A DNA stretch of 64,000 bases from Gammaproteobacteria bacterium (lineage in GTDB: Bacteria > Pseudomonadota > Gammaproteobacteria > Pseudomonadales > Pseudohongiellaceae): the NCBI GenBank assembly GCA_002730035.1, contig PBYU01000050.1, positions 129,678 to 193,677 of the forward strand. Reading direction: 5' to 3'. The first letter of the stretch is position 1, and the number at the start of each line of letters is the position of its first letter. Shown here piece by piece: positions 1-64,000 of this stretch. A program made the position numbers and the translations under genes. The notes below the pieces were generated by a model. It ran no database searches. It was given only the letters and a program-made list of their open reading frames with translations, and was not told the origin of the DNA.

Positions 1-672
1 ACCAACAAGCGGTCGATTCTTGCAAAAGGTAATCTGCAACCCGATGTAGTTCCCCTGGTGCGGATTCCGGCTGCCGCTGGAGCAGAAGAACTAATCGCAC
101 AAGCCAAACAAGTGCTGGACGTGGGAGTGTACGGTATCTTTTTCCCGGCGATTAATACACGTGAGCAGGCCGAATTGGCCGTGCGGGCCACCCGCTATCC
201 ACAATACAACGGGGCTGATGATTACGAGCCGCAAGGTCTGCGCGGTCGTAATCCGTCAAATGCCACGTGGTATTGGGGCATACGCGACTACCATGCCAAG
301 GCTGACGTGTGGCCACTCGACCCTCAAGGAGAGCTCCTTGCGATGATGTTTATTGAATCTGCCGAAGGCGTGGAGAACATCGACGAGATTATCAGTGTTC
401 CAGGACTCGGCGGCATATTCATCGGTCCTTCAGATCTGAGTGGGTCCATGGGTTATGCCAGCCCGGCCGCTCCTGAGGTTGAGGCGGCGATTCAAACTGT
501 GTTGAGTTCCTGTCTGGCCCACGATGTGCCCTGCGCAATTACTACCAGTCAGGGCTCGGTTGAGCAGCGTATCGAAGAAGGCTTTCGCTTCGTTACAGTG
601 GGTGCCGATGGTGGATTGAATACCGGTGCTGCCAATGCGCTCAGACTCGGTAGAGAAGCCGGGGGGCGCTAG
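1..672 (+). CDS. HpcH/HpaI aldolase family protein (5' end outside window)
   Basis: The reading frame is open to the left edge, so the N-terminus is missing. The family contains class II, metal-dependent aldolases and lyases that cleave or form 2-keto-3-deoxy acids (HpaI, GarL) and citramalyl/malyl-CoA lyase relatives. Visible features are an early arginine in 'PLVRIP', then 'FIESAEGVENIDEI' followed by 'GIFIGPSDLSGSMG'. The Glu and Asp of these two segments match the metal ligands of the family. The C-terminal 'VTVGADGGL' corresponds to the last barrel strand. The gene ends in TAG. The natural substrate cannot be read from the sequence, and nothing downstream clarifies it. Confidence 0.85.
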   Translation, partial: TNKRSILAKGNLQPDVVPLVRIPAAAGAEELIAQAKQVLDVGVYGIFFPAINTREQAELAVRATRYPQYNGADDYEPQGLRGRNPSNATWYWGIRDYHAKADVWPLDPQGELLAMMFIESAEGVENIDEIISVPGLGGIFIGPSDLSGSMGYASPAAPEVEAAIQTVLSSCLAHDVPCAITTSQGSVEQRIEEGFRFVTVGADGGLNTGAANALRLGREAGGR

Positions 673-760
673 CTCAACAATGAGACCGAGCATGGGCGGG
701 TACTAACCCTTTATTTTTCTATTAGAAAATCCACTTTGTTCGAACGCCTTGAAATCTCAA

Positions 761-784
761 GAATGAATTATGTAATCTTCATTC
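761..784. promoter_or_regulatory. Inverted repeat in the 337-bp gap upstream of the ABC importer
   Basis: The gap 673-1009 has no convincing gene. It contains a 7-bp inverted repeat, GAATGAA (761-767) and TTCATTC (778-784), separated by 10 bases. A TATACT hexamer at 818-823 could be a -10 element, but no good -35 sits upstream of it. The arrangement could be an operator for the transporter operon that begins at 1010. This is inference from symmetry only. Confidence 0.25.
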
Positions 785-1009
785 ATTAATAGCATATTAC
801 TGTAGGTTGCCTCGCACTATACTCGATATCGATAGAGCCACGGCGAGTCGTTAGTGAATAATCTCTGCAAGAACAGGAAATCTACGAATAGCTTTAGCGA
901 GCGCAACCACATCGATTTACACTCCAGAACAAGAGTAAATAGAGGCCATTCTCGGCCGCGCCTGCGTCCAATTTGGAAGTGCTTCCCGGGCTTGCTAGTA
1001 TGATTCTCC

Positions 1010-1777
1010 ATGATTGAGCTGCAGCATATTCAAAAATCTTTCGACCACGGCAAGTCCTATGCCGTAAAAGATACTTCGTTTACGGTTGAACGCGGCGAGC
1101 TGTTAGGATTGATAGGAGAGTCTGGCAGCGGCAAGACTACTACACTGAAGATGATCAATCGTCTGGAGGAGCCGAGCCATGGCTCCATCTTGGTTAACGG
1201 TAGCAATGTTCTTGAGCGAAACCCGGAAGAATTACGTCGCAATATCGGCTATGTATTTCAGGGTATCGGGCTGTTTCCACACTATACGATTGCGGAAAAT
1301 GTGGCCGCCGTTCCAAACTTGCTGGGTTGGGACAGCGAGCGAATACACCGGCGCTGCCGGGAAATTCTGGATCTGGTAGGGCTACCCTTCGATGAGTATG
1401 GCGACCGCAGCTCAACACAGCTCTCCGGCGGGCAGCAGCAACGAGTCGGTGTGGCGCGGGCTTTGGCAGCGGAACCAGAGGTGATGCTGATGGATGAGCC
1501 CTTCGGCGCACTAGATCCAATTACGCGGGCGCAGCTGCAGGAGGAGTTTAAACGACTGCAGAGGGAACTGAAGCTGACCGTGATAATGGTCACTCATGAC
1601 ATGACCGAAGCCTTGCTAATGGCTGATCGCATTGCGGTAATGAAAGAGGGTGAAGTCTTGCAGATTGGCACTCCCCGAGAGCTGCTCAATAGTCCCGAAC
1701 ATGACTATGTTAGAGACATCGTAGAAATGCCCAAGCGGCGTGCCGATCGTCTCGAAACACTGATGCGCGAGCCATGA
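1010..1777 (+). CDS. ABC transporter ATP-binding protein, osmoprotectant/quaternary-amine importer type
   Basis: This is the ATPase of a glycine betaine/choline/carnitine-type importer (OpuCA/ProV/YehX family). It has Walker A GESGSGKT (residues 36-43), Q-loop Gln84, signature LSGGQQQR (138-145), Walker B 'MLMDEP' (159-164) with the D-loop after it, and the switch His196. At 255 residues it lacks the C-terminal CBS pair of OpuCA. It overlaps the next gene by four bases (ATGA), so translation is probably coupled. Family relatives import ergothioneine (EgtUA) as well as osmoprotectants, so the substrate is open. No clear Shine-Dalgarno precedes the chosen ATG. Confidence 0.9.
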   Translation: MIELQHIQKSFDHGKSYAVKDTSFTVERGELLGLIGESGSGKTTTLKMINRLEEPSHGSILVNGSNVLERNPEELRRNIGYVFQGIGLFPHYTIAENVAAVPNLLGWDSERIHRRCREILDLVGLPFDEYGDRSSTQLSGGQQQRVGVARALAAEPEVMLMDEPFGALDPITRAQLQEEFKRLQRELKLTVIMVTHDMTEALLMADRIAVMKEGEVLQIGTPRELLNSPEHDYVRDIVEMPKRRADRLETLMREP

Positions 1778-3297
1778 ACGATAACCTGCGCGAACAACTC
1801 CTATTATTGCCGGCCTATTTCCAGGGGCACCTGGTGCTGACGCTCATCTCCTTGTCCCTCGGAATTGCAATCAGCATTCCTTTAGGTATCTGGGCAGCTC
1901 AATCGCCAAGCGTAAAACGACCTCTGCTGGTTGTCGTGAGTATTATTCAGACTTTTCCGAGTATCGCTATTTTGGCACTGGTAGTTGCCCTGTTAGGTGG
2001 GCAAATCGGTCTGGTGCCGGCAATCACCGCATTGGTGTTGTATTGCATGTTGCCGATCGTGCGTAACACGGTCACTGGCCTCGAAACTGTTTCTGCGGAT
2101 GTAATGGAAGCGGCCCGAGGTATCGGTATGTCATCGGGACAAATTCTCAGGCGTGTGAAAATACCGTTGGCACTACCGGTAATTATTGCGGGTATTCGAA
2201 CAGCCGCCGTCTGGACAGTGGGGCTGGCAACTTTATCTACACTGGTCGGAGCCACCAGCTTTGGAAACTATATCTTCACCGGCTTACAAACTCGCAACCT
2301 GGTCTCGGTAACCGTGGGCAGCCTGGCAGCTGCCATCATGGCGGTGGCGGTGGATGGCATCATAGGCGGGATACAGTGGCTAACGGAAAACCGCAACGTC
2401 AATCCACCCAGTGAGAAATACAAGCGAGTCAAATTCGCGGTAATTGTGGGCATCCTGGCCGGATTCTCGATCTCGGCGTACAGCCTGTTACCTAAACCTG
2501 CCGCCGATTTTATCGTGGGTGGGAAAACCTTTACCGAGCAATACATTATTGCGGGTTTGCTTACCGCCGAACTGGAGGACGTTGGGTTTCGTGTCGATCA
2601 ACGCTTAGGTCTGGGCACGGAGGTTGTGTATGAAGCAACCGCCAACGGCTCGATCGATATCTATCTGGAATACTCGGGCACAATCTGGGCCAACCGCATG
2701 AATGAGGAGGGTAACCCTGGCCGGGAAGCCGTTCGCCTGGCGGCGGCAGATTTCGTTGCAGAAGTCGATGGCATGGTTAGTATCGGAGCGCTCGGTTTTC
2801 AGAATCTTTATGCGCTGGCAATGCGCAAGGATCGCGCGCAGGAACTGGGGATCGCCACAATAGAAGATCTGATCCCTATTGCCGATACGCTGGTCGCTGG
2901 AGGTGATCTGGAATTTTTTGGGCGTCCTGAATGGATTACCCTGAGGGATACCTACAACATCGATTTCGCCCAGAAGCTCACCTTCGATCCTTCGCTGATG
3001 TATACCGCTGTCGATGAGCGCCAGGTAGACCTTATTTCTGGTTATACCAGTGACGGGCGCATTGCCGCTTATGATCTGCAGCTCATTGAAGATAACCGCA
3101 ATGCGATTCTGCCTTACGACGGTATGTTGCTGGCCTCAGCCAAGGCAGCGAGAAATCCGCTCTTCATGGATACGGTTCGCGCCTTAGTCAATCGAGTTTC
3201 CGACGATGCCATGCGTGAAGCCAACAAGCTGGTGGATGTCGATGGCAGAACGATATCCGATGCCGTAGATTATCTGCGCAGCGTCATCAGGCAGTAA
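1774..3297 (+). CDS. ABC importer permease fused to its substrate-binding domain (OpuB/YehW-EgtU type)
   Basis: One polypeptide of 507 residues carries both membrane and solute-binding parts. Residues about 15-205 form a ProW-type permease with the EAA loop ('EAARGIGMSSGQ', about 112-123) that contacts the ATPase. A further hydrophobic segment at about 220-240 tethers a type II periplasmic binding domain (about 245-507). That domain opens with 'VGGKTFTEQYI' and contains 'GLGTEVVYEA' and 'DIYLEYSGT', the signature of OpuAC/ProX-like binders of quaternary ammonium compounds. The fusion means no separate binding-protein gene is needed, and none is present. The ergothioneine importer EgtUBC has the same fused layout, so osmoprotectant and ergothioneine are both possible substrates. 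Confidence 0.88.
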   Translation: MNDNLREQLLLLPAYFQGHLVLTLISLSLGIAISIPLGIWAAQSPSVKRPLLVVVSIIQTFPSIAILALVVALLGGQIGLVPAITALVLYCMLPIVRNTVTGLETVSADVMEAARGIGMSSGQILRRVKIPLALPVIIAGIRTAAVWTVGLATLSTLVGATSFGNYIFTGLQTRNLVSVTVGSLAAAIMAVAVDGIIGGIQWLTENRNVNPPSEKYKRVKFAVIVGILAGFSISAYSLLPKPAADFIVGGKTFTEQYIIAGLLTAELEDVGFRVDQRLGLGTEVVYEATANGSIDIYLEYSGTIWANRMNEEGNPGREAVRLAAADFVAEVDGMVSIGALGFQNLYALAMRKDRAQELGIATIEDLIPIADTLVAGGDLEFFGRPEWITLRDTYNIDFAQKLTFDPSLMYTAVDERQVDLISGYTSDGRIAAYDLQLIEDNRNAILPYDGMLLASAKAARNPLFMDTVRALVNRVSDDAMREANKLVDVDGRTISDAVDYLRSVIRQ

Positions 3298-3303
3298 GCC
3301 AGC

Positions 3304-5562
3304 TCAGGGTTGGATTGAAAACGGGACGCCGGTAGTACTGTAAACAAACGCACCCGTGCTCGGTATTTCGTAGGCAAAAAACACTGTCAGAGAAGCGGAA
3401 TCCACACCGAAGGCACTGGGTACGAATTCACTGAACGCGACCAGTTCTTCGGAGCTGTTAAGCGCCCGCGGCAGGATCGTACCGCCCAATGTGCCGAGCT
3501 CCCCATCCCAGGCCTGGTAACCCCCTTGATCGTCGCGCAAGAATAAGCCCACACCTTCGACCGAGATCACAACGTAGGTCACTCCAACCAGTCCTTGATG
3601 CTCGCTCGGTATTTGCAATGTTGCCCGGACATCGATGGAATCTTGCGAGCTGAATAGTGAAACCGCAGTCTCTGAGTCGCCGGTTCTGGTTGCCCCACCG
3701 TACATTATCGAGCCGGAATCGCCGCCAAGGGAAGTGATACCTAGAATTCGCGATACCCGTAGCGCGGCGATCTGAAAGCGGCTGTGATTCAGTGTGTGCA
3801 CCGCATCTGCTCCAAGTTCAGTATTTGCACGAGACACTCCGCAAGCCAGTCCGTTGCATTGATTACTTAAGGGATTGGAAAAAAGGGGTAATTCGGTGGA
3901 GCCAGGATAGTCATTGGTGTTCGCCATAATAGTAGCGAAGGAGCCGTCTACGCCATGGCCCAAGGACCAGGGAAACGTCCCCTCTGCCCCGGCCTCCCGA
4001 TGAGAATGAACCAGACCAAAGTTATGCCCCAATTCATGGGCCAGTGTTAAATCGTCGCAGCCGTCACCTCCTCCATCAGGAAAGCCGGGCATATACAGCG
4101 TAACGTACAGTTCGGAATCAACAATCGACGGATGAAATAATTCACCCCGATAGCCAATGCCGCCTGTGGAACCTAGACCGCATAAATTGCCGGAATCAAA
4201 TCTACCGTCGATAAGTACCACGATGTCAGCACCGATTTCAGAACGAATCGTGGACACTGACTGGAACGCCGGATGCGTGGCATCGGACAGTGCATCTTGC
4301 GTGACATTCAAATTGCTATTGACATTGTAGTCGACAAATCCATAGTACACCGGACGAAACTGAACCAGAGCTCCACTGTCGGCATAGTAGGCATTGGTGA
4401 CCTCTACCAGCTGATTAATCTCCGTCTCGGGTGAGGGGTGGCCGATGTCATCCAGAAATTTCTGCGTGTAGAGCAACATCAAGTCGACTTCAGATTTGAA
4501 ATCAGGGGCAACCACTGATGTGGCACTATTCGGATCGGTGTTGGCAATTGCCTCGTTGAAATCCGTAATGCCATCGCCGTCGGTGTCCACCAGGGTTTCC
4601 TTGTTGACGAAGACGAAGGCATTCTGTTGCATGTATTCCCCGAACAGGTCGCCGACAAACACGCCACTTGCGACTTGTGGGTGGGAGGCATCGGTAAGCT
4701 GCACGGTGTAATTGAGCGTCGTGCTGGCCCCCGGTGCCAGGTTGCTTATAGTGCATTGCAGCGATGGTTGGGCAGCGGTGGAGCCCACTTCACAGCCGCT
4801 GCTGCTGATGAAATCTGTTTCATCTAGAATAAACAGGATATTGACGTCTTCATTGATGAGGGTGGATGAAAGGTTATTGGTGATGCGAATCGATACCGTG
4901 AGATTATCTCCGACCGTGGCATTGATCTGAGTACCGGAATTACCACCGCTTGATGTCAGCGTCTGCACTACGCTGACATCGTTGCCACTGAGCGCAACAA
5001 AATCGACCAGCGCATTGCTACTTGGCGAGCCCGACGAGACATAACCCCCATCGTCACTGGGCAAATACTGTGCGCCCCTGGCGAAGGAATAGACCCAACC
5101 GATGTAGTCATAACTGTTCTCTAGTGGGATTGCCTGAAGCGAATACTTTCCGGTAGGGCTGTAGATGGTCGCCAGAACGACCTGGGAATTGAAGGTAAGA
5201 GAAATGCCGAACGACTGATCTTGATCGCTGAATCCTCCACGCCAGCCGCTGTCTCCATTCAGATAATCACTGCGCTGCTCGATGACATAATTGAAAGCCT
5301 GCTGGTCTGCAATTTCCAATGTCAGGGTATCGTTTGCCAGCAGACCCTCGAACAGGGAACCGGAGAGATAGACTGCTCGCTGTGTGTCAACCTGCTCTGG
5401 CAGAGAAATTCCCGCCAAGTCGTCCAGATATCTTCCAGGATCGACTAGTTCCCACAGTGCTTCTGTGTCGGCCAGGGAAACGTTGCAGAAAATACTACCA
5501 ACCAGAAACAACAAATGGCTTGTTAATCCGCTAGCGATGAAACACTGCTTACGACGACCCAT
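3304..5562 (-). CDS. Secreted zinc metalloprotease, reprolysin-like, with DUF11-like and TSP3-type segments
   Basis: A 752-residue exported protein. An N-terminal hydrophobic signal ends near 'NVSLA'. A conserved beta-sandwich of the DUF11 type ('LTVSIRITNN', about 220-310) is followed by a calcium-binding thrombospondin type 3-like segment 'DTDGDGITDFNEA' (about 325). The catalytic domain carries HELGHNFGLVH at about residue 505, the HExxHxxGxxH zinc site of metzincins (M12/M43-like), preceded by 'GDGCDDLTLA'. The remaining C-terminal part (about 590-752) is beta-rich and unassigned. A role in digestion of extracellular protein is inferred. It converges on the transporter operon with only a six-base gap and ends in TGA. 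Confidence 0.85.
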   Translation of the reverse strand: MGRRKQCFIASGLTSHLLFLVGSIFCNVSLADTEALWELVDPGRYLDDLAGISLPEQVDTQRAVYLSGSLFEGLLANDTLTLEIADQQAFNYVIEQRSDYLNGDSGWRGGFSDQDQSFGISLTFNSQVVLATIYSPTGKYSLQAIPLENSYDYIGWVYSFARGAQYLPSDDGGYVSSGSPSSNALVDFVALSGNDVSVVQTLTSSGGNSGTQINATVGDNLTVSIRITNNLSSTLINEDVNILFILDETDFISSSGCEVGSTAAQPSLQCTISNLAPGASTTLNYTVQLTDASHPQVASGVFVGDLFGEYMQQNAFVFVNKETLVDTDGDGITDFNEAIANTDPNSATSVVAPDFKSEVDLMLLYTQKFLDDIGHPSPETEINQLVEVTNAYYADSGALVQFRPVYYGFVDYNVNSNLNVTQDALSDATHPAFQSVSTIRSEIGADIVVLIDGRFDSGNLCGLGSTGGIGYRGELFHPSIVDSELYVTLYMPGFPDGGGDGCDDLTLAHELGHNFGLVHSHREAGAEGTFPWSLGHGVDGSFATIMANTNDYPGSTELPLFSNPLSNQCNGLACGVSRANTELGADAVHTLNHSRFQIAALRVSRILGITSLGGDSGSIMYGGATRTGDSETAVSLFSSQDSIDVRATLQIPSEHQGLVGVTYVVISVEGVGLFLRDDQGGYQAWDGELGTLGGTILPRALNSSEELVAFSEFVPSAFGVDSASLTVFFAYEIPSTGAFVYSTTGVPFSIQP

Positions 5563-5754
5563 TTAGATTCCTGCTGTTCTACCATTATTTGGTTTTAGTC
5601 GAATAGCGTAAGACATCTGACAAGTTCAATGGTTCCAGGTTCGGAAACTCAAGCTGACTGCTTAGTCGGCTCTCAAGGGTGAAGCCACACTTTTCCAGCA
5701 CGCTGGCCGTCGGCTTGCAAGTCGAGACCGGTCCCTCCGATCAGCAGAGGGTCC

Positions 5755-6990
5755 CTAATTGTAAATCGCGGCACGTGCGGCGGCGTGAACCTGAAGAGAA
5801 TAGAAAATATCGCTGTTCTGAATCATACCGATAAACACGACGTTTTCCACCGGGTCGATCCAGAACCAGGAACCGGCGATACCCCACCACCAGTGCGTAC
5901 CTACGGGGGCACCCTGATGGGCCGCCGAATCGTTAACAACCGCGAAATCCAGGCCAAACACGTTGCCGGGATAGAGCTGGCCGATATTAGGAACCGCATC
6001 CGGCAGCTGGTTGCTGCGCATGAGCTGCACGGCCTCTTCAGAGAGGAGTCGATTGCCGTTAAGTTCGCCACCGTTCAGGTGCATCTGGGCGAACTTCATG
6101 TAATCTGCGGCAGTGGAAGTCAATCCGCCACCGCCGGACAGGAACTTGGGTGGGTTCAGAAATGAGCCGTTGTCTGTGCGAGTCAACGTGCCGTTCTGAC
6201 CGGGGTTGTATTGACGAGACAGGCGGCTGGCGTTGTCAGACTTCACATAGAAACCGGTATCGACCATGCCCAGCGGATCGAAGAGTCGTTCCTGCAAAAA
6301 GACGTCGAAGGTCTTACCGGACAGTTTCTCTATCAGGTAACCCTGCACATCCACCGAGATACTATAAACCCATTGCGTGCCGGGTTGATAATCCAGAGGA
6401 ATATCACCCAGAGCCGGAATCGATTCCGCCAGCGTGTAATTCGGCGTGTTCATGATGCCGGCCTGAAAATAGGCATTGGCAATGGGTCCCTGGGACAGTG
6501 GCGGAGTGTAGAGCAGGCCGCCGGTATGACTCATCAGTTCGCGGACTGTCATCGGATGGTCGGCAGGTTCAGTTACCCAGCTGCCGTCGTCATTCTGAGA
6601 AACGAACACTTCCATGCCGGCCAGCTCAGGTAGGTGTTTTTCCACCGCATCATCCAGTGTGAACTTGCCTTCGTCGTACAGCATCATCAGCGCGGTGCCG
6701 GTAATCGGCTTGGTCATCGAGAAGATTCGGAAGATCGTATCGTCACGCATGGGGACCTGGTCTTCCACATTCTGGTAACCTAGTGACTGGGTCATTTGAA
6801 TTTCACCATCCTGAGCGATCATGACTACCGCGCCAGATAACTTGTTAGCGTCGATGCGTGCCTGAATGTCTGCAGCCACAGCATCCAGCCGGGATTGCTC
6901 GATATCCGCCAGAGCAAAATTCGCGATGAGTGTCAGGCTTAGTCCAAGCAGCAGCTTGACGAGCCTGTTTTCGTTGATTCTTTCAATCAT
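5755..6990 (-). CDS. Class C beta-lactamase-like serine hydrolase (esterase/peptidase family S12)
   Basis: I chose the ATG at 6990 because 'MIERINENRLVKLLLG' starts a clear signal peptide and AGGGG lies just upstream. A longer in-frame start at 7059 has no signal-like character. The protein has the catalytic SxxK as 'FSMTKPITG', a Tyr motif region around 'WVYSISVDVQGYLIEKLSG', the 'MSHTGGL' segment typical of EstB/S12 hydrolases, and a C-terminal 'GIAGSWFWIDP' strand. Such proteins are usually periplasmic esterases or D-amino-peptide hydrolases rather than true beta-lactamases. The substrate is unknown. No regulator is adjacent. Confidence 0.87.
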   Translation of the reverse strand: MIERINENRLVKLLLGLSLTLIANFALADIEQSRLDAVAADIQARIDANKLSGAVVMIAQDGEIQMTQSLGYQNVEDQVPMRDDTIFRIFSMTKPITGTALMMLYDEGKFTLDDAVEKHLPELAGMEVFVSQNDDGSWVTEPADHPMTVRELMSHTGGLLYTPPLSQGPIANAYFQAGIMNTPNYTLAESIPALGDIPLDYQPGTQWVYSISVDVQGYLIEKLSGKTFDVFLQERLFDPLGMVDTGFYVKSDNASRLSRQYNPGQNGTLTRTDNGSFLNPPKFLSGGGGLTSTAADYMKFAQMHLNGGELNGNRLLSEEAVQLMRSNQLPDAVPNIGQLYPGNVFGLDFAVVNDSAAHQGAPVGTHWWWGIAGSWFWIDPVENVVFIGMIQNSDIFYSLQVHAAARAAIYN

Positions 6991-7228
6991 TGGGGATCCC
7001 CTGTAAATACTGTTCGGTCGACACTTGAGAGGCCGTATTAGAGCATCAAATCTGAGCAAAATGAAAGCTCGCTACGTCGATTGATGCGCAGGACAGGATG
7101 GATCCCTAGATTGTGGTTACTTGGGGAGAGGAAATTGATCCAATAAACGCAGCAGTGCTTCCTCAGTAATCCGGGAGCTGACGATGCTCATGTCGCGAAA
7201 AATGCCCTGTGCGCGAACTCTGCTGGTG

Positions 7229-8260
7229 TTATGCGACACCTGCTCCTCTTACGCCCACATAAACAGAATACAGAGACTGGCTCGCCGTCATGAACAATCG
7301 ATTCCGTTTGGCACCACCGAAGCACACGTTAGCACAGACTTCCGGTAGGCGAATGACGCCGATGGTATCGCCATCGGGCGCCACAACCTGCACCCCGGGT
7401 CGGGCGCCGGCCCATACGTTGCCGTCCACATCACAGCGGATGCCGTCAGCGGATGTACGAGAGCCACTGGTGGGATCCACCAGCTCGGCAAACACGCGCC
7501 CGTTTCTCAGACTGTCACCGTCAACGTCCCACACCTTGATATCCTGCCCCGCACCGGTGTTGGCGACGTAGAGCAGGGAGTAGTCGGGTGAGAAGCACAG
7601 GCCATTTGGTGCATCGATATCGTCGGTGACCCGGCTGATGCTCAAGTTGTCGCCATCGACGCGGTACACCGATAGCGGCTGCTCCTGATCGGCCCTATTG
7701 CCTTCATAGTTGCCGCGTATCCCATAGGGAGGATCGGTAAACCAGATACTGCCATCGGGATGCACGACGGCATCGTTCGGTGAATTCAGTGGACTTCCAT
7801 CGTAACTATCGGCGATCACAGTTACGCTACCATTATACTCGTAACGCGCCACGCGCCGACCACCGTGCTCACAGGAAATCTGCCGCCCCTGGAAGTCGAA
7901 GGTATTGCCGTTACTGTTGCCCGACGGATTGCGAAACTCGGTAACCCGGTCATCGTCTTCGATCCAGCGTAGTTGCCGGTTATTGGGAATATCGCTCCAC
8001 ACCACGTAACGCCCCACGCCGTTCCAGGCCGGTCCCTCCGCCCACATGGTGCCTACGTGGTGACGCTGAATTGGTGTGTTGAAGAGAATGTAACGCCGGA
8101 AGCGGCCGTTCAGAGCAACCAGGTCCGGGTCCGGATAGCGCAATGGCGTATTGCCCGACCAGTCCCGGCTCTGGTGCGGAGCCACGTCCTGTGCCTGGGC
8201 GAGTTTGGGAAGTAGGGTTGCACCGGCTGCGGCGGCGGCTAGGAATGAACGACGTTTCAT
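7229..8260 (-). CDS. SMP-30/gluconolactonase family protein with Tat-type leader
   Basis: The start at 8260 gives 'MKRRSFLAAAAAGATLLP', a leader with an arginine pair and an Ala-rich core ending at AQA. The upstream in-frame extension to 8341 is unlikely. The family forms a six-bladed propeller with a divalent metal and hydrolyses sugar lactones. Visible blade motifs include 'MWAEGPAWNG' near the start, 'SPNDAVVHPDGSIWFTDPPYG' in the middle, 'APNGLCFSPD' and 'TSADGIRCDVDGNVW'. These carry the Glu, Asn and Asp that normally bind the metal. It probably acts on an aldonolactone in the periplasm, which would fit the sugar-oxidising dehydrogenases elsewhere in the window. Confidence 0.87.
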   Translation of the reverse strand: MKRRSFLAAAAAGATLLPKLAQAQDVAPHQSRDWSGNTPLRYPDPDLVALNGRFRRYILFNTPIQRHHVGTMWAEGPAWNGVGRYVVWSDIPNNRQLRWIEDDDRVTEFRNPSGNSNGNTFDFQGRQISCEHGGRRVARYEYNGSVTVIADSYDGSPLNSPNDAVVHPDGSIWFTDPPYGIRGNYEGNRADQEQPLSVYRVDGDNLSISRVTDDIDAPNGLCFSPDYSLLYVANTGAGQDIKVWDVDGDSLRNGRVFAELVDPTSGSRTSADGIRCDVDGNVWAGARPGVQVVAPDGDTIGVIRLPEVCANVCFGGAKRNRLFMTASQSLYSVYVGVRGAGVA

Positions 8261-8357
8261 AGTGGCCTCGATGACATCATGCAAGTACGGTCCACTGAAT
8301 GCGGTCTTCGCTCGCTGGTGCCTTGTTATAGATTGTCCCAATCGATGCTAATGGAAG

Positions 8358-8816
8358 GTGCTTGGGATGTCGAGGTCAGTTGCGGTGGAGATGACCAGAG
8401 GAGAACGACAGCAGCAGCCAAACTGTGTAGCATGCAGCGCTGTGAGCCTCTACTACTTCATCAAAATCATCCACGTGAGTTGCGCGGTGTTGACGTTCTC
8501 AGGTTTCACACTGAGAGCTTACTGGATGCTGGTGGAGTCTGACTACTTGCAACACAAAATATCCCGCGTGTTGCCGCATCTGATCGACACCGTACTACTA
8601 CTCAGCGGCATCACATTAGTCATCATGAGCCGGCAATATCCAACACTGGTGAACTGGGTCACGATCAAGATCGGGCTCTTGCTTCTTTATATAGTGTTGG
8701 GATCGTTTGCGATAAAGCGAGGAAGAACCCGGCAGATCAGGATTGTTTGCCTTGCGGGAGCACTACTCACCATAGCGGCGATTTTCGCGGTGGCAAACCT
8801 TAAGATTTCGTATTAG
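8358..8816 (+). CDS. SirB/SirB2-like small membrane protein
   Basis: The recognisable SirB part begins at 'SLYYFIKIIHVSCAVLTFSG', about residue 30, and runs through four hydrophobic helices to the end. The family is short (about 120-130 residues) and keeps a Lys/His pair in the first helix and an Arg at 'FTLRAYW'. The first 28 residues have no family character, so the true start may be GTG 8442, although neither start has a good ribosome binding site. The function of SirB proteins is poorly defined; the name comes from a Salmonella invasion-gene effect. It converges on the PyrD-PyrK gene with six bases between stop codons. Confidence 0.75.
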   Translation: MLGMSRSVAVEMTRGERQQQPNCVACSAVSLYYFIKIIHVSCAVLTFSGFTLRAYWMLVESDYLQHKISRVLPHLIDTVLLLSGITLVIMSRQYPTLVNWVTIKIGLLLLYIVLGSFAIKRGRTRQIRIVCLAGALLTIAAIFAVANLKISY

Positions 8817-8822
8817 GGCCAA

Positions 8823-10463
8823 CTACTTGTTCAGAGGGCCCTGGTCCACAGCACCCAGGAATGGACCGTCGACACAGAGCCGTCTGCCATCCGGAGCATC
8901 GCAGGCACCACAGATACCCACACCGCACTTGGTCAGGTAATCGATCGCGTTAAAGATCTGTTCGGGCGCGCAGAATTTTCGTTGCACAGCCTCGGCGGCA
9001 TGTACCATGGGTGCCGGGCCACAATTGTAGAAGACCAGATTCTCCAACTCATTCGCAGGCAGTTCATTCAGCCGCTGTTCCAGTAATTCGGTCAACACCC
9101 CGTGATGACCACGACTGCCATCATCGGTGGCGATATGCAGTGTGCTGACCGCGTCGCACTCGTCGATAAAATACAGCCGCTCTTCGGAACGGGCCCCCAT
9201 GAAGATTTCCGTATTGCCGAAATCGCGGGCCAATTGGTACATCGCGGCCAGACCGGTGCCGCCTGCTACCGCTATGATCCTGGCACCGTTCGGCGGAGCG
9301 ACGGCGTTGCCGTGTGGTCCACGCACGTAGGCTTCGATGCCCGGCTCCACGGTCATCAATGCATTGGTAAATTCACCCAGGTTGATGATTACCAGAGAGA
9401 AGGGATCGTCAGTCAGTGCCGAGAAGGGTTTTTCTCCCAGCCCTGGAATCCACAGAAAGACAAATTGACCAGCTTGAATATCGATTTTGCGATCGAATCT
9501 CAGAATACATATATCGTCTGTGATACGAGTATTGCGCACCAGAGAAACTGGCTTGAAACTCATGTCGATATCGTAGCGCACCAGTTCTTCAGCATGCTCG
9601 GTTCCAGTTTCCAGGTCTTTGCTGAGTACTTTGAAATAGTCTGCTATCTCGTGCGTAGTCATACCAATCAACGCCGAACCAATCCCAATGATGCAGGCGC
9701 CGACTGACTGAAACTCACGCACATTAGCCGCACTGCTAATGCCGCCACAGGCGATGATCGGGCAATCGACGCTGGACTGAATTTCCTGTACACACCGTAG
9801 TGCAGTGGGAAGAATGGCCTTGCCGGACACGCCGCCTTTGCCGTTGCTGAGAATCGGGTGACCGTGTGCCTGGAAACTTTCCGGTCCCATGGTATTGATA
9901 GCGCAGATCGCATCGGCTCCGCCTTCCACAGCCGCACGGGCTATCTCGTCTATATTCGGCACATTGGGTGTGAGCTTGGGAACCACCGGGATGCTCACGG
10001 CTGCCTTCACGGTGCTAACTATTTCCCTGACCAGGTCCGGATCCTGTCCCATCGCCATCCCATAGCCCTTGGCATGGGGACATGACAGATTCAACTCCAA
10101 GCCATCGCCGTGGGGTGCCAGCAGCTTGGCTACCGCGACATATTCCTCTACGCTGCCGCCGAAGATCGAAATCAGCAGGAAGCGATCTTCGGGAATGTCG
10201 AGCCTGGACATCATTTCCGCCGCACGCTCGGCGCCAGGATTGGTGAGTCCTACCGCATTGCCGAGGCTACCCGGTTCAGTCTGGGTGAGAATGGGCTCAC
10301 GATATCCCAGGCGCGGCTGGGGTCCGATGCTCTTGGTGGTCAGCACGCCAACTTCCGGTATGGTATCGAACACACGCTGAATTATGCTGGCAGAGCAGCT
10401 TACTATTCCTGAAGGGATGGTGAAGGGGCCAGAGAGGGTCTTGCCTAGAAACGCTGTCTTCAA
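8823..10463 (-). CDS. Dihydroorotate dehydrogenase class 1B-like, fused to its electron-transfer subunit (PyrD-PyrK fusion)
   Basis: The first 300 residues are a class 1 dihydroorotate dehydrogenase: FMN barrel with 'PSGIVSCSAS', the active-site loop 'LNLSCPHAKG' (catalytic Cys128), 'PVVPKLTPNVPNI', 'AINTMG' and 'IIACGGISSA'. From about 303 to 546 follows a PyrK-like ferredoxin-reductase module: the flavin-binding RxxS-like region 'EKPFSAL', nucleotide segment 'IAVAGGTGLAAMY', 'FYNCGPAPMV', and a 2Fe-2S loop with Cys513, Cys518, Cys521 and Cys530. In most bacteria these are two genes. The fused enzyme should oxidise dihydroorotate to orotate and pass electrons to NAD+. Gammaproteobacteria normally use the membrane-bound class 2 enzyme, so a related pyrimidine-catabolic or other flavin reaction is also possible. 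Confidence 0.88.
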   Translation of the reverse strand: MKTAFLGKTLSGPFTIPSGIVSCSASIIQRVFDTIPEVGVLTTKSIGPQPRLGYREPILTQTEPGSLGNAVGLTNPGAERAAEMMSRLDIPEDRFLLISIFGGSVEEYVAVAKLLAPHGDGLELNLSCPHAKGYGMAMGQDPDLVREIVSTVKAAVSIPVVPKLTPNVPNIDEIARAAVEGGADAICAINTMGPESFQAHGHPILSNGKGGVSGKAILPTALRCVQEIQSSVDCPIIACGGISSAANVREFQSVGACIIGIGSALIGMTTHEIADYFKVLSKDLETGTEHAEELVRYDIDMSFKPVSLVRNTRITDDICILRFDRKIDIQAGQFVFLWIPGLGEKPFSALTDDPFSLVIINLGEFTNALMTVEPGIEAYVRGPHGNAVAPPNGARIIAVAGGTGLAAMYQLARDFGNTEIFMGARSEERLYFIDECDAVSTLHIATDDGSRGHHGVLTELLEQRLNELPANELENLVFYNCGPAPMVHAAEAVQRKFCAPEQIFNAIDYLTKCGVGICGACDAPDGRRLCVDGPFLGAVDQGPLNK

Positions 10464-10777
10464 CGGAGAGGGGAACTCATCTTCAATTCATAACCAGTGG
10501 CGCATTTTATAGCGTGTAGGAAAATAGGGATAGGGCTATTTCCCCTGGCTCGACATGTTAGCAAGACTGTAGAGCCTTGACTCAGCATTTTGAGCCGAAG
10601 AGGCTGTCTTTTGCTGAGTTGGATCAGGGCTTAAGCTATTACAAATTGTAGGGCTGGCAGGGGCTGGTGAAGCTCTGAAGCCATTTTGAATGCCCAGTCG
10701 ATATGCTATTGTCTGCTTCTTCTGAAACTCTTTAAAATGCGGGTGATTGATGCATTCCCGCCCGATAGGACACACTC
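10464..10777. other. Non-coding gap between PyrD-PyrK fusion and cupin gene
   Basis: This is a divergent intergenic region between a minus-strand and a plus-strand gene, so it should hold both promoters. I see no convincing ORF. A 79-residue minus-strand frame (10536-10775) has no protein character. No clear consensus promoter, operator or terminator could be assigned. Confidence 0.4.
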
Positions 10778-11224
10778 ATGTTGTTGAAACTTCGTTATTT
10801 ACTCTGCCTCATACTTTTCATTATGCCGATCAGTTTTGCCACCGAGATTAATGGCTTCACTATCATCCAGAATGGCGAGCTGGATTTTGCTATCGAGTGG
10901 GATGAAAGCTCAGATCGACTGCAGTCGCGGGTGCTCTATGGCAACCCATCGGAAGAGGGGCTCTACATTATCCGGGTGCGGTTCCCGGCCGGTGCCTCCA
11001 CCAATCCCCATCACCACGACCAGGATCGATTCGTCACAGTCATCGAAGGGATCTGGTATACCGGCATGGATGCCAGCAAGGATCTCGACGAAACTCTGGC
11101 GATTCCCAGAGGCGGATTCATGGTACATCCGGCTGGTGCAATTCACTATGATGCGGCGAAAAACGTCCCGGCCATAGTGGAAATCCGAGGCTGGGGACCG
11201 GTCACTACAACACAGGTAGAGTAA
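10778..11224 (+). CDS. Secreted single-domain cupin protein
   Basis: A signal peptide (about residues 1-21, 'LLCLILFIMPISFA') precedes one cupin fold. Cupin motif 1 is seen as 'NPHHHDQDRFVTVIEG' (about 77-91), giving the His cluster and a metal-binding acidic residue. Motif 2 is seen as 'GGFMVHPAGAIHYD' with another His. A metal-dependent dioxygenase or a sugar/ligand-binding role is typical of the family, but no specific activity can be called. It stands alone, convergent with the acyl-CoA synthetase gene downstream. Confidence 0.8.
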   Translation: MLLKLRYLLCLILFIMPISFATEINGFTIIQNGELDFAIEWDESSDRLQSRVLYGNPSEEGLYIIRVRFPAGASTNPHHHDQDRFVTVIEGIWYTGMDASKDLDETLAIPRGGFMVHPAGAIHYDAAKNVPAIVEIRGWGPVTTTQVE

Positions 11225-11271
11225 TCAATTATAGAAGTGTCGGGCTCTGGAGCCCAGCACCCTAACTGTAT

Positions 11272-12756
11272 TTATAACATTTCCTTCAAAGCCGGTTTGG
11301 TTACTTTTCCCATCGCGTTTCTGGGCAGCTCATCGATGATCTTGATGGCCTTGGGAATCTTATAGGAGGACATCTTGCCATTACACCATTGCTTCAGCGA
11401 GTCGTAATCTAGTTCGGCGCCTTCGACCAGGGCGATCACGGCAGTAACCGATTCGCCCCAGGTTTCATCTTCGACACCGATTACCGCTACTTCGCCGATA
11501 GCGTCGTGGTTCAGTAACACGCCCTCGATCTCCAGAGCCGAGAGTTTGTATCCACCGGACTTGATGATGTCCACCGAAGAACGACCCATGATGCGGTAAT
11601 AGCCGTCTTCCACAACAGCTACGTCACCGGTGCAGAACCAGCCGTCCTTGAATGATTCGCGGGTGGCTTTTTCGTTATCCCAGTACTCGAGGAACACATT
11701 GTCCCCCTTGATACGAATCTCTCCCGGCAGCGCTTCTTCGGTGATGGCCCCGTCGTATTCATCGAATAGTTGCACCTCTACACCAGGCAGTGCTTGACCC
11801 ACGCAACCGGCGCGGCGTTTGCCATGGTAAGGATTGGAGATGCCCATGCCGATTTCCGTCATGCCGTAACGCTCCAACAGGATCTGCCCGGTCAGCTCTC
11901 TCCACTGTTTGAACAGCTTTACCGGGCAGGCAGCGGACCCGGATATATTCAGCCGCATCGGTTCGAAGCCAGCGCAGATCTGCTGCACGCGTTCGGCATC
12001 GATGCTGTCGAAATATTGAATCAGTTTTACATAGATAGTCGGTACCGCCATGAACACGTTGTAAGTGCCGGCGATAACCTGGTCGGTGATTTTGGGGATA
12101 TCGAACTTGGCGAACAGGTGTACGGTAGCGCCGGCCCACAATCCACAGCTGAGAATATTCACGATGCCGTGAATGTGATGCAGCGGCAGGAACAGGGGAA
12201 TGACGTCATTCTCGCTCCAGGCCCAGGCTTCGATCAGAGTGGTAATCTGCGCATGGATAGTCTTGTGAGTACTTACTACTCCCTTGGGTTTATTGGTGGT
12301 GCCGCTGGTAAACAACATCATGGCACGCCGGTCGGGCTCGAGGCTTGGAAGCGCAACCGTTTCATCGGCAAGCACATCAGCGACTGACACCAGCTCGATA
12401 TTGAGTGATGCGCAGAGTTCTCTAAGCGACTCCTGGTATTCGTCGTTGGCAATCATGCGAGTGACGCGGGCACTGCTCAGGTAATGATCCAGCTCAGCCA
12501 CTGCCGAGGCAACGTTTAGCGGTACGGCAATACCACCGGCTCGCCACACACCATGCATGGTAGTCACGTAATCGAGGCTGGCAGGCATAAAGAAAGCGAT
12601 GCGTTCTTCTTGAAGATCGGTTTGGCCATTCAACAGGCCGGTAGCGAATCGATCGATGCGCGCATTTACCTCGCCATAGCTATAATTATTATCGCCATCT
12701 ACCAGGGCGAGCTTGTCGTTGTCGTCTATCAGTTGGGGGAATGAATCTGCAGCCAT
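11272..12756 (-). CDS. matB: Malonyl-CoA synthetase (MatB-like, acyl-CoA synthetase family)
   Basis: A 494-residue adenylate-forming enzyme. It has the AMP-binding P-loop 'MLFTSGTTNKPKG', the A5-type motif 'RYGMTEIGMGISNPY' followed by 'GKRRAGCVGQALPG', which closely fits malonyl-CoA synthetases rather than general fatty acyl ligases, the hinge 'GRSSVDIIKSGGYK', and the C-terminal catalytic lysine in 'NAMGKVTK'. It converts malonate, ATP and CoA to malonyl-CoA in the cytoplasm. It follows madM by 96 bases on the same strand, so the three genes form a malonate uptake and activation operon, which supports the substrate call. Confidence 0.88.
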   Translation of the reverse strand: MAADSFPQLIDDNDKLALVDGDNNYSYGEVNARIDRFATGLLNGQTDLQEERIAFFMPASLDYVTTMHGVWRAGGIAVPLNVASAVAELDHYLSSARVTRMIANDEYQESLRELCASLNIELVSVADVLADETVALPSLEPDRRAMMLFTSGTTNKPKGVVSTHKTIHAQITTLIEAWAWSENDVIPLFLPLHHIHGIVNILSCGLWAGATVHLFAKFDIPKITDQVIAGTYNVFMAVPTIYVKLIQYFDSIDAERVQQICAGFEPMRLNISGSAACPVKLFKQWRELTGQILLERYGMTEIGMGISNPYHGKRRAGCVGQALPGVEVQLFDEYDGAITEEALPGEIRIKGDNVFLEYWDNEKATRESFKDGWFCTGDVAVVEDGYYRIMGRSSVDIIKSGGYKLSALEIEGVLLNHDAIGEVAVIGVEDETWGESVTAVIALVEGAELDYDSLKQWCNGKMSSYKIPKAIKIIDELPRNAMGKVTKPALKEML

Positions 12757-12852
12757 TATTGCTTCCGTTGTTCAAGTCTATGGAAGGGGGCACTAACGCG
12801 TCTCCGCCGATGCCTAAATGTCATCACGTTGTTATTGTCCCCTGTTCTCACT

Positions 12853-13611
12853 TTAAAACATAGCGCTTACGATGAAGAATAGTACCGAGGGCCCTAACAA
12901 GCAACCTACGCCTGTGTAAAATGTTGCGGTCATGGCACCATAGGGAACCAACTTGGGGTCGGTAGCGGCCAGTCCCGCCGCCACGCCACTGGTAGTGCCC
13001 ATGAGTCCGCCAAACACCATGGCAGACTGTGGATTATTGAGTCCGATGTGACGTGCTACTAACGGAGTGCCAATCATCACCAGGATTGATTTTACCAGCC
13101 CCGCAGCTACGCTGAGCGTTATTACCGCATCACTCGCGCCGATAGCTTCTCCGGTGACCGGCCCGACGATGTAGGTCACCGCGCCAGCACCGATGGTAGT
13201 AATCGCAGTTGGATCGGTATAGCCGAACATGACAGCGATGGCTGCGCCAACGATGAATGAGACGATAACCCCGGCAAAAATGGAGATCACACCGGCAATG
13301 CCGGCTTTCTTGAGTTCGCTCAAGTGAACTCCATAGGCGGTAGCGACGATTGCAAAATCGCGCATCATACCGCCGCCCATCAAGCCAATCCCGCCCAACA
13401 GTGTGACGTCGGCAAGGCCGGTATTTCCACCGGTGGCGACACCGCCGAAATAAGCGGCGACCAGCCCCAGCGCGATTGCTATGGCCGAACCATGAATACG
13501 ACCCTGAGTTAGCTTGTCTGCTAGAAAATAGGAAATCCAGATCGTGACACCGACCACGGCGAAGGCGACGATCAGGTTGTTTCGAACAAAGACGGTTTCG
13601 AGAATATCCAT
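12853..13611 (-). CDS. madM: Malonate transporter subunit MadM
   Basis: A 252-residue hydrophobic protein with about six to eight membrane segments and Gly-rich helices ('LLGGIGLMGGGMMRDFAIVA', 'MVFGGLMGTTSGVAAG'). Length and pattern match MadM, which together with MadL forms a sodium-dependent malonate importer in Malonomonas and relatives. Its ATG overlaps the madL stop (TGATG), indicating translational coupling. The malonyl-CoA synthetase directly downstream gives the operon an obvious purpose. Confidence 0.88.
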   Translation of the reverse strand: MDILETVFVRNNLIVAFAVVGVTIWISYFLADKLTQGRIHGSAIAIALGLVAAYFGGVATGGNTGLADVTLLGGIGLMGGGMMRDFAIVATAYGVHLSELKKAGIAGVISIFAGVIVSFIVGAAIAVMFGYTDPTAITTIGAGAVTYIVGPVTGEAIGASDAVITLSVAAGLVKSILVMIGTPLVARHIGLNNPQSAMVFGGLMGTTSGVAAGLAATDPKLVPYGAMTATFYTGVGCLLGPSVLFFIVSAMF

Positions 13612-14006
13612 CAGACCGCCCCCTGCTCTTCATTGTCTTCTGGCGGTGTTGCGGTGCCACTAAGCTTGCTGAGTATGGGCACCAGCGCAAAACTTACGAT
13701 AACGGCTGCTACACCGGCCGCCAGTGCCAGCAAACCTCCGTCTACAGCCGCCGCGACATTTTGCCGCGCCGCCATCGCTACCACGATGGGTATATACATG
13801 GCGCTCCAGAACTGGATACCACTGCCTGCCGCACCATGGGTTACTTCCTTGAATTTGTCGGAGTTACTGGCCAATACTAGAAACAACATGGCAATACCGA
13901 CGCCGCCCACGTTGGCTTCAACATTCAGGGCAATTCCGAGGGCTTCACCGATTATCATGCCCAGAATCAGGCACCCAGAAAGCAGGGCTACTCCATATAC
14001 AATCAT
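13611..14006 (-). CDS. madL: Malonate transporter subunit MadL
   Basis: First gene of the malonate operon. The 131-residue protein has about four membrane segments and the family pattern 'SGCLILGMIIGEALG', 'GVGIAMLFLVLAS' and 'GIQFWSAMYIPIVVAMAA'. It pairs with MadM for malonate uptake. The stop overlaps madM by one base. Upstream at 14104-14117 is a perfect short palindrome, GGGATC-AG-GATCCC, that could be an operator. No GntR-type malonate regulator is adjacent. Confidence 0.87.
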   Translation of the reverse strand: MIVYGVALLSGCLILGMIIGEALGIALNVEANVGGVGIAMLFLVLASNSDKFKEVTHGAAGSGIQFWSAMYIPIVVAMAARQNVAAAVDGGLLALAAGVAAVIVSFALVPILSKLSGTATPPEDNEEQGAV

Positions 14007-14171
14007 TATTCTTATCCTTTTTTAGTACAGCGAGTCGTTATCTGACAGACCCGACCAGGCCGATGATATGACGACGGTGGGGGCTAGTGCAATTTGCACG
14101 TATGGGATCAGGATCCCACTAGATTCAAACGTAAGCCGTTGAATCGAGTGCCCGATGCCAAACTCCATCGT

Positions 14172-14201
14172 TTGACATGGCTGTTGGGTTTGTAGGTTAA
14201 T
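14172..14201 (+). promoter_or_regulatory. Candidate promoter for a plus-strand small transcript
   Basis: A consensus -35 TTGACA (14172-14177) is followed after 18 bases by GTTAAT (14196-14201), four of six matches to the -10 consensus. It points to the 40-residue ORF at 14288. A weak hairpin (GACAG/CTGTC) followed by six T residues at 14240-14266 lies between and could act as an attenuator or end a very short transcript. Confidence 0.3.
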
Positions 14202-14287
14202 TATGCTCCGGTCGGCGAGGAGTTCGGCACGCCATCCCAGACAGGGGTTGCTGACTGTCCTTTTTTCGTCAAATTAGTGGATTCGAT

Positions 14288-14410
14288 ATGACGAAAATTC
14301 TCAAGTCTGTTGCTGCTACGTTGTTAGGCACGTTGTTGCTAATCTCAACGGGTCTGGCACAAGACGTAACCACAGAGATCCTGGAAAACGCCCAGGATAA
14401 ACAGCAGTAG
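14288..14410 (+). CDS. Small secreted peptide ORF, 40 residues
   Basis: The ORF is below usual size cut-offs. It encodes a textbook signal peptide: basic start 'MTKILK', hydrophobic core 'VAATLLGTLLLIS', and cleavage-like 'TGLA' followed by Gln-Asp. Only about 15 polar residues remain after processing ('DVTTEILENAQDKQQ'). It lies antisense to the last 66 bases of the DUF3667 gene. It could be a true small exported peptide, or the surviving 5' end of a gene truncated by recombination. No family recognised. Confidence 0.35.
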   Translation: MTKILKSVAATLLGTLLLISTGLAQDVTTEILENAQDKQQ

Positions 14411-15499
14411 CACGAACACTGCAATCCCCATACCCAACACTATGGAGTAGATGAGGCTGGTGGTGAAGAAAATCACCCCAGTGAGAAAATAACCACGCTG
14501 GAAATAAAACTTCAGGCTGAGATAGAGATAGACAAACATCCAGATCACCAGCGCGCCGCCGATGTAACCGAAGGCCGCGCTCAGGTAAGGCAGATCCAAA
14601 TCTTCCACCAGCCCTACCAGCAAGCTTAGGAAGAACGCGAAGATCAGAAAGGCATGGTTGTGCAGGGTCAGCACCAGATGCTTCACGTAATAATGGCGCG
14701 TGAAGATGAACAGCGGTCTTTGTATCAGGGCCAACAGCGGTATCATCAGCAGCATGAAGAAGGTGATGTATTCCTGTGAGTCGAGGAAGAAGCCCTGGGG
14801 ATCGTTCATGACTACTTGAAAATTCTCCTCAGTCTACGCGACTAATACTGTGCTTAAGTTCTGGTTGGATTCTTCTGAAAGAAAGGGCAGCTTTATACTC
14901 CCGACAATATCCAGTATCTCTTGCAGATCCTCTACTGTGGCCCCCTCACCATTGAAGGTGAAATTGAGTCCTTCCGGGTCCACGCTTACTCCTGCTGCTT
15001 CCAGTCCCGCCATCACATTCTCGGGAATCTCGTCCGGGTTTGCTTCAAAGCCATCGATAGTGAGATTTAATCCGTCCGGATCCACGATCACTCCTGCCTC
15101 GGTCAGTTGCTCCAGCACCTCCTCGGGAATCTCGTCGTCGGTAGCTTCTGCGTCTTCCACCAACGCCGACTGCATGGATTGCAGGGATGTCATGGTACTG
15201 ACCATCAGGAAAAATCCGATACTGATGATCAGGAACAGCCGCAGCGGCGGCGAGTATGAAGTGCGTCGGCCACCGAAGTATTCCTTGGCCAGGAAACCCG
15301 GCTTAGTCAACAGATAATAAACAGTTCGGTAGGCGCGGCCGTCCAGTTCGAACATCACCCTCAGCATCTCGTGCAGGAAATACAGGAAGGGGCGTCGCAC
15401 TTCCTTATTCTGCTGGCCGCAGTTTCCACAGAAATTGCAGGCCAGGGGATAACCGCAATTGGCGCAGCTGGATTCTTCGGCAACTATCGGGTCTGTCAT
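14345..15499 (-). pseudogene. DUF3667 membrane protein gene interrupted by an in-frame amber codon
   Basis: Two halves lie in the same frame, separated only by TAG at 14834-14836. The first half (221 codons) has a zinc-ribbon 'CANCGYPLACNFCGNCGQQ' and the DUF3667 segment 'RTVYYLLTKPGFLAKEYFGG', one membrane helix and a long acidic loop with two similar blocks ('VDPDGLNLTIDG', 'VDPEGLNFTFNG'). The second half supplies the rest of the family: 'RHYYVKHLVLTLHNHAFL' and three more helices. Family members carry both halves in one chain, so the TAG is a lesion or is read through. The surrounding codons show no frameshift. Function of DUF3667 is unknown. Confidence 0.75.
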
Positions 15500-15885
15500 G
15501 GGGCTGTGTTTCTTCTGGTTTATGTAGCAGGTGTTTTTACTACTTTAGCAGCTATCGTGTGCGAGCAGCAGCCACATTAGTAGTGCTCAGCAGGCTGAGG
15601 AGCGGGGTTTGGGAAAGAAGTCTCCCGGCCCTCTCTTGACCTCATAGCGATCAAGCAGAGGGCGGGATTCTCCAAGAGCACCCGGACACAGTTTAAGAGG
15701 TGTGGAGGGGCTGAGTCCGGATGTTTGCAATACGACATTAGACCATTATGCTGTGTTGCAGAGGCGACCATACCACTATATATAGTGAATCACAAGCTGC
15801 CAGCTTCCTCCTAGCTGCTACTGGAAAATGCCTGAAAAGCAAGCTTTGCGTCTCGATGTAGTATTAACTTCAACAATTAACTCAA

Positions 15886-15913
15886 TATAGTAAAGTATTT
15901 ACTTTACTATAAT
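15886..15913. promoter_or_regulatory. Perfect 11-bp palindrome overlapping a TATAAT element
   Basis: TATAGTAAAGT (15886-15896) and ACTTTACTATA (15901-15911) form a perfect inverted repeat with a four-base centre. Its right end overlaps a consensus -10 hexamer TATAAT (15908-15913). No good -35 is found at normal spacing. Such a layout is typical of a repressor site covering a promoter. The only downstream plus-strand frame is 19 codons from the ATG at 15919. Confidence 0.5.
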
Positions 15914-15984
15914 AAGGTATGAGTTTCAGGCTCGACTTTCCAATTTCCTGCGCAATGCAGAGATTTTCACGGTCTTAAAAAATC

Positions 15985-15998
15985 TTGATGTAGGTCAA
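15985..15998. promoter_or_regulatory. FNR/Anr-type binding site
   Basis: TTGAT-GTAG-GTCAA matches the FNR/Anr consensus TTGAT-N4-ATCAA at nine of ten positions. Its centre (15991.5) would place a class II activated start near 16033. A TATGGT hexamer (16016-16021) lies in roughly the right place. There is no plus-strand gene downstream, only a terminator at 16106-16143. Confidence 0.5.
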
Positions 15999-16027
15999 TT
16001 GAATTCAACCCCGATTATGGTCTTATT

Positions 16028-16143
16028 AGTCCCACGATCAATAGAGAAACGGCTCAGCCTAAACGCTAATGATCGTAACGACATAAAGACTTCTCAAGCA
16101 GGGACGGGGTTACCGCTAGGACACGGGTAGCCCCATTTTTTTT
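16028..16143 (+). ncRNA. Candidate FNR-controlled small RNA
   Basis: Between the FNR-type box and a strong intrinsic terminator lie about 110 bases without a meaningful ORF (longest is five codons). This is the same architecture as an oxygen-responsive sRNA such as FnrS of enterics, although no sequence similarity to FnrS is evident. The 5' end is inferred from the box and the TATGGT element. The terminator fixes the 3' end. The minus-strand gene beginning at 16978 ends at 16271, so this terminator is not its own. Confidence 0.4.
16106..16143 (+). terminator. Rho-independent terminator
   Basis: The arms GGGGTTACC (16106-16114) and GGTAGCCCC (16126-16134) form a nine-pair stem with one G-U pair, closed by an 11-base loop. 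A run of eight T residues follows at 16136-16143. It is oriented for plus-strand transcription and no annotated plus-strand gene precedes it. Confidence 0.65.
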
Positions 16144-16270
16144 GGGTAGCGTTTCTTGTATCGGGCTGCACGACCCGTTTTCCCTGCTCTGACCGTTAGT
16201 CTTTCTAGCTGAAATATTCCAATGCCAGTCAGGGTTTATCCTCAGCGAAAATCGGTGTACCTGAAGCTTC

Positions 16271-16978
16271 CTAGCTTGTCAGATTACCGTCGTCATCCCA
16301 CTCGGCAATGATTTCCTTGCGCGATTGGTCCACGCATTTTGACAGCCACTGGGCATCATATTGCTTGCCGTGTTGCTGCAGCACTCTCTCAGGAACGCCA
16401 TCCCAGACGTTGGGTGTATTACCGACGTAACCCAGATCCTTCAAGCCCAACTCGGTAGTGTAGTAACCAGTCATGGTGAAATTACGCATCAGCGAGAAGA
16501 AGCTGATACCGGGTTGCAATTCCGCATCCTCCATATCGGGATAGGCAATATCATCGCAAATAGCCAATCGCTGTGGTTCGGAAACAGTGATGAAATCGGC
16601 AGCAAATTTCTCGATAGCATAATTATCCAGCCAGGCGATGCCGCCCCGAATCGGTAGCTTGTAGCGGCTTCGGTCTTTAACCATAAACTCGACAAAGTCA
16701 GGCAAGCCTGCATCCAATGCTCCGCCGTTGGGGTGATTCGAGGGCAGGATGATGTCGCACAGCACGGCGATCGTGAGCAACTCATGTTCGCGGAAATAGG
16801 ATTCGGCAAACAATGTTGCGTCCCGCTGCTGCTCTGCTTCGGTGCGACCGTAAGAGTAGCTGGTTGGCAATGCTGTCCAACTGACATCACTGGCACTCTT
16901 CGCCTGACCGCTGCGCGCAATTATCCCGCCAGCCAGTGGTGCCAGGAACAGGGTCTTGAGTGTCTCTCTTCGGTCCAT
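16271..16978 (-). CDS. Gluconate 2-dehydrogenase subunit 3 family protein
   Basis: A 235-residue protein with a leader ('MDRRETLKTLFLAPLAGG') and the body typical of the small subunit of FAD-dependent sugar dehydrogenases: 'LTIAVLCDIILPSNHPNGGA', 'DAGLPDFVEFMV', and the C-terminal 'FSLMRNFTMTGYYT' with 'GYVGNTPNVWDGVP'. In gluconate, fructose and glucoside 3-dehydrogenases this subunit escorts or anchors the GMC flavoprotein and has no active site itself. It lies 25 bases downstream of the GMC gene and is the last gene of the five-gene operon. It ends in TAG. Confidence 0.88.
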   Translation of the reverse strand: MDRRETLKTLFLAPLAGGIIARSGQAKSASDVSWTALPTSYSYGRTEAEQQRDATLFAESYFREHELLTIAVLCDIILPSNHPNGGALDAGLPDFVEFMVKDRSRYKLPIRGGIAWLDNYAIEKFAADFITVSEPQRLAICDDIAYPDMEDAELQPGISFFSLMRNFTMTGYYTTELGLKDLGYVGNTPNVWDGVPERVLQQHGKQYDAQWLSKCVDQSRKEIIAEWDDDGNLTS

Positions 16979-17003
16979 TCTAGAATTCTCTCGCCAGTGT
17001 CTG

Positions 17004-18710
17004 TTACAGGTTGCCTTGCGTCATCTGTTCGATGAGGTAATCGGACTGCCGCCATGCCAGGGCCATAATGGTCCATGTGGGATTCTTGTCCGCCTGGGAG
17101 ACGAACGGTCCGGCATCGGCAATGAAGACATTACTGGCATCGTGCAATTGTCCGAACTCATTGGTTACCGATGTAGCCGGGTCCGTGCCCATACGCGTGG
17201 TGCCCACCTCATGAATAATCTCACCGGGCTTAGTGAGGCCATAGTCGCGATCGGCGCCGGCCTTGCTGCCTAACAAGATGCCACCCGATGCTTCCAGCAA
17301 CTCTTCCATGGTGTCCTGCATGTGTCTGGCCTGATTTATCTCGTGCTCCGTCCAGTGATAATCGAAACGCAGCACCGGGATTCCCCATTCATCGACTACG
17401 GTTGGGTCCAATTCACAACGGTTTGTGTACTGTGGGACGCTTTCGCCGCGGCAAGCGATACTGAGGCGTGAGCCGTAGAATTTGCGGATATCATCACGCA
17501 ACTGATTGCCGTAACCGCCGACCCGCTCGCCAATGAAGTCATTGTATTGATTGACGGCAAAACCAAAACCGTAGGAGGGCATACCCATGCCGCCACCGAT
17601 TTCCAGGTGATAACCACGAGTGAAATCGAGCTTGGCGTCTTCCAGCCACCAGGGAGTATATACATGCATACCTCCGACGCCGTCTTCGTTATAGATTTCG
17701 CGGTCCATTAATTCCGGCAAGAAGGCCGCGCGGCTGGCGCCGGTAGAATCATGCAGGTAACGGCCCACATGATCGCTGTTATTGCCTAATCCATTGCTGT
17801 GTTGTGCGCTTCTCGAATTCAGCAGGATGCGCGCCGAACTACAGGCCGACGCGGCCAGCACGACACTACGGCCCTTGAGTTGATACTCCAGGCGGTCCTC
17901 TTTGTTAATATAAGACACTCCGGTCGCCAACCCTTCCTCGTCGGTGATGATCTCCCTCACCATCGAGTTAGTATAAAGGTCTACCTGGCCCCCTCTAATG
18001 GCAGGATAGATAAGCACGGTGCCAGAAGAGAAGTCGGCGTGAATGCCACAGGCACGGCTACACTGGCTACAATAGAAGCACACGCCGCGATCGTTGTTGA
18101 TGCGCTTGGTGAGAATGGATTTGCGGGCCGGATAAACTGGTACGCCAGACTTTTTTGCACCGTCGATGTAGTACAGTTCATGTAGTCTGGGTTTCGGCGC
18201 GGGAAGAAAGAAACCATCCGGATCGTTGTACAATCCTTCGTTGCTGCCATACACGCCGATTAGCTTGTCGACCTTGTCATAGTAAGGTTTGATGTCTTCG
18301 TAGCCGATCGGCCAGTTGTCCCCCAGCCCATCGCTGTCTTTGCGTTTAAAATCCAGTGGGCCGAAACGCAGCGAGATTCGACCCCAATGATTGGTGCGAC
18401 CACCCAGCATGCGACCACGCCACCACATGAAGTCGGTATCGTCTTTCATGGTGTAGGGTTCGCCGTCCAGTTCCCAACCGCCAATGCAGGAATTGTAGTC
18501 GCCGAATGGGCGTAGTCGGGTGCTGGCACCGCGTCGAGGAGACTCCCAGGGGTAGCGGAGTTGGGTACGCTGCTCCTCATCGGCCGGGTCGTAATAGGCG
18601 CCAGCTTCCACCAGGGCTACCTTCAGTCCCGCATTGGCTAGCTGATGCGTGGCCATGCCCCCACCGGCGCCGGAACCGATGATGATTACGTCATACTCTT
18701 GCTCGGCCAT
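17004..18710 (-). CDS. GMC-family FAD-dependent sugar dehydrogenase, large subunit
   Basis: The N-terminus carries the Rossmann FAD site 'DVIIIGSGAGGGMATHQLA' and the following 'VALVEAG'. 'GRMLGGRTNHWG' is the GMC substrate/flavin loop. 'CFYCSQCSRACG' is a cysteine cluster seen in gluconate and glucoside dehydrogenase large subunits, which may bind an iron-sulfur centre. The C-terminus has 'HEVGTTRMGTDP' and 'NPTWTIMALAWR', holding the catalytic His/Asn pair. Together with subunit 3 it probably oxidises a sugar hydroxyl (for example C3 of a glycoside) and passes electrons to the respiratory chain. The two TIM-barrel proteins and the Gfo/Idh/MocA enzyme of the operon are usual partners in 3-keto-sugar metabolism. 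Confidence 0.88.
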   Translation of the reverse strand: MAEQEYDVIIIGSGAGGGMATHQLANAGLKVALVEAGAYYDPADEEQRTQLRYPWESPRRGASTRLRPFGDYNSCIGGWELDGEPYTMKDDTDFMWWRGRMLGGRTNHWGRISLRFGPLDFKRKDSDGLGDNWPIGYEDIKPYYDKVDKLIGVYGSNEGLYNDPDGFFLPAPKPRLHELYYIDGAKKSGVPVYPARKSILTKRINNDRGVCFYCSQCSRACGIHADFSSGTVLIYPAIRGGQVDLYTNSMVREIITDEEGLATGVSYINKEDRLEYQLKGRSVVLAASACSSARILLNSRSAQHSNGLGNNSDHVGRYLHDSTGASRAAFLPELMDREIYNEDGVGGMHVYTPWWLEDAKLDFTRGYHLEIGGGMGMPSYGFGFAVNQYNDFIGERVGGYGNQLRDDIRKFYGSRLSIACRGESVPQYTNRCELDPTVVDEWGIPVLRFDYHWTEHEINQARHMQDTMEELLEASGGILLGSKAGADRDYGLTKPGEIIHEVGTTRMGTDPATSVTNEFGQLHDASNVFIADAGPFVSQADKNPTWTIMALAWRQSDYLIEQMTQGNL

Positions 18711-18726
18711 GCGCCCTCGTTACTCT

Positions 18727-19584
18727 CTAAAAACGGATATTGTTCACAGCGTTATAACTGTAAGCGATGGAGTTGACGCCGTCGGTGGGGAAGTCATGTT
18801 CGATGAGGTAGTGCTTGAAGCCGGCGCTGTCGGCGTGGCTGAAGATGTCGGTAAAATCAATCACGCCTCTACCCACGTCCGCCATCTGGCCTTCGGCAGT
18901 TCTGTCTTTGACATGCAGCATCGGGAAGCGGCCGGGGAACTGATTGAAGTAAGGAATTGGATCATGGCCAGCATTAATGATCCAGAACAGGTCCATCTCG
19001 AAGGCAACCAGATCTGGCTCGGTCAGAGTCGTCAGGTAGTCATAGCCGATCTTGCCCCTCTCCTGCACCACGAATTCGAAATCGTGATTGTGGTAACCCA
19101 TTTGGATACCGGCTTGTCTGGTCTGTTCACCGGCACGATTTAGCATGTCGGCGTGGCGCTCGTAATGTTCGAGAGTCCTCTCATCTCCCGGTATGGAGGG
19201 AAGAACTATGTACTTTTGTCCGAGAGTCGTGGCGGTTTCGATTTCCTGCTGCAGATCGTTGCGAATGGCGCCTAACTGGATGTGAGCCGCCGGTGAAGTC
19301 ATCCCGAAACCATCGAGTAGACGTCGAACTTCCGCTGCGGACTTGCCGTGGTAACCGGCAAATTCGATTTCCTTGAATCCCAGCTCCGCCAGTTGTTCGA
19401 GGGTGCCTTCGAAGTCCTCTGCCATCTCGGCTCTGAGTGAATAGAGTTGCAGGCCGATATTCTCGACACGACGGCCCTGGGCGGAAGCCAGACCCAGCGG
19501 GCTGGCGGCGATGGCACTGACCACGGCAGCTTGCTTGAGAAAATCCCGACGGGATTGGCGGGGAGATTGAAATTGTTTGCGCAT
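18727..19584 (-). CDS. Exported sugar phosphate isomerase/epimerase-like TIM-barrel protein
   Basis: The leader 'QSRRDFLKQAAVVSAIAAS' is a good twin-arginine signal, so the protein is probably exported folded. The body is a xylose-isomerase-like (AP endonuclease 2) barrel: 'NIGLQLYSLRAEM', 'ELGFKEIEFAGYHGKSA', 'MGYHNHDFEF' and 'FEMDLFWIINAG', with His, Glu and Asp residues at the metal positions. AAGGAG nine bases upstream supports the start. In GMC-containing operons such proteins have been linked to epimerisation or beta-elimination of 3-keto-glycosides. The exact reaction here is inference. Confidence 0.85.
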   Translation of the reverse strand: MRKQFQSPRQSRRDFLKQAAVVSAIAASPLGLASAQGRRVENIGLQLYSLRAEMAEDFEGTLEQLAELGFKEIEFAGYHGKSAAEVRRLLDGFGMTSPAAHIQLGAIRNDLQQEIETATTLGQKYIVLPSIPGDERTLEHYERHADMLNRAGEQTRQAGIQMGYHNHDFEFVVQERGKIGYDYLTTLTEPDLVAFEMDLFWIINAGHDPIPYFNQFPGRFPMLHVKDRTAEGQMADVGRGVIDFTDIFSHADSAGFKHYLIEHDFPTDGVNSIAYSYNAVNNIRF

Positions 19585-19639
19585 CGTTGTTCTTCTCCTT
19601 CGACGGTAAGAACTGGAAGTCCAGTGTATCTTAATCGGA

Positions 19640-20785
19640 TTATTTTTCCAGGCTCTGCCAGATCGATCCCGCCTGATTGGAAGCCACGGCCTTCTCTATA
19701 AAGCGCATGCCGCGCAGTCCATCGGACACTGTCGGTACCAGTGATTCGGTACTATCTCCCTGACGGTGTGCCTCGATCAGGTCGGCAGTCTCCCGGTAGA
19801 GATTGGCGAAGCCTTCCAGGAATCCTTCCGGATGACCTGCCGGTATGCGGGTGGCCGCCGCGGCCGATTCACCTACGCTCGATCCACCCCGGGTAAGCGT
19901 CTGGCGCGCTTCGCCCAGGGGAGTGTATTGCAGGTAGTTAGGATCTTCCTGTGACCACTGCAATCCCCCTCTGCTGCCGTAGAATCTGAGTTGCAGCCCA
20001 TTTTCCTTGCCGCTGGCGACCTGGCTGCACCACAACATGCCTTTGGCGCCATTGCTGTAATGCAGCAGGATGTTGGCATTGTCATCCAGACTACGACCCA
20101 CAACAAAGGCATCCAGATCGGCGAGCAGCGACTTGGCTTTCAAGCCGCTGACGAACTCGGCCAGGTGGAATGCATGGGTACCGATATCGGCGATGGAGCC
20201 GCCAGCACCGCCCTGGTCGGGATCTGTACGCCAGGTGGCCTGCTTCTGGCCACTGGCCTCGATGTTAGTTGCCAGCCAGTCTTGGGCATACTCGATCTGG
20301 ATAATACGGATATTGCCCAGCTTGCCCGCCGCTACCATCTGACGTGCCTGGCGCACCATGGGATAGCCGCTGTAGTTATAAGTGACGGTAAACACCAGAC
20401 CGCTCTCAGTGGCGAGTGTTGCCAGCGCTTCGGCATCGTCCAGGTTCGCGGTCAGTGGTTTGTCACAGATGACATGAATGCCGGCCTTGAGAAAGGCTTT
20501 CGCCGCTGCGCAGTGCAGGTGGTTGGGAGTGACGATGGCGACGGCTTCAATACCGCTCTTTAATTTGCCCTCCCTCGATGCCATCTCCTCGAAACTGGCA
20601 TAGCTGCGTTTGGGATCGATACCCAATTCCGCCGCTGAGTCCGTGGCGCGCTGCGGGTCGCTGCTCAGTGCACCGGCAACCAGTTCGAAGCGATTATCCA
20701 GGCGAGCCGCGATACGATGGACTTCGCCGATGAAGGCGCCCTGACCACCGCCAACCATTCCCAGTCGAATCTTGGCGCTGCTCAT
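19640..20785 (-). CDS. Gfo/Idh/MocA family NAD(P)-dependent oxidoreductase
   Basis: A 381-residue cytoplasmic enzyme. The Rossmann motif 'LGMVGGGQGAFIGEVHR' is followed by 'IVTPNHLHCAAAKAFLKAG' and the signature 'VICDKPLTANLDDAEAL', whose EKP-like Lys is catalytic. 'GGAGGSIADIGTHAFHLAEF' provides the Asp and His that act on the substrate. These enzymes oxidise or reduce hydroxyls of sugars and cyclitols. Its start overlaps the stop of the upstream isomerase-like gene by four bases, so the two are coupled. Confidence 0.9.
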   Translation of the reverse strand: MSSAKIRLGMVGGGQGAFIGEVHRIAARLDNRFELVAGALSSDPQRATDSAAELGIDPKRSYASFEEMASREGKLKSGIEAVAIVTPNHLHCAAAKAFLKAGIHVICDKPLTANLDDAEALATLATESGLVFTVTYNYSGYPMVRQARQMVAAGKLGNIRIIQIEYAQDWLATNIEASGQKQATWRTDPDQGGAGGSIADIGTHAFHLAEFVSGLKAKSLLADLDAFVVGRSLDDNANILLHYSNGAKGMLWCSQVASGKENGLQLRFYGSRGGLQWSQEDPNYLQYTPLGEARQTLTRGGSSVGESAAAATRIPAGHPEGFLEGFANLYRETADLIEAHRQGDSTESLVPTVSDGLRGMRFIEKAVASNQAGSIWQSLEK

Positions 20786-21837
20786 TCAATCCCCAGGATG
20801 CGTCTATTTGCGGCTTGGTCGGTACCGCCATCGGCAAAATCATCGAATGCCTTGTCTGCCACCCGGATAATGTGTTCGTTGATGAATGCTGCGCCTTGGC
20901 TTGCTCCATCTTCTTGATGCTTCAGGCAGCATTCCCATTCGAGTACCGCCCAGCCTTCGAAATCGTGACTGGCGAGCTTCGAAAAAATGCCCTTGAAGTC
21001 TACCTGACCGTCGCCCAGCGAACGAAAGCGACCGGCGCGATCCACCCAGGATTGATACCCGCCGTACACGCCTTGCTTGGCGGTGGGATTAAACTCGGCG
21101 TCTTTAATGTGGACCAGTTTGATGCGATCCCGGTACTCGTCCATGAAGCCGAGGTAATCCAGTTGTTGCAGCACGAAGTGGCTGGGGTCAAACAGGATAT
21201 TGCAACGCCTATGATTGTTAACGCGCTCGAGAAACATCTCAAAGCTGATTCCATCGTGCAGGTCTTCGCCGGGATGAATCTCGAAGCCGATATCCACGCC
21301 GTTTGCATCGAAGGCATCGAGAATAGGTAGCCAGCGCCTGGCCAGTTCATCGAAGGCGGTTTCCACGAGGCCCGGCGGACGCTGTGGCCAGGGATAGAAA
21401 TAGGGCCAGGCCAGAGCACCGGAAAAACTGGCGTGAGTTGTTAATCCCAACTGTTGTGATGCCTTGGCAGCATTCAGCATCTGTTGCTTCGCCCACTCGG
21501 TGCGTGCCTTAGGATTACCGCGGACTTCCGCTGCAGCGAAGCCATCAAACATCTCGTCGTAGGCTGGGTGCACTGCCACCAACTGGCCCTGCAGATGGGT
21601 GGAGAGCTCGGTTATCTCGATGCCATGCTGCGCCAGTACTCCTTTGACTTCGTCGCAATAGTCCTGGCTTTCTGCTGCCTTTTTCAGATCGATGAGACGT
21701 TCGTCCCAGCTGGGTATTTGTACGCCCTTGAAGCCAAGCTTCGCAGCCCAGGCGCCAATCTCATCCAGTGAATTGAAAGGGCATTCGTCAGCAGCAAACT
21801 GTGCCAGAAAGATTGCCGGACCTTTTATTGTTTTCAT
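20782..21837 (-). CDS. Sugar phosphate isomerase/epimerase (TIM-barrel), cytoplasmic
   Basis: First gene of the operon. There is no signal peptide. The barrel shows 'AKLGFKGVQIPSWDE', 'GFEIHPGEDLHDG', 'NILFDPSHFVLQQLDYLGF' and 'LVHIKDAEF'. These contain the Glu, Asp, His and Glu ligands expected for a metal-dependent isomerase of the IolE/xylose-isomerase-like superfamily. At 351 residues it is longer than simple epimerases. With the Gfo/Idh/MocA partner it likely processes the oxidised sugar after import. The exact substrate is unknown. Confidence 0.87.
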   Translation of the reverse strand: MKTIKGPAIFLAQFAADECPFNSLDEIGAWAAKLGFKGVQIPSWDERLIDLKKAAESQDYCDEVKGVLAQHGIEITELSTHLQGQLVAVHPAYDEMFDGFAAAEVRGNPKARTEWAKQQMLNAAKASQQLGLTTHASFSGALAWPYFYPWPQRPPGLVETAFDELARRWLPILDAFDANGVDIGFEIHPGEDLHDGISFEMFLERVNNHRRCNILFDPSHFVLQQLDYLGFMDEYRDRIKLVHIKDAEFNPTAKQGVYGGYQSWVDRAGRFRSLGDGQVDFKGIFSKLASHDFEGWAVLEWECCLKHQEDGASQGAAFINEHIIRVADKAFDDFADGGTDQAANRRILGIE

Positions 21838-22090
21838 TTACTCGATCTACACATCTAGTCGATGGTTAAAACATGAGTGAGGGCTTTCACGCATTGAGAT
21901 TCTGCTTATGTAATAAATGGAGAACCCGGTAGGTACTCACCATTTGAGCTGTGTCGATTTACCAGCTCAGCTCCCCGCTTGTTGTAGGGACAAGTTATTA
22001 CAAAAAGTGACGCAATGTAATAGGCAGGACCGAAATTAGTCCACCGGGCACTGGCGGGGCATCTTGTGGCGAGTCTTGGATTGAGAAAGT

Positions 22091-22591
22091 CTAGAAACTG
22101 CACTCCGAGGCTTCGAGCTGGATGCGGATTTCATTGCCATCTTTATCCACGTTGCGCTCGAAACAGTTACCTTCCAGGTCGCGTAACAGGCGTCGACCGG
22201 AAGCTACAGGAGTACTACTGCCGGAGGTACGATTCTTCACGTAAACCACTTCCCGTGTACGTGTGACCGGGCGCGTGTAAGTCACTCTGTCATAGCGCCT
22301 GGAATAACGTGGATAGCTCAGCAGTGAACCCAGTACCAAGCCACCTACGAAGGCACCGGAATCGTAGTGCCGGCGTCGATACCGCGGGTAGTAGCCACCA
22401 TAGCCGAAATCGAAATAGCTGCCACCGCGACGATAGCCATAATTGTAGGAGTTGTATCGGGAGGGGTAATAGTTTCCATAGTCGCCATAATAGCCACTGT
22501 AGCCACGTCTGCCGTAACGACTATCGGCAGATGCCGATTGACTGATAACCAGCACCGCAATTACAGATAAACTCAATATCAGTTTTTTCAT
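22091..22591 (-). CDS. Secreted Tyr/Gly/Arg-rich protein of unknown function
   Basis: A signal peptide ('MKKLILSLSVIAVLVISQSA') precedes a low-complexity stretch (about residues 25-95) made almost only of Tyr, Gly, Arg, Ser and Asn, such as 'RYGRRGYSGYYGDYG'. A short glycine-zipper-like segment ('GAFVGGLVLGSLLSYP') and a more ordinary C-terminus with two cysteines ('LEGNCFERN', 'EASECSF') follow. AGGTGG lies before the ATG. The composition suggests an envelope or surface protein. No family can be named. It ends in TAG. Confidence 0.7.
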   Translation of the reverse strand: MKKLILSLSVIAVLVISQSASADSRYGRRGYSGYYGDYGNYYPSRYNSYNYGYRRGGSYFDFGYGGYYPRYRRRHYDSGAFVGGLVLGSLLSYPRYSRRYDRVTYTRPVTRTREVVYVKNRTSGSSTPVASGRRLLRDLEGNCFERNVDKDGNEIRIQLEASECSF

Positions 22592-22811
22592 AACACCACC
22601 TACTTCTAATCTATTAGTCTCTGAACAACTTGCAAATTGACTCCATTGTGATGATACACAGGCAGTATGAACAGAAGCTGAATAATCTGAATGAGTGGTG
22701 AGGGTTTGCGATTCGATTGGTAATCAGTTCGCCGGGGTGCCCGAGGCGAGGAACTCGGGCACCAGGTCCGTCTGACCTGCTGCGATTCTATCGATCATTG
22801 CGGCTCCGTAT

Positions 22812-23285
22812 TCAGGCGTTTTGCCAGACAGCGTAATTGATCTGACCTGCCAGTCCGTCTTGCCGAAAACCCGCGATAGCCTGATATTCCGGCGAAGAAG
22901 ACATCTGCAGCAATGCCGCGGGGCGCGGGTATTCCACCAGAGCGATAGCGTCCCAATCCCCATTGCCGAGAAAGCACATGGCAGTGGTGCTGGAGAAGAT
23001 GATTCGCGCGCCGACTTTTTCCAGCAATGGGCCAACACCGGCGGAATACTTCGCATACTCGGCAGCGCCACCGTCTGCCTTGAACTTGAGCAGATTCACC
23101 ATGACTACCGGCTGCTCCGGCAGGGCCAGGAATTCCTGCAGTTGTTCTTGAGTGGGGCTGATGGCATTTATTTCTACCACATGGGCGTTAGCAGATTGTG
23201 TGACCCCAAGACCGGATGCAATCGCCAATCCTGCGGCTGAACTGCTACCGAGAAATTGACGCCGGGACAAATTTTGTTTATTCAT
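22812..23285 (-). CDS. Exported DUF1330-like (dimeric alpha/beta barrel) protein
   Basis: The leader 'LSRRQFLGSSSAAGLAIASG' is a twin-arginine signal. The mature part starts with a helix and then 'VVMVNLLKFK', 'EYAKYSAGVGPLLEKVGARI' and 'DAIALVEYPRPAALLQM', the strand-helix pattern of DUF1330/EthD-like ferredoxin-fold dimers, ending at 'INYAVWQNA'. GGAGG is well placed before the ATG. Downstream in another frame is a short ankyrin-like piece ('AAGQTDLVPEFLASG', stop near 22724) that may be a remnant of another gene. Function unknown. Confidence 0.75.
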   Translation of the reverse strand: MNKQNLSRRQFLGSSSAAGLAIASGLGVTQSANAHVVEINAISPTQEQLQEFLALPEQPVVMVNLLKFKADGGAAEYAKYSAGVGPLLEKVGARIIFSSTTAMCFLGNGDWDAIALVEYPRPAALLQMSSSPEYQAIAGFRQDGLAGQINYAVWQNA

Positions 23286-23409
23286 TCAAACCTCCAACAG
23301 TGTAATAGAATCGCTACAGGACGAGTCACTTCTGTTCAGAACAACAGCGAAGTAACCAATTCCTAAACTAATACGTCTGGGAGTAAAAGTATATCGGAGG
23401 AGAGATTTC

Positions 23410-23585
23410 ATGTTTCTAAAGCGTCTGGCGGCACTCGCTGAGATTCTTGCGGTGTTCGCGATGGGCAAGCTTCTCAAATCGGCAGAACACCTACGCTGCT
23501 GGGTCTGGGAGTATTCTGTATTGTAATAATCCTGGCCAACTTGATAAATGAAAAACGTAGTAGAAGCCAGATCGTTACCAAATAG
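23410..23585 (+). pseudogene. Small membrane-protein ORF, apparently frameshifted
   Basis: An ATG at 23410 follows a strong ribosome binding site (GGAGGAGA, seven bases upstream). The frame starts 'MFLKRLAALAEILAVFAMG' and stops at 23524-23526 after 38 codons. A second frame, entered by a shift near 23465, gives 'QIGRTPTLLGLGVFCIVIIL' followed by a basic tail and TAG at 23583-23585. Together they would make a two-helix membrane protein of about 58 residues. The rest of 23286-23760 holds no convincing gene. Confidence 0.35.
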
Positions 23586-23760
23586 ACCCTATCTACTTCA
23601 CTTGCATGTCTTATCGCTCGCAGGCAGGCTAACTCTTCCGCGCTGTCTGTTAACCGAGTTGGAACGGATGGGGCAAATATTGCATTGATCCCGAAACCTT
23701 TATGCGTCAAGGTACAACGAATTCCCCCCATGCCTTACAAGATTGTGAAAGGAGAAAGCC

Positions 23761-24537
23761 GTGCAAGAAGAGAGTCAGGTAAATTCCGATGAGCTCAGGG
23801 CGCAGGTCAAAGAAAAGTACAGGGCTGTGGCAGTCGCACCAGATGCCGAATACCATTTTCATACCGGCAGACCCTTAGCAGCACGACTGGGTTACGATTC
23901 GGCGATAACCGACAGTCTTTCTGATGCGGCAGTGGAATCGTTCGCCGGTGTGGGTAATCCCTTCTCACTTAGAGCGTTGCAACAGGGTGAAAAAATTGTC
24001 GATGCCGGATCTGGTTCCGGGTTCGATTGTTTTGTTGCCGCTACACTCGTCGGAGATCAGGGTCAGGTTGTCGGCGTGGACATGACAGAGGAAATGTTGA
24101 CCAAGTCACGCGCCACGGCAGTAGCGTTAGGTGCTGACAATATCGACATACGGGAAGGCTTACTGGAAGAGTTGCCGCTGCAAGATGCTTGGGCAGACGT
24201 CGTCATCAGCAACGGGGTTATCAACCTCTGCAGTGACAAGCAACGAGCATTCGCTGAGATTTTCAGGGTACTAAAACCGGGCGGGCATCTTCAGTTCGCC
24301 GATATCGCCAACAGTGAACCCGTGCCACAATCGGCGATCAACAACATCGATCTCTGGACCAGCTGAATTGCCGGCGGCCTGCCGTGTGCAGGCTGGGAAA
24401 AGATGCTTCTCGACTCCGGGTTTGAGGATGTGCAGATTGGACCGCCAGTGGATACCTTCGGTGGTGCCTCGGGAGAGACCAATGCCAGGCAATTCGGCGT
24501 ATATGGCTATGCGTTCCTGGCAAGAAAGCCTGGTTGA
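23761..24537 (+). CDS. ArsM-like SAM-dependent methyltransferase, candidate selenoprotein (TGA codon 202)
   Basis: GTG start with AAGGAG seven bases upstream. The SAM fold shows motif I 'IVDAGSGSGFDCFVAA', motif II 'VVGVDMTEEML', 'ADVVISNGVINL' and 'LKPGGHLQFADI', the pattern of arsenite methyltransferase relatives. After 'INNIDLWTS' the frame meets TGA (24364-24366), then continues for 56 sense codons with conserved family sequence: 'IAGGLPCAGWEKMLLDSGFE', 'DTFGGASGETNARQFGVYGY' and 'AFLARKP', ending in TGA at 24535. In ArsM proteins this position is the Cys of 'GC(V/I)AGAL', which binds As(III). A hairpin fitting the bacterial SECIS pattern follows the TGA. Selenocysteine insertion is therefore plausible; the alternative is a Cys-to-stop nonsense mutation. 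Other nonsense-interrupted genes in this window keep that alternative alive. Confidence 0.65.
24364..24395 (+). promoter_or_regulatory. Candidate bacterial SECIS element after the in-frame TGA
   Basis: TGA at 24364-24366 is followed after eight bases by CGGCCTGC (24375-24382), loop CGTGT (24383-24387) and GCAGGCTG (24388-24395). This is an eight-pair stem with one G-U pair. The distance from TGA to the loop is 16 bases and the second loop base is G, both within the published bacterial SECIS model. The hairpin lies within coding sequence, as bacterial SECIS elements do. Confidence 0.5.
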
Positions 24538-24549
24538 TGGCCTGCTGTA

Positions 24550-25029
24550 TTAGAGTTCCATTTCCATCGAAGTGAATGAAACTCCATCCTGCGTTTCTTT
24601 TGGACCAGTCACTCGAAATCCAAAACTTTCGTACACGGGCACTGCCTGCGTGGACGATTTAACCCGGGACGGTGCTTTGTTACCACGCTCAATGCAAATT
24701 GCTTTGGCGGTATTCCAAAGTTCGAGTGCGATACCTTGTCGTCTTTTTTCCGGAATGACAAAAAGCTGATCGATCGTTTGTAGCTTATGAATTGCGATAA
24801 GTCCCACTATAACTTTCTCATTAAAATAGCAGAGCGTCAGGTACTCGCTATTCTGGATTCGATCCCTAATGGGTTCTATTTGGGTGAGGGCTATAAATCG
24901 AGTCCATCCTGTTTCGTCAAAATCTTCTCGACCTGTTTCGCCAGCGCACAGTATCACAGACTTTATCTGTTCGGCATCTTCGGGCTGAGCGAAGCGTATA
25001 GTCATTTTTTGAATAGAAAGTTTAGACAT
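24550..25029 (-). CDS. GNAT family N-acetyltransferase
   Basis: The 159-residue protein matches the GNAT fold: 'IRFAQPEDAEQIKSVI' at the start, 'VGLIAIHKLQTIDQLFVIPE' leading into the acetyl-CoA loop 'KRRQGIALELW', and 'AVPVYESFGFRVTG' at the end. The loop is the R/Q-x-x-G-x-A type. An internal ATG at codon 9 is equally possible, as neither has a good ribosome binding site. The acceptor is unknown. It converges on the methyltransferase gene with 12 bases between stops. Confidence 0.85.
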   Translation of the reverse strand: MSKLSIQKMTIRFAQPEDAEQIKSVILCAGETGREDFDETGWTRFIALTQIEPIRDRIQNSEYLTLCYFNEKVIVGLIAIHKLQTIDQLFVIPEKRRQGIALELWNTAKAICIERGNKAPSRVKSSTQAVPVYESFGFRVTGPKETQDGVSFTSMEMEL

Positions 25030-25201
25030 TGTGAGTCGGCACTTTGCTCAGCGTTGTCCCTTCGAGGATTTGTACGTCGACTTAGAAATTGGTGGGATGG
25101 CAATTGGAAATCGCAACGCCCAAAAAGAAAAGCAAGGAAACCCGGCAAGATGACTCGCGTAGGTTACCCTTGCTTACTTTTTGAATCGCCGGCCGATAAA
25201 T

Positions 25202-26248
25202 CTATCTTCTGGCCGCCGCCTCTTCGGCTTCCTGGCGTCGGGCACCAGCTAGAATTCCTGGCAATGCGTAATTTCCTTCGTGGCAGGCGTATTCATAGAT
25301 TTGACCTTCCAGCGGATAGTAGCTCAGTTCTGCTGTCCATGGCTGACGGTAGAGATTGGAATCATCCACAGTGAAGCGGTAAAGAATCTCATTGTCAGCG
25401 TAGCGGCTGAAGCGTTCCGTGATCCTGCCTTCGGGAGAGATTGGCACCGAACTCTCTCCCATCTGCAGAGGATTGATATTGGCGGTTTCGATGACAAGCG
25501 TGCCGTCTTCGTACCAACCAACTGAGTCGCCCAGCCACTGGTTCAAGACAGCCGGTCGGCGATTGGCACGCGCCTCTTCTGGAGAAGCAAAGATGGGAAC
25601 AATCCGGGAGTCATGCACCATCTCTACATTAATCATCACGTAGTCGTCGGTCTGAACGAACTGATAGGAGCTGTTATACAGCGTGCCCATCATGCCCGGA
25701 CCTGCCGTATTGCCGAAACCAATCAGGCAGCGCTCCGCGATGGGAACGGCTTCAGGACCAGAGGCGTCGGCAACGCCGGTTAAGTAACGAGCACCGTATT
25801 GGGGACGCTGCAAGTCATAGCTAGGATTGGCTAGCCTAGGGATCTGACCATTTTCTGGATTCACAATATAAGATGTCCGAAATTCGCCCTTCACCAGGGC
25901 CAGTGAAGAACCCGGGTCAGTCCAGAACAGGTTGTAACCGCGTAGACCAAAATCCTGACCTCCAGCCGGGGGAGCGCCGGTTTCTGGGTCGATAGTCGGG
26001 CCCTCTGCCACATTATCAGCGGATATTCCGGCGATCCCCATGCGTTGCACGATCTGTGTGGCCTGTTCACCGGAAACAACGAGAGTCTCGACACCTCTCG
26101 GCCGGGTCAGGGAAGTCCGCGAGGCGTTGGTCCAAATCCCCGACAAATCGGGCCTGTCAGAGGATTGGGCCAGTCCGGAACTGGAAATGAGGGAAAATGA
26201 TAAACCTAGCAAGGCTGTAAAAACCGTCTTCTGGTTTATTTTGAACAT
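25202..26248 (-). CDS. Secreted 'GxW' family protein (DLSGIWTN type), unknown function
   Basis: Signal peptide to about residue 27 ('LGLSFSLISSSGLAQ'). The mature N-terminus 'DRPDLSGIWTNASRTSLTRP' is the hallmark of a widespread uncharacterised secreted family with many paralogs per genome. Later blocks are 'YNLFWTDPGSSLA', 'FRTSYIVNPENGQIP', 'RCLIGFGNTAGPGMMGTLYN', 'DSVGWYEDGTLVIETANIN' and 'YACHEGNYALPGILAGARR'. The same blocks occur in order in the protein at 58824 and, in degraded form, at 53875. AGGAGA precedes the ATG. A ligand-binding beta-barrel is likely by pattern. Ends in TAG. Confidence 0.75.
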   Translation of the reverse strand: MFKINQKTVFTALLGLSFSLISSSGLAQSSDRPDLSGIWTNASRTSLTRPRGVETLVVSGEQATQIVQRMGIAGISADNVAEGPTIDPETGAPPAGGQDFGLRGYNLFWTDPGSSLALVKGEFRTSYIVNPENGQIPRLANPSYDLQRPQYGARYLTGVADASGPEAVPIAERCLIGFGNTAGPGMMGTLYNSSYQFVQTDDYVMINVEMVHDSRIVPIFASPEEARANRRPAVLNQWLGDSVGWYEDGTLVIETANINPLQMGESSVPISPEGRITERFSRYADNEILYRFTVDDSNLYRQPWTAELSYYPLEGQIYEYACHEGNYALPGILAGARRQEAEEAAARR

Positions 26249-26429
26249 GATGAGTCTCCTAAGTTCTGTGGGAATACGTACAAGTCCACAGGGTATTTTC
26301 TACCGGTGAAAAGGTATTCCTGTCTGGCTTGTTTGTAAAGCTAGTCTATTTTCAGGAGCCGTAAAGATGCCAATTTCGTGAGGTAAATCAATCGGCTGAA
26401 ATTGTATGTGTCCTTGAAGATTCACCCGT

Positions 26430-26801
26430 CTAACTCACGGCGTAGATAAGAAAACCACCAATTAGCCCATACCAGATACCCAGAACGCGTCCATAAGGAA
26501 CAAAAACTCTAAGCTCCCAGGATATGATGCTTCTGAAATCTTCCGGAGGAAGCACAATGCAGATTACTCCGCCAGCTAGGGAAAATAACGCGAAGATCTC
26601 AAGCAGCGCAGGAAAATTTGACGTTGCAGAAGCAAAATAGAACGGTGCCGCCAGCGCTACACTAAACACGCTACCTCCATATTGAAAGCCCTTGGACAGA
26701 AAATGTTTGCGCGCGAAATCAAAGCCGATTTCAGGTTTTATAAGTAGAATTATCGCAATTATTACCAGGACGGCTCCAAATAGCATAATTACAAAATTCA
26801 A
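26430..26801 (-). CDS. Small membrane protein, unknown
   Basis: 123 residues with about four hydrophobic helices: 'IMLFGAVLVIIAIILLI' at the start, 'GSVFSVALAAPFYFA', 'ALLEIFALFSLAGGVICIVL' and 'LGIWYGLIGGFLIYAVS' at the end. Conserved-looking features between helices are 'PEIGFDFARKHFLSKGFQYG' and 'PPEDFRSIISWELRVFVPYG'. No family could be named. It stands alone, and the gap to the next upstream gene on the same strand is about 180 bases. Confidence 0.65.
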   Translation of the reverse strand: MNFVIMLFGAVLVIIAIILLIKPEIGFDFARKHFLSKGFQYGGSVFSVALAAPFYFASATSNFPALLEIFALFSLAGGVICIVLPPEDFRSIISWELRVFVPYGRVLGIWYGLIGGFLIYAVS

Positions 26802-26912
26802 CTAGTTGCTCCCCTCGGAGAATATGCCACCAGTGAACAGCTTCCCTAGTGAGTCAGTCTGGTGGCAGTTATATTCCCTCCGACCCCTTTTTTTGACCGA
26901 TCCCTTTATTAG

Positions 26913-27227
26913 TTACTTGCTGGCATGAACATTCTGACAGTTCCAGCAGGCGTCGAAGCTGCCATCATTCTCTTCGTTGCACTCAACGCAAACCCATGAG
27001 GCTTTGGGCTCAGGGTTTTCAATTTCATTTTCAATAATGGTGGATGCTTTTTCAAAGTCCTGATCGTGTGTTAACCAAAGCTCATGAAACATATTGGAGA
27101 TGCCGAATCTCGCACTCATGGTACTTCCATGTTCGTCTTTAACAAAGGATTCAATGTCATTGAGCGCCAGCACATTCTTGGCTGAATGCAATATTGCGAT
27201 ATTGTCGTGTTTATAGATGAGTTTCAT
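26913..27227 (-). CDS. DUF2007-like protein with C-terminal zinc ribbon
   Basis: I place the start at the ATG 27227 ('MKLIYKHDNIAILHSAKNVL'), since DUF2007 proteins begin with this type of strand and the longer frame to 27314 adds unrelated residues. The first 75 residues fit the short ferredoxin-like DUF2007 domain ('SMSARFGISNMFHELWLTHD'). The tail 'WVCVECNEENDGSFDACWNC' is a RanBP2-like CxxC...CxxC zinc ribbon. The pairing is common for this family, sometimes described as a putative signalling protein. No partner is evident. Confidence 0.78.
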   Translation of the reverse strand: MKLIYKHDNIAILHSAKNVLALNDIESFVKDEHGSTMSARFGISNMFHELWLTHDQDFEKASTIIENEIENPEPKASWVCVECNEENDGSFDACWNCQNVHASK

Positions 27228-27398
27228 ATTCAAACAACCCCAATCAGAGATTTGCTTCCAATGAGTAGTAGAGAATCCGGCACCTTTTTCCCGACAACCC
27301 AAACTATTGGCCACTTACAACATAATCTTGCTGTCTTAATTGGGCTAATAGTCCATCAGGCATCAACCCTACCAACTGAATGCAATGCTATACCCCTA

Positions 27399-28337
27399 TT
27401 AAAGGGGAAGCTTCACTGCTTCGTGTGCAATATTGAATCCCCGGGAGCTGACGATTGCAGATTCATCGCTGTTCTCGTTCAACAAGGGATTGCTGTGATT
27501 GAAGTGGATGAACCACACTTTATTTTTGTTTTCTGATGAAAGGTCTGCGAACAGTTCCATGCTTTCAACCACGAAAGGGTGGGGTATCTGCGACATATCG
27601 CGATTACCCAGTTCGCCATCTGCGTAGAAAGTTGCATCCAGTAGTGCGTAGTCTACGCTTTCGATGAGCTCGGCAATGTCAGTGTTCCAGGCTGACCATT
27701 TGTTGATGTCGGGGATAAAAACTGCTGTCTTGTTTGGTCCCTCGATACGATAGCCCACCGTTTCGGAATATTCGTCACGATGGGGAACCAGGAATGGAGT
27801 CACGTCGACATTCTCAAATTGTTGTGTGGATCTATCCTGCAATTGAAATAATTTGATGTTCTCCAGGCTGAGCAGTTGGCTCCAGGGGCCGTTGTTTGCA
27901 AGGAATTGTTGCATGCGTGGCATAGCGTAGACTGGGATTGAAGACGCGTTCATCGCTTCGTGGCCGAAGAACATCAGACCGGCATAGTGACCAATGTGTG
28001 CGTGAGTCAGGAATACACCTGTCAGCTCGAAGCTTGAATCTGGAGCAATGGTTTGTAGTGTGAAAAGCTGTTCAGACAGGTTGGGTGTCGCTTCAAAGAG
28101 GAATTTTTGACCGGCGGTTGAATCGATGACGGCAATTGAAGTTGCACCACGCCTCAGCGACAGATCTTCCCATCCGGGTAGGCAATGTGGGTCGTAACAG
28201 CCTGCTTGGGGATATCCGGCGTCCTGGGCGACACCGAGCACATAAATATAGGGCGGCTGCTCCTGTGCATACAAGGCACAACTCAAGCCTGGAAGAGTAA
28301 CAAAAAGGCCGATGCAAGCAGCAAGAGACTTAAACAT
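27399..28337 (-). CDS. Exported metallo-beta-lactamase-fold hydrolase, PqqB-like
   Basis: The start at 28337 gives 'MFKSLAACIGLFVTLPGLSC', a signal or lipoprotein-like leader; the longer frame to 28388 overlaps the preceding gene. The body opens with 'IYVLGVAQDAGYPQAGC', typical of PqqB-like MBL proteins. The metal motif is 'THAHIGHYAGL', so the usual Asp of HxHxDH is Gly. Later motifs are 'FLVPHRDEYSETVGYRI', 'AVFIPDINKW', 'ALLDATFY' and 'WFIHFNHSNPLL'. The substrate is unknown. Its ATG lies one base after the TGA of the upstream membrane protein, so the pair is co-translated. Confidence 0.83.
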   Translation of the reverse strand: MFKSLAACIGLFVTLPGLSCALYAQEQPPYIYVLGVAQDAGYPQAGCYDPHCLPGWEDLSLRRGATSIAVIDSTAGQKFLFEATPNLSEQLFTLQTIAPDSSFELTGVFLTHAHIGHYAGLMFFGHEAMNASSIPVYAMPRMQQFLANNGPWSQLLSLENIKLFQLQDRSTQQFENVDVTPFLVPHRDEYSETVGYRIEGPNKTAVFIPDINKWSAWNTDIAELIESVDYALLDATFYADGELGNRDMSQIPHPFVVESMELFADLSSENKNKVWFIHFNHSNPLLNENSDESAIVSSRGFNIAHEAVKLPL

Positions 28338-28338
28338 A

Positions 28339-28761
28339 TCAGTCGGTGAAGCGCAGTCTTGCTCGCCACAATAGGGCAGCGAGTCCAAAAAACAGTGCTG
28401 CAGACACCAACCCCCCGACTATACCTGAAATGCTGCCTTCCGAATTCAAATAGCTCCAGATGAACATACTGAAGGCGATCTGCAGTACATAGGCTTCCAC
28501 CCAGGGATGCATCCAGGATTTCATCTTTATGAAACCATAGGTACCGGCGCCATAAACCAGCCAGTGCAAGACTGCTCCGCCCTTGGCAGCCCAGCCGGTG
28601 AACATGATACCGAACCAGACTTCCTGGTCTTCCGCGAGGGGCTTGAGGAATATATCCCAAGGCACATAGATGAATGTCATGTAGGCACAATAAAATAGCA
28701 GGCCATTCATCCAGAGTGGGCGCGACCGGTATTGATTCAACAAAATTTCGCCAAAATTCAT
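28339..28761 (-). CDS. Small membrane protein co-transcribed with the MBL hydrolase
   Basis: Start chosen at ATG 28761 ('MNFGEILLNQYRSRPLW'); an in-frame start four codons earlier is possible. 140 residues with about four helices ('LLFYCAYMTFIYVPWDIFL', 'AVLHWLVYGAGTYGF', 'YVLQIAFSMFIWSYL', 'GGLVSAALFFGLAALLW'). The motif 'YVPWDIF' with 'MHPWVEAYVLQIAF' resembles a family of emopamil-binding-like or small integral proteins, but I cannot name it confidently. It is the first gene of a two-gene unit. Confidence 0.7.
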   Translation of the reverse strand: MNFGEILLNQYRSRPLWMNGLLFYCAYMTFIYVPWDIFLKPLAEDQEVWFGIMFTGWAAKGGAVLHWLVYGAGTYGFIKMKSWMHPWVEAYVLQIAFSMFIWSYLNSEGSISGIVGGLVSAALFFGLAALLWRARLRFTD

Positions 28762-28811
28762 TGGCAGCAACACCTCTCTATTTTGGGAAACGGAGTCCTA
28801 TGAATACATGT

Positions 28812-28863
28812 GGTAGTGATCACCGACGACTCTCATTTGGTAGTGATTACCGACGACCCTCAT
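28812..28863. repeat. Two-copy 26-bp tandem repeat
   Basis: Two adjacent 26-base units (28812-28837 and 28838-28863) share the core GGTAGTGAT(C/T)ACCGACGAC and CTCATT, with only a couple of differences. They fill the gap between the GFA-family gene stop and the upstream membrane protein. No protein is encoded there. Confidence 0.7.
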
Positions 28864-28866
28864 TCA

Positions 28867-29238
28867 CTAGTCCTCTCCTACAACCGAAAGATCCAGCCCG
28901 TCCGTCATCGGGATGTCGCCCAGTGTGGTGAGATCGATGTCCTCAATACAGGCGACATTGAATCCATACTCATCAGAAGCCTTGCGACGTTGGTGATGTG
29001 TGTAGATACCGCATGCGGAACAAAAGTAATGCTTGGCGATCTTAGTGTTCCATTGGTAAAGGCTCAACTGATCTTCACCCCTGGTGATTGTCAGTTCCGT
29101 CAACCGAGCGGTGGCCATCGTCGCAGCTTTCTTGCGACACAAGGAACAGTTGCAGCGCCTCAGCCCATGCAGGCCCTCGGGGGCATCCACCTCAAACTCT
29201 ACAGCGCCGCAATGGCAGCTACCTATTAGTATAGTCAT
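28867..29238 (-). CDS. GFA/CENP-V family zinc protein
   Basis: The 123-residue protein has the family zinc ligands: 'GSCHCGAVEFEV' (CxCG), 'RRCNCSLCRKKAA' (CxCxxC) and 'YFCSACGIYTHH' (CxxC). The family is named for glutathione-dependent formaldehyde-activating enzyme (Gfa), although most members are not proven to bind S-hydroxymethylglutathione. An S-formylglutathione hydrolase gene at 41584 makes a formaldehyde link possible but distant. It is separated by four bases from the VOC gene stop region. Confidence 0.88.
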   Translation of the reverse strand: MTILIGSCHCGAVEFEVDAPEGLHGLRRCNCSLCRKKAATMATARLTELTITRGEDQLSLYQWNTKIAKHYFCSACGIYTHHQRRKASDEYGFNVACIEDIDLTTLGDIPMTDGLDLSVVGED

Positions 29239-29242
29239 TGGC

Positions 29243-29662
29243 TCAGTCTGACATGAGTGCCATTACGGCGCCGGCTGGATCTTCGATGACACAGAAATTG
29301 CTGCCCGCCATGCGCCGTGGTCCGTCCAACACCTTGCCACCCAGTTTCTGGCATTTTTCAGCGCTGTCTTTGACATCTGCGACTCGTACATAGATCAACC
29401 ATTGGCTGGGTAGATTCGCATTACTGCCGCGGGCATGACACACACCTGCCACCGTGTCGAAGCTGCCGGGCAAGTTGATATTAAAGTCACTGTAAGTATC
29501 CATGTCGACTTCACTGTTATCCCAGCCGACTACAGAACAATAGAAATCCCTGACCCTTGAGGCATCGACCACTGTAAGATCCATCCACTCGATGTGCCCG
29601 ATGTTGGAGGGTTTATCCTCGACGGAGACTTCCTGACTTACATCATTGTTGTCATCGCCCAT
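29243..29662 (-). CDS. VOC (glyoxalase/bleomycin-resistance) superfamily protein
   Basis: The start at 29662 ('MGDDNNDVSQEV') has an excellent ribosome binding site, GGAGGAA, seven bases upstream; the longer frame to 29830 runs inside the upstream gene. A single VOC module is visible: 'IGHIEWMDLTVVDASRVRDF', 'YCSVVGWDNSEVDM', then 'WLIYVRVADVKDSAEKCQKL' with 'GAVMALMSD' at the end. The pattern is that of the 'VOC family' group acting in stress or small-molecule modification. No substrate can be assigned. A second VOC gene lies at 49348. Confidence 0.85.
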   Translation of the reverse strand: MGDDNNDVSQEVSVEDKPSNIGHIEWMDLTVVDASRVRDFYCSVVGWDNSEVDMDTYSDFNINLPGSFDTVAGVCHARGSNANLPSQWLIYVRVADVKDSAEKCQKLGGKVLDGPRRMAGSNFCVIEDPAGAVMALMSD

Positions 29663-29666
29663 GATG

Positions 29667-30221
29667 CTATTCCTCCTCCAATATATTTGTTGGCAGTCCG
29701 TCCAGGCTCGCCGAATTTCTTTCACGCCAGTAGTTTTCAATTCCCACACCGCTTTCAGTTTTGGCTGCGATCCATTTGTCCATGTTGTCTCGCTGTTCCT
29801 TGTAATCATAAAAAGGTACACCGAAGCCACAGGATGTCTGTGCCATTTTGATGGCGAAATCTACGTATTGCCGCGCGGTGGGGTGAGGATCAAACAGTGC
29901 CGACAGTTCGTCCCATTGCGGATCACGTGGATGCACTGCCTGCGCCTTGCCATACAATCTCAGAATCTTCGGCGTGCCATCGAAGGCACAGAACATGATA
30001 GTCATGCGGTCATTCTGTTGCAAATGTGTTGCGGTTTCATTACCGCTGCCGGTGATGTTTAACCACACGATGCGATTTGGATTCAATACGCGCAGTGAAT
30101 CGAATCCCTTGGGCGAGATGTTGATGGTGCCATCATTGGCAGCTGTACCGACGAAATAGATTTTCTGCTGTTCGATAAAGGCGATGAGATCATCGGACAG
30201 TTTTTCATAGTGCTTCGCCAT
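29667..30221 (-). CDS. Pyridoxamine 5'-phosphate oxidase-like flavoprotein
   Basis: The split beta-barrel flavin fold is evident: 'FIEQQKIYFVGTAANDGTIN', 'ISPKGFDSLRVLNPNRIVWL', 'NITGSGNETATHLQQNDRMT' and 'ILRLYGKAQAVHP'. The same pattern is found in 'pyridoxamine 5'-phosphate oxidase family' proteins of about 180-200 residues, which are F420/FMN-binding and mostly uncharacterised. It is not the biosynthetic PdxH, which is longer and has other motifs. It lies directly upstream of the VOC gene, with four bases between, so the two are cotranscribed. Confidence 0.85.
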   Translation of the reverse strand: MAKHYEKLSDDLIAFIEQQKIYFVGTAANDGTINISPKGFDSLRVLNPNRIVWLNITGSGNETATHLQQNDRMTIMFCAFDGTPKILRLYGKAQAVHPRDPQWDELSALFDPHPTARQYVDFAIKMAQTSCGFGVPFYDYKEQRDNMDKWIAAKTESGVGIENYWRERNSASLDGLPTNILEEE

Positions 30222-30770
30222 GACTTCCCCCGTGCTTGTAGAAAATTGGATAAATGGATAAATGGGGTCAGAGTCTGAGATATCCCCACAAAATCCACTC
30301 GCATAATATCAACTCCATGTATGACCGTATGCTGCTCAATGCCTCTTCAATCGCTTTTAATGATGTTGGAGAAATTGATGGTCAGAAGATTTACGGGCAC
30401 ATGGACTACCGTAAGAAAGATCCCTCCCTCGGTTAGTGCTTCACCGATGCCTGGCTGTCTATGGCCGGCGCTGGAGACATCGGTAGCCCCAATGGTTTGC
30501 CAGTCGATGAATGGGGTGTTCGTGTCGACGGCTGCCAACCGGTTGGCTCAACCGTTGAAAGGGGCGGAGCTACCGTGGCCACGATCGTGTGATCAATTGG
30601 CAGGAGATTACGTGGACTGGTTGCAACGTTATGCACGGATGCAACTGTCTGTGAAGTGTGCCAAAACTTGCTGATTTCTATTAGAAAAGACCCCTGATTC
30701 TCCTGAACTGGGCGCGCAGGACCATTGAACAATCCGGTGCAAACATTTAACTCAATTGGAATTGAATATT
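30222..30770 (+). other. Accessory gap with REP-like phrase and a decayed plus-strand reading frame
   Basis: A plus-strand frame runs from ATG 30317 to TGA 30590-30592 with one internal TAG (30434-30436). The two parts, 'EIDGQKIYGHMDYRKKDPSL' and 'MAGAGDIGSPNGLPVDEWGV', look protein-like but match no family I recognise. A minus-strand frame (30433-30816) covers the same DNA and could equally be the real one. At 30262-30275 is AATGGGGTCAGAGT, a phrase often seen near REP-associated elements. No confident gene is present. Confidence 0.3.
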
Positions 30771-31517
30771 TCATGCTTGGGAGTTTTTGCTTGCCGAAAT
30801 GACGTACAAATCCCATCGTAGTCCTACTCCACCTGACGCCATATCAACCCCGAGTTCATCTTCCAGTTGTACCCTGATCTGACTGGTGTCAGCACGGTTG
30901 ATATCGAACAGTAACTCACAGAACCGCGCCATTTGCTTTAAAGAAGTGAAATTCCAGTGATAGTGCTTTCTGCGCGCCGAAGCAACATTCCAGCCACAGC
31001 TTTCGAGTTCCTCCAATGTGTCTTCACCCAAATAATACCCGTGATGTCCTGTGCTGTTGTTCCTATCTATATAACCGTCCAGGAAAGACGCAACCAGCGA
31101 TTTACAGTGTACATCGGCCAGGACAAGTCTACCCCCTGGTTTGGTAACTCGAGCCATTTCAATAAACAAGGGCTTTTTGTTGCTAAAATGGTGTATGCCC
31201 GCCACGCTTAAGATAGCATCAACTGAACAGGACAACTGGGGAAATGGTAGTAATCCCGAGTCATGATTGTAAGTCGTAGTATTGTTAAATGCCTTCACCG
31301 GTTCGAAGGGTTGATAGTCAAAACGGGGCGGCAGGTATTTTTGCAATTATCCTCCGCCGGCAGGTACATCCAGAACACGTCCTCCTTCTAGTGAGGATAG
31401 CTCTTCGACCGCTGCCATGAACTCTTCTCGTCGTGAATCAGGAACGAGTTTCATAGCTTCATCGTATTTTGAGCCTCGCACTGTGAATGTCTGGGTGTAG
31501 GGGTCTTTGTTGCTCAA
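30771..31517 (-). pseudogene. SAM-dependent methyltransferase gene interrupted by TAA
   Basis: The gene appears to start at TTG 31517, with GGGAG seven bases upstream and an in-frame stop directly before it. It reads 'SNKDPYTQTFTVRGSKYDEA' and 'GGRVLDVPAGGG' and then meets TAA (31347-31349) where methyltransferases of this type have Tyr ('DVPAGGGY'). The same frame continues 'LQKYLPPRFDYQPFEPVKAF', 'SVAGIHHFSNKKPLFIEMAR' and 'VTKPGGRLVLADVHC' to TGA at 30771. A single-base change from a Tyr codon explains the stop. Downstream of it an internal TTG at 31346 could only give a protein without the SAM-binding motif. Confidence 0.75.
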
Positions 31518-31643
31518 TAGTTACTCCCGCATTTCCCGGAAAAGAAGGCGTGACTTGAATAGGCATAGCTTTTATCCTTCTTATACCCAACAAGGCCGAA
31601 AATTTCAAAATTTTATCTCCGAATTAGCCCCGGAACCGGATTG

Positions 31644-32135
31644 ATGAGTCTTGATTTCAAAATAAGCATCGTGGAAGGAAACGAGTGGTTGGATAAGCTT
31701 GCACGATTCCGTTTTGAGGTCTGGAGTGCCAATAACATGATTGACCCTTCGCTTTTTCCCGAGCAGAAATGCCTGGAAGATGTGGACCAGACCGCCATTC
31801 AAATTGTCATTGAATTAAAGGATGAATTAGTTGCCTCTACTCGTTTTGCAAGCTATCCCGATATTTACTCTACACATCACGGGGATTATTACAAAAATGC
31901 CGGAATAAGATTGGAAGGGGCAGTCGGGATTCCAGAACACACAGTGGTTAGGCCCGACATGACGCGAAGGGGTCTTCATAGCCTAATAATCGATGAAGTA
32001 GTTCGGCAAGCAATTATAGTAGGAGCACGTTTCACAATTTCTGAATGTACACCAGCAGCGGCTGACTTATTAAGAAAGCGTGGGCGCCAGTCTCTGGGTA
32101 TGGCGCCTTACGATCCGAGATTCCCCAACATTTAG
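31644..32135 (+). CDS. GNAT-like N-acyltransferase
   Basis: 163 residues starting at ATG 31644 (a TTG directly before it is also possible). 'EWLDKLARFRFEVWSANNMI' resembles the N-terminus of N-acyl amino acid synthase and GNAT-fold proteins. 'QIVIELKDELVASTRFASYP' is the beta-2/beta-3 hairpin. 'EHTVVRPDMTRRGLHSLIID' replaces the acetyl-CoA loop, with Arg-Arg-Gly as in the R-x-x-G motif. 'CTPAAADLLRKRGRQSLG' is the last strand. The substrate is unknown. It stands alone between non-coding stretches and ends in TAG. Confidence 0.7.
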   Translation: MSLDFKISIVEGNEWLDKLARFRFEVWSANNMIDPSLFPEQKCLEDVDQTAIQIVIELKDELVASTRFASYPDIYSTHHGDYYKNAGIRLEGAVGIPEHTVVRPDMTRRGLHSLIIDEVVRQAIIVGARFTISECTPAAADLLRKRGRQSLGMAPYDPRFPNI

Positions 32136-32252
32136 TTTGAATGGATGCTTACTGAAGTACCTAAATCAACACTTGAATAGAATCGTGTTCGCCATGGCTG
32201 ATTTGCTAGAAGTCGATGGTCTTATTGAGTGAGATCGGCTACAGTGCCCGCC

Positions 32253-32317
32253 CTAGGCACCATCCCTAGGCACCATCCCTAGGCACCATCCCTAGGCACC
32301 ATCCCTAGGCACCATCC
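32253..32317. repeat. 13-bp tandem repeat, five copies
   Basis: The unit CTAGGCACCATCC is repeated five times without change, followed by a diverged half unit (CTAAGCA). It sits in the 380-bp gap 32136-32516 between two convergent genes. No ORF or promoter is visible in the gap. Confidence 0.9.
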
Positions 32318-32516
32318 CTAAGCAAAGTACGAAAAGTCTAAACCGATGACAAAGGCAGTACTGCTACTCCGTGTTAGCTTATTATTTTTTTAGGTGTCCC
32401 CCTAGTTCTGACACTTGAGCTATGGCAACAACTCCCGATCCTCACACGCCAGCAAGTTCAGCATGCTGGCAACACTCTGACTCCATTTGTCTCACCGACT
32501 CCAATAGTTCTCTCGT

Positions 32517-34673
32517 TCATTGCCCGGCAGGAAGACTGAAGACGTAGAGCGCATTGCCGTTGCTGGGATGACGTATATTCGGAGCGACTACTCGTGGCAC
32601 CGTGCGGGGGCTGACGCCGCGAGCACCCATTGCCGTTGTCACGGCGATGTACTGCTTGCCCTCAATGGCAAACGTGACCGGGTGACCCTGGACAGAAGTT
32701 CCCAGGCGAGTCTCCCAGAGAATCTCGCCATTGCGGGCATCGAAGGCACGGAAGCGACGGTCGAGATCCCCCACGAACACCAGATTGCCAGCCGTCGATA
32801 TAGTCCCGGTGAGAAAGGCGGCACGCTGTTCAAAACTCCAGCTTTCCGTCATGGTGTCCACGTTGTAGGACGCCAGTTTACCCATGTTGCCATCGGAGCC
32901 CGGCATTTCGAACCAGCGACGATTAGCGGCAGTTCCACCGGCACCTGGTACCAGGGGCACTTCGCGCGCGGCGATTTCCAGGCACGACTGGCTCAAAGGC
33001 ATAATCAGGTTGGCAGTGGGTTCATGGTAAGTCATCGAATGCCAGTCTTTACCACCGGCGGTGGAAGGGCACACCGAGATCCATTGATCGATCTGGGCGT
33101 TCTGTATGTCCTGGCGGTAAGTCACCTCACCGGTATTCGCATCGATATTGGTGAAGGCATTCTGAAACACGGTCTCCAGATGAGAGATAAACTCGCCGCT
33201 GACGCGATCGTGTTTCCACAGTATGCCGTGCTTGCCGACCGAAAACACCAGCTTGTCGTCGCCACGGTCGATCAGCACACGTTCGAAAACCTCATCCAGA
33301 TCCAATGCCTCGGCCGGCACGTGCTGGAAATACCAAACCAGTTCACCGTTGTCCACGTTGATTGCTACGGTGGAGTTGGTGAACAGGCCGGCATCATAAA
33401 TTGACAGCGAGCGTGAGGCCGGCATCCAGGGTTTTTGTTGTGCGGTTCCCCAATAGGTGAGGTTCAATTCCGGGTCGTAGCTGCCGGTAATCCAGGTTTC
33501 ACCACCGGCACGGAACAGATCATCGATATCGCCCCAGGTATTGCCGCCGGGTTCGCTGGACTCGGCCACAGTGACGAATCTCCACTCCAGTTCCCCGGTG
33601 TTAGCGTCGTGGGCACTGATAAAGCAGTCATCCTCGATATACCGCGAGCAGCCAGCCAGACCCTGGATCACCTTCCCGTCGGCTATGATCGGGCCGCTGG
33701 AGTTTTCGAAGCCACGGCTGTTGTCCGCTATCTGAGTCTCCCATACCGGCTCGCCGGTACGTGCATCGAGTGCGATCAGTCGAGCATCGGTAGTGGCATG
33801 AATAATCTTGTCGTTGTAGATGGCGATGTTACGCATGTCTTCGCTGTCTGCTGGTCCGGCATGATGCTCCCAGATCAATTCGCCTGTTTTGCCATCCAGT
33901 GCCTGGATGATGTTGCTGGTATTTATCAGATAGATAACACCACCATAGACCAGCGGTGAGGGTTCTGAATCTCCATCGTGCATGCTCCATACCCACTCCA
34001 GCTGTAAGTCGCCAACATTAGCTGTGTTGATTTGATCCAATGGGCTGTAGCTGTGGGCGTCATAGCTGCGGCGAATCATCGGCCAGTCAGCTGGATCAGG
34101 ATCTCGCAGCATGGCATCGGTAATGGGAGTAAAGTTAGCAACGGTTCCAGGGCGGATAACGCCGGTCGGTGATTCGGACTGGCCGCCACTCTGTTGAGCG
34201 ATCAACGCGGCTGCGCCGGGAATATTCGTGGCCAGCGGGTAATCGGCATCAGCCGTCAGAAGCGGATTGGTGTCGGCAACACCATTGGTGCGCATGACAT
34301 GCGCGACAATATTGAAATAATCCGCATCGCTGATGCCTTCATTCTCCCCGGGAGGCATGTTGGCACGAATGTAGTTATAGAAATCCGTTGGTGACTGCAA
34401 GCCCCATGTCCCGAAGAAAGACTCGCCGCTGAGAATCGGGCCGAGGGCACTGCCTTCCAGGTTGGCTCCATGGCAGTCGGCACAATTGCTGCCATAGGCC
34501 TGAGCTCCTGCACTGGCCTGGCTGGCGAAGCTCTCGGTGGGTGCTACACTCGCTGTCAGCGCAGCACCACTCGCGACAGCACCTCCCGCGCCGTCTCCGC
34601 CGTCGGATTCACCACCGCAGGCAGTCAGTAAGATGATTAATGATATTGATGTTATTAATCTTGTCATTTTCAT
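32517..34673 (-). CDS. PQQ-dependent alcohol dehydrogenase-like quinohemoprotein, lipoprotein (copy 1)
   Basis: The leader 'ISLIILLTACGG' ends in a lipobox, so the protein is probably membrane-anchored. A c-type cytochrome domain comes first, with 'CADCHG' (residues about 63-68) and a distal Met candidate in 'NMPPGENEG'. An eight-bladed quinoprotein propeller follows with tryptophan-docking repeats such as 'ALDGKTGELIWEH', 'ALDARTGEPVWE' and 'AFDARNGEILWETRLG'. 'WITGSYDPELNLTYWGTAQ' holds the presumed catalytic Asp. Haem precedes the propeller, whereas classical type II quinohemoproteins have it at the C-terminus. It probably oxidises an alcohol or sugar in the periplasm. It is highly similar to the next gene. 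Confidence 0.88.
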   Translation of the reverse strand: MKMTRLITSISLIILLTACGGESDGGDGAGGAVASGAALTASVAPTESFASQASAGAQAYGSNCADCHGANLEGSALGPILSGESFFGTWGLQSPTDFYNYIRANMPPGENEGISDADYFNIVAHVMRTNGVADTNPLLTADADYPLATNIPGAAALIAQQSGGQSESPTGVIRPGTVANFTPITDAMLRDPDPADWPMIRRSYDAHSYSPLDQINTANVGDLQLEWVWSMHDGDSEPSPLVYGGVIYLINTSNIIQALDGKTGELIWEHHAGPADSEDMRNIAIYNDKIIHATTDARLIALDARTGEPVWETQIADNSRGFENSSGPIIADGKVIQGLAGCSRYIEDDCFISAHDANTGELEWRFVTVAESSEPGGNTWGDIDDLFRAGGETWITGSYDPELNLTYWGTAQQKPWMPASRSLSIYDAGLFTNSTVAINVDNGELVWYFQHVPAEALDLDEVFERVLIDRGDDKLVFSVGKHGILWKHDRVSGEFISHLETVFQNAFTNIDANTGEVTYRQDIQNAQIDQWISVCPSTAGGKDWHSMTYHEPTANLIMPLSQSCLEIAAREVPLVPGAGGTAANRRWFEMPGSDGNMGKLASYNVDTMTESWSFEQRAAFLTGTISTAGNLVFVGDLDRRFRAFDARNGEILWETRLGTSVQGHPVTFAIEGKQYIAVTTAMGARGVSPRTVPRVVAPNIRHPSNGNALYVFSLPAGQ

Positions 34674-34708
34674 TTCCTAAACCTCTGGTCGGGACGACTG
34701 GCCGCACA

Positions 34709-36841
34709 CTAGTCCGGTAAGCTAAATACGTAAATTGCATTTCCCCAACGTGGATAGGTAATTTCAGTAGCGATGACACCTGGAACTGTGCGCGGGCTGG
34801 AGCCCCCCAGCGCGCTGTTCACCATGATGTACTGCTTGCCATCGATGGCAAAAGAAACCGGATGACCCTGTACCGATGTACCCAGCCGGGTTTCCCAAAG
34901 AATTTCACCGTTATTGATATTCAGAGCCTTGAAGCGTCGATCGAGGTCGCCGACGAATACCAGATCACCAGCTGTGGATATCGTGCCGGTGTGCAGAGAG
35001 GCGCGTTGTTGATAACTCCACACTTCTTCCATGGTGTCTACATTGTAGGCGCCGACCTTGCCGAGATTGCCGTCGGTGCCGGGCATCTCGAAGAACTTGC
35101 GGCTGGCCGCCAAGCCTCCGCCACCTTGCACCAGGGCGACTTCCCGAGCCGCATTCTCCAGACAAGTCTGACTTAGCGGCGCAATAATGAGACCGGATGG
35201 CGGGTGGTAGGTCATGGAGTGCCAGTCCTTACCACCGGTACTGGAGGGGCAGGCCGAAGTCCATTCATTCAGCTGAGCATTCTGTATGTCTTGACGATAG
35301 GTCACTTCGCCGGTTTCCGAATCGATATTGGTGAAGGCATTTTGAAAAACGGTCTCAACATAGTCTTCGAACTTGCCGGTAACGCGATCGTTCTTCCAGA
35401 GGATGCCGTACTTGCCGATGGAGAAGACGTACTTGTCATCACCTCGATTGACCAGCACCCGTTCGAACACCTCATCCAGATCCAGCGCCTCGGCCGGCAC
35501 ATGCTGAAAATACCAGTCCAGCTCGCCGCTATCGGTATTAACCGCCACCGTTGAATTCGTATACAGGCCCACGTCATATATGGTCATGTGACGTGAAACC
35601 GGCACCCAGGGTTTCTGCTGGGCAGTCCCCCAGTAGGTGAGTTTCAGGTCTGGATCGTAGCTGCCGGTAATCCAGGTCTCACCGCCGGCGCGGAACACAT
35701 CATCCAGTCCACCCCAGGTGTCACCGCCGGGTTGGCCCATTTCCGCGATTGTCTCGAACTGCCATAACAACGCGCCGTCATCGGCGTTATAGGCGCTGAT
35801 GTAGCAATCTTCCGGGATGTAACGTGCGCACCCTGCCAGGCCGACTATGACCTTGTCATCGGCGACGATGGGACCGGATGAATTGGAAAAGCCCTTGCTG
35901 CTGTCGGCGACGATGCTTTCCCAGACCTGTTCGCCGGTTCTGGCATCTAACGCTACCAGGCGCGCGTCGGTAGTCGCCTGGATGATCTTGTCCTCATACA
36001 TGGCGATGTTGCGCATGTCCTGGCGGTTGGCAGGACCGGTCCAGTGCTCCCAGATTAACTCACCCGTCTTGCCGTCAAGAGCCTGAATAACATTACCGGG
36101 GTTGATCATATAGACGATGCCGTTGTAGACCAGTGGTGCTGGTTCCGAATCGCCTTCGTGCATGTTCCACACCCATTCAAGGGTCAGGTTGCCCACATTC
36201 TCGGTATTGATCTGATCAAGCGGGCTGTAACTATGGGCGTAATGGTTGCGACGGTGCATGGGCCAATCGGCCGGATCGGGATCTTCCAGCATGGCTTGTG
36301 TTAGCGGCACAAAGGGTACGTAGTCTTCAGTGTTGCCCGCAACGGTCAGCCCTACAGGTGCGGGTGGTTCGGGGCGCTGCCGCTGGGCGACGACCTGCGA
36401 GATATTTGCAGCGATCTCAAAAACCGAACTGGCTGTGAGTGCATTGAAGACACTGTCTACACCGTTGACCTGCAGTATATGCGCGACGATATTGAGATAG
36501 TCCTCGTCGGTAATATTGTCATTGCCACCTGGGGGCATATTTGCCTGGATATTGTTCAGCAGCAGCTCAGGGGTCTGACTTCCCCAACGCTGCACCCAGG
36601 AAAATCCTGACAACAAGGGCCCGAGCGTAGTGCCTTCCAGACTAGTGCCATGGCAGGCGGCGCAATTAGTCGCGAAGGCCTCGGCACCTAGTACGGCCTG
36701 GCTGGCAAAAGTAATTTCCGGAGCGGCTTCTGCAGCGGGTGCAGCCGGTTCGGTAGTCTCGCTGCCACAGGCCACTAGTGTGAGGCTCAGGATTAGCCCG
36801 AGGCTCACCGTTCTCGTTTTAACATCAAAAAGAAACTTCAT
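34709..36841 (-). CDS. PQQ-dependent alcohol dehydrogenase-like quinohemoprotein, lipoprotein (copy 2)
   Basis: Tandem paralog of the preceding entry with the same order: lipobox 'SLTLVACGS', N-terminal cytochrome c with 'CAACHG', then the propeller. Shared blocks include 'LDPDADWPMHRR'-like 'DPDPADWPMHRRNHYAHSYS', 'WNMHEGDSEPAPLVYNG', 'WITGSYDPDLKLTYWGTAQQ' and 'QRASLHTGTISTAGDLVFVG'. 35 bases separate the two genes, and the CHRD gene lies just upstream, so all three form one operon. The pair may differ in substrate or metal (calcium or lanthanide). The sequence alone does not settle which. It ends in TAG. Confidence 0.88.
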   Translation of the reverse strand: MKFLFDVKTRTVSLGLILSLTLVACGSETTEPAAPAAEAAPEITFASQAVLGAEAFATNCAACHGTSLEGTTLGPLLSGFSWVQRWGSQTPELLLNNIQANMPPGGNDNITDEDYLNIVAHILQVNGVDSVFNALTASSVFEIAANISQVVAQRQRPEPPAPVGLTVAGNTEDYVPFVPLTQAMLEDPDPADWPMHRRNHYAHSYSPLDQINTENVGNLTLEWVWNMHEGDSEPAPLVYNGIVYMINPGNVIQALDGKTGELIWEHWTGPANRQDMRNIAMYEDKIIQATTDARLVALDARTGEQVWESIVADSSKGFSNSSGPIVADDKVIVGLAGCARYIPEDCYISAYNADDGALLWQFETIAEMGQPGGDTWGGLDDVFRAGGETWITGSYDPDLKLTYWGTAQQKPWVPVSRHMTIYDVGLYTNSTVAVNTDSGELDWYFQHVPAEALDLDEVFERVLVNRGDDKYVFSIGKYGILWKNDRVTGKFEDYVETVFQNAFTNIDSETGEVTYRQDIQNAQLNEWTSACPSSTGGKDWHSMTYHPPSGLIIAPLSQTCLENAAREVALVQGGGGLAASRKFFEMPGTDGNLGKVGAYNVDTMEEVWSYQQRASLHTGTISTAGDLVFVGDLDRRFKALNINNGEILWETRLGTSVQGHPVSFAIDGKQYIMVNSALGGSSPRTVPGVIATEITYPRWGNAIYVFSLPD

Positions 36842-36858
36842 CGGTAAGGCCTCATTGT

Positions 36859-37311
36859 CTAATTCTGGAAATGGCTGCGCAGAAATATCCAGCCGCGCAA
36901 TTCGCCTGGCGCGTTGTTCTGGCTGTGAATCTGTACATAGAATTCGTTATTTTTAAGCGCCGTTACCTGCTCGTCTGTCAGCTCCAGCTCGCCGCTGATG
37001 CTGCCACCTGTAGCTGAAGAGACCTCGAGGCTAAACGCCACGGGTCCCGGCTGGGCGGGTGGGCCGTTGTGGATATGCCCCATGGTGGCGACAGAGCTCA
37101 TGCCAGTGAAATTCCCATCCACGGTCAGAGTGTTGCCGCTTAAGGTCAGGATCACTTCGCCCTCACCGATGATCTCAGTCACCGTCTGAGGAGTCGTTGG
37201 CATGGGGGATAATCGGGCGCGGTAGGTTTCTGTCTGTGTCTGTGCGGAAACATTGAACAGCGACAAACTCGCAATAAAGAAAAGGAGTGTTGATTTACGG
37301 CCGAGTTGCAT
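36859..37311 (-). CDS. Secreted CHRD-domain protein
   Basis: Signal peptide 'TLLFFIASLSLFNVSAQ', then one CHRD domain: 'GEVILTLSGNTLTVDGNFTG', 'GHIHNGPPAQPGPVAFSL' and 'YVQIHSQNNAPGELRGWI'. CHRD is a beta-structure first noted in chordin and common in bacterial secreted proteins with two conserved histidines and a terminal 'GE(L/I)RG' motif, all seen here. AGAGG precedes the ATG. It is first in the operon with the twin PQQ dehydrogenases, so an accessory role in the periplasm is possible. The gap 37312-37564 on its upstream side holds no gene. Confidence 0.85.
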   Translation of the reverse strand: MQLGRKSTLLFFIASLSLFNVSAQTQTETYRARLSPMPTTPQTVTEIIGEGEVILTLSGNTLTVDGNFTGMSSVATMGHIHNGPPAQPGPVAFSLEVSSATGGSISGELELTDEQVTALKNNEFYVQIHSQNNAPGELRGWIFLRSHFQN

Positions 37312-37564
37312 AATTACCTCTGGGCTCTGTTTGTTGTGAAAAGTAGAAGACGGCTATTAAATAACACTGCTTGGCAAACGTACAGTAGGCGATGGCTGCC
37401 GGGCTGCTAATTCACTGACACTGGCTGTAAATTCAGCCATTAAAGGACTTTTGGGCTATTTTTCATCCCGGGCTGCGAGGGATTCTGTGAATTCCATGTG
37501 CTGGATGCTGGATTTAAGGAAGATGGGGCAGAGCATTAAGTTTTCGATGTGTTCACGCAGGTGC

Positions 37565-39109
37565 TTACGCCGGTGGATTAATGCCTGAGTAACGCACTCC
37601 GCTGAGCTGGGCCATGTCCCGGTTCCAGGTGGCCAGGTCTTCCGGCTTGAATCCCGCCAAATTGTGATGGCCGCAGGCGCGTGCCATTACTTGCATCAAC
37701 TCCACGCTGGCAGCAAGGAAATTCGCCAGTTGTTGTGCCGAACTAACTACATTCAAGCGGGCACGCAGTTGCGGTTTCTGTGTGGCAATTCCAGTCGGAC
37801 AGTTATTGCTGTTGCAGATGCGCGCCGCCACGCAACCGATTGCCTGCATGGCGCTGTTGGCGATCGCAACACCGTCGGCACCCAGCGCCAGGGCTTTGAC
37901 AAAATCCATCGGTACCCGCAGCCCGCCGGTAATGATCAGAGTGACGCGGCCGCTGGCACCCTGTTCATCCAGGAAGCGGCGTGCCCGCGCCAGAGCTGGA
38001 ATGGTAGGCACACTGATGTGATCACGGAATATCTCCGGTGCTGCGCCGGTTCCGCCACCACGGCCATCCAGTATGATGTAATCCGCTCCCGCATCCAGTG
38101 CAAACTTCATATCTTTCTCTATATGGTTGGCGCTAAGCTTGAAGCCAATGGGTATGCCACCGGTCAGTTCTCGTACTCGGTCGGCGAAGCGTGCGAAGTC
38201 TGCGACACTGTTGAGGTCGTCAAACGTGGGCGGTGAGACTGCTGGTTGCCCTTCAGGAATACCACGCACTTCGGCGACTTTCGCCTTGTTCTTGGCTCCC
38301 GGCAGGTGCCCGCCGGTGCCGGTCTTCGCGCCTTGCCCCCCCTTGAAGTGAAAGGCCTGCACGCGAGACAGTATCTCTTCACTGTATCCAAATTTGGCAC
38401 TGGCCAGCTCGTAGAAATAGCGCCCATTCTCTGCCTGTTCCTCCGGCAGTATGCCGCCTTCGCCAGAACAGATACCAGTCCCCACCATGTCGGCGCCGCG
38501 TGCCAGGGCAATCTTGGCTTCTTCAGAGAGCGCCCCGAAACTCATGTCGGAGACAAACAGGGGAATGTCGAGATGTAAGGGCTTGTTCGTTTCCGGACCT
38601 ATGACCAGCCCGGTGCCGACTACTTTGTCTTCCATCAACGGTTTGCGTGCCATCTGCGCCGTCATGATCTGAATGTCGTCCCATTGTGGCAGCGTATTAC
38701 GCGGTACACCCATGGCGGTCATCGGGCCGTGATGGCCCATCTTGGATAAACCATCTCGCGCCAGTTCGTGGATAAAGGCCACAGTGGGTTCTTCTGGAGT
38801 GGGAGTCGTTACAGGAGCCGCGTTCTGGCTGGTCGCAATGCCCGGACCAGCTTTGCCTACGGCATCGGCTGCAAACTGTTTATGGGTGTCGTCACAGAAG
38901 GGTGTGTTCATGGATTGTTTACACTGGCAGAGTAAGGCATCATCGTCTTCTTCGGCGACGAATTTCTTCGGTACGAACTCTGTGACTTTATGGCTGCCAT
39001 CACAAAACGGCTGGCTCTTCGATAGCCCACAGGTACAAAAGTAATACTCCTGGCCTTTTTCGAGCACTAGCTTGGCAGGCTTGTTGTCGGCGACAACCGG
39101 ACGACTCAT
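37565..39109 (-). CDS. CDGSH iron-sulfur domain fused to FMN-binding glutamate synthase-like domain
   Basis: Start at ATG 39109 ('MSRPVVADNKPAKLVLEKGQ'). Two CDGSH modules come first: 'YFCTCGLSKSQPFCDGSH' with the full 3Cys-1His ligand set, and 'LLCQCKQSMNTPFCDDTHK', which keeps the ligands but has Asp for Gly. Residues about 120-514 are the FMN/3Fe-4S barrel of the glutamate synthase large subunit: 'PLFVSDMSFGALSEEAKIAL', 'GTGICSGEGGILPEEQ', 'FKGGQGAKTGTGGHLPG', 'IILDGRGGGTGAAP' and the cluster loop 'CNSNNCPTGIATQ'. There is no amidotransferase domain, so it is a stand-alone GltB-like oxidoreductase of unknown substrate. Confidence 0.88.
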   Translation of the reverse strand: MSRPVVADNKPAKLVLEKGQEYYFCTCGLSKSQPFCDGSHKVTEFVPKKFVAEEDDDALLCQCKQSMNTPFCDDTHKQFAADAVGKAGPGIATSQNAAPVTTPTPEEPTVAFIHELARDGLSKMGHHGPMTAMGVPRNTLPQWDDIQIMTAQMARKPLMEDKVVGTGLVIGPETNKPLHLDIPLFVSDMSFGALSEEAKIALARGADMVGTGICSGEGGILPEEQAENGRYFYELASAKFGYSEEILSRVQAFHFKGGQGAKTGTGGHLPGAKNKAKVAEVRGIPEGQPAVSPPTFDDLNSVADFARFADRVRELTGGIPIGFKLSANHIEKDMKFALDAGADYIILDGRGGGTGAAPEIFRDHISVPTIPALARARRFLDEQGASGRVTLIITGGLRVPMDFVKALALGADGVAIANSAMQAIGCVAARICNSNNCPTGIATQKPQLRARLNVVSSAQQLANFLAASVELMQVMARACGHHNLAGFKPEDLATWNRDMAQLSGVRYSGINPPA

Positions 39110-39131
39110 TGAATTACAGCTCTGCTGTGAT

Positions 39132-40793
39132 TTACCGGCAACTGAAATTGCCGGCGATCCAGTTACCAGGATCATTCTGACCTCCGGCCGGACCCGTATA
39201 GACCGCCTGCTGGGGGAAGGCGCACAGCTTGCGTTCGTTGTCGACCTGGCCGGCGGTCCGATGGGTGGCGGTCACCGAGTCCGGAGCCACTCCATTCTCC
39301 ACCCAGTCAATCAGCGGCGTCAGCTTGTCCCAGGTGTTGGGACCAGGACCACCGGCACAATGCCCCATGCCGGGTGCGAGAAACAACCGTGCGTTGTCAC
39401 TCGCGGCAGACAGGCTACCGGCGAAAGTGGTATTGACCATGTCGTTGAAGTAATCCACCGTGTCTTCGGCCACGATCAGCGTATCGACCCAGCCGTGATA
39501 GACGATCAGTTTTCCGTCACGTGCCTTCAGAAACTGACTGAGATCGGGATCGGTAGCGTCGGTAATGGACATCATCAAGTCACCCTTGCCCGAGTAAAAA
39601 TCGTTGATGTCGTAGTCAATCCAGTGAAATTCGGGAAACGGGCCGTCGGTCCTGGCCTGATATTGATAGTCCCGTACATTGGGAACAGTCACGCCGGGAT
39701 CATCCTCATAGAACAGGTAATTCATATGATCGCCCGCCACACCAACCAGCTTGGACGGGCCCATGTTATTGCCGGCAAACGGAACATAGTAGCGGGCCCA
39801 CTGCGTCTCCGAGCCCAGCGCCTTGCCAGGATAGACCTGGTTACCGTTGTCATCTGCAGGTCCGTTGTAAAAATCCATCACTGTCTGTAGTTGCGGTTCG
39901 GTAAAGCAACTGTCGGAACTGGATCCCGCTGGACACATCAGGTCATTCAAATCGCGAGTCGGATCGAAATCGCAAGCCAGCGGATTATCGATGACGCCAT
40001 CCACAATGCCGTCATTGGCATCGCAATATCCGAGCACCTGCTGGTGCAACACATCGAGTAGCTCAAGGCTGTCGAAGTTGCCGTCACCGGTGGTATCGAC
40101 GGCCAGGTTACCCGCCAGATTATCGCGAAAGATGCGTTGCAGATTCCAGGTACCGGCGGCGTTCAGTGCCTGGTAGGCAAACGCCGGTGCCCCAGCGACG
40201 ATACCATCGAAATCACGGGGAAAGCGCTGTGCCTCCATCAGGCCCTGTCGTCCGCCCTGTGAGCAGCCTTCGAAATAGGAATACTCCGGCGCCTGGCCGT
40301 AATAATCATCCACCAATGTCTTGCCTGCCATCACCGTCAGATGCACCGCCCGGTAACCGAAATCGATCTCCGCCTGGCGGTTATTGAATCCGAATGAGGC
40401 ACCGGGCTCGACGCCATTGTCATGGCCCAAGTTGCTGTTGGTTACGGCATAGCCTTCGGCGACACGGTGATCGGCGAAATCCAGATCGCCGTCCTTGCCT
40501 CCATCACCCCATTGCAGAAAGCGACCGTTCCAGTTTCCCGGCAGCGGTAGCTGGGCATGGAAATGAATGGCCGGGGAGATGATGCCCCGCACGTAGCAGT
40601 ATGGGTCGTTCGATTGGCTGTTGTCCCTGATAGCGGCAGAGGTAATGGTAAGATTGCGTACTTGCTGCAGTGCCTGGCAAGCCTCGGCCGGGTCGATGCG
40701 TTGCGCAAGCGCCTGAGTCGAAACCAGAGCCATCAAAAGAAGAGAGAATGTTAATAAAAGAGCGGAGACAATCGAATTGCAGAGCCGTAACAT
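39132..40793 (-). CDS. Secreted tannase/feruloyl esterase family hydrolase
   Basis: Start placed at ATG 40793 because 'MLRLCNSIVSALLLTFSLLL' is a signal peptide and AGGTGA lies five bases upstream; the longer frame continues into the divergent SRAP gene. The family CS-D-HC pattern is present: nucleophile in 'YFEGCSQGGRQGLMEAQRFP' and His in 'GMGHCAGGPGPNTWD', whose cysteines form the disulfide linking Ser and His. The rest shows 'GRFLQWGDGGKDG' and 'AVTNSNLGHDNG', typical of the fungal-type tannase fold. It probably cleaves plant phenolic esters or a similar substrate outside the cytoplasm. It is followed after 22 bases by the CDGSH-GltB gene. Confidence 0.87.
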   Translation of the reverse strand: MLRLCNSIVSALLLTFSLLLMALVSTQALAQRIDPAEACQALQQVRNLTITSAAIRDNSQSNDPYCYVRGIISPAIHFHAQLPLPGNWNGRFLQWGDGGKDGDLDFADHRVAEGYAVTNSNLGHDNGVEPGASFGFNNRQAEIDFGYRAVHLTVMAGKTLVDDYYGQAPEYSYFEGCSQGGRQGLMEAQRFPRDFDGIVAGAPAFAYQALNAAGTWNLQRIFRDNLAGNLAVDTTGDGNFDSLELLDVLHQQVLGYCDANDGIVDGVIDNPLACDFDPTRDLNDLMCPAGSSSDSCFTEPQLQTVMDFYNGPADDNGNQVYPGKALGSETQWARYYVPFAGNNMGPSKLVGVAGDHMNYLFYEDDPGVTVPNVRDYQYQARTDGPFPEFHWIDYDINDFYSGKGDLMMSITDATDPDLSQFLKARDGKLIVYHGWVDTLIVAEDTVDYFNDMVNTTFAGSLSAASDNARLFLAPGMGHCAGGPGPNTWDKLTPLIDWVENGVAPDSVTATHRTAGQVDNERKLCAFPQQAVYTGPAGGQNDPGNWIAGNFSCR

Positions 40794-40886
40794 GAGATCA
40801 CCTGTATTGTTATTCGATTCAAGAGCCGTAATGAGTGTCGTAAAGTGCAATGACTCTATCATTGAAGACCCCCGGGAGTAAAAACC

Positions 40887-41564
40887 GTGTGCGGCCGCTT
40901 TAACCTGATCGATAGTCCGGAGATTCAATGGCTCTGCGAGACACTGGGTATAAGCCTGTTTCCTCACCATGGCAGCAGGGACATCGCACCCGGTGGCAGT
41001 ATCGCCATCGTTCACAATTTGAAGGGAGAGCGTAAAGTCTCCGACGCGATCTGGTGGCTTTTCCTGGATCATGAGACTCTCAAACCCAATTACAAATACG
41101 CCAGTTTCAACTCCGGATCCGACAAGCTGTCGCAGAAGAGATCGATTGCCTATCATCCCTACCGAGAGTCCCGCTGTATTATTCCAGCCAGTGCCTTCGT
41201 CGAAGGACTGGGTGACAAGAAGACTTACCATAAAATCGAGCTGGAAGATTCCGCCGTTGCGTTTGGCGGCTTATACAAGGAACATCTCAATCGAGAGACA
41301 GGTGAATTGGTTTATTCTGCATCGATTATTACACTGCCACCGCTTGTGCCGCAGTGGAATGAGATTCACCCCAAGTCCATGCCGTTGATGCTGGACTTCG
41401 AAGACTCAGAGTTAATCGACAAATGGTTGGATCCGGACTTTCAAGACGTCGAGGAGTTTAGCGAGTTGCTGGTGCCGAGAGTCCAAAAAAACATGCTGGT
41501 GACACGCATCGGCAAACCCAGTAAGTGGGACCCGCTCGCAGACAGTTTCATGATCAGGAAATAA
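40887..41564 (+). CDS. SRAP domain protein (HMCES/YedK-like abasic-site binder)
   Basis: The GTG start gives Met-Cys-Gly-Arg-Phe, and Cys2 is the residue that crosslinks to abasic sites in single-stranded DNA. Other family motifs are 'IAPGGSIAIV', 'YASFNSGSDKL' in place of the usual NARxE segment (the Glu is not kept), 'RCIIPASAFVEG' with the active-site Glu, and 'WNEIHPKSMPLML' with the His. 225 residues is a normal length. It is divergent from the esterase. No LexA-like box was seen upstream. The replaced NARxE segment may mean altered DNA contacts. Confidence 0.88.
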   Translation: MCGRFNLIDSPEIQWLCETLGISLFPHHGSRDIAPGGSIAIVHNLKGERKVSDAIWWLFLDHETLKPNYKYASFNSGSDKLSQKRSIAYHPYRESRCIIPASAFVEGLGDKKTYHKIELEDSAVAFGGLYKEHLNRETGELVYSASIITLPPLVPQWNEIHPKSMPLMLDFEDSELIDKWLDPDFQDVEEFSELLVPRVQKNMLVTRIGKPSKWDPLADSFMIRK

Positions 41565-41583
41565 AGGACCCTCTGAACAAGTT

Positions 41584-42435
41584 ATGAAAGAGTTATCGAA
41601 TGTTAAATGCCATGGGGGCAATCAACTGCGTTGCACACATTTTTCCACAACACTGTTGTGTGAAATGAATTTTTCCCTATTCCTTCCCGAAGCACTGGCA
41701 ACCGGAGCTGAAATTAAATTGCCGGTTGTGTATTGGCTATCGGGCCTCACCTGTACGGATGAGAACTTCGTTCAGAAAGCTGGCGCGCAGCGCATCGCCT
41801 CGGAACTGGGACTGATACTTGTCGCCCCAGACACCAGCCCCCGCGGAGAAAGGGTACCGGATGATTCAGAAGGGGCATATGACTTCGGACTGGGTGCCGG
41901 CTTCTACGTAAATGCCACTCAGGAGCCCTGGAATAACAACTATCATATGTATGATTACATCACTCAGGAACTGCCGGAACTCATTAACAAACGCTTTCCT
42001 GTGGATGAAAACAAGCAGGGGATATTTGGTCACTCGATGGGTGGTCACGGCGCGATCTCCATTGCGCTTAAAAATCCTGAGAAGTTCAAATCGGTGTCAG
42101 CCTTCGCGCCAATCTGCTCCCCTAGTACCTGCCCCTGGGGAATAAAAGCCTTCAAGAATTACCTCGGTGATGATGTTGAGGAATGGAAACAGTACGATTC
42201 TGTCGAACTGGTAAAGCAAGCCACCCGCCCCATTCTAATATTAGTAGACCAGGGAACGGCGGACGAGTTTCTCAACGAGCAGCTAAAACCATCTCTGTTG
42301 GTGGAGGCTTGCAACCGGGTTGGCTATCCGCTTAACTATAATCAGCGTGAAGGCTTCGATCACAGCTACTTTTTTATCAGCAGTTTTATCGAGAACCACC
42401 TCAGGTTTCATCAGGGCATTCTTAGTATGGTATAG
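41584..42435 (+). CDS. fghA: S-formylglutathione hydrolase
   Basis: A 283-residue alpha/beta hydrolase of the esterase D family. 'PVVYWLSGLTCTDENFVQKA' is the strand/oxyanion region, 'APDTSPRGERVPDD' and 'GAGFYVNATQEPWNNNY' are diagnostic of S-formylglutathione hydrolases, the nucleophile lies in 'GHSMGGHGA', and the catalytic His in 'FDHSYFFISSFIENH'. It hydrolyses S-formylglutathione to formate and glutathione, the last step of glutathione-dependent formaldehyde oxidation. No GSH-dependent formaldehyde dehydrogenase gene is adjacent. It follows the SRAP gene by 19 bases. Confidence 0.92.
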   Translation: MKELSNVKCHGGNQLRCTHFSTTLLCEMNFSLFLPEALATGAEIKLPVVYWLSGLTCTDENFVQKAGAQRIASELGLILVAPDTSPRGERVPDDSEGAYDFGLGAGFYVNATQEPWNNNYHMYDYITQELPELINKRFPVDENKQGIFGHSMGGHGAISIALKNPEKFKSVSAFAPICSPSTCPWGIKAFKNYLGDDVEEWKQYDSVELVKQATRPILILVDQGTADEFLNEQLKPSLLVEACNRVGYPLNYNQREGFDHSYFFISSFIENHLRFHQGILSMV

Positions 42436-42445
42436 CACCGCCTAA

Positions 42446-43867
42446 CTACGCCGCGATCCAAATCAGTACCCCACACAGTAATGTGATGAGCTGACTAACA
42501 CGATCGCTAATTGCAAACAGCACCGGGTCTTCATCCAGTCTACCAGCCCGGGCCCGCAGCCAGATACGCGCCAGCAAGCACAGCAGCAGTGGACAGATCA
42601 GCCAGAGCACTATTGGCGAGCCGTATAATCGGGTGGTGTCTTCGGCATTAATATAGAGTGCGAATACCAGTACCGCGATGCAACTCGATCCGCTGCCCAG
42701 CAGTGACAACAATGTCGTGTGCTCTGGACCGTAGGCACGCCCATTAACAACCGATTGCTCCGACTCTGCCAGATTCACCAGTTCTGTCACGCGTTTCACC
42801 ATCGCCAGTCCCAGAAACAGGAATAGAGAAAAAGCGATGAGAAAGTTGGTAGTGATTACCGAGATTGCAGCTGCACCCGCTACGATCCGCATCGTGTAGA
42901 GCACTGCCAGGGTGAAAACGTCGACTAGAAACAGCCGTTTCAAAAAGAAGCTGTATAAAGAAGTAAGCAGCCAGTAAGTAAATAATATCGCCAGAAACGT
43001 AGCTGGCAACAACAGAGCCACCGCGAATGCGACCAACAGTAGTCCAGGAACTGCCAGGAAACCTACCGCCAGTGGCAGTTCGCCAGAGGCGAAGGGGCGT
43101 TGACTCTTGCTGTGGTGCTGCCGATCGCTGTTCAGGTCCAGCATGTCATTGAGCAGATAGACACTGGAGGCACAGAGGCTGAAGCTGATGAATCCGATGC
43201 TGGCCAGCATCAGCAGCTCTATCTGATTTGCCTGGTGGGACAACACCAGAGGTACAAACACCAGCAGATTCTTAAGCCATTGATGAGGGCGCATGGCTTG
43301 CCAGAGTTTGTGCAAGATAGACGCCGCCGTATCGAAACGCAGGATGGTGTCATTGCCGAGTTGCTTCACCAGAGCGTCGTTGCAGTTGACCATGATGACC
43401 TGTTGCGCGGCAGCCCAGACGGGTAAATCGGCGCTGGAATTGCCAGCATAGGCAAAGCTGCCGGTGTTGAGTTCTTGAATGCGCTGCAATTTCGCAGCCG
43501 CCTTGAGATTCGTCTGCGCATCACTGCCGATTGCTGCATCGAATAGCTTTAGGTGATTTCCCAGCCTGGTCACTGATGCCTGATTCGAGCCTGAGATCAG
43601 GGTTATGGATCGTCCAGCATTCTTCTGTGCTACCAAATAGGCAAGAAATTCTTCATTCAGAGGCAGCCTCTCCACTGGCAGCTCGATGCGCTGCGCAAGT
43701 TGATGCTTTAGAAAGGCGCGGCCCTTCAGTAGCCAGAAAGGAATAAGTAACAGGTAGATGAGATTACGCTTCAGTAGTAGCAAGACGGACTCAAACATCA
43801 AGTCAGACTTGATCAGGGTGCCGTCGACATCGACAAACAACGGCAGGCTGGAATCTGAGTTCGACAC
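42446..43867 (-). CDS. HAD phosphatase-UbiA prenyltransferase fusion (decaprenyl-phosphate phosphoribosyltransferase-like)
   Basis: The likely start is GTG 43867, overlapping the SDR stop by one base (TAGTG). Residues 1-190 are a HAD phosphatase: 'PLFVDVDGTLIKSD' motif I, 'SITLISGSNQASV' motif II, and 'FAYAGNSSADLPVW' near motif IV. The rest is a UbiA membrane protein with about eight or nine helices, 'RPHQWLKNLLVFVPLVLSH' and the aspartate motif 'NDMLDLNSDRQHHSKSQRPF'. This is the layout of Rv3806c-like phosphoribosyltransferases plus the phosphatase needed to make polyprenylphosphoryl-ribose. It is the last gene in a GtrA-DprE1-DprE2-UbiA order, which supports the assignment. Confidence 0.82.
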   Translation of the reverse strand: MSNSDSSLPLFVDVDGTLIKSDLMFESVLLLLKRNLIYLLLIPFWLLKGRAFLKHQLAQRIELPVERLPLNEEFLAYLVAQKNAGRSITLISGSNQASVTRLGNHLKLFDAAIGSDAQTNLKAAAKLQRIQELNTGSFAYAGNSSADLPVWAAAQQVIMVNCNDALVKQLGNDTILRFDTAASILHKLWQAMRPHQWLKNLLVFVPLVLSHQANQIELLMLASIGFISFSLCASSVYLLNDMLDLNSDRQHHSKSQRPFASGELPLAVGFLAVPGLLLVAFAVALLLPATFLAILFTYWLLTSLYSFFLKRLFLVDVFTLAVLYTMRIVAGAAAISVITTNFLIAFSLFLFLGLAMVKRVTELVNLAESEQSVVNGRAYGPEHTTLLSLLGSGSSCIAVLVFALYINAEDTTRLYGSPIVLWLICPLLLCLLARIWLRARAGRLDEDPVLFAISDRVSQLITLLCGVLIWIAA

Positions 43868-44601
43868 TAAAACTTGAGTCGTTTGAAAACAAATTCGGGG
43901 ATAGAACAGACTGTAGCCATGATAATTCGCCAGTAGCCCGGCGTGTACACGGTGTGGCGTTTGCGTTCGATACTGGTCACAATCTTTTTCGCGACGATCT
44001 CTGGAGTTGACCACAGCAGTCCCTTCTCGAGGTGGGCAGTCATCGGTGAATCCACAAGCCCTGGTCGGATGTCTATCACGTGAACGTTATGTGGATGCAG
44101 TTTGCCGCGTAAGCCCTGTAGATAAGTCGATACCATCGACTTGGCAGCACCGTACACGAAGTTAGGTTGTCGACCTCTGTCTCCAGCTACCGAAGTAATC
44201 ACCGCCAGAGTTCCATGTTGTTGTGCCTTGAGTTTCTGCGCGAGCAGGATCAGCAGGGAGATGACGCTGAGACCGTTCACGGCGATTTGCTGTTCTGCCG
44301 TCTTATAGTCAATCTCGCAGGCATCTTGATCCGGCAGCGAGCCATGACAGATTAGCGCAACATCGATTGATTCCAGAAATTTTATGGCCTGCTCTATTGC
44401 GCCCGCATGCTTTTTCTGATGGGTGAGATCGAGCACGAGATGACCGACTGATCCGGCGCCGCGCACGGTCAAATCCTGTACCAACTCGTTCAGACCTGCT
44501 TCGTTGCGCCCAATTAGAAACAGCTCCGCCTCACGGTCGGCGTATAACCTTGCGGTGGCTCTGGCGATTGCAGAAGTGGCTCCAATTATCAGTATCTTCA
44601 T
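43867..44601 (-). CDS. Short-chain dehydrogenase, DprE2-like
   Basis: Start at ATG 44601 ('MKILIIGATSAIARATARLY'); the longer frame overlaps the oxidase gene. The SDR nucleotide motif GATSAIAR is of the DprE2 type rather than TGxxxGxG. 'GRNEAGLNELVQDL', 'VALICHGSLPDQ', 'AVITSVAGDRGRQPNFVYGA' and 'AKSMVSTYLQGLRGKL' carry the catalytic Ser-Tyr-Lys. In mycobacteria DprE2 reduces decaprenylphosphoryl-2-keto-ribose to the arabinose form. The adjacent DprE1-like oxidase argues for the same reaction here. Confidence 0.85.
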   Translation of the reverse strand: MKILIIGATSAIARATARLYADREAELFLIGRNEAGLNELVQDLTVRGAGSVGHLVLDLTHQKKHAGAIEQAIKFLESIDVALICHGSLPDQDACEIDYKTAEQQIAVNGLSVISLLILLAQKLKAQQHGTLAVITSVAGDRGRQPNFVYGAAKSMVSTYLQGLRGKLHPHNVHVIDIRPGLVDSPMTAHLEKGLLWSTPEIVAKKIVTSIERKRHTVYTPGYWRIIMATVCSIPEFVFKRLKF

Positions 44602-44618
44602 AGTGATCGCAGCGGCTT

Positions 44619-45932
44619 TTATCCCGTTAAGCCAATTCGGTCGGATTGATGTGAGGCGAATATATTGTCTGGGTCGAGTCGGTGTTTCACGGCCAGAAAC
44701 TTTTTCCAATTAGGATATCCCGCCTTGAATACTGCTTCGCTCATGCGTGCATCCTTGGCCAGGTAGTGACGCCCCCCCTTGTCGATGACAATCTGGTCCA
44801 GCTCATCCAATAGTGGCAAAATCTGTTTCTCCCACTTGAAGTCCAGAGTCAGTGTATAGCCACCCATGGGGAAAGACAGCAGGTTTTTATTGGCTTTACC
44901 GAACTTCTTTAATACCGCCAGGAATGAGCCTTTTCCCGCAGCGGATACTTTCTGCAAAATTTCCCGCATGCCTTCCAGTGCGGCCTCCTGAGGGAGTACG
45001 AACTGGTATTGTAGAAAGCCTTTCGATCCGTACAGCCGGTTCCAGTTGCCAATATTGTCCAACGGGAAGAAGTAGGCATCGTAGTTAACGGTGGATTTTT
45101 CTTTGCCGCGTTTTCGCAAAGAGTATAGCGTGCTGTTGAAGATACTCATCGTAAACTTGTTGAGTAGGAACCCTGGTGTACTAAAGGGAATGGATGGACC
45201 ACGCCGTGCTTTGTATTGTAACTCTCCATCCACTGCATGCTCCCCTAGGTGCAGCACGGAACGACCCAGTGTCGTTCCGCTGGCAAGGCAATCCAGCCAG
45301 GCTACTGAGTATTTGCATTCAGTGTGTTCTTCTATGAGTTCGAAACAGTGCTCAATATTATCAGCCTGAAGTGACTGCCTATTAATAAGGACACTTGATA
45401 CCTTATCGAAATTCAAAGTGGCATCCAGAATCACTCCGGTTAATCCCATGCCGCCACAGGTAGCATAAAACGCTTCGCTATTCTGCTTCCGATTACAGAC
45501 CAGTACCTCGCCAGAGGCTGTCGCCAACGACAACTCGATTATGTGATCGCAAAAAGACCCATCGAGATGGTGATTCTTGCCGTGCACATCGGCGGCAATG
45601 GCACCACCGACAGAGACCCACTTGGTGCCGGGCAGGACCGGCAGAAACCATCCCCGTGGAACGGCGATCTTCAGGATGGAATCCAGCGTCACACCGGCCC
45701 CACAACGGATGCGGCTGTTGTCTTCGTCCAGGGCGATGAAGTTGTCCAGGAAGCGGCTGCTTAGTACCCGGTTTGCCAGGGCGCTATCGCCGTAGCTCTT
45801 ACCTGCGCCCCGCGCGATGAGGGAAGCCTGCTTCTTTTTTGCGCCAAGTAGCGCTTGTAGCGAATCGGCATTGATGGGTTCCACGACTTCCGCATCGACT
45901 ACCGGGAAACGCCCCCAACCATGAAGTTGCAT
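44619..45932 (-). CDS. FAD-linked oxidase, DprE1-like (polyprenylphosphoryl-ribose 2'-oxidase)
   Basis: 437 residues of the vanillyl-alcohol-oxidase fold. The FAD domain shows 'LIARGAGKSYGDSALANR', 'LPVLPGTKWVSVGGAIAADV', 'HGKNHHLDGSFCDHIIEL' and 'FYATCGGMGLTGVI', all close to DprE1. The C-terminus has 'GGRHYLAKDARMSEAVFKAG' and 'HRLDPDNIFASHQSDRIG'. DprE1 oxidises the 2'-hydroxyl of decaprenylphosphoryl-ribose. Its ATG follows the GtrA stop directly, and DprE2 begins 17 bases after its end. The overall gene set is what P. aeruginosa and rhizobia use to make D-arabinofuranosyl donors. Confidence 0.85.
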   Translation of the reverse strand: MQLHGWGRFPVVDAEVVEPINADSLQALLGAKKKQASLIARGAGKSYGDSALANRVLSSRFLDNFIALDEDNSRIRCGAGVTLDSILKIAVPRGWFLPVLPGTKWVSVGGAIAADVHGKNHHLDGSFCDHIIELSLATASGEVLVCNRKQNSEAFYATCGGMGLTGVILDATLNFDKVSSVLINRQSLQADNIEHCFELIEEHTECKYSVAWLDCLASGTTLGRSVLHLGEHAVDGELQYKARRGPSIPFSTPGFLLNKFTMSIFNSTLYSLRKRGKEKSTVNYDAYFFPLDNIGNWNRLYGSKGFLQYQFVLPQEAALEGMREILQKVSAAGKGSFLAVLKKFGKANKNLLSFPMGGYTLTLDFKWEKQILPLLDELDQIVIDKGGRHYLAKDARMSEAVFKAGYPNWKKFLAVKHRLDPDNIFASHQSDRIGLTG

Positions 45933-46343
45933 CTACTGATCCTGGGCTTGAAAAACGAAGTGTTTATCGAGGTGATACTTTACACCATATCCGATGGACA
46001 GTCCGATGATGGCACCCAGGTAGCGCGCCGACTTGGTTGCAAAGAAGAACTCGAAACTCAGTTCGAAGCTCCAGAACACCACGGTGGTCAATACGCCGGT
46101 TAGTCCGTAGCTGAGAAATTTCTTGAAGTCCTGCCGAGGTGAGTTGCTTTGAAAGTCGAAGATGTAGTGTTTGTCTAACAGATATTTACTGATCCAGCCG
46201 GCGAGTGTGCCGGCAAGCATCGCCACTACGATGGCGTAGCTGTCAGCATAGAGCCGGATCAAAATTTCCTGGGCCAGCAGGTTCGCCAGAGTGGCCAGTA
46301 CGGCGAAGCCACTGTATTTGAGTGCCAGATGTACAATAGTCAT
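45933..46343 (-). CDS. GtrA-like membrane protein
   Basis: 136 residues with four membrane helices and the family motifs 'KYSGFAVLATLANLLAQEIL', 'GWISKYLLDKHYIFDF', 'KFLSYGLTGVLTTVVFWSFE' and 'GYGVKYHLDKHFVFQ'. GtrA proteins are thought to flip or move polyprenyl-phosphate-linked sugars; the mycobacterial homolog Rv3789 is linked to decaprenylphosphoryl-arabinose and arabinogalactan. It is the first gene of this operon, with TAG touching the ATG of the oxidase gene. Confidence 0.87.
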   Translation of the reverse strand: MTIVHLALKYSGFAVLATLANLLAQEILIRLYADSYAIVVAMLAGTLAGWISKYLLDKHYIFDFQSNSPRQDFKKFLSYGLTGVLTTVVFWSFELSFEFFFATKSARYLGAIIGLSIGYGVKYHLDKHFVFQAQDQ

Positions 46344-46402
46344 CGTACCAACTTATCGGCAATCCGGAAGAGTCTATGATGCCCGGCAGCCTGCACTGGC
46401 GT

Positions 46403-46408
46403 TATAAT
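46403..46408 (+). promoter_or_regulatory. Candidate -10 element upstream of the inositol monophosphatase gene
   Basis: A perfect TATAAT lies 30 bases upstream of the ATG at 46439 in the short divergent gap. No convincing -35 is present at 17 bases (TGCCCG), so the promoter may be an extended or activated type. Confidence 0.35.
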
Positions 46409-46438
46409 CTCTACTCATTTGTTGCTTCAATATCAGCC

Positions 46439-47239
46439 ATGAAAGAGTTTAAGCAGTTTGCCATCAACCTTGCCCGTGAAGCGGGCGAGCTTATCGTACT
46501 GGAACGAGACGGTTCCAATCTTGGCCGTGAGTTCAAGGATGGCAATGAAATGGTGACGAAAGCAGACCTCAAGGCTGATCGGCTGATCCGCAAAGCCATA
46601 ACAGAAAGCTTTACCGATCATCTACTTATCTCCGAGGAATCATCGCCGGATCTGGGCAGGATCGAAGATCTGGAGCAACCCCTGTGGATCGTCGATCCCA
46701 TCGACGGTACGGTGAATTACGCCCATGGACATGAGCACTCGGCAGTCTCTATCGCCTTCGTGGAGAACGGACAGGTGCAGATTGGCGTAGTCTTCAATCC
46801 CTTCACCGAGGAGCTGTTTGTTGCCGAGAAGGGGGGCGGTGCATTTCTGAATCAGCAACCGATTCAGGTGGCCCAGGAAACCGATTTATCCAGAGCCATT
46901 ATTGCTACCGGATTCCCCTACGAGAAATCGGCTATTGCCGACATGATAAAACGCATCGATGTGATACTGCACCACTGCGCCGATATCCGCCGCATCGGCT
47001 CTGCCGCGCTGGACATCTGCTGGCTCGCCTGTGGTCGTCTGGACGGCTATTACGAGAGCCTCAGCGTGTGGGACTTCGCTGCTGCCCGGTTGATAGCTCT
47101 TGAAGCTGGCGCCGAGTGTGGACATTTCAGCCCGCTCCCTGAGGGTGCTGATCCCCAGTTCTACGACCGGGATATTCTCATGGCCAATGCCGCCCTATAC
47201 CCAAAACTGCATGCCTTGTTGCAGCTGATCGATAGTTAA
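46439..47239 (+). CDS. Inositol monophosphatase family protein
   Basis: 266 residues from ATG 46439 ('MKEFKQFAINLAREAGELIV'). The family metal sites are visible: 'LLISEESS' (Glu), 'LWIVDPIDGTVNYAHGHEHS' (DPxDGTxNF-type motif) and 'VWDFAAARLIALEAGAECG' (WDxAA(A/G)). These Mg2+-dependent enzymes dephosphorylate inositol-1-phosphate or related sugar phosphates, and the bacterial version SuhB also works with ribosomes and antitermination. It is divergent from the GtrA operon, and no inositol genes are near, so the substrate is uncertain. Confidence 0.88.
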   Translation: MKEFKQFAINLAREAGELIVLERDGSNLGREFKDGNEMVTKADLKADRLIRKAITESFTDHLLISEESSPDLGRIEDLEQPLWIVDPIDGTVNYAHGHEHSAVSIAFVENGQVQIGVVFNPFTEELFVAEKGGGAFLNQQPIQVAQETDLSRAIIATGFPYEKSAIADMIKRIDVILHHCADIRRIGSAALDICWLACGRLDGYYESLSVWDFAAARLIALEAGAECGHFSPLPEGADPQFYDRDILMANAALYPKLHALLQLIDS

Positions 47240-47300
47240 AATCTGAAAGAAAATTATTGAGTTAAGCAATGCATTCTGTGCGGTGGGTCGGTTCTATGTG

Positions 47301-47375
47301 TTGACTGGAAAGCGCTTAACTCGTAGTCTTGCCGGTTAACAATAAGAATTATGGTGAGCTATCCAATTGGGTAGC
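47301..47375 (+). promoter_or_regulatory. Candidate promoter and palindrome upstream of the redoxin-cytochrome-copper gene
   Basis: TTGACT (47301-47306) and TAGTCT (47324-47329) are 17 bases apart and could be the -35/-10 pair. Downstream, GCTATCCAATTGGGTAGC (47358-47375) is an 18-base palindrome with one mismatched pair. A stem-loop, GCCAGC-CTCG-GCTGGC (47422-47437), sits in the leader just before the ribosome binding site. The set could form a regulated leader; this is by pattern only. Confidence 0.3.
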
Positions 47376-47469
47376 TACGATTGACTGTCAGGTCAGGGAA
47401 TACGTGGCTTGATAGGAGATCGCCAGCCTCGGCTGGCACTGATTAACCCTGAGACTTGAGGAGATTCCC

Positions 47470-49167
47470 GTGAGAAGAGTAAGCTTTTTTTGTATTTATA
47501 TGCTGTTGATTCCTGCCTTGAGCAGTGCGCAGGAAAGAGTGGGCGATTTTTCGCTGCTTGACCAGGACGGTTACCACCATAGCATGAGCTGGTATGACGA
47601 TCATGGAGCGATCGCCTTGCTGGTACAGGCAAACGGTAGCGCCGCCACCGCCGCTGCCCTGCCCGCCTTCGCTGCACTGAAGTCGAAATATGACGCGCGC
47701 AGCATTGAGTTCTTGATGATCAACCCGATGGGTAACCGTAACCGCGAAGCGGTACAGGCCCAGGTCGCCGAGTACAGCGTCGATATTCCGGTGCTGATGG
47801 ATGATGCCCGTGTGATTTCCGAGTCTCTCGGCATAGCGCAGACTGGCGAAGTCCTGATCTACGACCCCAAATCCTTTACCGTTGAGTACCGCGGTACGGT
47901 TGCTGGTGCTGAACAGGCTATCGATGAGATTCTGACCGGCGATGACATAAGCAATCCGTCAGTTGCCGTTTCCGGGGAAGCCGTTGCCTATGCAGCGCAA
48001 GCTGCTGTTTCCTACTCCAGGGACGTCGCTCCGGTATTGGCTGAGCAATGTGCCAGCTGTCACCGTGAAGGCGGAGTTGCACCATTCGCGATGGACGGCC
48101 ACTCCATAGTGCAAGGTTGGTCCCCAATGATTCGTGAAGTGTTGATGACCAAACGTATGCCACCAGGGCAGATCGATGGTCACATCGGCGAATTCATCAA
48201 CGATCGGCTCATTGACGATCAAGATGTGCGCAACATCATCGCCTGGGTCGAAGCAGGAGCTACCAAAGATGATGGCAATGACCCGCTCGCCGAATTGACC
48301 TGGTCAGAAACCAAGTGGGCTTTTGGTGAGCCTGATATGATTCTCGATATTCCAGCCACGACCGTGCCCGCTACTGGCAATGGTGTGTTCGTCAACGTCG
48401 AAGTGACGTTCGACATGCCGGAAGATCGCTGGTTGCGCGGCAGTCAGATAGTTGCCGGCGACCGAACTGTGTTGCACCACACGGTGAGCCGTCTCGATTT
48501 TCCCGAGGAGATTGGCAAGAGCCGTGGGGGTTTCTTGGGTGGTGGCGCTGTAGACAAGGCCGGCATTACTGCCTATGTCCCGGGTGGAACTCCACGCATG
48601 TTACCAGCGGACACTGGCGGCCTGTTGAAAGCCGGCTCATTGCTGACACTGAATATGCACTACACCCCGAATGGGCGCGAGACTGTAGATAACAGTCAGC
48701 TCGGCGTGTGGTTCTATCCGGAAGGCGAAGTGCCGAAGGAAAGAATGTCAGGACAGTGTGCCTGCATCTTCCCGAACAACTGGACCACGATTGAGCCAAA
48801 CAATCCTGATTTCCAGCAGACTTCTACCATCACCATTCCGCAAGACGCAAATATCTACAGCTACCTGCCGCACATGCATTTCCGCGGTAAGTACATGCGT
48901 TTCTATGCGGACTACCCCGATGGTTCCAGCGAAGAGCTGATCAACATCGCCAAGTACAACTACAACTGGCAGCTTAGCTATACCTACGCAGAGCCTAAGT
49001 TTGTTCCTGCCGGAACAAAAATCACGGCGCTAGCAGCCTGGGATAACTCAGCGCAAAACCCGGCTAATCCGAATCCAGATCGCGCAGTGGATTGGGGTAA
49101 CGAGAGTTGGGATGAGATGATGTTTGGTGCCATGCAGTACAAGTATACGGACCAGGGATCTGATTAG
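47470..49167 (+). CDS. Exported redoxin-cytochrome c-copper monooxygenase-like protein
   Basis: GTG start with GAGGAG eight bases upstream and a signal peptide ('FCIYMLLIPALSSAQ'). Domains in order: a thioredoxin-like redoxin (about 20-155) whose CxxC position reads 'QANGSAATAA', so it lacks the redox cysteines; a c-type haem site CASCH (Cys194, Cys197, His198); and a copper type II, PHM/DBH-like tandem sandwich (about 270-560) with 'VLHHTVSRLDFP', 'TLNMHYTPNGRET', 'YLPHMHFRGKYMRFY' and 'AAWDNSAQNPANPNPD'. Such three-part proteins are widespread and uncharacterised. Copper-dependent hydroxylation with haem electron transfer is a reasonable inference. A terminator follows. Confidence 0.85.
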   Translation: MRRVSFFCIYMLLIPALSSAQERVGDFSLLDQDGYHHSMSWYDDHGAIALLVQANGSAATAAALPAFAALKSKYDARSIEFLMINPMGNRNREAVQAQVAEYSVDIPVLMDDARVISESLGIAQTGEVLIYDPKSFTVEYRGTVAGAEQAIDEILTGDDISNPSVAVSGEAVAYAAQAAVSYSRDVAPVLAEQCASCHREGGVAPFAMDGHSIVQGWSPMIREVLMTKRMPPGQIDGHIGEFINDRLIDDQDVRNIIAWVEAGATKDDGNDPLAELTWSETKWAFGEPDMILDIPATTVPATGNGVFVNVEVTFDMPEDRWLRGSQIVAGDRTVLHHTVSRLDFPEEIGKSRGGFLGGGAVDKAGITAYVPGGTPRMLPADTGGLLKAGSLLTLNMHYTPNGRETVDNSQLGVWFYPEGEVPKERMSGQCACIFPNNWTTIEPNNPDFQQTSTITIPQDANIYSYLPHMHFRGKYMRFYADYPDGSSEELINIAKYNYNWQLSYTYAEPKFVPAGTKITALAAWDNSAQNPANPNPDRAVDWGNESWDEMMFGAMQYKYTDQGSD

Positions 49168-49189
49168 AGCATAGCGCTTTTATCCGATT

Positions 49190-49222
49190 AAAAAGCCCGG
49201 CCACAGCGCCGGGCTTTTTTTT
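49190..49222 (+). terminator. Rho-independent terminator after the redoxin-cytochrome-copper gene
   Basis: AGCCCGGC (49194-49201) pairs perfectly with GCCGGGCT (49208-49215) across a six-base loop, with an A run before it and eight T residues through 49222. It lies 23 bases after the TAG of the gene. This is the cleanest terminator in the window. Confidence 0.9.
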
Positions 49223-49347
49223 ATTCGAATCGAAGCAAGACCTGACCTCGAAGTTACTGCTGAAATAGGTTGCAATAGGCAACGCAGCGCATAAGAATCA
49301 GGCCACACGGGCACTCTCCTCCACTTCGCACTCCCTATAGGCTTGAT

Positions 49348-49704
49348 ATGAGCGGTAACAACAAAATTAGCTACGTCGAATTCGCGGCATCAGACATCGA
49401 AGCGACTAAACAATTCTTCTCTGCAGTATTCGGTTGGGATTTCGTCGATTACGGACCGGACTACACCGCATTTTCTGACCAGGGAGTGGACGGTGGATTC
49501 TATCGCTCTGAGCTGGTCTCGAGTTATACAAGCAGTGGTGCATTAGTCATTCTTTACACGGATGCGCTTGAAGCAGTGCAGTCGAAGGTAAAGGATGCCG
49601 GCGGCACCATCACAAGCCAGATTTTCTCTTTTCCTGGCGGTCGACGCTTCCATTTCACCGAGCCGAGCGGCAATGAATTGGCAGTATGGCCGGATGTGAC
49701 GTAA
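49348..49704 (+). CDS. VOC superfamily protein
   Basis: The 118-residue protein has one VOC module: 'ISYVEFAASDIEATKQFFSA', 'VFGWDFVDYGPDYTAF', 'VDGGFYRSELV' and 'GGTITSQIFSFPGGRRFHFT' then 'EPSGNELAVWPD'. The last Glu in 'EPSGNELAVW' is the usual metal ligand of this group. It resembles the VOC family often annotated as glyoxalase or bleomycin-resistance-like. The gene is single, downstream of the terminator, and has its own promoter region that I could not define. Confidence 0.87.
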   Translation: MSGNNKISYVEFAASDIEATKQFFSAVFGWDFVDYGPDYTAFSDQGVDGGFYRSELVSSYTSSGALVILYTDALEAVQSKVKDAGGTITSQIFSFPGGRRFHFTEPSGNELAVWPDVT

Positions 49705-49708
49705 GGCT

Positions 49709-49726
49709 CAGGTCTTGAATCTTGAA
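49709..49726 (+). repeat. 18-bp inverted repeat, left copy (REP-like)
   Basis: CAGGTCTTGAATCTTGAA is the exact reverse complement of the right copy at 50395-50412. The two flank the small lipoprotein gene. Related shorter phrases TTTCAAGACCTGATCCC (49762-49778) and CTCAAGACCTGACTCC (50376-50391) lie between them. This type of phrase is common beside REP-associated elements. No transposase is present. Confidence 0.8.
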
Positions 49727-49911
49727 TGGAGTAGAGGATCTTGAATAGTTTGGGAGTCAAATTTCAAGACCTGATCCCAAGCCAAAGTTCTTGAAATCCT
49801 ATTAGGTCGCTACGCTGTATCATTATTAAGTTGACTTTCGCCCCCTCGCTTCTAGAATGAGGATTCCATCACTTGTATGACTCTCGACCTGCTTAAGGTA
49901 AGGAGCATCAA

Positions 49912-50373
49912 GTGCTAGCTCTCATCCAATACAATTACAGATCAATAATTCTAATACTGCCGCTCGCTTTTACTGCTTGTCTAAATCAGGTTGAAGTGAC
50001 CTTTTTGTCCGAGCCTGAGGGGGCGACAATTACAGAAATCACTTCGGGTATTGAAATAGGTATTGCTCCAACAAGCAAATCCTATGACCTTGATGTGCTA
50101 AGCCCGGTTGATCCTCAGGGGTGTTACTCGCTGATCGGGATTGAAGGTCAATGGATTAGCGGTGCGACCAGTCGCGTGCAAGAATTAAAACTGTGCGGCG
50201 ATGTCACTAAAAATTACTACCTCACCTTGGAGAGGCCTACTGAGCACCCAGACTTAGATAAAGACGTACAGCAAGCCAGATCGCTGCGGGCATCTCGCGA
50301 GCGATTACGTCGTGAAAATTCAGGCCAGGCTTCGTTTCAGGTAAATCCGTTTCCTAACAACAACAGGAATTGA
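49912..50373 (+). CDS. Putative lipoprotein with PEGA-like segment
   Basis: GTG start with AAGGAG eight bases upstream. The N-terminus 'SIILILPLAFTACLNQ' ends in a lipobox, so acylation at the Cys is likely. The mature start 'VEVTFLSEPEGATIT' is of the PEGA type, a small beta-sandwich found at cell surfaces. The C-terminal third is charged ('DVQQARSLRASRERLRRENS') and Asn-rich at the end. Two further cysteines could form a disulfide. The gene is enclosed by the 18-bp inverted repeats and may have been gained with them. Confidence 0.6.
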   Translation: MLALIQYNYRSIILILPLAFTACLNQVEVTFLSEPEGATITEITSGIEIGIAPTSKSYDLDVLSPVDPQGCYSLIGIEGQWISGATSRVQELKLCGDVTKNYYLTLERPTEHPDLDKDVQQARSLRASRERLRRENSGQASFQVNPFPNNNRN

Positions 50374-50394
50374 TGCTCAAGACCTGACTCCTAC

Positions 50395-50412
50395 TTCAAG
50401 ATTCAAGACCTG
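50395..50412 (-). repeat. 18-bp inverted repeat, right copy (REP-like)
   Basis: TTCAAGATTCAAGACCTG is the exact reverse complement of 49709-49726. It lies 22 bases after the lipoprotein stop and just before the DUF3237 stop. Nothing suggests target-site duplications, so a composite element is not proven. Confidence 0.8.
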
Positions 50413-50425
50413 CCCCCGATTTATT

Positions 50426-50953
50426 TCACAGGATCTCGAATATGTCGTAGGCAACCTTTCCTTCAATCTGCTTGCTCTTGCCAACGCAGACGATGTGGTT
50501 GAGCCAATCGTATTTCTCCGAGGCGGTGTTAAACACCGGCGTCACACGCCAGTAAAGGCCGTTGTCATTGCGTGCCACTACACCTTTATAGGTCATGTAG
50601 ATAATTGCGCCATCGTCGGTATCCAGGGCGATGCGCACATCCAGGCTACTGTGGCCTGCCACCTGGGTAATCCAGTCGGCGCCGCCGTCACGCACAGTGC
50701 CGTTGAGGCGCGGACCGGAAAAAGTGCCGCCGGTAACCGGTGCGATCCGCGTGTGGCCAGTGTCCAGCTGCTCCGCCACATCCAGTGACAGTTCCATCAA
50801 GTAGGTCGATTCCAGCTCACTCGCTGGTGATTGGGCCGCTGTCATCTTGTTTGCTCCTAATGTAGAAAGTGTTCCCAGTGTGGTCGCCGTTATTGCAATC
50901 GCACTGCGGGTATTGAATTGTCTTCGGTTCATGGTCTTGTTGTGCTCGCTCAT
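50426..50953 (-). CDS. DUF3237 family protein, exported
   Basis: The start at 50953 has GGAGGAAT before it; the longer frame to 50998 is unlikely. The leader 'MNRRQFNTRSAIAITATT' is Tat-like. The mature part shows the DUF3237 pattern: 'LMELSLDVAEQLDTGHTRIA', 'VTGGTFSGPRLNGTVRDGGA', 'DWITQVAGHSSLDVRIALDT', 'DGAIIYMTYKGVV' and a C-terminal 'YDWLNHIVCVG'. The family is a small beta-barrel without known activity. It overlaps neither neighbour and is followed on the same strand by no other gene for this strand until the RND gene upstream. Confidence 0.85.
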   Translation of the reverse strand: MSEHNKTMNRRQFNTRSAIAITATTLGTLSTLGANKMTAAQSPASELESTYLMELSLDVAEQLDTGHTRIAPVTGGTFSGPRLNGTVRDGGADWITQVAGHSSLDVRIALDTDDGAIIYMTYKGVVARNDNGLYWRVTPVFNTASEKYDWLNHIVCVGKSKQIEGKVAYDIFEIL

Positions 50954-50998
50954 TACATTCCTCCACCGCAAAGCTGTGGCCATGATAAGACGAGACAA

Positions 50999-53341
50999 TC
51001 AGGAAGTCACAATTCTGTTGGATTTGAACCGGTTATCGAAGCGTTTGAGAATCGTAGGCAGGTACAACAGATCCAACACCAGTGCCAGTACTACGATTGG
51101 CACGAGCAGCTTGGCCGCCTGCTGAAAATAGAGCGTGTTTGCGCCGATCAGAATAGTTGTACCCAGCGCCAGCACCGCCGTGGTGATTGTCAGGGCTGGA
51201 CCAGCCACCCGGATGGCATGGCTAATTGAGTCTTCCTTGTTGGCACCGATGCGTCGGCCCTCGAGGTAATGGCTCAGGATATGCACCGTATCATCGACTA
51301 CCAGCCCGATGCTGATGCTGAACAGCATCATCACAAAGGGATCCAGCTGTCCGACAAACAGTGCCCATAGTCCAAATACAATCGTCGCCGGTAACAGGTT
51401 GGGAAGCACACTGAGGATGCCGAAGTAGATGCTACGCAGCCCGACAATCAGGCTCAGCGTGATCAGCAATAGACTGATGGAATATCCTTGTAGCAGCTCG
51501 ATTGTCACCAACTCGTCCATTCGTGCAAACAACAGAATACCGCTGCCGTGCAATAGTTCCAGTTGTGGAAAATCTTCTTTAAACTTATCGGTAATGCGCC
51601 CATCCAGATCGATCAACTGCTGGTTGGACATCGGAGTGGCATTCACAAATACGGCGATCAGGGAATTGTCGCTGTTAATAAATCCAGACAGGGAAAGGTC
51701 TTCCGTTTCCACCAACCGATACGCATTCAGGTAGTTGCCGACGCTCTCGGGGGTGTCGGGAATCTGGAAGAAGGCTGAATCGTTCTGGTTCGCCACACGC
51801 CCGACGGTCTTCACAATCTCGGCGATACTCGCTACCGACTCGATATCTTGCTGCTCGCCAAGCCAGTTCACAAACTGATCGATCTCGCGCAGGAAAGCAG
51901 GCTGAATGCCGCCATCTACTCTACCGGTATCGACGCCATAGCTTAATGCAGGGCCACGGTTTATCTTCTCCGTCACGTCGTCGTAGTATTGCTTGATGTC
52001 TGAGTCCGTGGCTATGAAATCCAGGCGATTGAAGTCTGTCTGGTTCAGTGGCAGTAGCAAAAAAGTTACCCCAGCCAAACCGGAACAGAACCAGAAGATC
52101 GTCTTGTCCTTGCGGTTGGTAAACTCGATGAGCTGTTGCAGGCTCTTCTACAGGAACGGTGGTCTGGCGGCTGCCGCTGCCGTAAGCGTGAGTGAGAACT
52201 GAATCAACAGTGCCGGTAGTATGGCCAGCGTCAACAAGTAAGCAAACACGATGCCGATCGCGACGATTTGCCCGAAATCCTGTATGGCTGGAGAGGAACA
52301 CATATTCAGGGAAGAGAAGCCGATGGCCGTGGTGAGTGCTGCCAGGGTAATCGGCTGAAAGTTGTGGGCTACGCTGAGCCGCATGGCTTTGGCCTTGCAA
52401 TCGTTCTTGTGTAGCGCCTGCTTGTAGATGGAGATGATATGCACGCTGTTAGCGACAGAGATGATGACGACCACCAGTGGGGCGATAATTGAGATGGTAT
52501 TAAAAGCGAAGCCGAGGTAAGCCAGCGCTCCTACGGTACAGAGGATTGTGAAGATCGTGTGGGTCAGGATGCACACGCCGAGGGCGGCTGACCTGAAGCA
52601 ATAGCAGATCGTCAACACGCAGATGAGAATGACGAAGGGCATCAGTGTAGTGAGGTCATCCACCATCGCCTGCTGGCTGGATTGTTCCAGCAACACATCG
52701 GCATTAGCCTGAATGGAAACCTCCGGGTGTGCAGCCCGCAGCTCCTCTCTTAGTGCCAGTATGGCATCGGCAATCTCCAGGCGTTCGGCACTGCTCGCCG
52801 TTTCGGCATCGAGATTTACAATTGCGAAGCTTAACTCGGCGTTAGTGGATAACAGGTTGGCGGTAAGTATGCGGTCAGCCACTGCCTCGTTCACCATGGC
52901 GTTCAGTTCGCTCTGCGAGTAATCGGCTATCGGCCTGGCAAACAGGCGGCGTTGGGTTTCCGGGTAAATGTAGTCGATTACAGAGACGAAGCTATCGGCA
53001 AATGGAAGCTCCGTGTATCGCTCTCTCAGGTCTGCGATCGCCTCGAGAATGACGGGCTCGAAGACATGGGATCCTTCCTCCGCGACGAAGGCGAAATACA
53101 CGTCCATCGGGGTTGGAAATTCATCGTTGAGTAATTCGAGTTCGTCTAGGTAGGGATCGCTGCGGGTGAGCAAGGCATCGAGCGATGTATCGAAACTGGT
53201 GCGCAGTATGCCGCTTGCCAGCAGCAGGGTGATCACGCTGGCAATCGTAAACAATATTTTGCAGTTGGCGACACAATAGTCGGCAATACGATCGGCAAGA
53301 GATTTCTGCACAAACTCCTTACTATCCGGCTCGTTTGCCAT
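50999..53341 (-). pseudogene. RND/MMPL-family exporter gene interrupted by an in-frame amber codon
   Basis: Both halves of an MMPL-type RND exporter are in one frame and only TAG at 52148-52150 divides them. The first half has the first helix, a large periplasmic loop and helices with 'ISIIAPLVVVIISVANSVHI' and 'AALTTAIGFSSLNM'. The second has the repeat of the same plan, 'MLFSISIGLVVDDTVHILSH' and 'AGPALTITTAVLALG'. The break lies in the loop after helix 6 ('ARPPFL' / 'KSLQQLIEFTNRK'). A CAG-to-TAG change would explain it. Each half alone lacks half of the trimer-forming unit. The intact paralog is at 59977. Confidence 0.78.
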
Positions 53342-53366
53342 CAGCGTTGTTTACTCCAGCCTGCCA

Positions 53367-53501
53367 CTACTCCGCCGATTGAGGAATCACGCTGCTTGCC
53401 GCGATAGTCCAGTTAGCGCCATCTGCCGAGAATGCTGTTGACTGCAGCAACACAAGTGCAAATGAAATCAGAAATACTGGTGCGCGCTTTAGAGATGGCA
53501 T
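53367..53501 (-). CDS. Small secreted peptide ORF upstream of the RND gene
   Basis: GAGGAA lies five bases before ATG 53501. The product is 44 residues with a signal peptide ('LKRAPVFLISFALVLLQSTA') and a mature 'DGANWTIAASSVIPQSAE' before TAG. Read through the TAG, the frame continues for only 14 more codons. It precedes the interrupted RND gene by 25 bases on the same strand, so it may be the broken or shortened first gene of that operon. Confidence 0.4.
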   Translation of the reverse strand: MPSLKRAPVFLISFALVLLQSTAFSADGANWTIAASSVIPQSAE

Positions 53502-53687
53502 GGGAGTTCCTCGTTATCCCTGTATTGAAATTCAGCCGATTGCTGCATATCAGACTACAGAATTACTGTATCTCAAAAGCCAACACGTAGTCGACAATAT
53601 ACTAGTCTCTAGAATATCTACTGTACATAGATACATGGTTTTGCTTGCCCATACAAACTTGCCAGCACCTCGGTTAATCTGCAGGCT

Positions 53688-53789
53688 ATGGAAATCCCGG
53701 AAAAACAACGGCAGCCCAGGTCCCAGCGGAATCTTCCGGCAGTATTGCTATTGGTGGTAGTCCTTGGTATCTATGTATTACTGCTCTAG
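53688..53789 (+). CDS. Very small single-helix membrane ORF
   Basis: 33 codons from ATG 53688: a basic, Gln/Arg/Pro-rich start ('EKQRQPRSQRN') followed by one hydrophobic helix ('LPAVLLLVVVLGIYVLLL') that ends at TAG. Single-helix peptides of this type exist in many bacteria, but it could also be a gene fragment in a decaying region. A perfect 16-base palindrome CTCTCCCGCGGGAGAG follows at 53834-53849. Confidence 0.3.
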   Translation: MEIPEKQRQPRSQRNLPAVLLLVVVLGIYVLLL

Positions 53790-53874
53790 GAAGTCACGAG
53801 TCACAAATCGATCGTTGCTGGTCTGGGCTATGACTCTCCCGCGGGAGAGCTAATAATAAATAAGACTGTTTGAG

Positions 53875-54303
53875 ATGCTCCAGATGTCCCTGAGAGAAGT
53901 TCTGGCATGTGCATGCTGTGTCTTCGCCTATGGCGCGGTTTCTGCACGCGGCGATCAAATATTCACTGCCCCTCGTACTTAGCACGGCCATCCTGATCTA
54001 CAGGTTTCGTGGACCAATCCTTCGCTAACCCCACTTACGCGATCGCCCGAGCTGGGAAATAAGAAGAACTACCCTCTAGATGGAATCGCTGCATTAGAAG
54101 CTGCGGTGGTGGAGCGGAATCGGATTGAGCGACTTCCTTCTGACCCAAATAGAGGCACACCCCCGGTCGGGGATCAAATTATCCAACAGGCAGACATCAA
54201 TTTTGGTGTCGCACCACTGAACTTCGTCTCGGTAAATGGAGAATATCCCACATCTCTTAGTATAAATTTCAAGAAACAATACAAATTTAGGGGCTACATA
54301 TGA
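53875..54303 (+). pseudogene. Decayed, truncated 'GxW' family paralog
   Basis: Read from ATG 53875 (or 53884) there is a signal-like start, then 'GDQIFTAPRT', an in-frame TAG (53980-53982), 'HGHPDLQVSWTNPSLTPLTR', 'PLDGIAALEAAVVERNRIER', 'LPSDPNRGTPPVG', 'VNGEYPTSLSINF' and a stop at 54301. This is recognisably the N-terminal third of the 25202/58824 family ('DLSGIWTNAS', 'FRTSIIIDP'). The remaining two thirds are missing. The stop overlaps the start of the next gene. Confidence 0.7.
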
Positions 54304-55091
54304 CCAAAGTTATAACAAGAATAATTTTTTTGGCCGGAATTCTCATGACATGGAATGTCCAGGCGCAATCGTCGGCGGCTGGATTATCCGGCATGTGGAG
54401 CGGTCCGCCAGATACCCCGGAAGGACTTTTTTGTTTCTTCTCCTGTTCTGACTACGCCTTGGAAGTACAGGTTGGTTTGCTGGATGATCCCGCCAACGAT
54501 GACCGTCCTTACGGCGCGCTCACAGCACAGGCCAACCGAATGTTCAGCGACAATGTGATGGAGCCGAAATTGACCGCGGCTACGCTCACTACGTACCCGC
54601 TCGATCCGGCTGAGGATCCTGGATTCCTGAAATGCGAACCTTGGGGTTTTGCTCGACAGATTTTTAGCCCGCACCAGAATGAGATCACCATCGAAGCGGA
54701 TCACATCGAAATGCACTACGGCGAATGGGATGCACGCCGCATGATCTATACCGACGGCAGGACAGCTCCTGAAAATCTCCAGGCAAGCCTGTTAGGTTAT
54801 TCGGTGGGTCATTTTGACGGGGCAACACTGGTTGTCAGCACGACACATGTCAGCGCAGGCATCCTGTCCCGTTTCGACCACAGTGATCAACTGACTGCAG
54901 AAGAGCGCTATTCGGTTTCCGCGGACGGTCTGATACTGACGCTTGATGCGACCTTTTCCGATCCCTGGGCATTGAAGCAGCCTTTAACTCTGAAGAAGAT
55001 CTGGAATTGGTCACTCGATGAGGAAATCTATTCCTACACAGACTGTGAAATACCCACTGATTTTATAGAGTCAAGAGGAGCAGCAAGATGA
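54300..55091 (+). CDS. Secreted 'GMW' family protein, unknown function
   Basis: 263 residues with a signal peptide ('RIIFLAGILMTWNVQAQ') and 'AGLSGMWSGPPDTPEGLFC' at the mature start, then 'DYALEVQVGLLDDPANDDRP', 'KCEPWGFARQIFSPHQNEIT', 'IEMHYGEWDARRMIYTDGR', 'GYSVGHFDGATLVVSTTHVS' and 'TLKKIWNWSLDEEIYSYTDC'. It shares the opening and the 'GDTLVV'-like strand with the 25202/58824 family but is a separate subgroup, often next to DUF6152. Its TGA overlaps the DUF6152 start by four bases. Confidence 0.72.
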   Translation: MTKVITRIIFLAGILMTWNVQAQSSAAGLSGMWSGPPDTPEGLFCFFSCSDYALEVQVGLLDDPANDDRPYGALTAQANRMFSDNVMEPKLTAATLTTYPLDPAEDPGFLKCEPWGFARQIFSPHQNEITIEADHIEMHYGEWDARRMIYTDGRTAPENLQASLLGYSVGHFDGATLVVSTTHVSAGILSRFDHSDQLTAEERYSVSADGLILTLDATFSDPWALKQPLTLKKIWNWSLDEEIYSYTDCEIPTDFIESRGAAR

Positions 55092-55513
55092 AATTCAGAA
55101 AATCGATGTTAGTCCTACTAGCCACCCTGTTGTTCAGTGGTCTTGCCTAGGCCCATCATTCATTCTTCGCCGTGTTTGATGGTGAACAGTTGGTTACCGT
55201 TACGGGAACTGTCACTAGATTCAGAATGGTAAATCCCCACGCCATGATGAGTATTGAAACCGTGGATGAGAGTGGTAATACACAATCCTGGTCTGTCGAA
55301 TTCGATGGCCGCCTTCACCTGACCAGGGCGGGCTGGAATCCCAGCACTTTCAAGGTTGGGGAACGACTGGAGGTTACCGGTAATCCAGCCAGATCCGGGT
55401 CGTCGATGATGTTCTTTAATAGCTCCGTCGATGCCGACGGTGTAAAGATTGTTCGCCCGAGGCTGGAATTAAACGAATCGATTGAAGAGCAGCGCAGGCA
55501 ACGCAGAGCCTAG
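55088..55513 (+). pseudogene. DUF6152 family gene with amber codon at the end of the signal peptide
   Basis: From ATG 55088: 'MKFRKSMLVLLATLLFSGLA', then TAG (55148-55150, codon 21), then the intact DUF6152 domain 'AHHSFFAVFDGEQLVTVTGT', 'VTRFRMVNPHAMMSIETVDE', 'LHLTRAGWNPSTFKVGERLE' and 'VTGNPARSGSSMMF', ending in TAG at 55511. 'AHHSF' at the mature start is diagnostic. Family members have one uninterrupted chain with the His pair after the signal cleavage site. It is translationally coupled to the gene before it. Confidence 0.75.
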
Positions 55514-55710
55514 CGCAATACTCAGAACTAGAGACCCTGGAGCGCAGTAGCAAGATTTACCCCAGGCAGAACTGGTTGATGACGGCGCGGCTGCTCCCGG
55601 AGTGCCAGCGCCATCAGCGGCTGGCTCGATCCACACATTAATAGTGGAAAGCTGCAGAAAGCTTTACGCTTTAAGTGCAGTCCACACCAATAACAAGGCA
55701 GGAGCTGAGA

Positions 55711-57135
55711 ATAAGTCGTAACAAGCAATTGGTCGCCTGGATACTTTTTCCTCTTGTGGCAATTGTCATTGCAACATTTGCCAATTCCTTTCCATCGGTA
55801 TTTCCAACCGGCACAACGATCTATGATCCGGGCAAGACCTGGAACGGGTACACCATCCATGATGCGCCGGAACCCCATGGCGGCGTACTCATCGACAAGA
55901 ATGGCAACGTGGTGAAGCAGTGGAAAGGTATTAACGCGGTACCCGGACCGGCTCGGATATTGCCCGGCGGTTATGTCATGGGCGGAGATATACCACGCCG
56001 GCCTAATCAGGAAGCGATCGCGCTGCTGTAGTTGGACTGGGACGGCAATGAAGTGTGGCGCTACGACCGCATAGAACAGGTGGTCACCGAGGAAACTGAG
56101 AATGAAGACGGCGAGAAGCAGGGCGGCGAGACAATCTGGTCCGCTCGCCAACACCACGACTGGCAGCGGGAAGGCAATCCAGTGGGTTACTACGCACCAG
56201 GCATGGAACCGCAGATCGCCAGTGGCAAGACACTGGTGCTGGCACACAAAAATGTGACGGTGCCTGAAATTTCTCCGAGGCGTCTGGAAGACGAATACAT
56301 CTACGAATTGAATTGGCAAGGCGAGGTCATCTGGGAATGGTTGGCCAGCGATCATGTGGACGAACTGGGTTTCTCAGAGAGGGCGCGCAAAGCCATTCAT
56401 CGCTCTGTGCAGTGGAGTGAAAGTCGCCAGAGTGCCGATTGGCTGCATATCAATTCCCTGTCCTATGTGGGACCCAACCAGTGGTTTGACGACGGGGACG
56501 AACGCTTTCATCCGGACAACGTGATATTCAGCGCCCGTGCCGCCAACATCATCGGCATCATCGACCGGGGAGGCAGTGTGGTTTGGCGACTGGGACCAGA
56601 CTACACAAGTACCGAAGCATCGAAACAGCTGGGTCAGATAATCGGTCAGCACAATCCCCATATCATTCCGGCAGGTCTGCCCGGTGCCGGTAACATGCTG
56701 GTCTTCGACAACGGAGGATCGGCCGGCTATGGATTCGCCGATCCGGCGGCGCCGAATGGCCGGGATTCGGTGCGACGGGACTTCTCCCGGGTACTGGAGT
56801 TCAATCCCGTTACCCTGGAGCTGGTCTGGGAGTATTCGATCGGTGCCACCGAAAAATTTAAATTCTTCAGCCACTACGTGAGCAATGCCCAGCGCCTGCC
56901 GAACGGCAACACCTTGGTTAACGAAGGATCTGACGGGCGCCTCTTCGAGCTAACGCCAGGCAAAGAAATTGTCTGGGAATACATGAGTCCATTCATAGGT
57001 ATCCGGGAGCCGATATCGCGGCGGATATTTCGTGCCTATCGCGTGCCCTATGACTGGATTCCGCAGCTGACCCCACCAACGGAAACAGCTGTCATTCCCC
57101 CGGATATCAGTACTTTTCGAGTGCCATCTCAATAA
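55711..57135 (+). pseudogene. Arylsulfotransferase (ASST)-like gene with lost start codon and an in-frame amber
   Basis: The frame of the beta-propeller ASST-like protein is complete except for two lesions. AGGAG (55700-55704) is six bases before ATA (55711) at the point where 'SRNKQLVAWILFPLVAIVIA' begins, so ATG probably became ATA; a GTG at 55675 has no ribosome binding site. TAG at 56029-56031 falls between 'RRPNQEAIALL' and 'LDWDGNEVWRYDR'. The rest shows 'QHHDWQREGNPVGYYAPG', 'SADWLHINSLSYVGPNQW', 'IGQHNPHIIPAGLPGAGNML' and 'FSHYVSNAQRLPNGNTLVNE', with the His residues expected of the family. It could still be read if both lesions are tolerated. Confidence 0.72.
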
Positions 57136-57271
57136 GCAGGATGGCAGTGGCTGAACAGCCAGTTTACTGGCAGCAGCAAGCACTCCTCGATCGGCTGACG
57201 GTAGATCCCGGGGCAGGTTGAGAATCGTGTTAACCTATGCCGATTGCGGTAGGCGATCTATGGTATAAACC

Positions 57272-57868
57272 ATGAATCAATTGACACTAATGGGGCGTGT
57301 ACTGGGCTTGTTAATGGCCTTTAGCACTAGTGTGGTGATCGCTCAGAAGCCTGACTCATCTGCACAGTCAACAATTGATGCAGAGCAGGCCAGTGAATTA
57401 CCGACTGACACTGCCGAGCGAGTGCGACAGACATCTAGGCCTCATCCGATCGAAGAGATTAGCGTGGTGGGGCAGCAGTCGCTGTTTCGATTGCGGCGGC
57501 GAGTTATAGAGAAAGAAGATGAAGTTTTCGCATTTTTCAATGCCAATAATAGCTCGAACAGGATAGACATTATCTGCGGCAAGCGGGTCAAGACGGGAAC
57601 CCATATTCCCAGGCGTGTATGTGAGCCGCGCTTCCTCAAGAATTTGCGTTCCTTCCAGATGAGAGGGTTTCTGCGGGGCTTTAGCTCGACTTTTAACTCA
57701 CAGCAGCAGCTGTTGTTTGAATCGACTGGTGATTTCGATCAGTTGCAAAGCGAAATAAGTGAGTTGATGCTCAGTTCTGAAGAGTTTGCCAACATGCTCG
57801 CCGACTATGCCGATTTGACAGATAACTACGCGGCACATCGAGCCGAGATGTTTGATAAAGATCAGTAG
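57272..57868 (+). CDS. Secreted protein, paralog of the 57979 product
   Basis: 198 residues, signal peptide to about 25 ('MAFSTSVVIAQ'). The core 'IEEISVVGQQSLFRLRRRVI' and 'EDEVFAFFNANNSSNRIDII' followed by 'KTGTHIPRRVCEP' recurs in the next gene as 'IEAITVIAEQTFFTLRVQIE', 'EEEVFALFNELNSSDEYDMT' and 'YTGSHLPQRDC'. Similar proteins are typical of marine gammaproteobacteria and remain uncharacterised. The C-terminal half is helical and polar. It is likely cotranscribed with 57979. Confidence 0.7.
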   Translation: MNQLTLMGRVLGLLMAFSTSVVIAQKPDSSAQSTIDAEQASELPTDTAERVRQTSRPHPIEEISVVGQQSLFRLRRRVIEKEDEVFAFFNANNSSNRIDIICGKRVKTGTHIPRRVCEPRFLKNLRSFQMRGFLRGFSSTFNSQQQLLFESTGDFDQLQSEISELMLSSEEFANMLADYADLTDNYAAHRAEMFDKDQ

Positions 57869-57978
57869 TTGGCACAAGCAAGCCGAGCAAGGAAACCGAA
57901 TCAGGTATATTGCCCGCGTGAAGAGCATGAAGTGGAAATGCAAGCAATGATTAGACCTGCCTGAAAGGAGTTGTTGCT

Positions 57979-58500
57979 ATGAGCAAACCCTTACGTACTG
58001 CTCTCATTCTGCTGCCCCTGGCGTGTTTGAGTTTCCCAGCTGTATTAGCCCAGCAAGCGGAGTCTGACGATGCCACGGAACCTTCAAGCACAGCACGGGA
58101 AATCGAAGCGATTACGGTAATCGCAGAGCAAACCTTCTTCACATTGAGAGTCCAGATTGAAGAAGCAGAAGAAGAAGTCTTTGCGCTGTTTAATGAACTC
58201 AACAGTTCTGATGAATACGATATGACCTGTACAGTTGAAGTTTATACCGGTTCTCACCTTCCGCAGCGCGATTGCATGGCAGCCTTTCTACGGGATGCCA
58301 TTTCGCAAAACGTTCAGGATTACGTGCAAGGGATTGACGTACAGCTGACACGCGATCAAGTCGAGAGTACGGTTTACGAAAAGGCAGGGAAGCTCGAAGC
58401 AGAAATGACTCGCCTGATTTTGACAAACGAGTCACTGTATCAGGCAATGGTGAAGTTAACGAGACTCGTAGGTGCTCTGGAAACCAAGAAGCGGCGTTAA
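57979..58500 (+). CDS. Secreted protein, paralog of the 57272 product
   Basis: 173 residues, signal peptide 'LRTALILLPLACLSFPAVLA'. It shares the core 'AITVIAEQTFF', 'VFALFNELNSSDEYDMTC' and 'GSHLPQRDCMAAFLRD' with the preceding gene, including two conserved cysteines (about 83 and 98) that could form a disulfide. A strong AGGAG site lies before the ATG. The C-terminal third is helical ('KAGKLEAEMTRLILTNESLY'). The pair probably arose by tandem duplication. Confidence 0.7.
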   Translation: MSKPLRTALILLPLACLSFPAVLAQQAESDDATEPSSTAREIEAITVIAEQTFFTLRVQIEEAEEEVFALFNELNSSDEYDMTCTVEVYTGSHLPQRDCMAAFLRDAISQNVQDYVQGIDVQLTRDQVESTVYEKAGKLEAEMTRLILTNESLYQAMVKLTRLVGALETKKRR

Positions 58501-58823
58501 CGGATTGTCTTTTTCCATTGTGTAGCTTGTGCGTGGAGTCCTGGAAGATTGCTACCAGGCAACTTCATTCCAGGGTTCCTCTTACTTCAAAATCTTGCCC
58601 AAAAGTTTTGCTTTAAGTGACTCTGTTGAAATAGTTCCCTTAAAAACATAGATATAGACTGATTCTGAGCGCCTCCAGGCAAACTTACTATGACGCGTTA
58701 TCTGACGGGATTAGAAAGCCTGAGACGAGTAGCCTGATTATTGAGACCGGTCGATAGAAGGAGTAAGCTCGGACTGATTGGCGGTGTATTGGAAAAACCT
58801 GTTTATTAAAGCGGAGGAAGAAC
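58501..58823. other. Non-coding gap upstream of the second GxW-RND pair
   Basis: No ORF with protein character. Just before 58824 is GCGGAGGAAG, a strong ribosome binding site seven bases from the ATG. I found no clear -35/-10 pair, terminator or operator, although the gap must hold the promoter for the GxW protein gene. Confidence 0.4.
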
Positions 58824-59825
58824 ATGGGACGCCGAATTGCACTATCTCTAGCATTTCCAATGATCCTGGCTCTCGCTGGAGTAGTTTCCGCCCAGGACTG
58901 GGTAATGCCACGCACAACCGATGGCAACCCGGACATGCAGGGTATCTGGAGCAATGCCTCCCAGACGCCGCTGGTAAGACCTGCCGAATTCGGTGAAAAA
59001 GGCTTTCTCACCCCTGAGGAAGCCACCGCCCAGATGCAGCAATGGCGCGATCGCTACAATCGGCTCGGGCAGGACATCGATCCCGATCGGCCACCCCCTA
59101 CCGACGGTAATGCCAACTTCGGGTACAACAGTTTCTGGTGGGATCCACGCGATGCGGCCATTGAGATTAATGGCCGGTTTCGTACCTCTATTATTATCGA
59201 TCCGGCCGATGGACAGATACCTTATATTGGCGGCGCAAATCCCGGCAACGACCTGCGCTCGAGGTGGCGAGCCAGGGAAGGAGTCGAACCCTTTGACTCC
59301 TACGAGCTTAGATCATTGGCGGAACGCTGTCTGCTCACCTTTGGTTCCGGTTCCGGGCCTCCCATGTTGCCGATTCTCTATAACAATAATTACCAGATTG
59401 TTCAGACCGGAGACTATGTGGTGATCCTGGTGGAGATGGTACATGATGCGCGGATTGTTCCCATCGAGCAGGAGCATAGCGCTACGGATTTCGAGAAATG
59501 GATGGGTGATTCGGTGGGATACTGGGATGGCGACACCCTGGTCGTGCGCACCAGAAATTTTCATCCTCAACAAGCCTTCCGTGGCAGCTCCGACCAGATG
59601 GTAATTACGGAGCGCTTCGACATGATTGCCAGCGACAAGATCAAGTATGCCTTTACCATCGAAGATCCTCTGACCTACACCCGTCCCTGGAGCGGCGAAG
59701 TGGCAATGAATCGCAAGCCCCCGGAAGAAGTCATGTATGAGTATGCCTGCCACGAAGGCAATTATGCCCTGAATGGCATCTTGGCGGGCGCCCGACGGCT
59801 CGAGGCAGATGCCACACAGAATTAG
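58824..59825 (+). CDS. Secreted 'GxW' family protein (DMQGIWSN type)
   Basis: Intact paralog of 25202. Signal peptide to about 24 ('FPMILALAGVVSAQ'), then 'DGNPDMQGIWSNASQTPLVR', 'PAEFGEKGFLTPEEATAQMQ', 'YNSFWWDPRDAAIEINGRFR', 'TSIIIDPADGQIPYIGG', 'RCLLTFGSGSGPPMLPILYN', 'DSVGYWDGDTLVVRTRNFHP' and 'YACHEGNYALNGILAGARR'. The two paralogs align along their whole length. A terminator follows at 59851. The RND exporter gene starts 150 bases later, so the two may form a functional pair, possibly ligand binding and export. Confidence 0.77.
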   Translation: MGRRIALSLAFPMILALAGVVSAQDWVMPRTTDGNPDMQGIWSNASQTPLVRPAEFGEKGFLTPEEATAQMQQWRDRYNRLGQDIDPDRPPPTDGNANFGYNSFWWDPRDAAIEINGRFRTSIIIDPADGQIPYIGGANPGNDLRSRWRAREGVEPFDSYELRSLAERCLLTFGSGSGPPMLPILYNNNYQIVQTGDYVVILVEMVHDARIVPIEQEHSATDFEKWMGDSVGYWDGDTLVVRTRNFHPQQAFRGSSDQMVITERFDMIASDKIKYAFTIEDPLTYTRPWSGEVAMNRKPPEEVMYEYACHEGNYALNGILAGARRLEADATQN

Positions 59826-59850
59826 GGCGTATCGAGCAAAGACTGCCATT

Positions 59851-59882
59851 AGCTGCCAGACTCCGGAGCCTGGCAGCTTTTT
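59851..59882 (+). terminator. Rho-independent terminator after the GxW gene
   Basis: AGCTGCCAG (59851-59859) pairs perfectly with CTGGCAGCT (59870-59878). The loop is itself a short palindrome (CTCCGGAG). Five T residues follow through 59882. It lies 26 bases after the TAG of the GxW gene and separates it from the exporter transcript. Confidence 0.8.
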
Positions 59883-59976
59883 ATCTCTAATCGTCCCTAC
59901 AATCGAAAAATTGCAGCCAGTCGCGTATAGTGAATATCTTGTGACCCCTGCGTAATTGGAATTTTAGTAGATCGAT

Positions 59977-62496
59977 ATGTCCTCCTCACTGGCCAGGCGC
60001 TATAGCGATGTCGTGTTTGGCAAACCCTCACTGGTTATCTCCGTGCTGCTGCTGTCGGTGGTGTTTTTTGCCTGGCATGCGCAAAATTTTCGGCTGGATG
60101 CGTCAGCCGATTCCCTGCTATTGGAAGATGACCCTGATCTGGAGTATTCCCGCCAGATCAACACCCGTTATGGCATACGTGACTCGGTGCTGGTGGCCTA
60201 CACTCCCGAGGGTGAACTTTTCTCTCGGGCAGAGCTGAATCGGCTCGCACAACTGAGGGAAGACTTGTTAGCGATCGATCGCGTCGAGTCGGTGGACAGT
60301 ATTTTGAACGTGCCGGTGTTTGGCGATACCCCTCTTACCGGTATCTCGGAAGACTATCTCACCATAATGGACCAGGAGCAGGATCTCGATCTTGCCCGCG
60401 AAGAAATTATCATCAGTCCGGTATTCAGCAACGCCCTATTGAGTCCGGATGGGGAGACCGCTAGCTTATTGGTCAGCTTTGCCATTGACGAGCCACTGCG
60501 GGCATTGATCAATCGGCGTACCGAACTGAGAAACCTGGCTCGAGATGGCTCTATCGGGAACGAGGAAGCGGTGGAACTGGTGCAGGTGGAATCACAGTAC
60601 GCCGAATCGAGCGTCATCGCCTCTGATCGGCAACGTACAATTATAGGCACGATTCGCGGAACATTAGATAACTATCGTGACAGTGCTCAGATCTACCTGG
60701 GCGGTGCACCAATGATTGCCGATGACCTGGTGACTTTCGTACAGAATGACCTCAGTAGTTTCAGTATCGCGGTAGTGTTGTTAATCATCGTGGCACTGGG
60801 GCTGATATTTCGAAAGCTACGCTGGGTGGCGCTGCCACTGGCCTGTTGTGCTGTCGCCGGCACGATCATGGTAGGCGTATTGGGAATAATGGACTGGCGG
60901 GTAACGGTAGTGTCTTCCAATTTCCTTTCCCTGTTACTAATAATTACCATCTCACTCACCGTGCACCTGATGGTGCGTTACCGCGAGCTACGCGCAACCC
61001 GACATTACAGTGGGCATGACAAGCTGCTCAGGCATGCCGTGCTGAGTATGTTCAAACCCTGCCTCTATACGGCACTTACCACAGCCGTGGCATTCGGCTC
61101 GCTAATCGTCAGCGGCATTCTGCCCATTATCACTTTCGGGTGGATGATGATGATGGGTGTGGTTACCGCCCTGACGGTGGCTTTTACCCTGTTTCCCTCA
61201 GTGATGAAGTCGCTGAAGGTCGACGACAGCAAACTGTCTGCAGACTTGCGCCTTAATCTTACCGGTGCATTGGCCACTATTACCGATAAGTTGAAGGGCA
61301 AGGTGCTGATCATCTATTCCCTGGTGCTCTTATTCAGTGTCGTTGGTCTGACACGTCTGCGTGTCGAGAACAGCTTCATCGACTATTTCCGCGAGAGTAC
61401 GGAGATTTTTCAGGGCATGACACTGTTCGATGACAAGCTGGGTGGAACCCTGTCCTTCGATGTAGTGGTTGATTTGCCTGTAGTTGAAGATGAATTCGAT
61501 GATGGTTTCGAAGATGATTTCGGTGGCTTCGATGATGGCTTCGGCGATTTTGGAGACGCTGGCGGCGACGAGGACGCCTACTGGTTCACGGCACCGAAAA
61601 TGGATCAGGTGAAGGCAATTCACGAATACCTCGACGCCGATCCTCAGACTGGTAAGGTGCTTTCGTTTGGCTCGGTGATTCAACTGGCTGAAAATCTCAA
61701 CGCCAATCAACCCATAGATGGATTATTATGGGCACTGTTATACAACAGAATACCTGATACATTGAAAGACACGGTGTTGTATCCATTCGTGGCCATCGAT
61801 GACAATCAATTACGCTTCAACGTGCGAGTCATCGAATCGGCGGACGACCTGAATCGCAATGAACTGCTGCAGCGCATTGAGGCTGGAGTGGAACAGGAAT
61901 TCGGATTCGAGGACGAACAGGTGCAGTTGACTGGCATCCTGGTAATGTATAACAACGTCTTGCAGAGCCTGTTCCAGTCGCAGATCCTGACCCTTGGTGT
62001 AGTGATGTTAGCCATCTTGCTGATGTTCCTGACCTTGTTCAGATCCCTGGCCATTGCCGTGATCTGCATCATTCCAAACGCCATTGCTGCGGCCTTTGTG
62101 TTAGGCATCATGGGCTGGCTGAGTATCCCGCTGGATATCATGACCATTACTATCGCTGCAATTTCAGTTGGCATTGGTGTGGATAACACGATTCACTACA
62201 TGCATCGCTTCAAGCGCGAATATCCTCGTTTTGGAAATTATCGCCAGACCATGTACTTTTGTCACAACAGTATCGGACGGGCGATGTACTTCACCTCGAT
62301 GACGATTGTGGCTGGTTTCTCCATTCTGGCCCTGTCAAATTTCATTCCCACCATCGTCTTCGGCCTGCTTACCAGTCTGGCCATGTTGGTGGCATTGACC
62401 GGTTCACTGACTTTATTACCGCAGCTGTTGAAAACATTCAAACCACTCGGACCGGAAACCCATGGCTCAGAGTTGTCGGCAGCAGCCGCACTCTAA
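59977..62496 (+). CDS. RND/MMPL-family exporter, intact
   Basis: 839 residues with the two-fold plan of MMPL/HpnN-like exporters: helix 1, a periplasmic loop, helices 2-6, helix 7, a second loop and helices 8-12. 'LSLLLIITISLTVHLMVRYR' and 'TALTTAVAFGSLIVSGILP' in the first repeat match 'ITIAAISVGIGVDNTIHYMH' and 'TSMTIVAGFSILALSNF' in the second; the GxxxD of helix 10 (Asp in 'GVDNT') is the proton relay. The second loop contains an acidic Asp/Phe/Gly-rich insert at about 505-536. Substrates of the family are lipids, hopanoids or pigments. It is the intact counterpart of the 50999 gene. Confidence 0.88.
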   Translation: MSSSLARRYSDVVFGKPSLVISVLLLSVVFFAWHAQNFRLDASADSLLLEDDPDLEYSRQINTRYGIRDSVLVAYTPEGELFSRAELNRLAQLREDLLAIDRVESVDSILNVPVFGDTPLTGISEDYLTIMDQEQDLDLAREEIIISPVFSNALLSPDGETASLLVSFAIDEPLRALINRRTELRNLARDGSIGNEEAVELVQVESQYAESSVIASDRQRTIIGTIRGTLDNYRDSAQIYLGGAPMIADDLVTFVQNDLSSFSIAVVLLIIVALGLIFRKLRWVALPLACCAVAGTIMVGVLGIMDWRVTVVSSNFLSLLLIITISLTVHLMVRYRELRATRHYSGHDKLLRHAVLSMFKPCLYTALTTAVAFGSLIVSGILPIITFGWMMMMGVVTALTVAFTLFPSVMKSLKVDDSKLSADLRLNLTGALATITDKLKGKVLIIYSLVLLFSVVGLTRLRVENSFIDYFRESTEIFQGMTLFDDKLGGTLSFDVVVDLPVVEDEFDDGFEDDFGGFDDGFGDFGDAGGDEDAYWFTAPKMDQVKAIHEYLDADPQTGKVLSFGSVIQLAENLNANQPIDGLLWALLYNRIPDTLKDTVLYPFVAIDDNQLRFNVRVIESADDLNRNELLQRIEAGVEQEFGFEDEQVQLTGILVMYNNVLQSLFQSQILTLGVVMLAILLMFLTLFRSLAIAVICIIPNAIAAAFVLGIMGWLSIPLDIMTITIAAISVGIGVDNTIHYMHRFKREYPRFGNYRQTMYFCHNSIGRAMYFTSMTIVAGFSILALSNFIPTIVFGLLTSLAMLVALTGSLTLLPQLLKTFKPLGPETHGSELSAAAAL

Positions 62497-62620
62497 CGAT
62501 AATTGTTTCTTGAGTGCGCGAGAGAATTTTGTGAGGCTTGAAACTCGAAGCGGTAGTGTTTTATGCTGCCTGACCGTTGCCACGGCCTTTCGGTGAATTG
62601 AGGTCAAAGAGGAATTTTAG

Positions 62621-63001
62621 ATGAAGCTAGTAACCGCTATGTGTGTACTGTTAATGCTGACAGGATTGACTGCCTGTGGTGAGGGTGGGACTCCTGCAGT
62701 TGAATTAACAGTGGTTGAGGCATTCATGCAGGACGCCGAGGCAGTCAAGCGCGGTCAGGCTCTGTTTATCGGCACTTGTGCCGGCTATTGCCACAAGACC
62801 ACGCCGGAAGAGACCGATGCCCTGTTTCTATTCGATTGCCAATGGAAACATGGTGGCGGCGATCAGGAGATTTTTGATACCGTGACCAATGGTGTGCCGA
62901 ATACTCGCATGGTGGGATTTGGTTCGAATTTTCCGGAAGGCGAAGACGATCTGTGGAAGATCATCGCCTACCTGCGAATTAACCAACAAGCCTGTAGTTA
63001 A
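62621..63001 (+). CDS. Cytochrome c-like lipoprotein with CxxxCH motif
   Basis: 126 residues. Lipobox 'LMLTGLTACGEGG' gives a predicted acylated Cys at about 19. The haem-binding region reads 'GTCAGYCHKTTPEETDAL': Cys53, Cys57 and His58, a CxxxCH motif with three instead of two residues between cysteines. The rest fits a small class I cytochrome ('VKRGQALFIGTC', 'VTNGVPNTRMVGFGSNFPEG', 'LWKIIAYLRIN'), with Met in 'NTRMVGFG' as the distal ligand. Non-standard spacing may need a special haem lyase or be a tolerated variant. Confidence 0.78.
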   Translation: MKLVTAMCVLLMLTGLTACGEGGTPAVELTVVEAFMQDAEAVKRGQALFIGTCAGYCHKTTPEETDALFLFDCQWKHGGGDQEIFDTVTNGVPNTRMVGFGSNFPEGEDDLWKIIAYLRINQQACS

Positions 63002-63064
63002 GAAACAAGAAACAAGAAACAAGAAACAAGAGACAAGAGACAAGAGACAAGAGACAAGAGACAA
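63002..63064. repeat. Heptanucleotide repeat, nine copies (GAAACAA x4, GAGACAA x5)
   Basis: The array starts one base after the last base of the cytochrome gene stop codon and ends 48 bases before the ClpP-like ATG. The seven-base unit changes once, from GAAACAA to GAGACAA, so the array probably grew twice. Since the unit is not a multiple of three, length changes would shift frame in any overlapping ORF, but here it is intergenic and could only affect spacing to the downstream gene. Confidence 0.95.
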
Positions 63065-63112
63065 GCGGTGGAAATTCTCCGTTTGTGATTACACACCCTT
63101 CAGGAAGCAATT

Positions 63113-63694
63113 ATGTCAGATGACGACCGCAAAGAACCAAAATCAACCGGGCGTTCCGGGTTCATGGACGAAAAACTGTTCAAGTCCCGTGCCATCACGA
63201 TATTTGGTGAAATCAATGACAAGATCGCCCGCTCGGTGACAGAGAAATTACTGGCCCTGGCAGCCGACAGCGATGATCCCATTGCGATCTACATCAGTTC
63301 ACCGGGAGGGCACGTGGAATCCGGTGACGTGGTGTACGACATGATCAAGTTCATTAAACCGGAGGTGAAGGTAATTGGCACAGGTTGGGTGGCCAGCGCG
63401 GCCACTACTATTTTCCTGGCCGCCCGGAAAGAGAATCGCTTCGCCCTGCCCAATACACGCTTTCTGGTGCATCAGCCCTCGGGAGGCTCCCGTGGCGATG
63501 CGACCGATATCGCCATTCAGGCAGAACAGATCGTCAAGATGAAGGCGCGCATCAATCAGCTGATCGCCGATGAAACCGGTCAGCCTTTGGAACAGGTGGC
63601 AGAAGACACGGACCGGGATCACTGGATGAGCGTCGAACAGGCTATCGACTACGGCATAGTTGGAAAGGTGGTTAAATCCAGCGCAGAAATTTAG
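63113..63694 (+). CDS. ClpP-like serine protease (ATP-dependent Clp protease proteolytic subunit family)
   Basis: 193 residues. The ClpP/crotonase fold shows 'SRAITIFGEINDKIARSVTE', 'AIYISSPGGHVESGDVVYDM' (oxyanion and Gly-rich loop), the nucleophile Ser in 'GTGWVASAATTIFLAA' (where ClpP has GQAASM), His in 'NTRFLVHQPSGG' and Asp in 'DTDRDHWMSVEQA'. 'YGIVGKVV' ends the domain. All triad residues are present, so it is probably active. It is not the housekeeping ClpP: no clpX or trigger factor gene is nearby and the sequence is divergent. Its TAG overlaps the converging gene's stop. Confidence 0.85.
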   Translation: MSDDDRKEPKSTGRSGFMDEKLFKSRAITIFGEINDKIARSVTEKLLALAADSDDPIAIYISSPGGHVESGDVVYDMIKFIKPEVKVIGTGWVASAATTIFLAARKENRFALPNTRFLVHQPSGGSRGDATDIAIQAEQIVKMKARINQLIADETGQPLEQVAEDTDRDHWMSVEQAIDYGIVGKVVKSSAEI

Positions 63695-64000
63695 TTTGGC
63701 TGTACCTTCTTGAAGACAGCCTGGCGATCTTTCGCCAGAGAGCACACCACCATGAATTCCGGCAAGCAACTTGCAGCGAACGCGATGGCGGTGTTGGGAT
63801 CGACCAGTTCCACCTGGATGATTCCTTTCACACCTGCATACTCTACTTCTACTTGTACGGTATTGCCGTTCACCTTGCCATCCTGGCTGGTCCAGACAAA
63901 ACCCAGCGATTCGATCTGCGAGACCTTCATGACATTATTTTCTACGGCCACCTCGATTTGAAACAGAGTGCCATCAGCGATCCACTCGCCGTTCCAGTGC
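63691..64000 (-). CDS. Unknown protein, start outside window
   Basis: The frame is open at the right edge, so the N-terminus lies outside. At least 102 codons are present. The visible part has beta-type stretches 'IEVAVENNVMKVSQIESLGF', 'VNGNTVQVEVEYAGVKGIIQ' and 'PNTAIAFAASCLPEFMVVCS', ending 'VFKKVQPN'. No family recognised. An internal GTG at 63951 would be the start of a shorter product, but the upstream frame is continuous with similar composition. Confidence 0.55.
   Translation of the reverse strand, partial: HWNGEWIADGTLFQIEVAVENNVMKVSQIESLGFVWTSQDGKVNGNTVQVEVEYAGVKGIIQVELVDPNTAIAFAASCLPEFMVVCSLAKDRQAVFKKVQPN

Follow-up and report, generated by a model that had tools for sequence, protein, structure and literature searches.

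A probable selenoprotein with the fold of arsenite methyltransferases and without cysteine at two arsenic-binding positions

Described arsenite methyltransferases and the gene in the window

In the arsenite methyltransferase CmArsM, cysteine residues 72, 174 and 224 are described as integral to arsenite binding and as conserved in a set of ArsM proteins, for which at least three of the residues Cys44, Cys72, Cys174 and Cys224 had to be present (available part of PMC5552862). Selenocysteine (Sec) containing forms have also been described. An ocean survey counted eight sequences of Sec-containing arsenite methyltransferases (PMC2398784, in excerpt), and the tables of PMC9312934 and PMC13188914, as far as accessible, carry a row for an arsenite methyltransferase selenoprotein (PRK11873/NF008823). 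The accessible text of PMC13188914 lists the motif UxxG for this protein, credits Sec-ArsM to Fomenko et al. 2007 and credits fused ArsM selenoprotein families to Haft and Tolstoy 2025. ArsM-type selenoproteins are already known; what appears to differ here is the active-site make-up of a stand-alone clade. No report on the absence of arsenic-binding cysteines in these selenoproteins was found in a non-exhaustive search of the open-access literature.

Here, we describe a gene located in a stretch of 64,000 nucleotides, which was analysed as a whole and is called the window in the following (Table 1). The frame begins with GTG and is open except for a single internal TGA. The preliminary description of this DNA had proposed a candidate selenoprotein, and this proposal was borne out: the TGA is shared by the public relatives compared, the host genome possesses the Sec machinery, and a hairpin behind the TGA is conserved at silent sites. 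We assign a probability of roughly 0.9 to the selenoprotein explanation as a whole, and the TGA itself is almost certainly read as selenocysteine, judging from sequence comparison. The product is probably a SAM methyltransferase with Sec in its active site, methyl transfer being the presumed reaction. In the proposed mechanism, SelB carrying Sec-tRNA-Sec would bind the hairpin and the ribosome would insert selenocysteine at the UGA instead of stopping, which would yield a class I SAM methyltransferase with ArsM fold. Of the chalcogen ligands or nucleophiles of the ArsM active site, the selenolate of Sec202 would be the only one retained. During methyl transfer, it would most likely hold a soft, electrophilic substrate near the methyl group of SAM, or cycle through a redox step.

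Table 1. Positions of the gene and its features in the window
Feature	Position	Strand	Remarks
Gene of the putative Sec-containing ArsM-like SAM methyltransferase	23761..24537	+	258 residues, Sec at 202, terminal TGA 24535-24537
AAGGAG, likely ribosome-binding site	23749..23754	+	6 nt upstream of the GTG start; read from the sequence
Codon 152, Gly	24214..24216	+	position of the second arsenic-binding Cys of ArsM (CmArsM Cys174)
Codon 157, Cys	24229..24231	+	in 90/91 of the closest loci
TGA codon 202, probably read as selenocysteine	24364..24366	+	aligns to the column of CmArsM Cys224
Codons 203-258, 3' of the TGA	24367..24534	+	56 codons; last strands of the predicted fold
Putative bacterial SECIS hairpin	24375..24395	+	stem 24375-24382 with 24388-24395 (8 pairs), loop CGTGT 24383-24387
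Codon 209, Cys (TGT)	24385..24387	+	in 82/91 of the closest loci; inside the SECIS loop

None of the listed NCBIfam models reaches its cut-off for the window protein, and an annotation would therefore probably close the gene at the TGA and miss the Sec residue. The best score was obtained with NF041537 (ArsM_AhpD_UU; 219 bits over residues 7-226, cut-off 510), the AhpD domain of which is absent, as the protein ends at residue 258. It is followed by NF008823 (216.7 bits, cut-off 263), NF041536 (ArsM_DUF2284_UU; 202 bits, cut-off 575) and NF047649 (MTase_UXPK_star; 195 bits, cut-off 460); with one internal TGA only, the gene offers no second Sec to the last of these. The AlphaFold2 model of the complete protein has a mean pLDDT of 88.6, and its top fold matches are ArsM entries. 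The predicted class I SAM methyltransferase fold is thus shared with ArsM (NF008823/PRK11873; CmArsM, PDB 4fr0 and 6cx6), whereas the solved ArsM chains are longer, with 377-387 residues.

In the window, the methyltransferase gene is solitary, flanked by a DUF1330 gene on one side and a GNAT gene on the other, each encoded on the opposite strand. A scan of the window with Rfam gave no matches at gathering scores and a tRNA scan gave none either. One promoter and one terminator were predicted, compared to 0.9 and 1.2 in shuffled sequences, which corresponds to chance. At 30771-31346, the window contains another methyltransferase ORF, which matches the Methyltransf_11 profile at positions 54-95 of 95 only and is perhaps a fragment, since the match is limited to the end of the profile.

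Active site and phylogeny

Alignment to CmArsM places residues 64, 152 and 202 of the window protein at Cys72, Cys174 and Cys224, in agreement with the preliminary description, which had located the TGA at the catalytic cysteine of ArsM. The residues found at the three arsenic-binding sites are Val64, Gly152 and Sec202. Since no Cys occurs before residue 90, the site of CmArsM Cys44 lacks this residue as well. Counting Sec, at most one of the four cysteines by which the ArsM set was defined is therefore present, against at least three in that set. The single ArsM cysteine position retained is the third, occupied by Sec here and by Cys in the sister forms, and the other two are absent in both.

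This composition extends to a wider group. All 53 sampled sequences (32 from the clade of the window protein, 11 other Sec forms and 10 Cys forms) have Gly at position 152, Val or Ile at 64, and Sec or Cys at 202, whereas all 19 sampled ArsM proteins have Cys at the three sites. The Cys forms are ten more distant relatives from this Gly152 group with Cys at the position of codon 202, chosen for the absence of a stop there. A tree calculated without the three active-site columns separates the 19 ArsM proteins from the 53 sequences with an SH-aLRT value of 96 and gives the clade of the window protein a support of 100; it is a quick tree without bootstrap, and its root is not known. On this tree, one change is needed at site 152, two between Sec and Cys at 202 and three at site 64. 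It is the second of two trees, from which L171, L187 and L188 (long branches in the first) and L191 (identical to L078) were left out. Among the dropped sequences, Cys occupies each of the three sites in L171, and L187 and L188 have Gly152 together with Sec.

Two further cysteines, Cys157 and Cys209, mark the clade of the window protein (Table 1); neither occurs in the sister groups that were sampled. The 91 loci counted for these residues are not independent genes, since the 80 public relatives and the 11 same-genus loci, one of which is the window's own, overlap. Codon 209 encodes Arg in eight of the 91 loci, and the conservation of Cys209 possibly reflects an RNA constraint, because its TGT codon forms part of the SECIS loop. 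In two ArsM-type sequences from genomes of the same order (L027, L041), Cys is found at the place of residue 157 in addition to the three ArsM cysteines.

As in the published arsenite methyltransferase selenoprotein, Sec is part of a UxxG motif (here UIAG) in an ArsM-like methyltransferase; compared by description only, the window clade differs in being stand-alone and in missing two arsenic-binding cysteines. Two proteins that exceed the cut-off of NF041537 (L178, L179) share Gly152 and Sec202 with the window protein. The latter lacks the fused AhpD, DUF2284 or UXPK part of the families NF041537, NF041536 and NF047649 and belongs to a separate clade. Val64, Gly152 and the position of residue 202 are also common to Cys-type fusions of methyltransferase and MerC and to haloarchaeal Cys-type methyltransferases. 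These sister forms differ in having Cys instead of Sec, in a MerC domain or an OsmC neighbour, and in the absence of Cys157 from the ten sampled, and they constitute natural controls. Either a single selenolate suffices for metalloid methylation, or some so-called arsenite methyltransferases do something else.

Genomic context and possible substrates

Within the fetched flanks of up to 6 kb, a sel gene is present in nine of the 80 public loci, and SelA, SelB and AIRS domains are among the Pfam matches of neighbouring ORFs. In the most complete arrangement, that of L060, selA, selB, tRNA-Sec, the methyltransferase gene and selD follow one another in this order, and the tRNA is preceded by a glycosyltransferase-like ORF in the opposite orientation. 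The flanks of L062, L112, L119 and L123 contain selB and tRNA-Sec, those of L073 and L089 tRNA-Sec, and those of L074 and L097 a SelD-like gene; the flank tRNA scan covered 46 of the 80 loci. In L050, a MerC gene follows directly downstream.

The sister forms have contexts of their own. Cys-type methyltransferase-MerC fusions were found in L118, G201, G252 and G496, all four adjoined by a gene of the sigma-70 family, and the last three represent the full-length matches to the L118 fusion among 398 genomes. The MerC domain was assigned by Pfam with 39 bits in L175 (from G252) and with 25.8 bits in L118, slightly below the cut-off of 27.6. L118 carries the Cys-type fusion (4219-5454) and a Sec-type methyltransferase (6001-6762) on one strand, and the sigma-70 family gene (3242-3943) lies upstream of both. 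A sigma-70 family gene stands beside a Cys form in Chelatococcus, too. The haloarchaeal Cys forms, located on plasmids (L208, L210, L211, L212), lie directly behind a gene of the OsmC family in four of four records, one of which also has a gene of the carboxymuconolactone decarboxylase (AhpD-like) family. Sec forms with AhpD occur in the phylum of G525, where two of 297 genomes exceed the NF041537 cut-off (L178, L179).

Taken together, the contexts of the relatives suggest a link with redox, electrophile or soft-metal stress and indicate no particular substrate. Our best guess is methyl transfer to a soft substrate other than arsenite, for which Sec202 would serve as ligand or nucleophile. Selenium may be considered as a substrate because the gene lies among selA, selB, tRNA-Sec and selD in some genomes. 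Methylation of selenium or of another soft chalcogen or metal, or else a defence against electrophiles or peroxides, within a stress response, is a tentative assignment of function. It agrees with the sel genes and the MerC gene beside Sec forms, with the MerC fusions and the sigma-70 and OsmC family genes of the Cys forms, and with the AhpD domain of other Sec forms. On the other hand, no single context is common to the whole group: in a set of 68 ORFs upstream and 68 downstream, which were predicted with a simple program of our own and include spurious ones, no Pfam family was found in more than four of 68 on either side. In addition, proximity to sel genes may merely reflect the use of Sec, irrespective of function. 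The more specific proposal, that the clade depends obligately on selenocysteine, with an active site built around a single selenolate and a soft substrate other than arsenite, possibly selenium, is put forward with reserve, the odds being somewhat against it in this full form. If it applies, "arsenite methyltransferase" would be the wrong name for the selenoproteins so called in the wider Gly152 group, including the fused ones.

It is doubtful that arsenite is the main substrate, since two of the three arsenic-binding positions lack a cysteine. Of the arsenic or thiol/metalloid chemistry suggested in the preliminary description, the arsenic part is therefore questionable, and thiol or metalloid chemistry is retained as possible. 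The reading as a true arsenite methyltransferase, with Sec in the place of the third arsenic-binding Cys and with Cys157 and Cys209 as substitute ligands, would fit the ArsM fold, the position of the TGA, the conservation of both cysteines in the clade and the naming of Sec-ArsM in the accessible parts of PMC9312934, PMC2398784 and PMC13188914. It would also fit the gene for an ArsR-family regulator with rhodanese domain that stands beside the methyltransferase gene in eight of the 80 loci. The domains were assigned in four of these eight loci, and in five the regulator gene immediately precedes the methyltransferase gene in the same orientation. In L099, L101, L108, L122 and L127, a gap of 6 to 23 bases separates the end of this regulator's frame from the first aligned methyltransferase codon, so that the two genes are perhaps co-transcribed. 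Nevertheless, we regard this reading as unlikely in view of the invariable Val or Ile and Gly at the sites of Cys72 and Cys174, the lack of Cys157 and Cys209 in the sampled sister groups, the location of codon 209 in the SECIS loop with Arg in some loci, and the NF008823 score below cut-off.

Probable selenocysteine at codon 202

Codon 202 is TGA in all 80 public relatives compared (the best 80 of 273 found, with 62-95% identity; Cys forms may be among the other 193) and in all 11 same-genus loci. According to the record titles, the 80 relatives derive from Gamma-, Alpha-, Beta- and "Delta"-proteobacteria and from Actinobacteria. Among 97 genomes searched, seven including the host itself have a close orthologue, the other six with 63-73% identity, and all seven orthologues possess one TGA at the same codon. 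In the genus, the gene is held by 11 of 84 genomes.

The 56 codons behind the TGA, noted at the outset as a continuation of the methyltransferase frame, show strong conservation at the protein level among the relatives. This conservation bears on the alternative that the TGA is a true stop and the protein of 201 residues is functional alone, the remainder being non-functional or made by ordinary readthrough. The best Pfam match, Methyltransf_31 at residues 75-202, does end at residue 202. However, the region behind it carries the predicted strands E222-226 and E248-255, the last of the methyltransferase fold, which termination at the TGA would delete according to the model. The Cys relatives have no stop and a continuous frame, and SelB exceeds its cut-off in 58 of the 61 tested genomes with the TGA gene (11 same-genus genomes and 50 of the 80 public loci). 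A functional stop is thus very improbable. The three genomes without a SelB match are those of L050, L068 and L091, the completeness of which is not given by this test.

For bacterial SECIS elements, section 5 of PMC13188914 gives a loop of 3-9 nt, a stem of 4-16 bp, a spacing of 16-37 nt, a G within the first two loop positions and a minimum free energy of at most -7.5. The hairpin behind the TGA lies within all of these limits, with a loop of 5 nt starting with CG, a stem of 8 bp, 16 bases from TGA to loop, and -14.7 kcal/mol. Its folding energy is ordinary compared to shuffled sequences, with a z-score of 0.27 for 66 nt and of -1.00 for 37 nt, where 27 of 200 shuffles were equally good, and so the case has to stand on position and conservation.

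Conservation was analysed in 80 genes, namely that of the window and L050-L128, excluding L049, a near-copy of the window. In 71 of these genes, the minimum-energy fold has the hairpin loop in register, compared to an expectation of 17.9 when the genes are shuffled synonymously. Codons 204-211 include five conserved four-fold codons, and their mean entropy is 0.82 bits versus 1.63 bits at the 51 other conserved four-fold codons in the same 80 genes (Mann-Whitney p 5e-6, a value that flatters because the sequences are related). In an alignment of 39 rows, the seven inner stem pairs are formed in 93.8% of the cells, and pair 21-29 changes from G-C to U-A in 12 rows (18/80 in the larger set). The third base of codon 207 and the second base of codon 210 match in 79 of the 80 genes, 61 with G/C and 18 with T/A, a covariation that couples a silent with an amino acid change. 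It amounts to only three to four changes on the tree, with which a test of independent pairs is unable to reach significance. The SECIS-like hairpin of the preliminary description is found again in register in most relatives.

Energy-based comparisons were negative. The RNAalifold consensus of the 39-row alignment preferred another fold to the hairpin. Measured against synonymous shuffles, the energy was low in only 25 of the 80 Sec genes and no better than in nine Cys relatives, the mean z-scores being -0.90 for the Sec genes, -0.94 for the Cys relatives and -0.49 for 35 ArsM genes. Seven of the nine genes without in-register hairpin, from actinobacterial records (L098, L099, L101, L105, L122, L126, L127), have Arg209 and retain CGTG near the loop; as read from the letters, these members look like forming the hairpin in a shifted register. 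L108 has Arg209 too and is not among the in-register misses.

The Sec machinery, which the preliminary description had named as a check, is complete in the host genome. It contains one tRNA-Sec above the gathering score (65.7 bits; tRNA-SeC with anticodon tca according to ARAGORN), together with SelA (559.4 bits, cut-off 267.9), SelB (423.8 bits, cut-off 242.25) and SelD (284.6 bits, cut-off 125). SelA was found in 53 of 61 searched genomes of the genus versus 5 of 36 from elsewhere in the same order; G057 has the gene and SelB, and SelA was not matched there. A very partial look by eye near selA, selB, tRNA-Sec and selD recognised no second selenoprotein in the host genome, and its FdhA match has no internal stop.

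The preliminary description had also cautioned that other genes in the window carry nonsense codons. For TGA this concern does not hold: in a survey covering TGA interruptions and judged by eye, 12 interrupted frames passed the length filter, and only that of the methyltransferase was recognised as continuous family sequence. The alternative of a methyltransferase gene in decay, with a nonsense mutation or a sequencing or assembly error, for which a single base change from TGC and the further stops of a related copy (L139) could be adduced, was rejected with next to no probability left to it, since the TGA is common to all of the 80 relatives from several phyla with a conserved frame behind it, and a dead codon would neither remain TGA nor have flanks that keep their silent sites.

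Two minor observations concern other genomes. The copy L139, from genome G105 of the same genus, has two further in-frame stops and may be decaying; SelB is present in this genome. Genome G050 has a second selA, split into three pieces (G050:C4:8176-9548), besides an almost full one at a different location.
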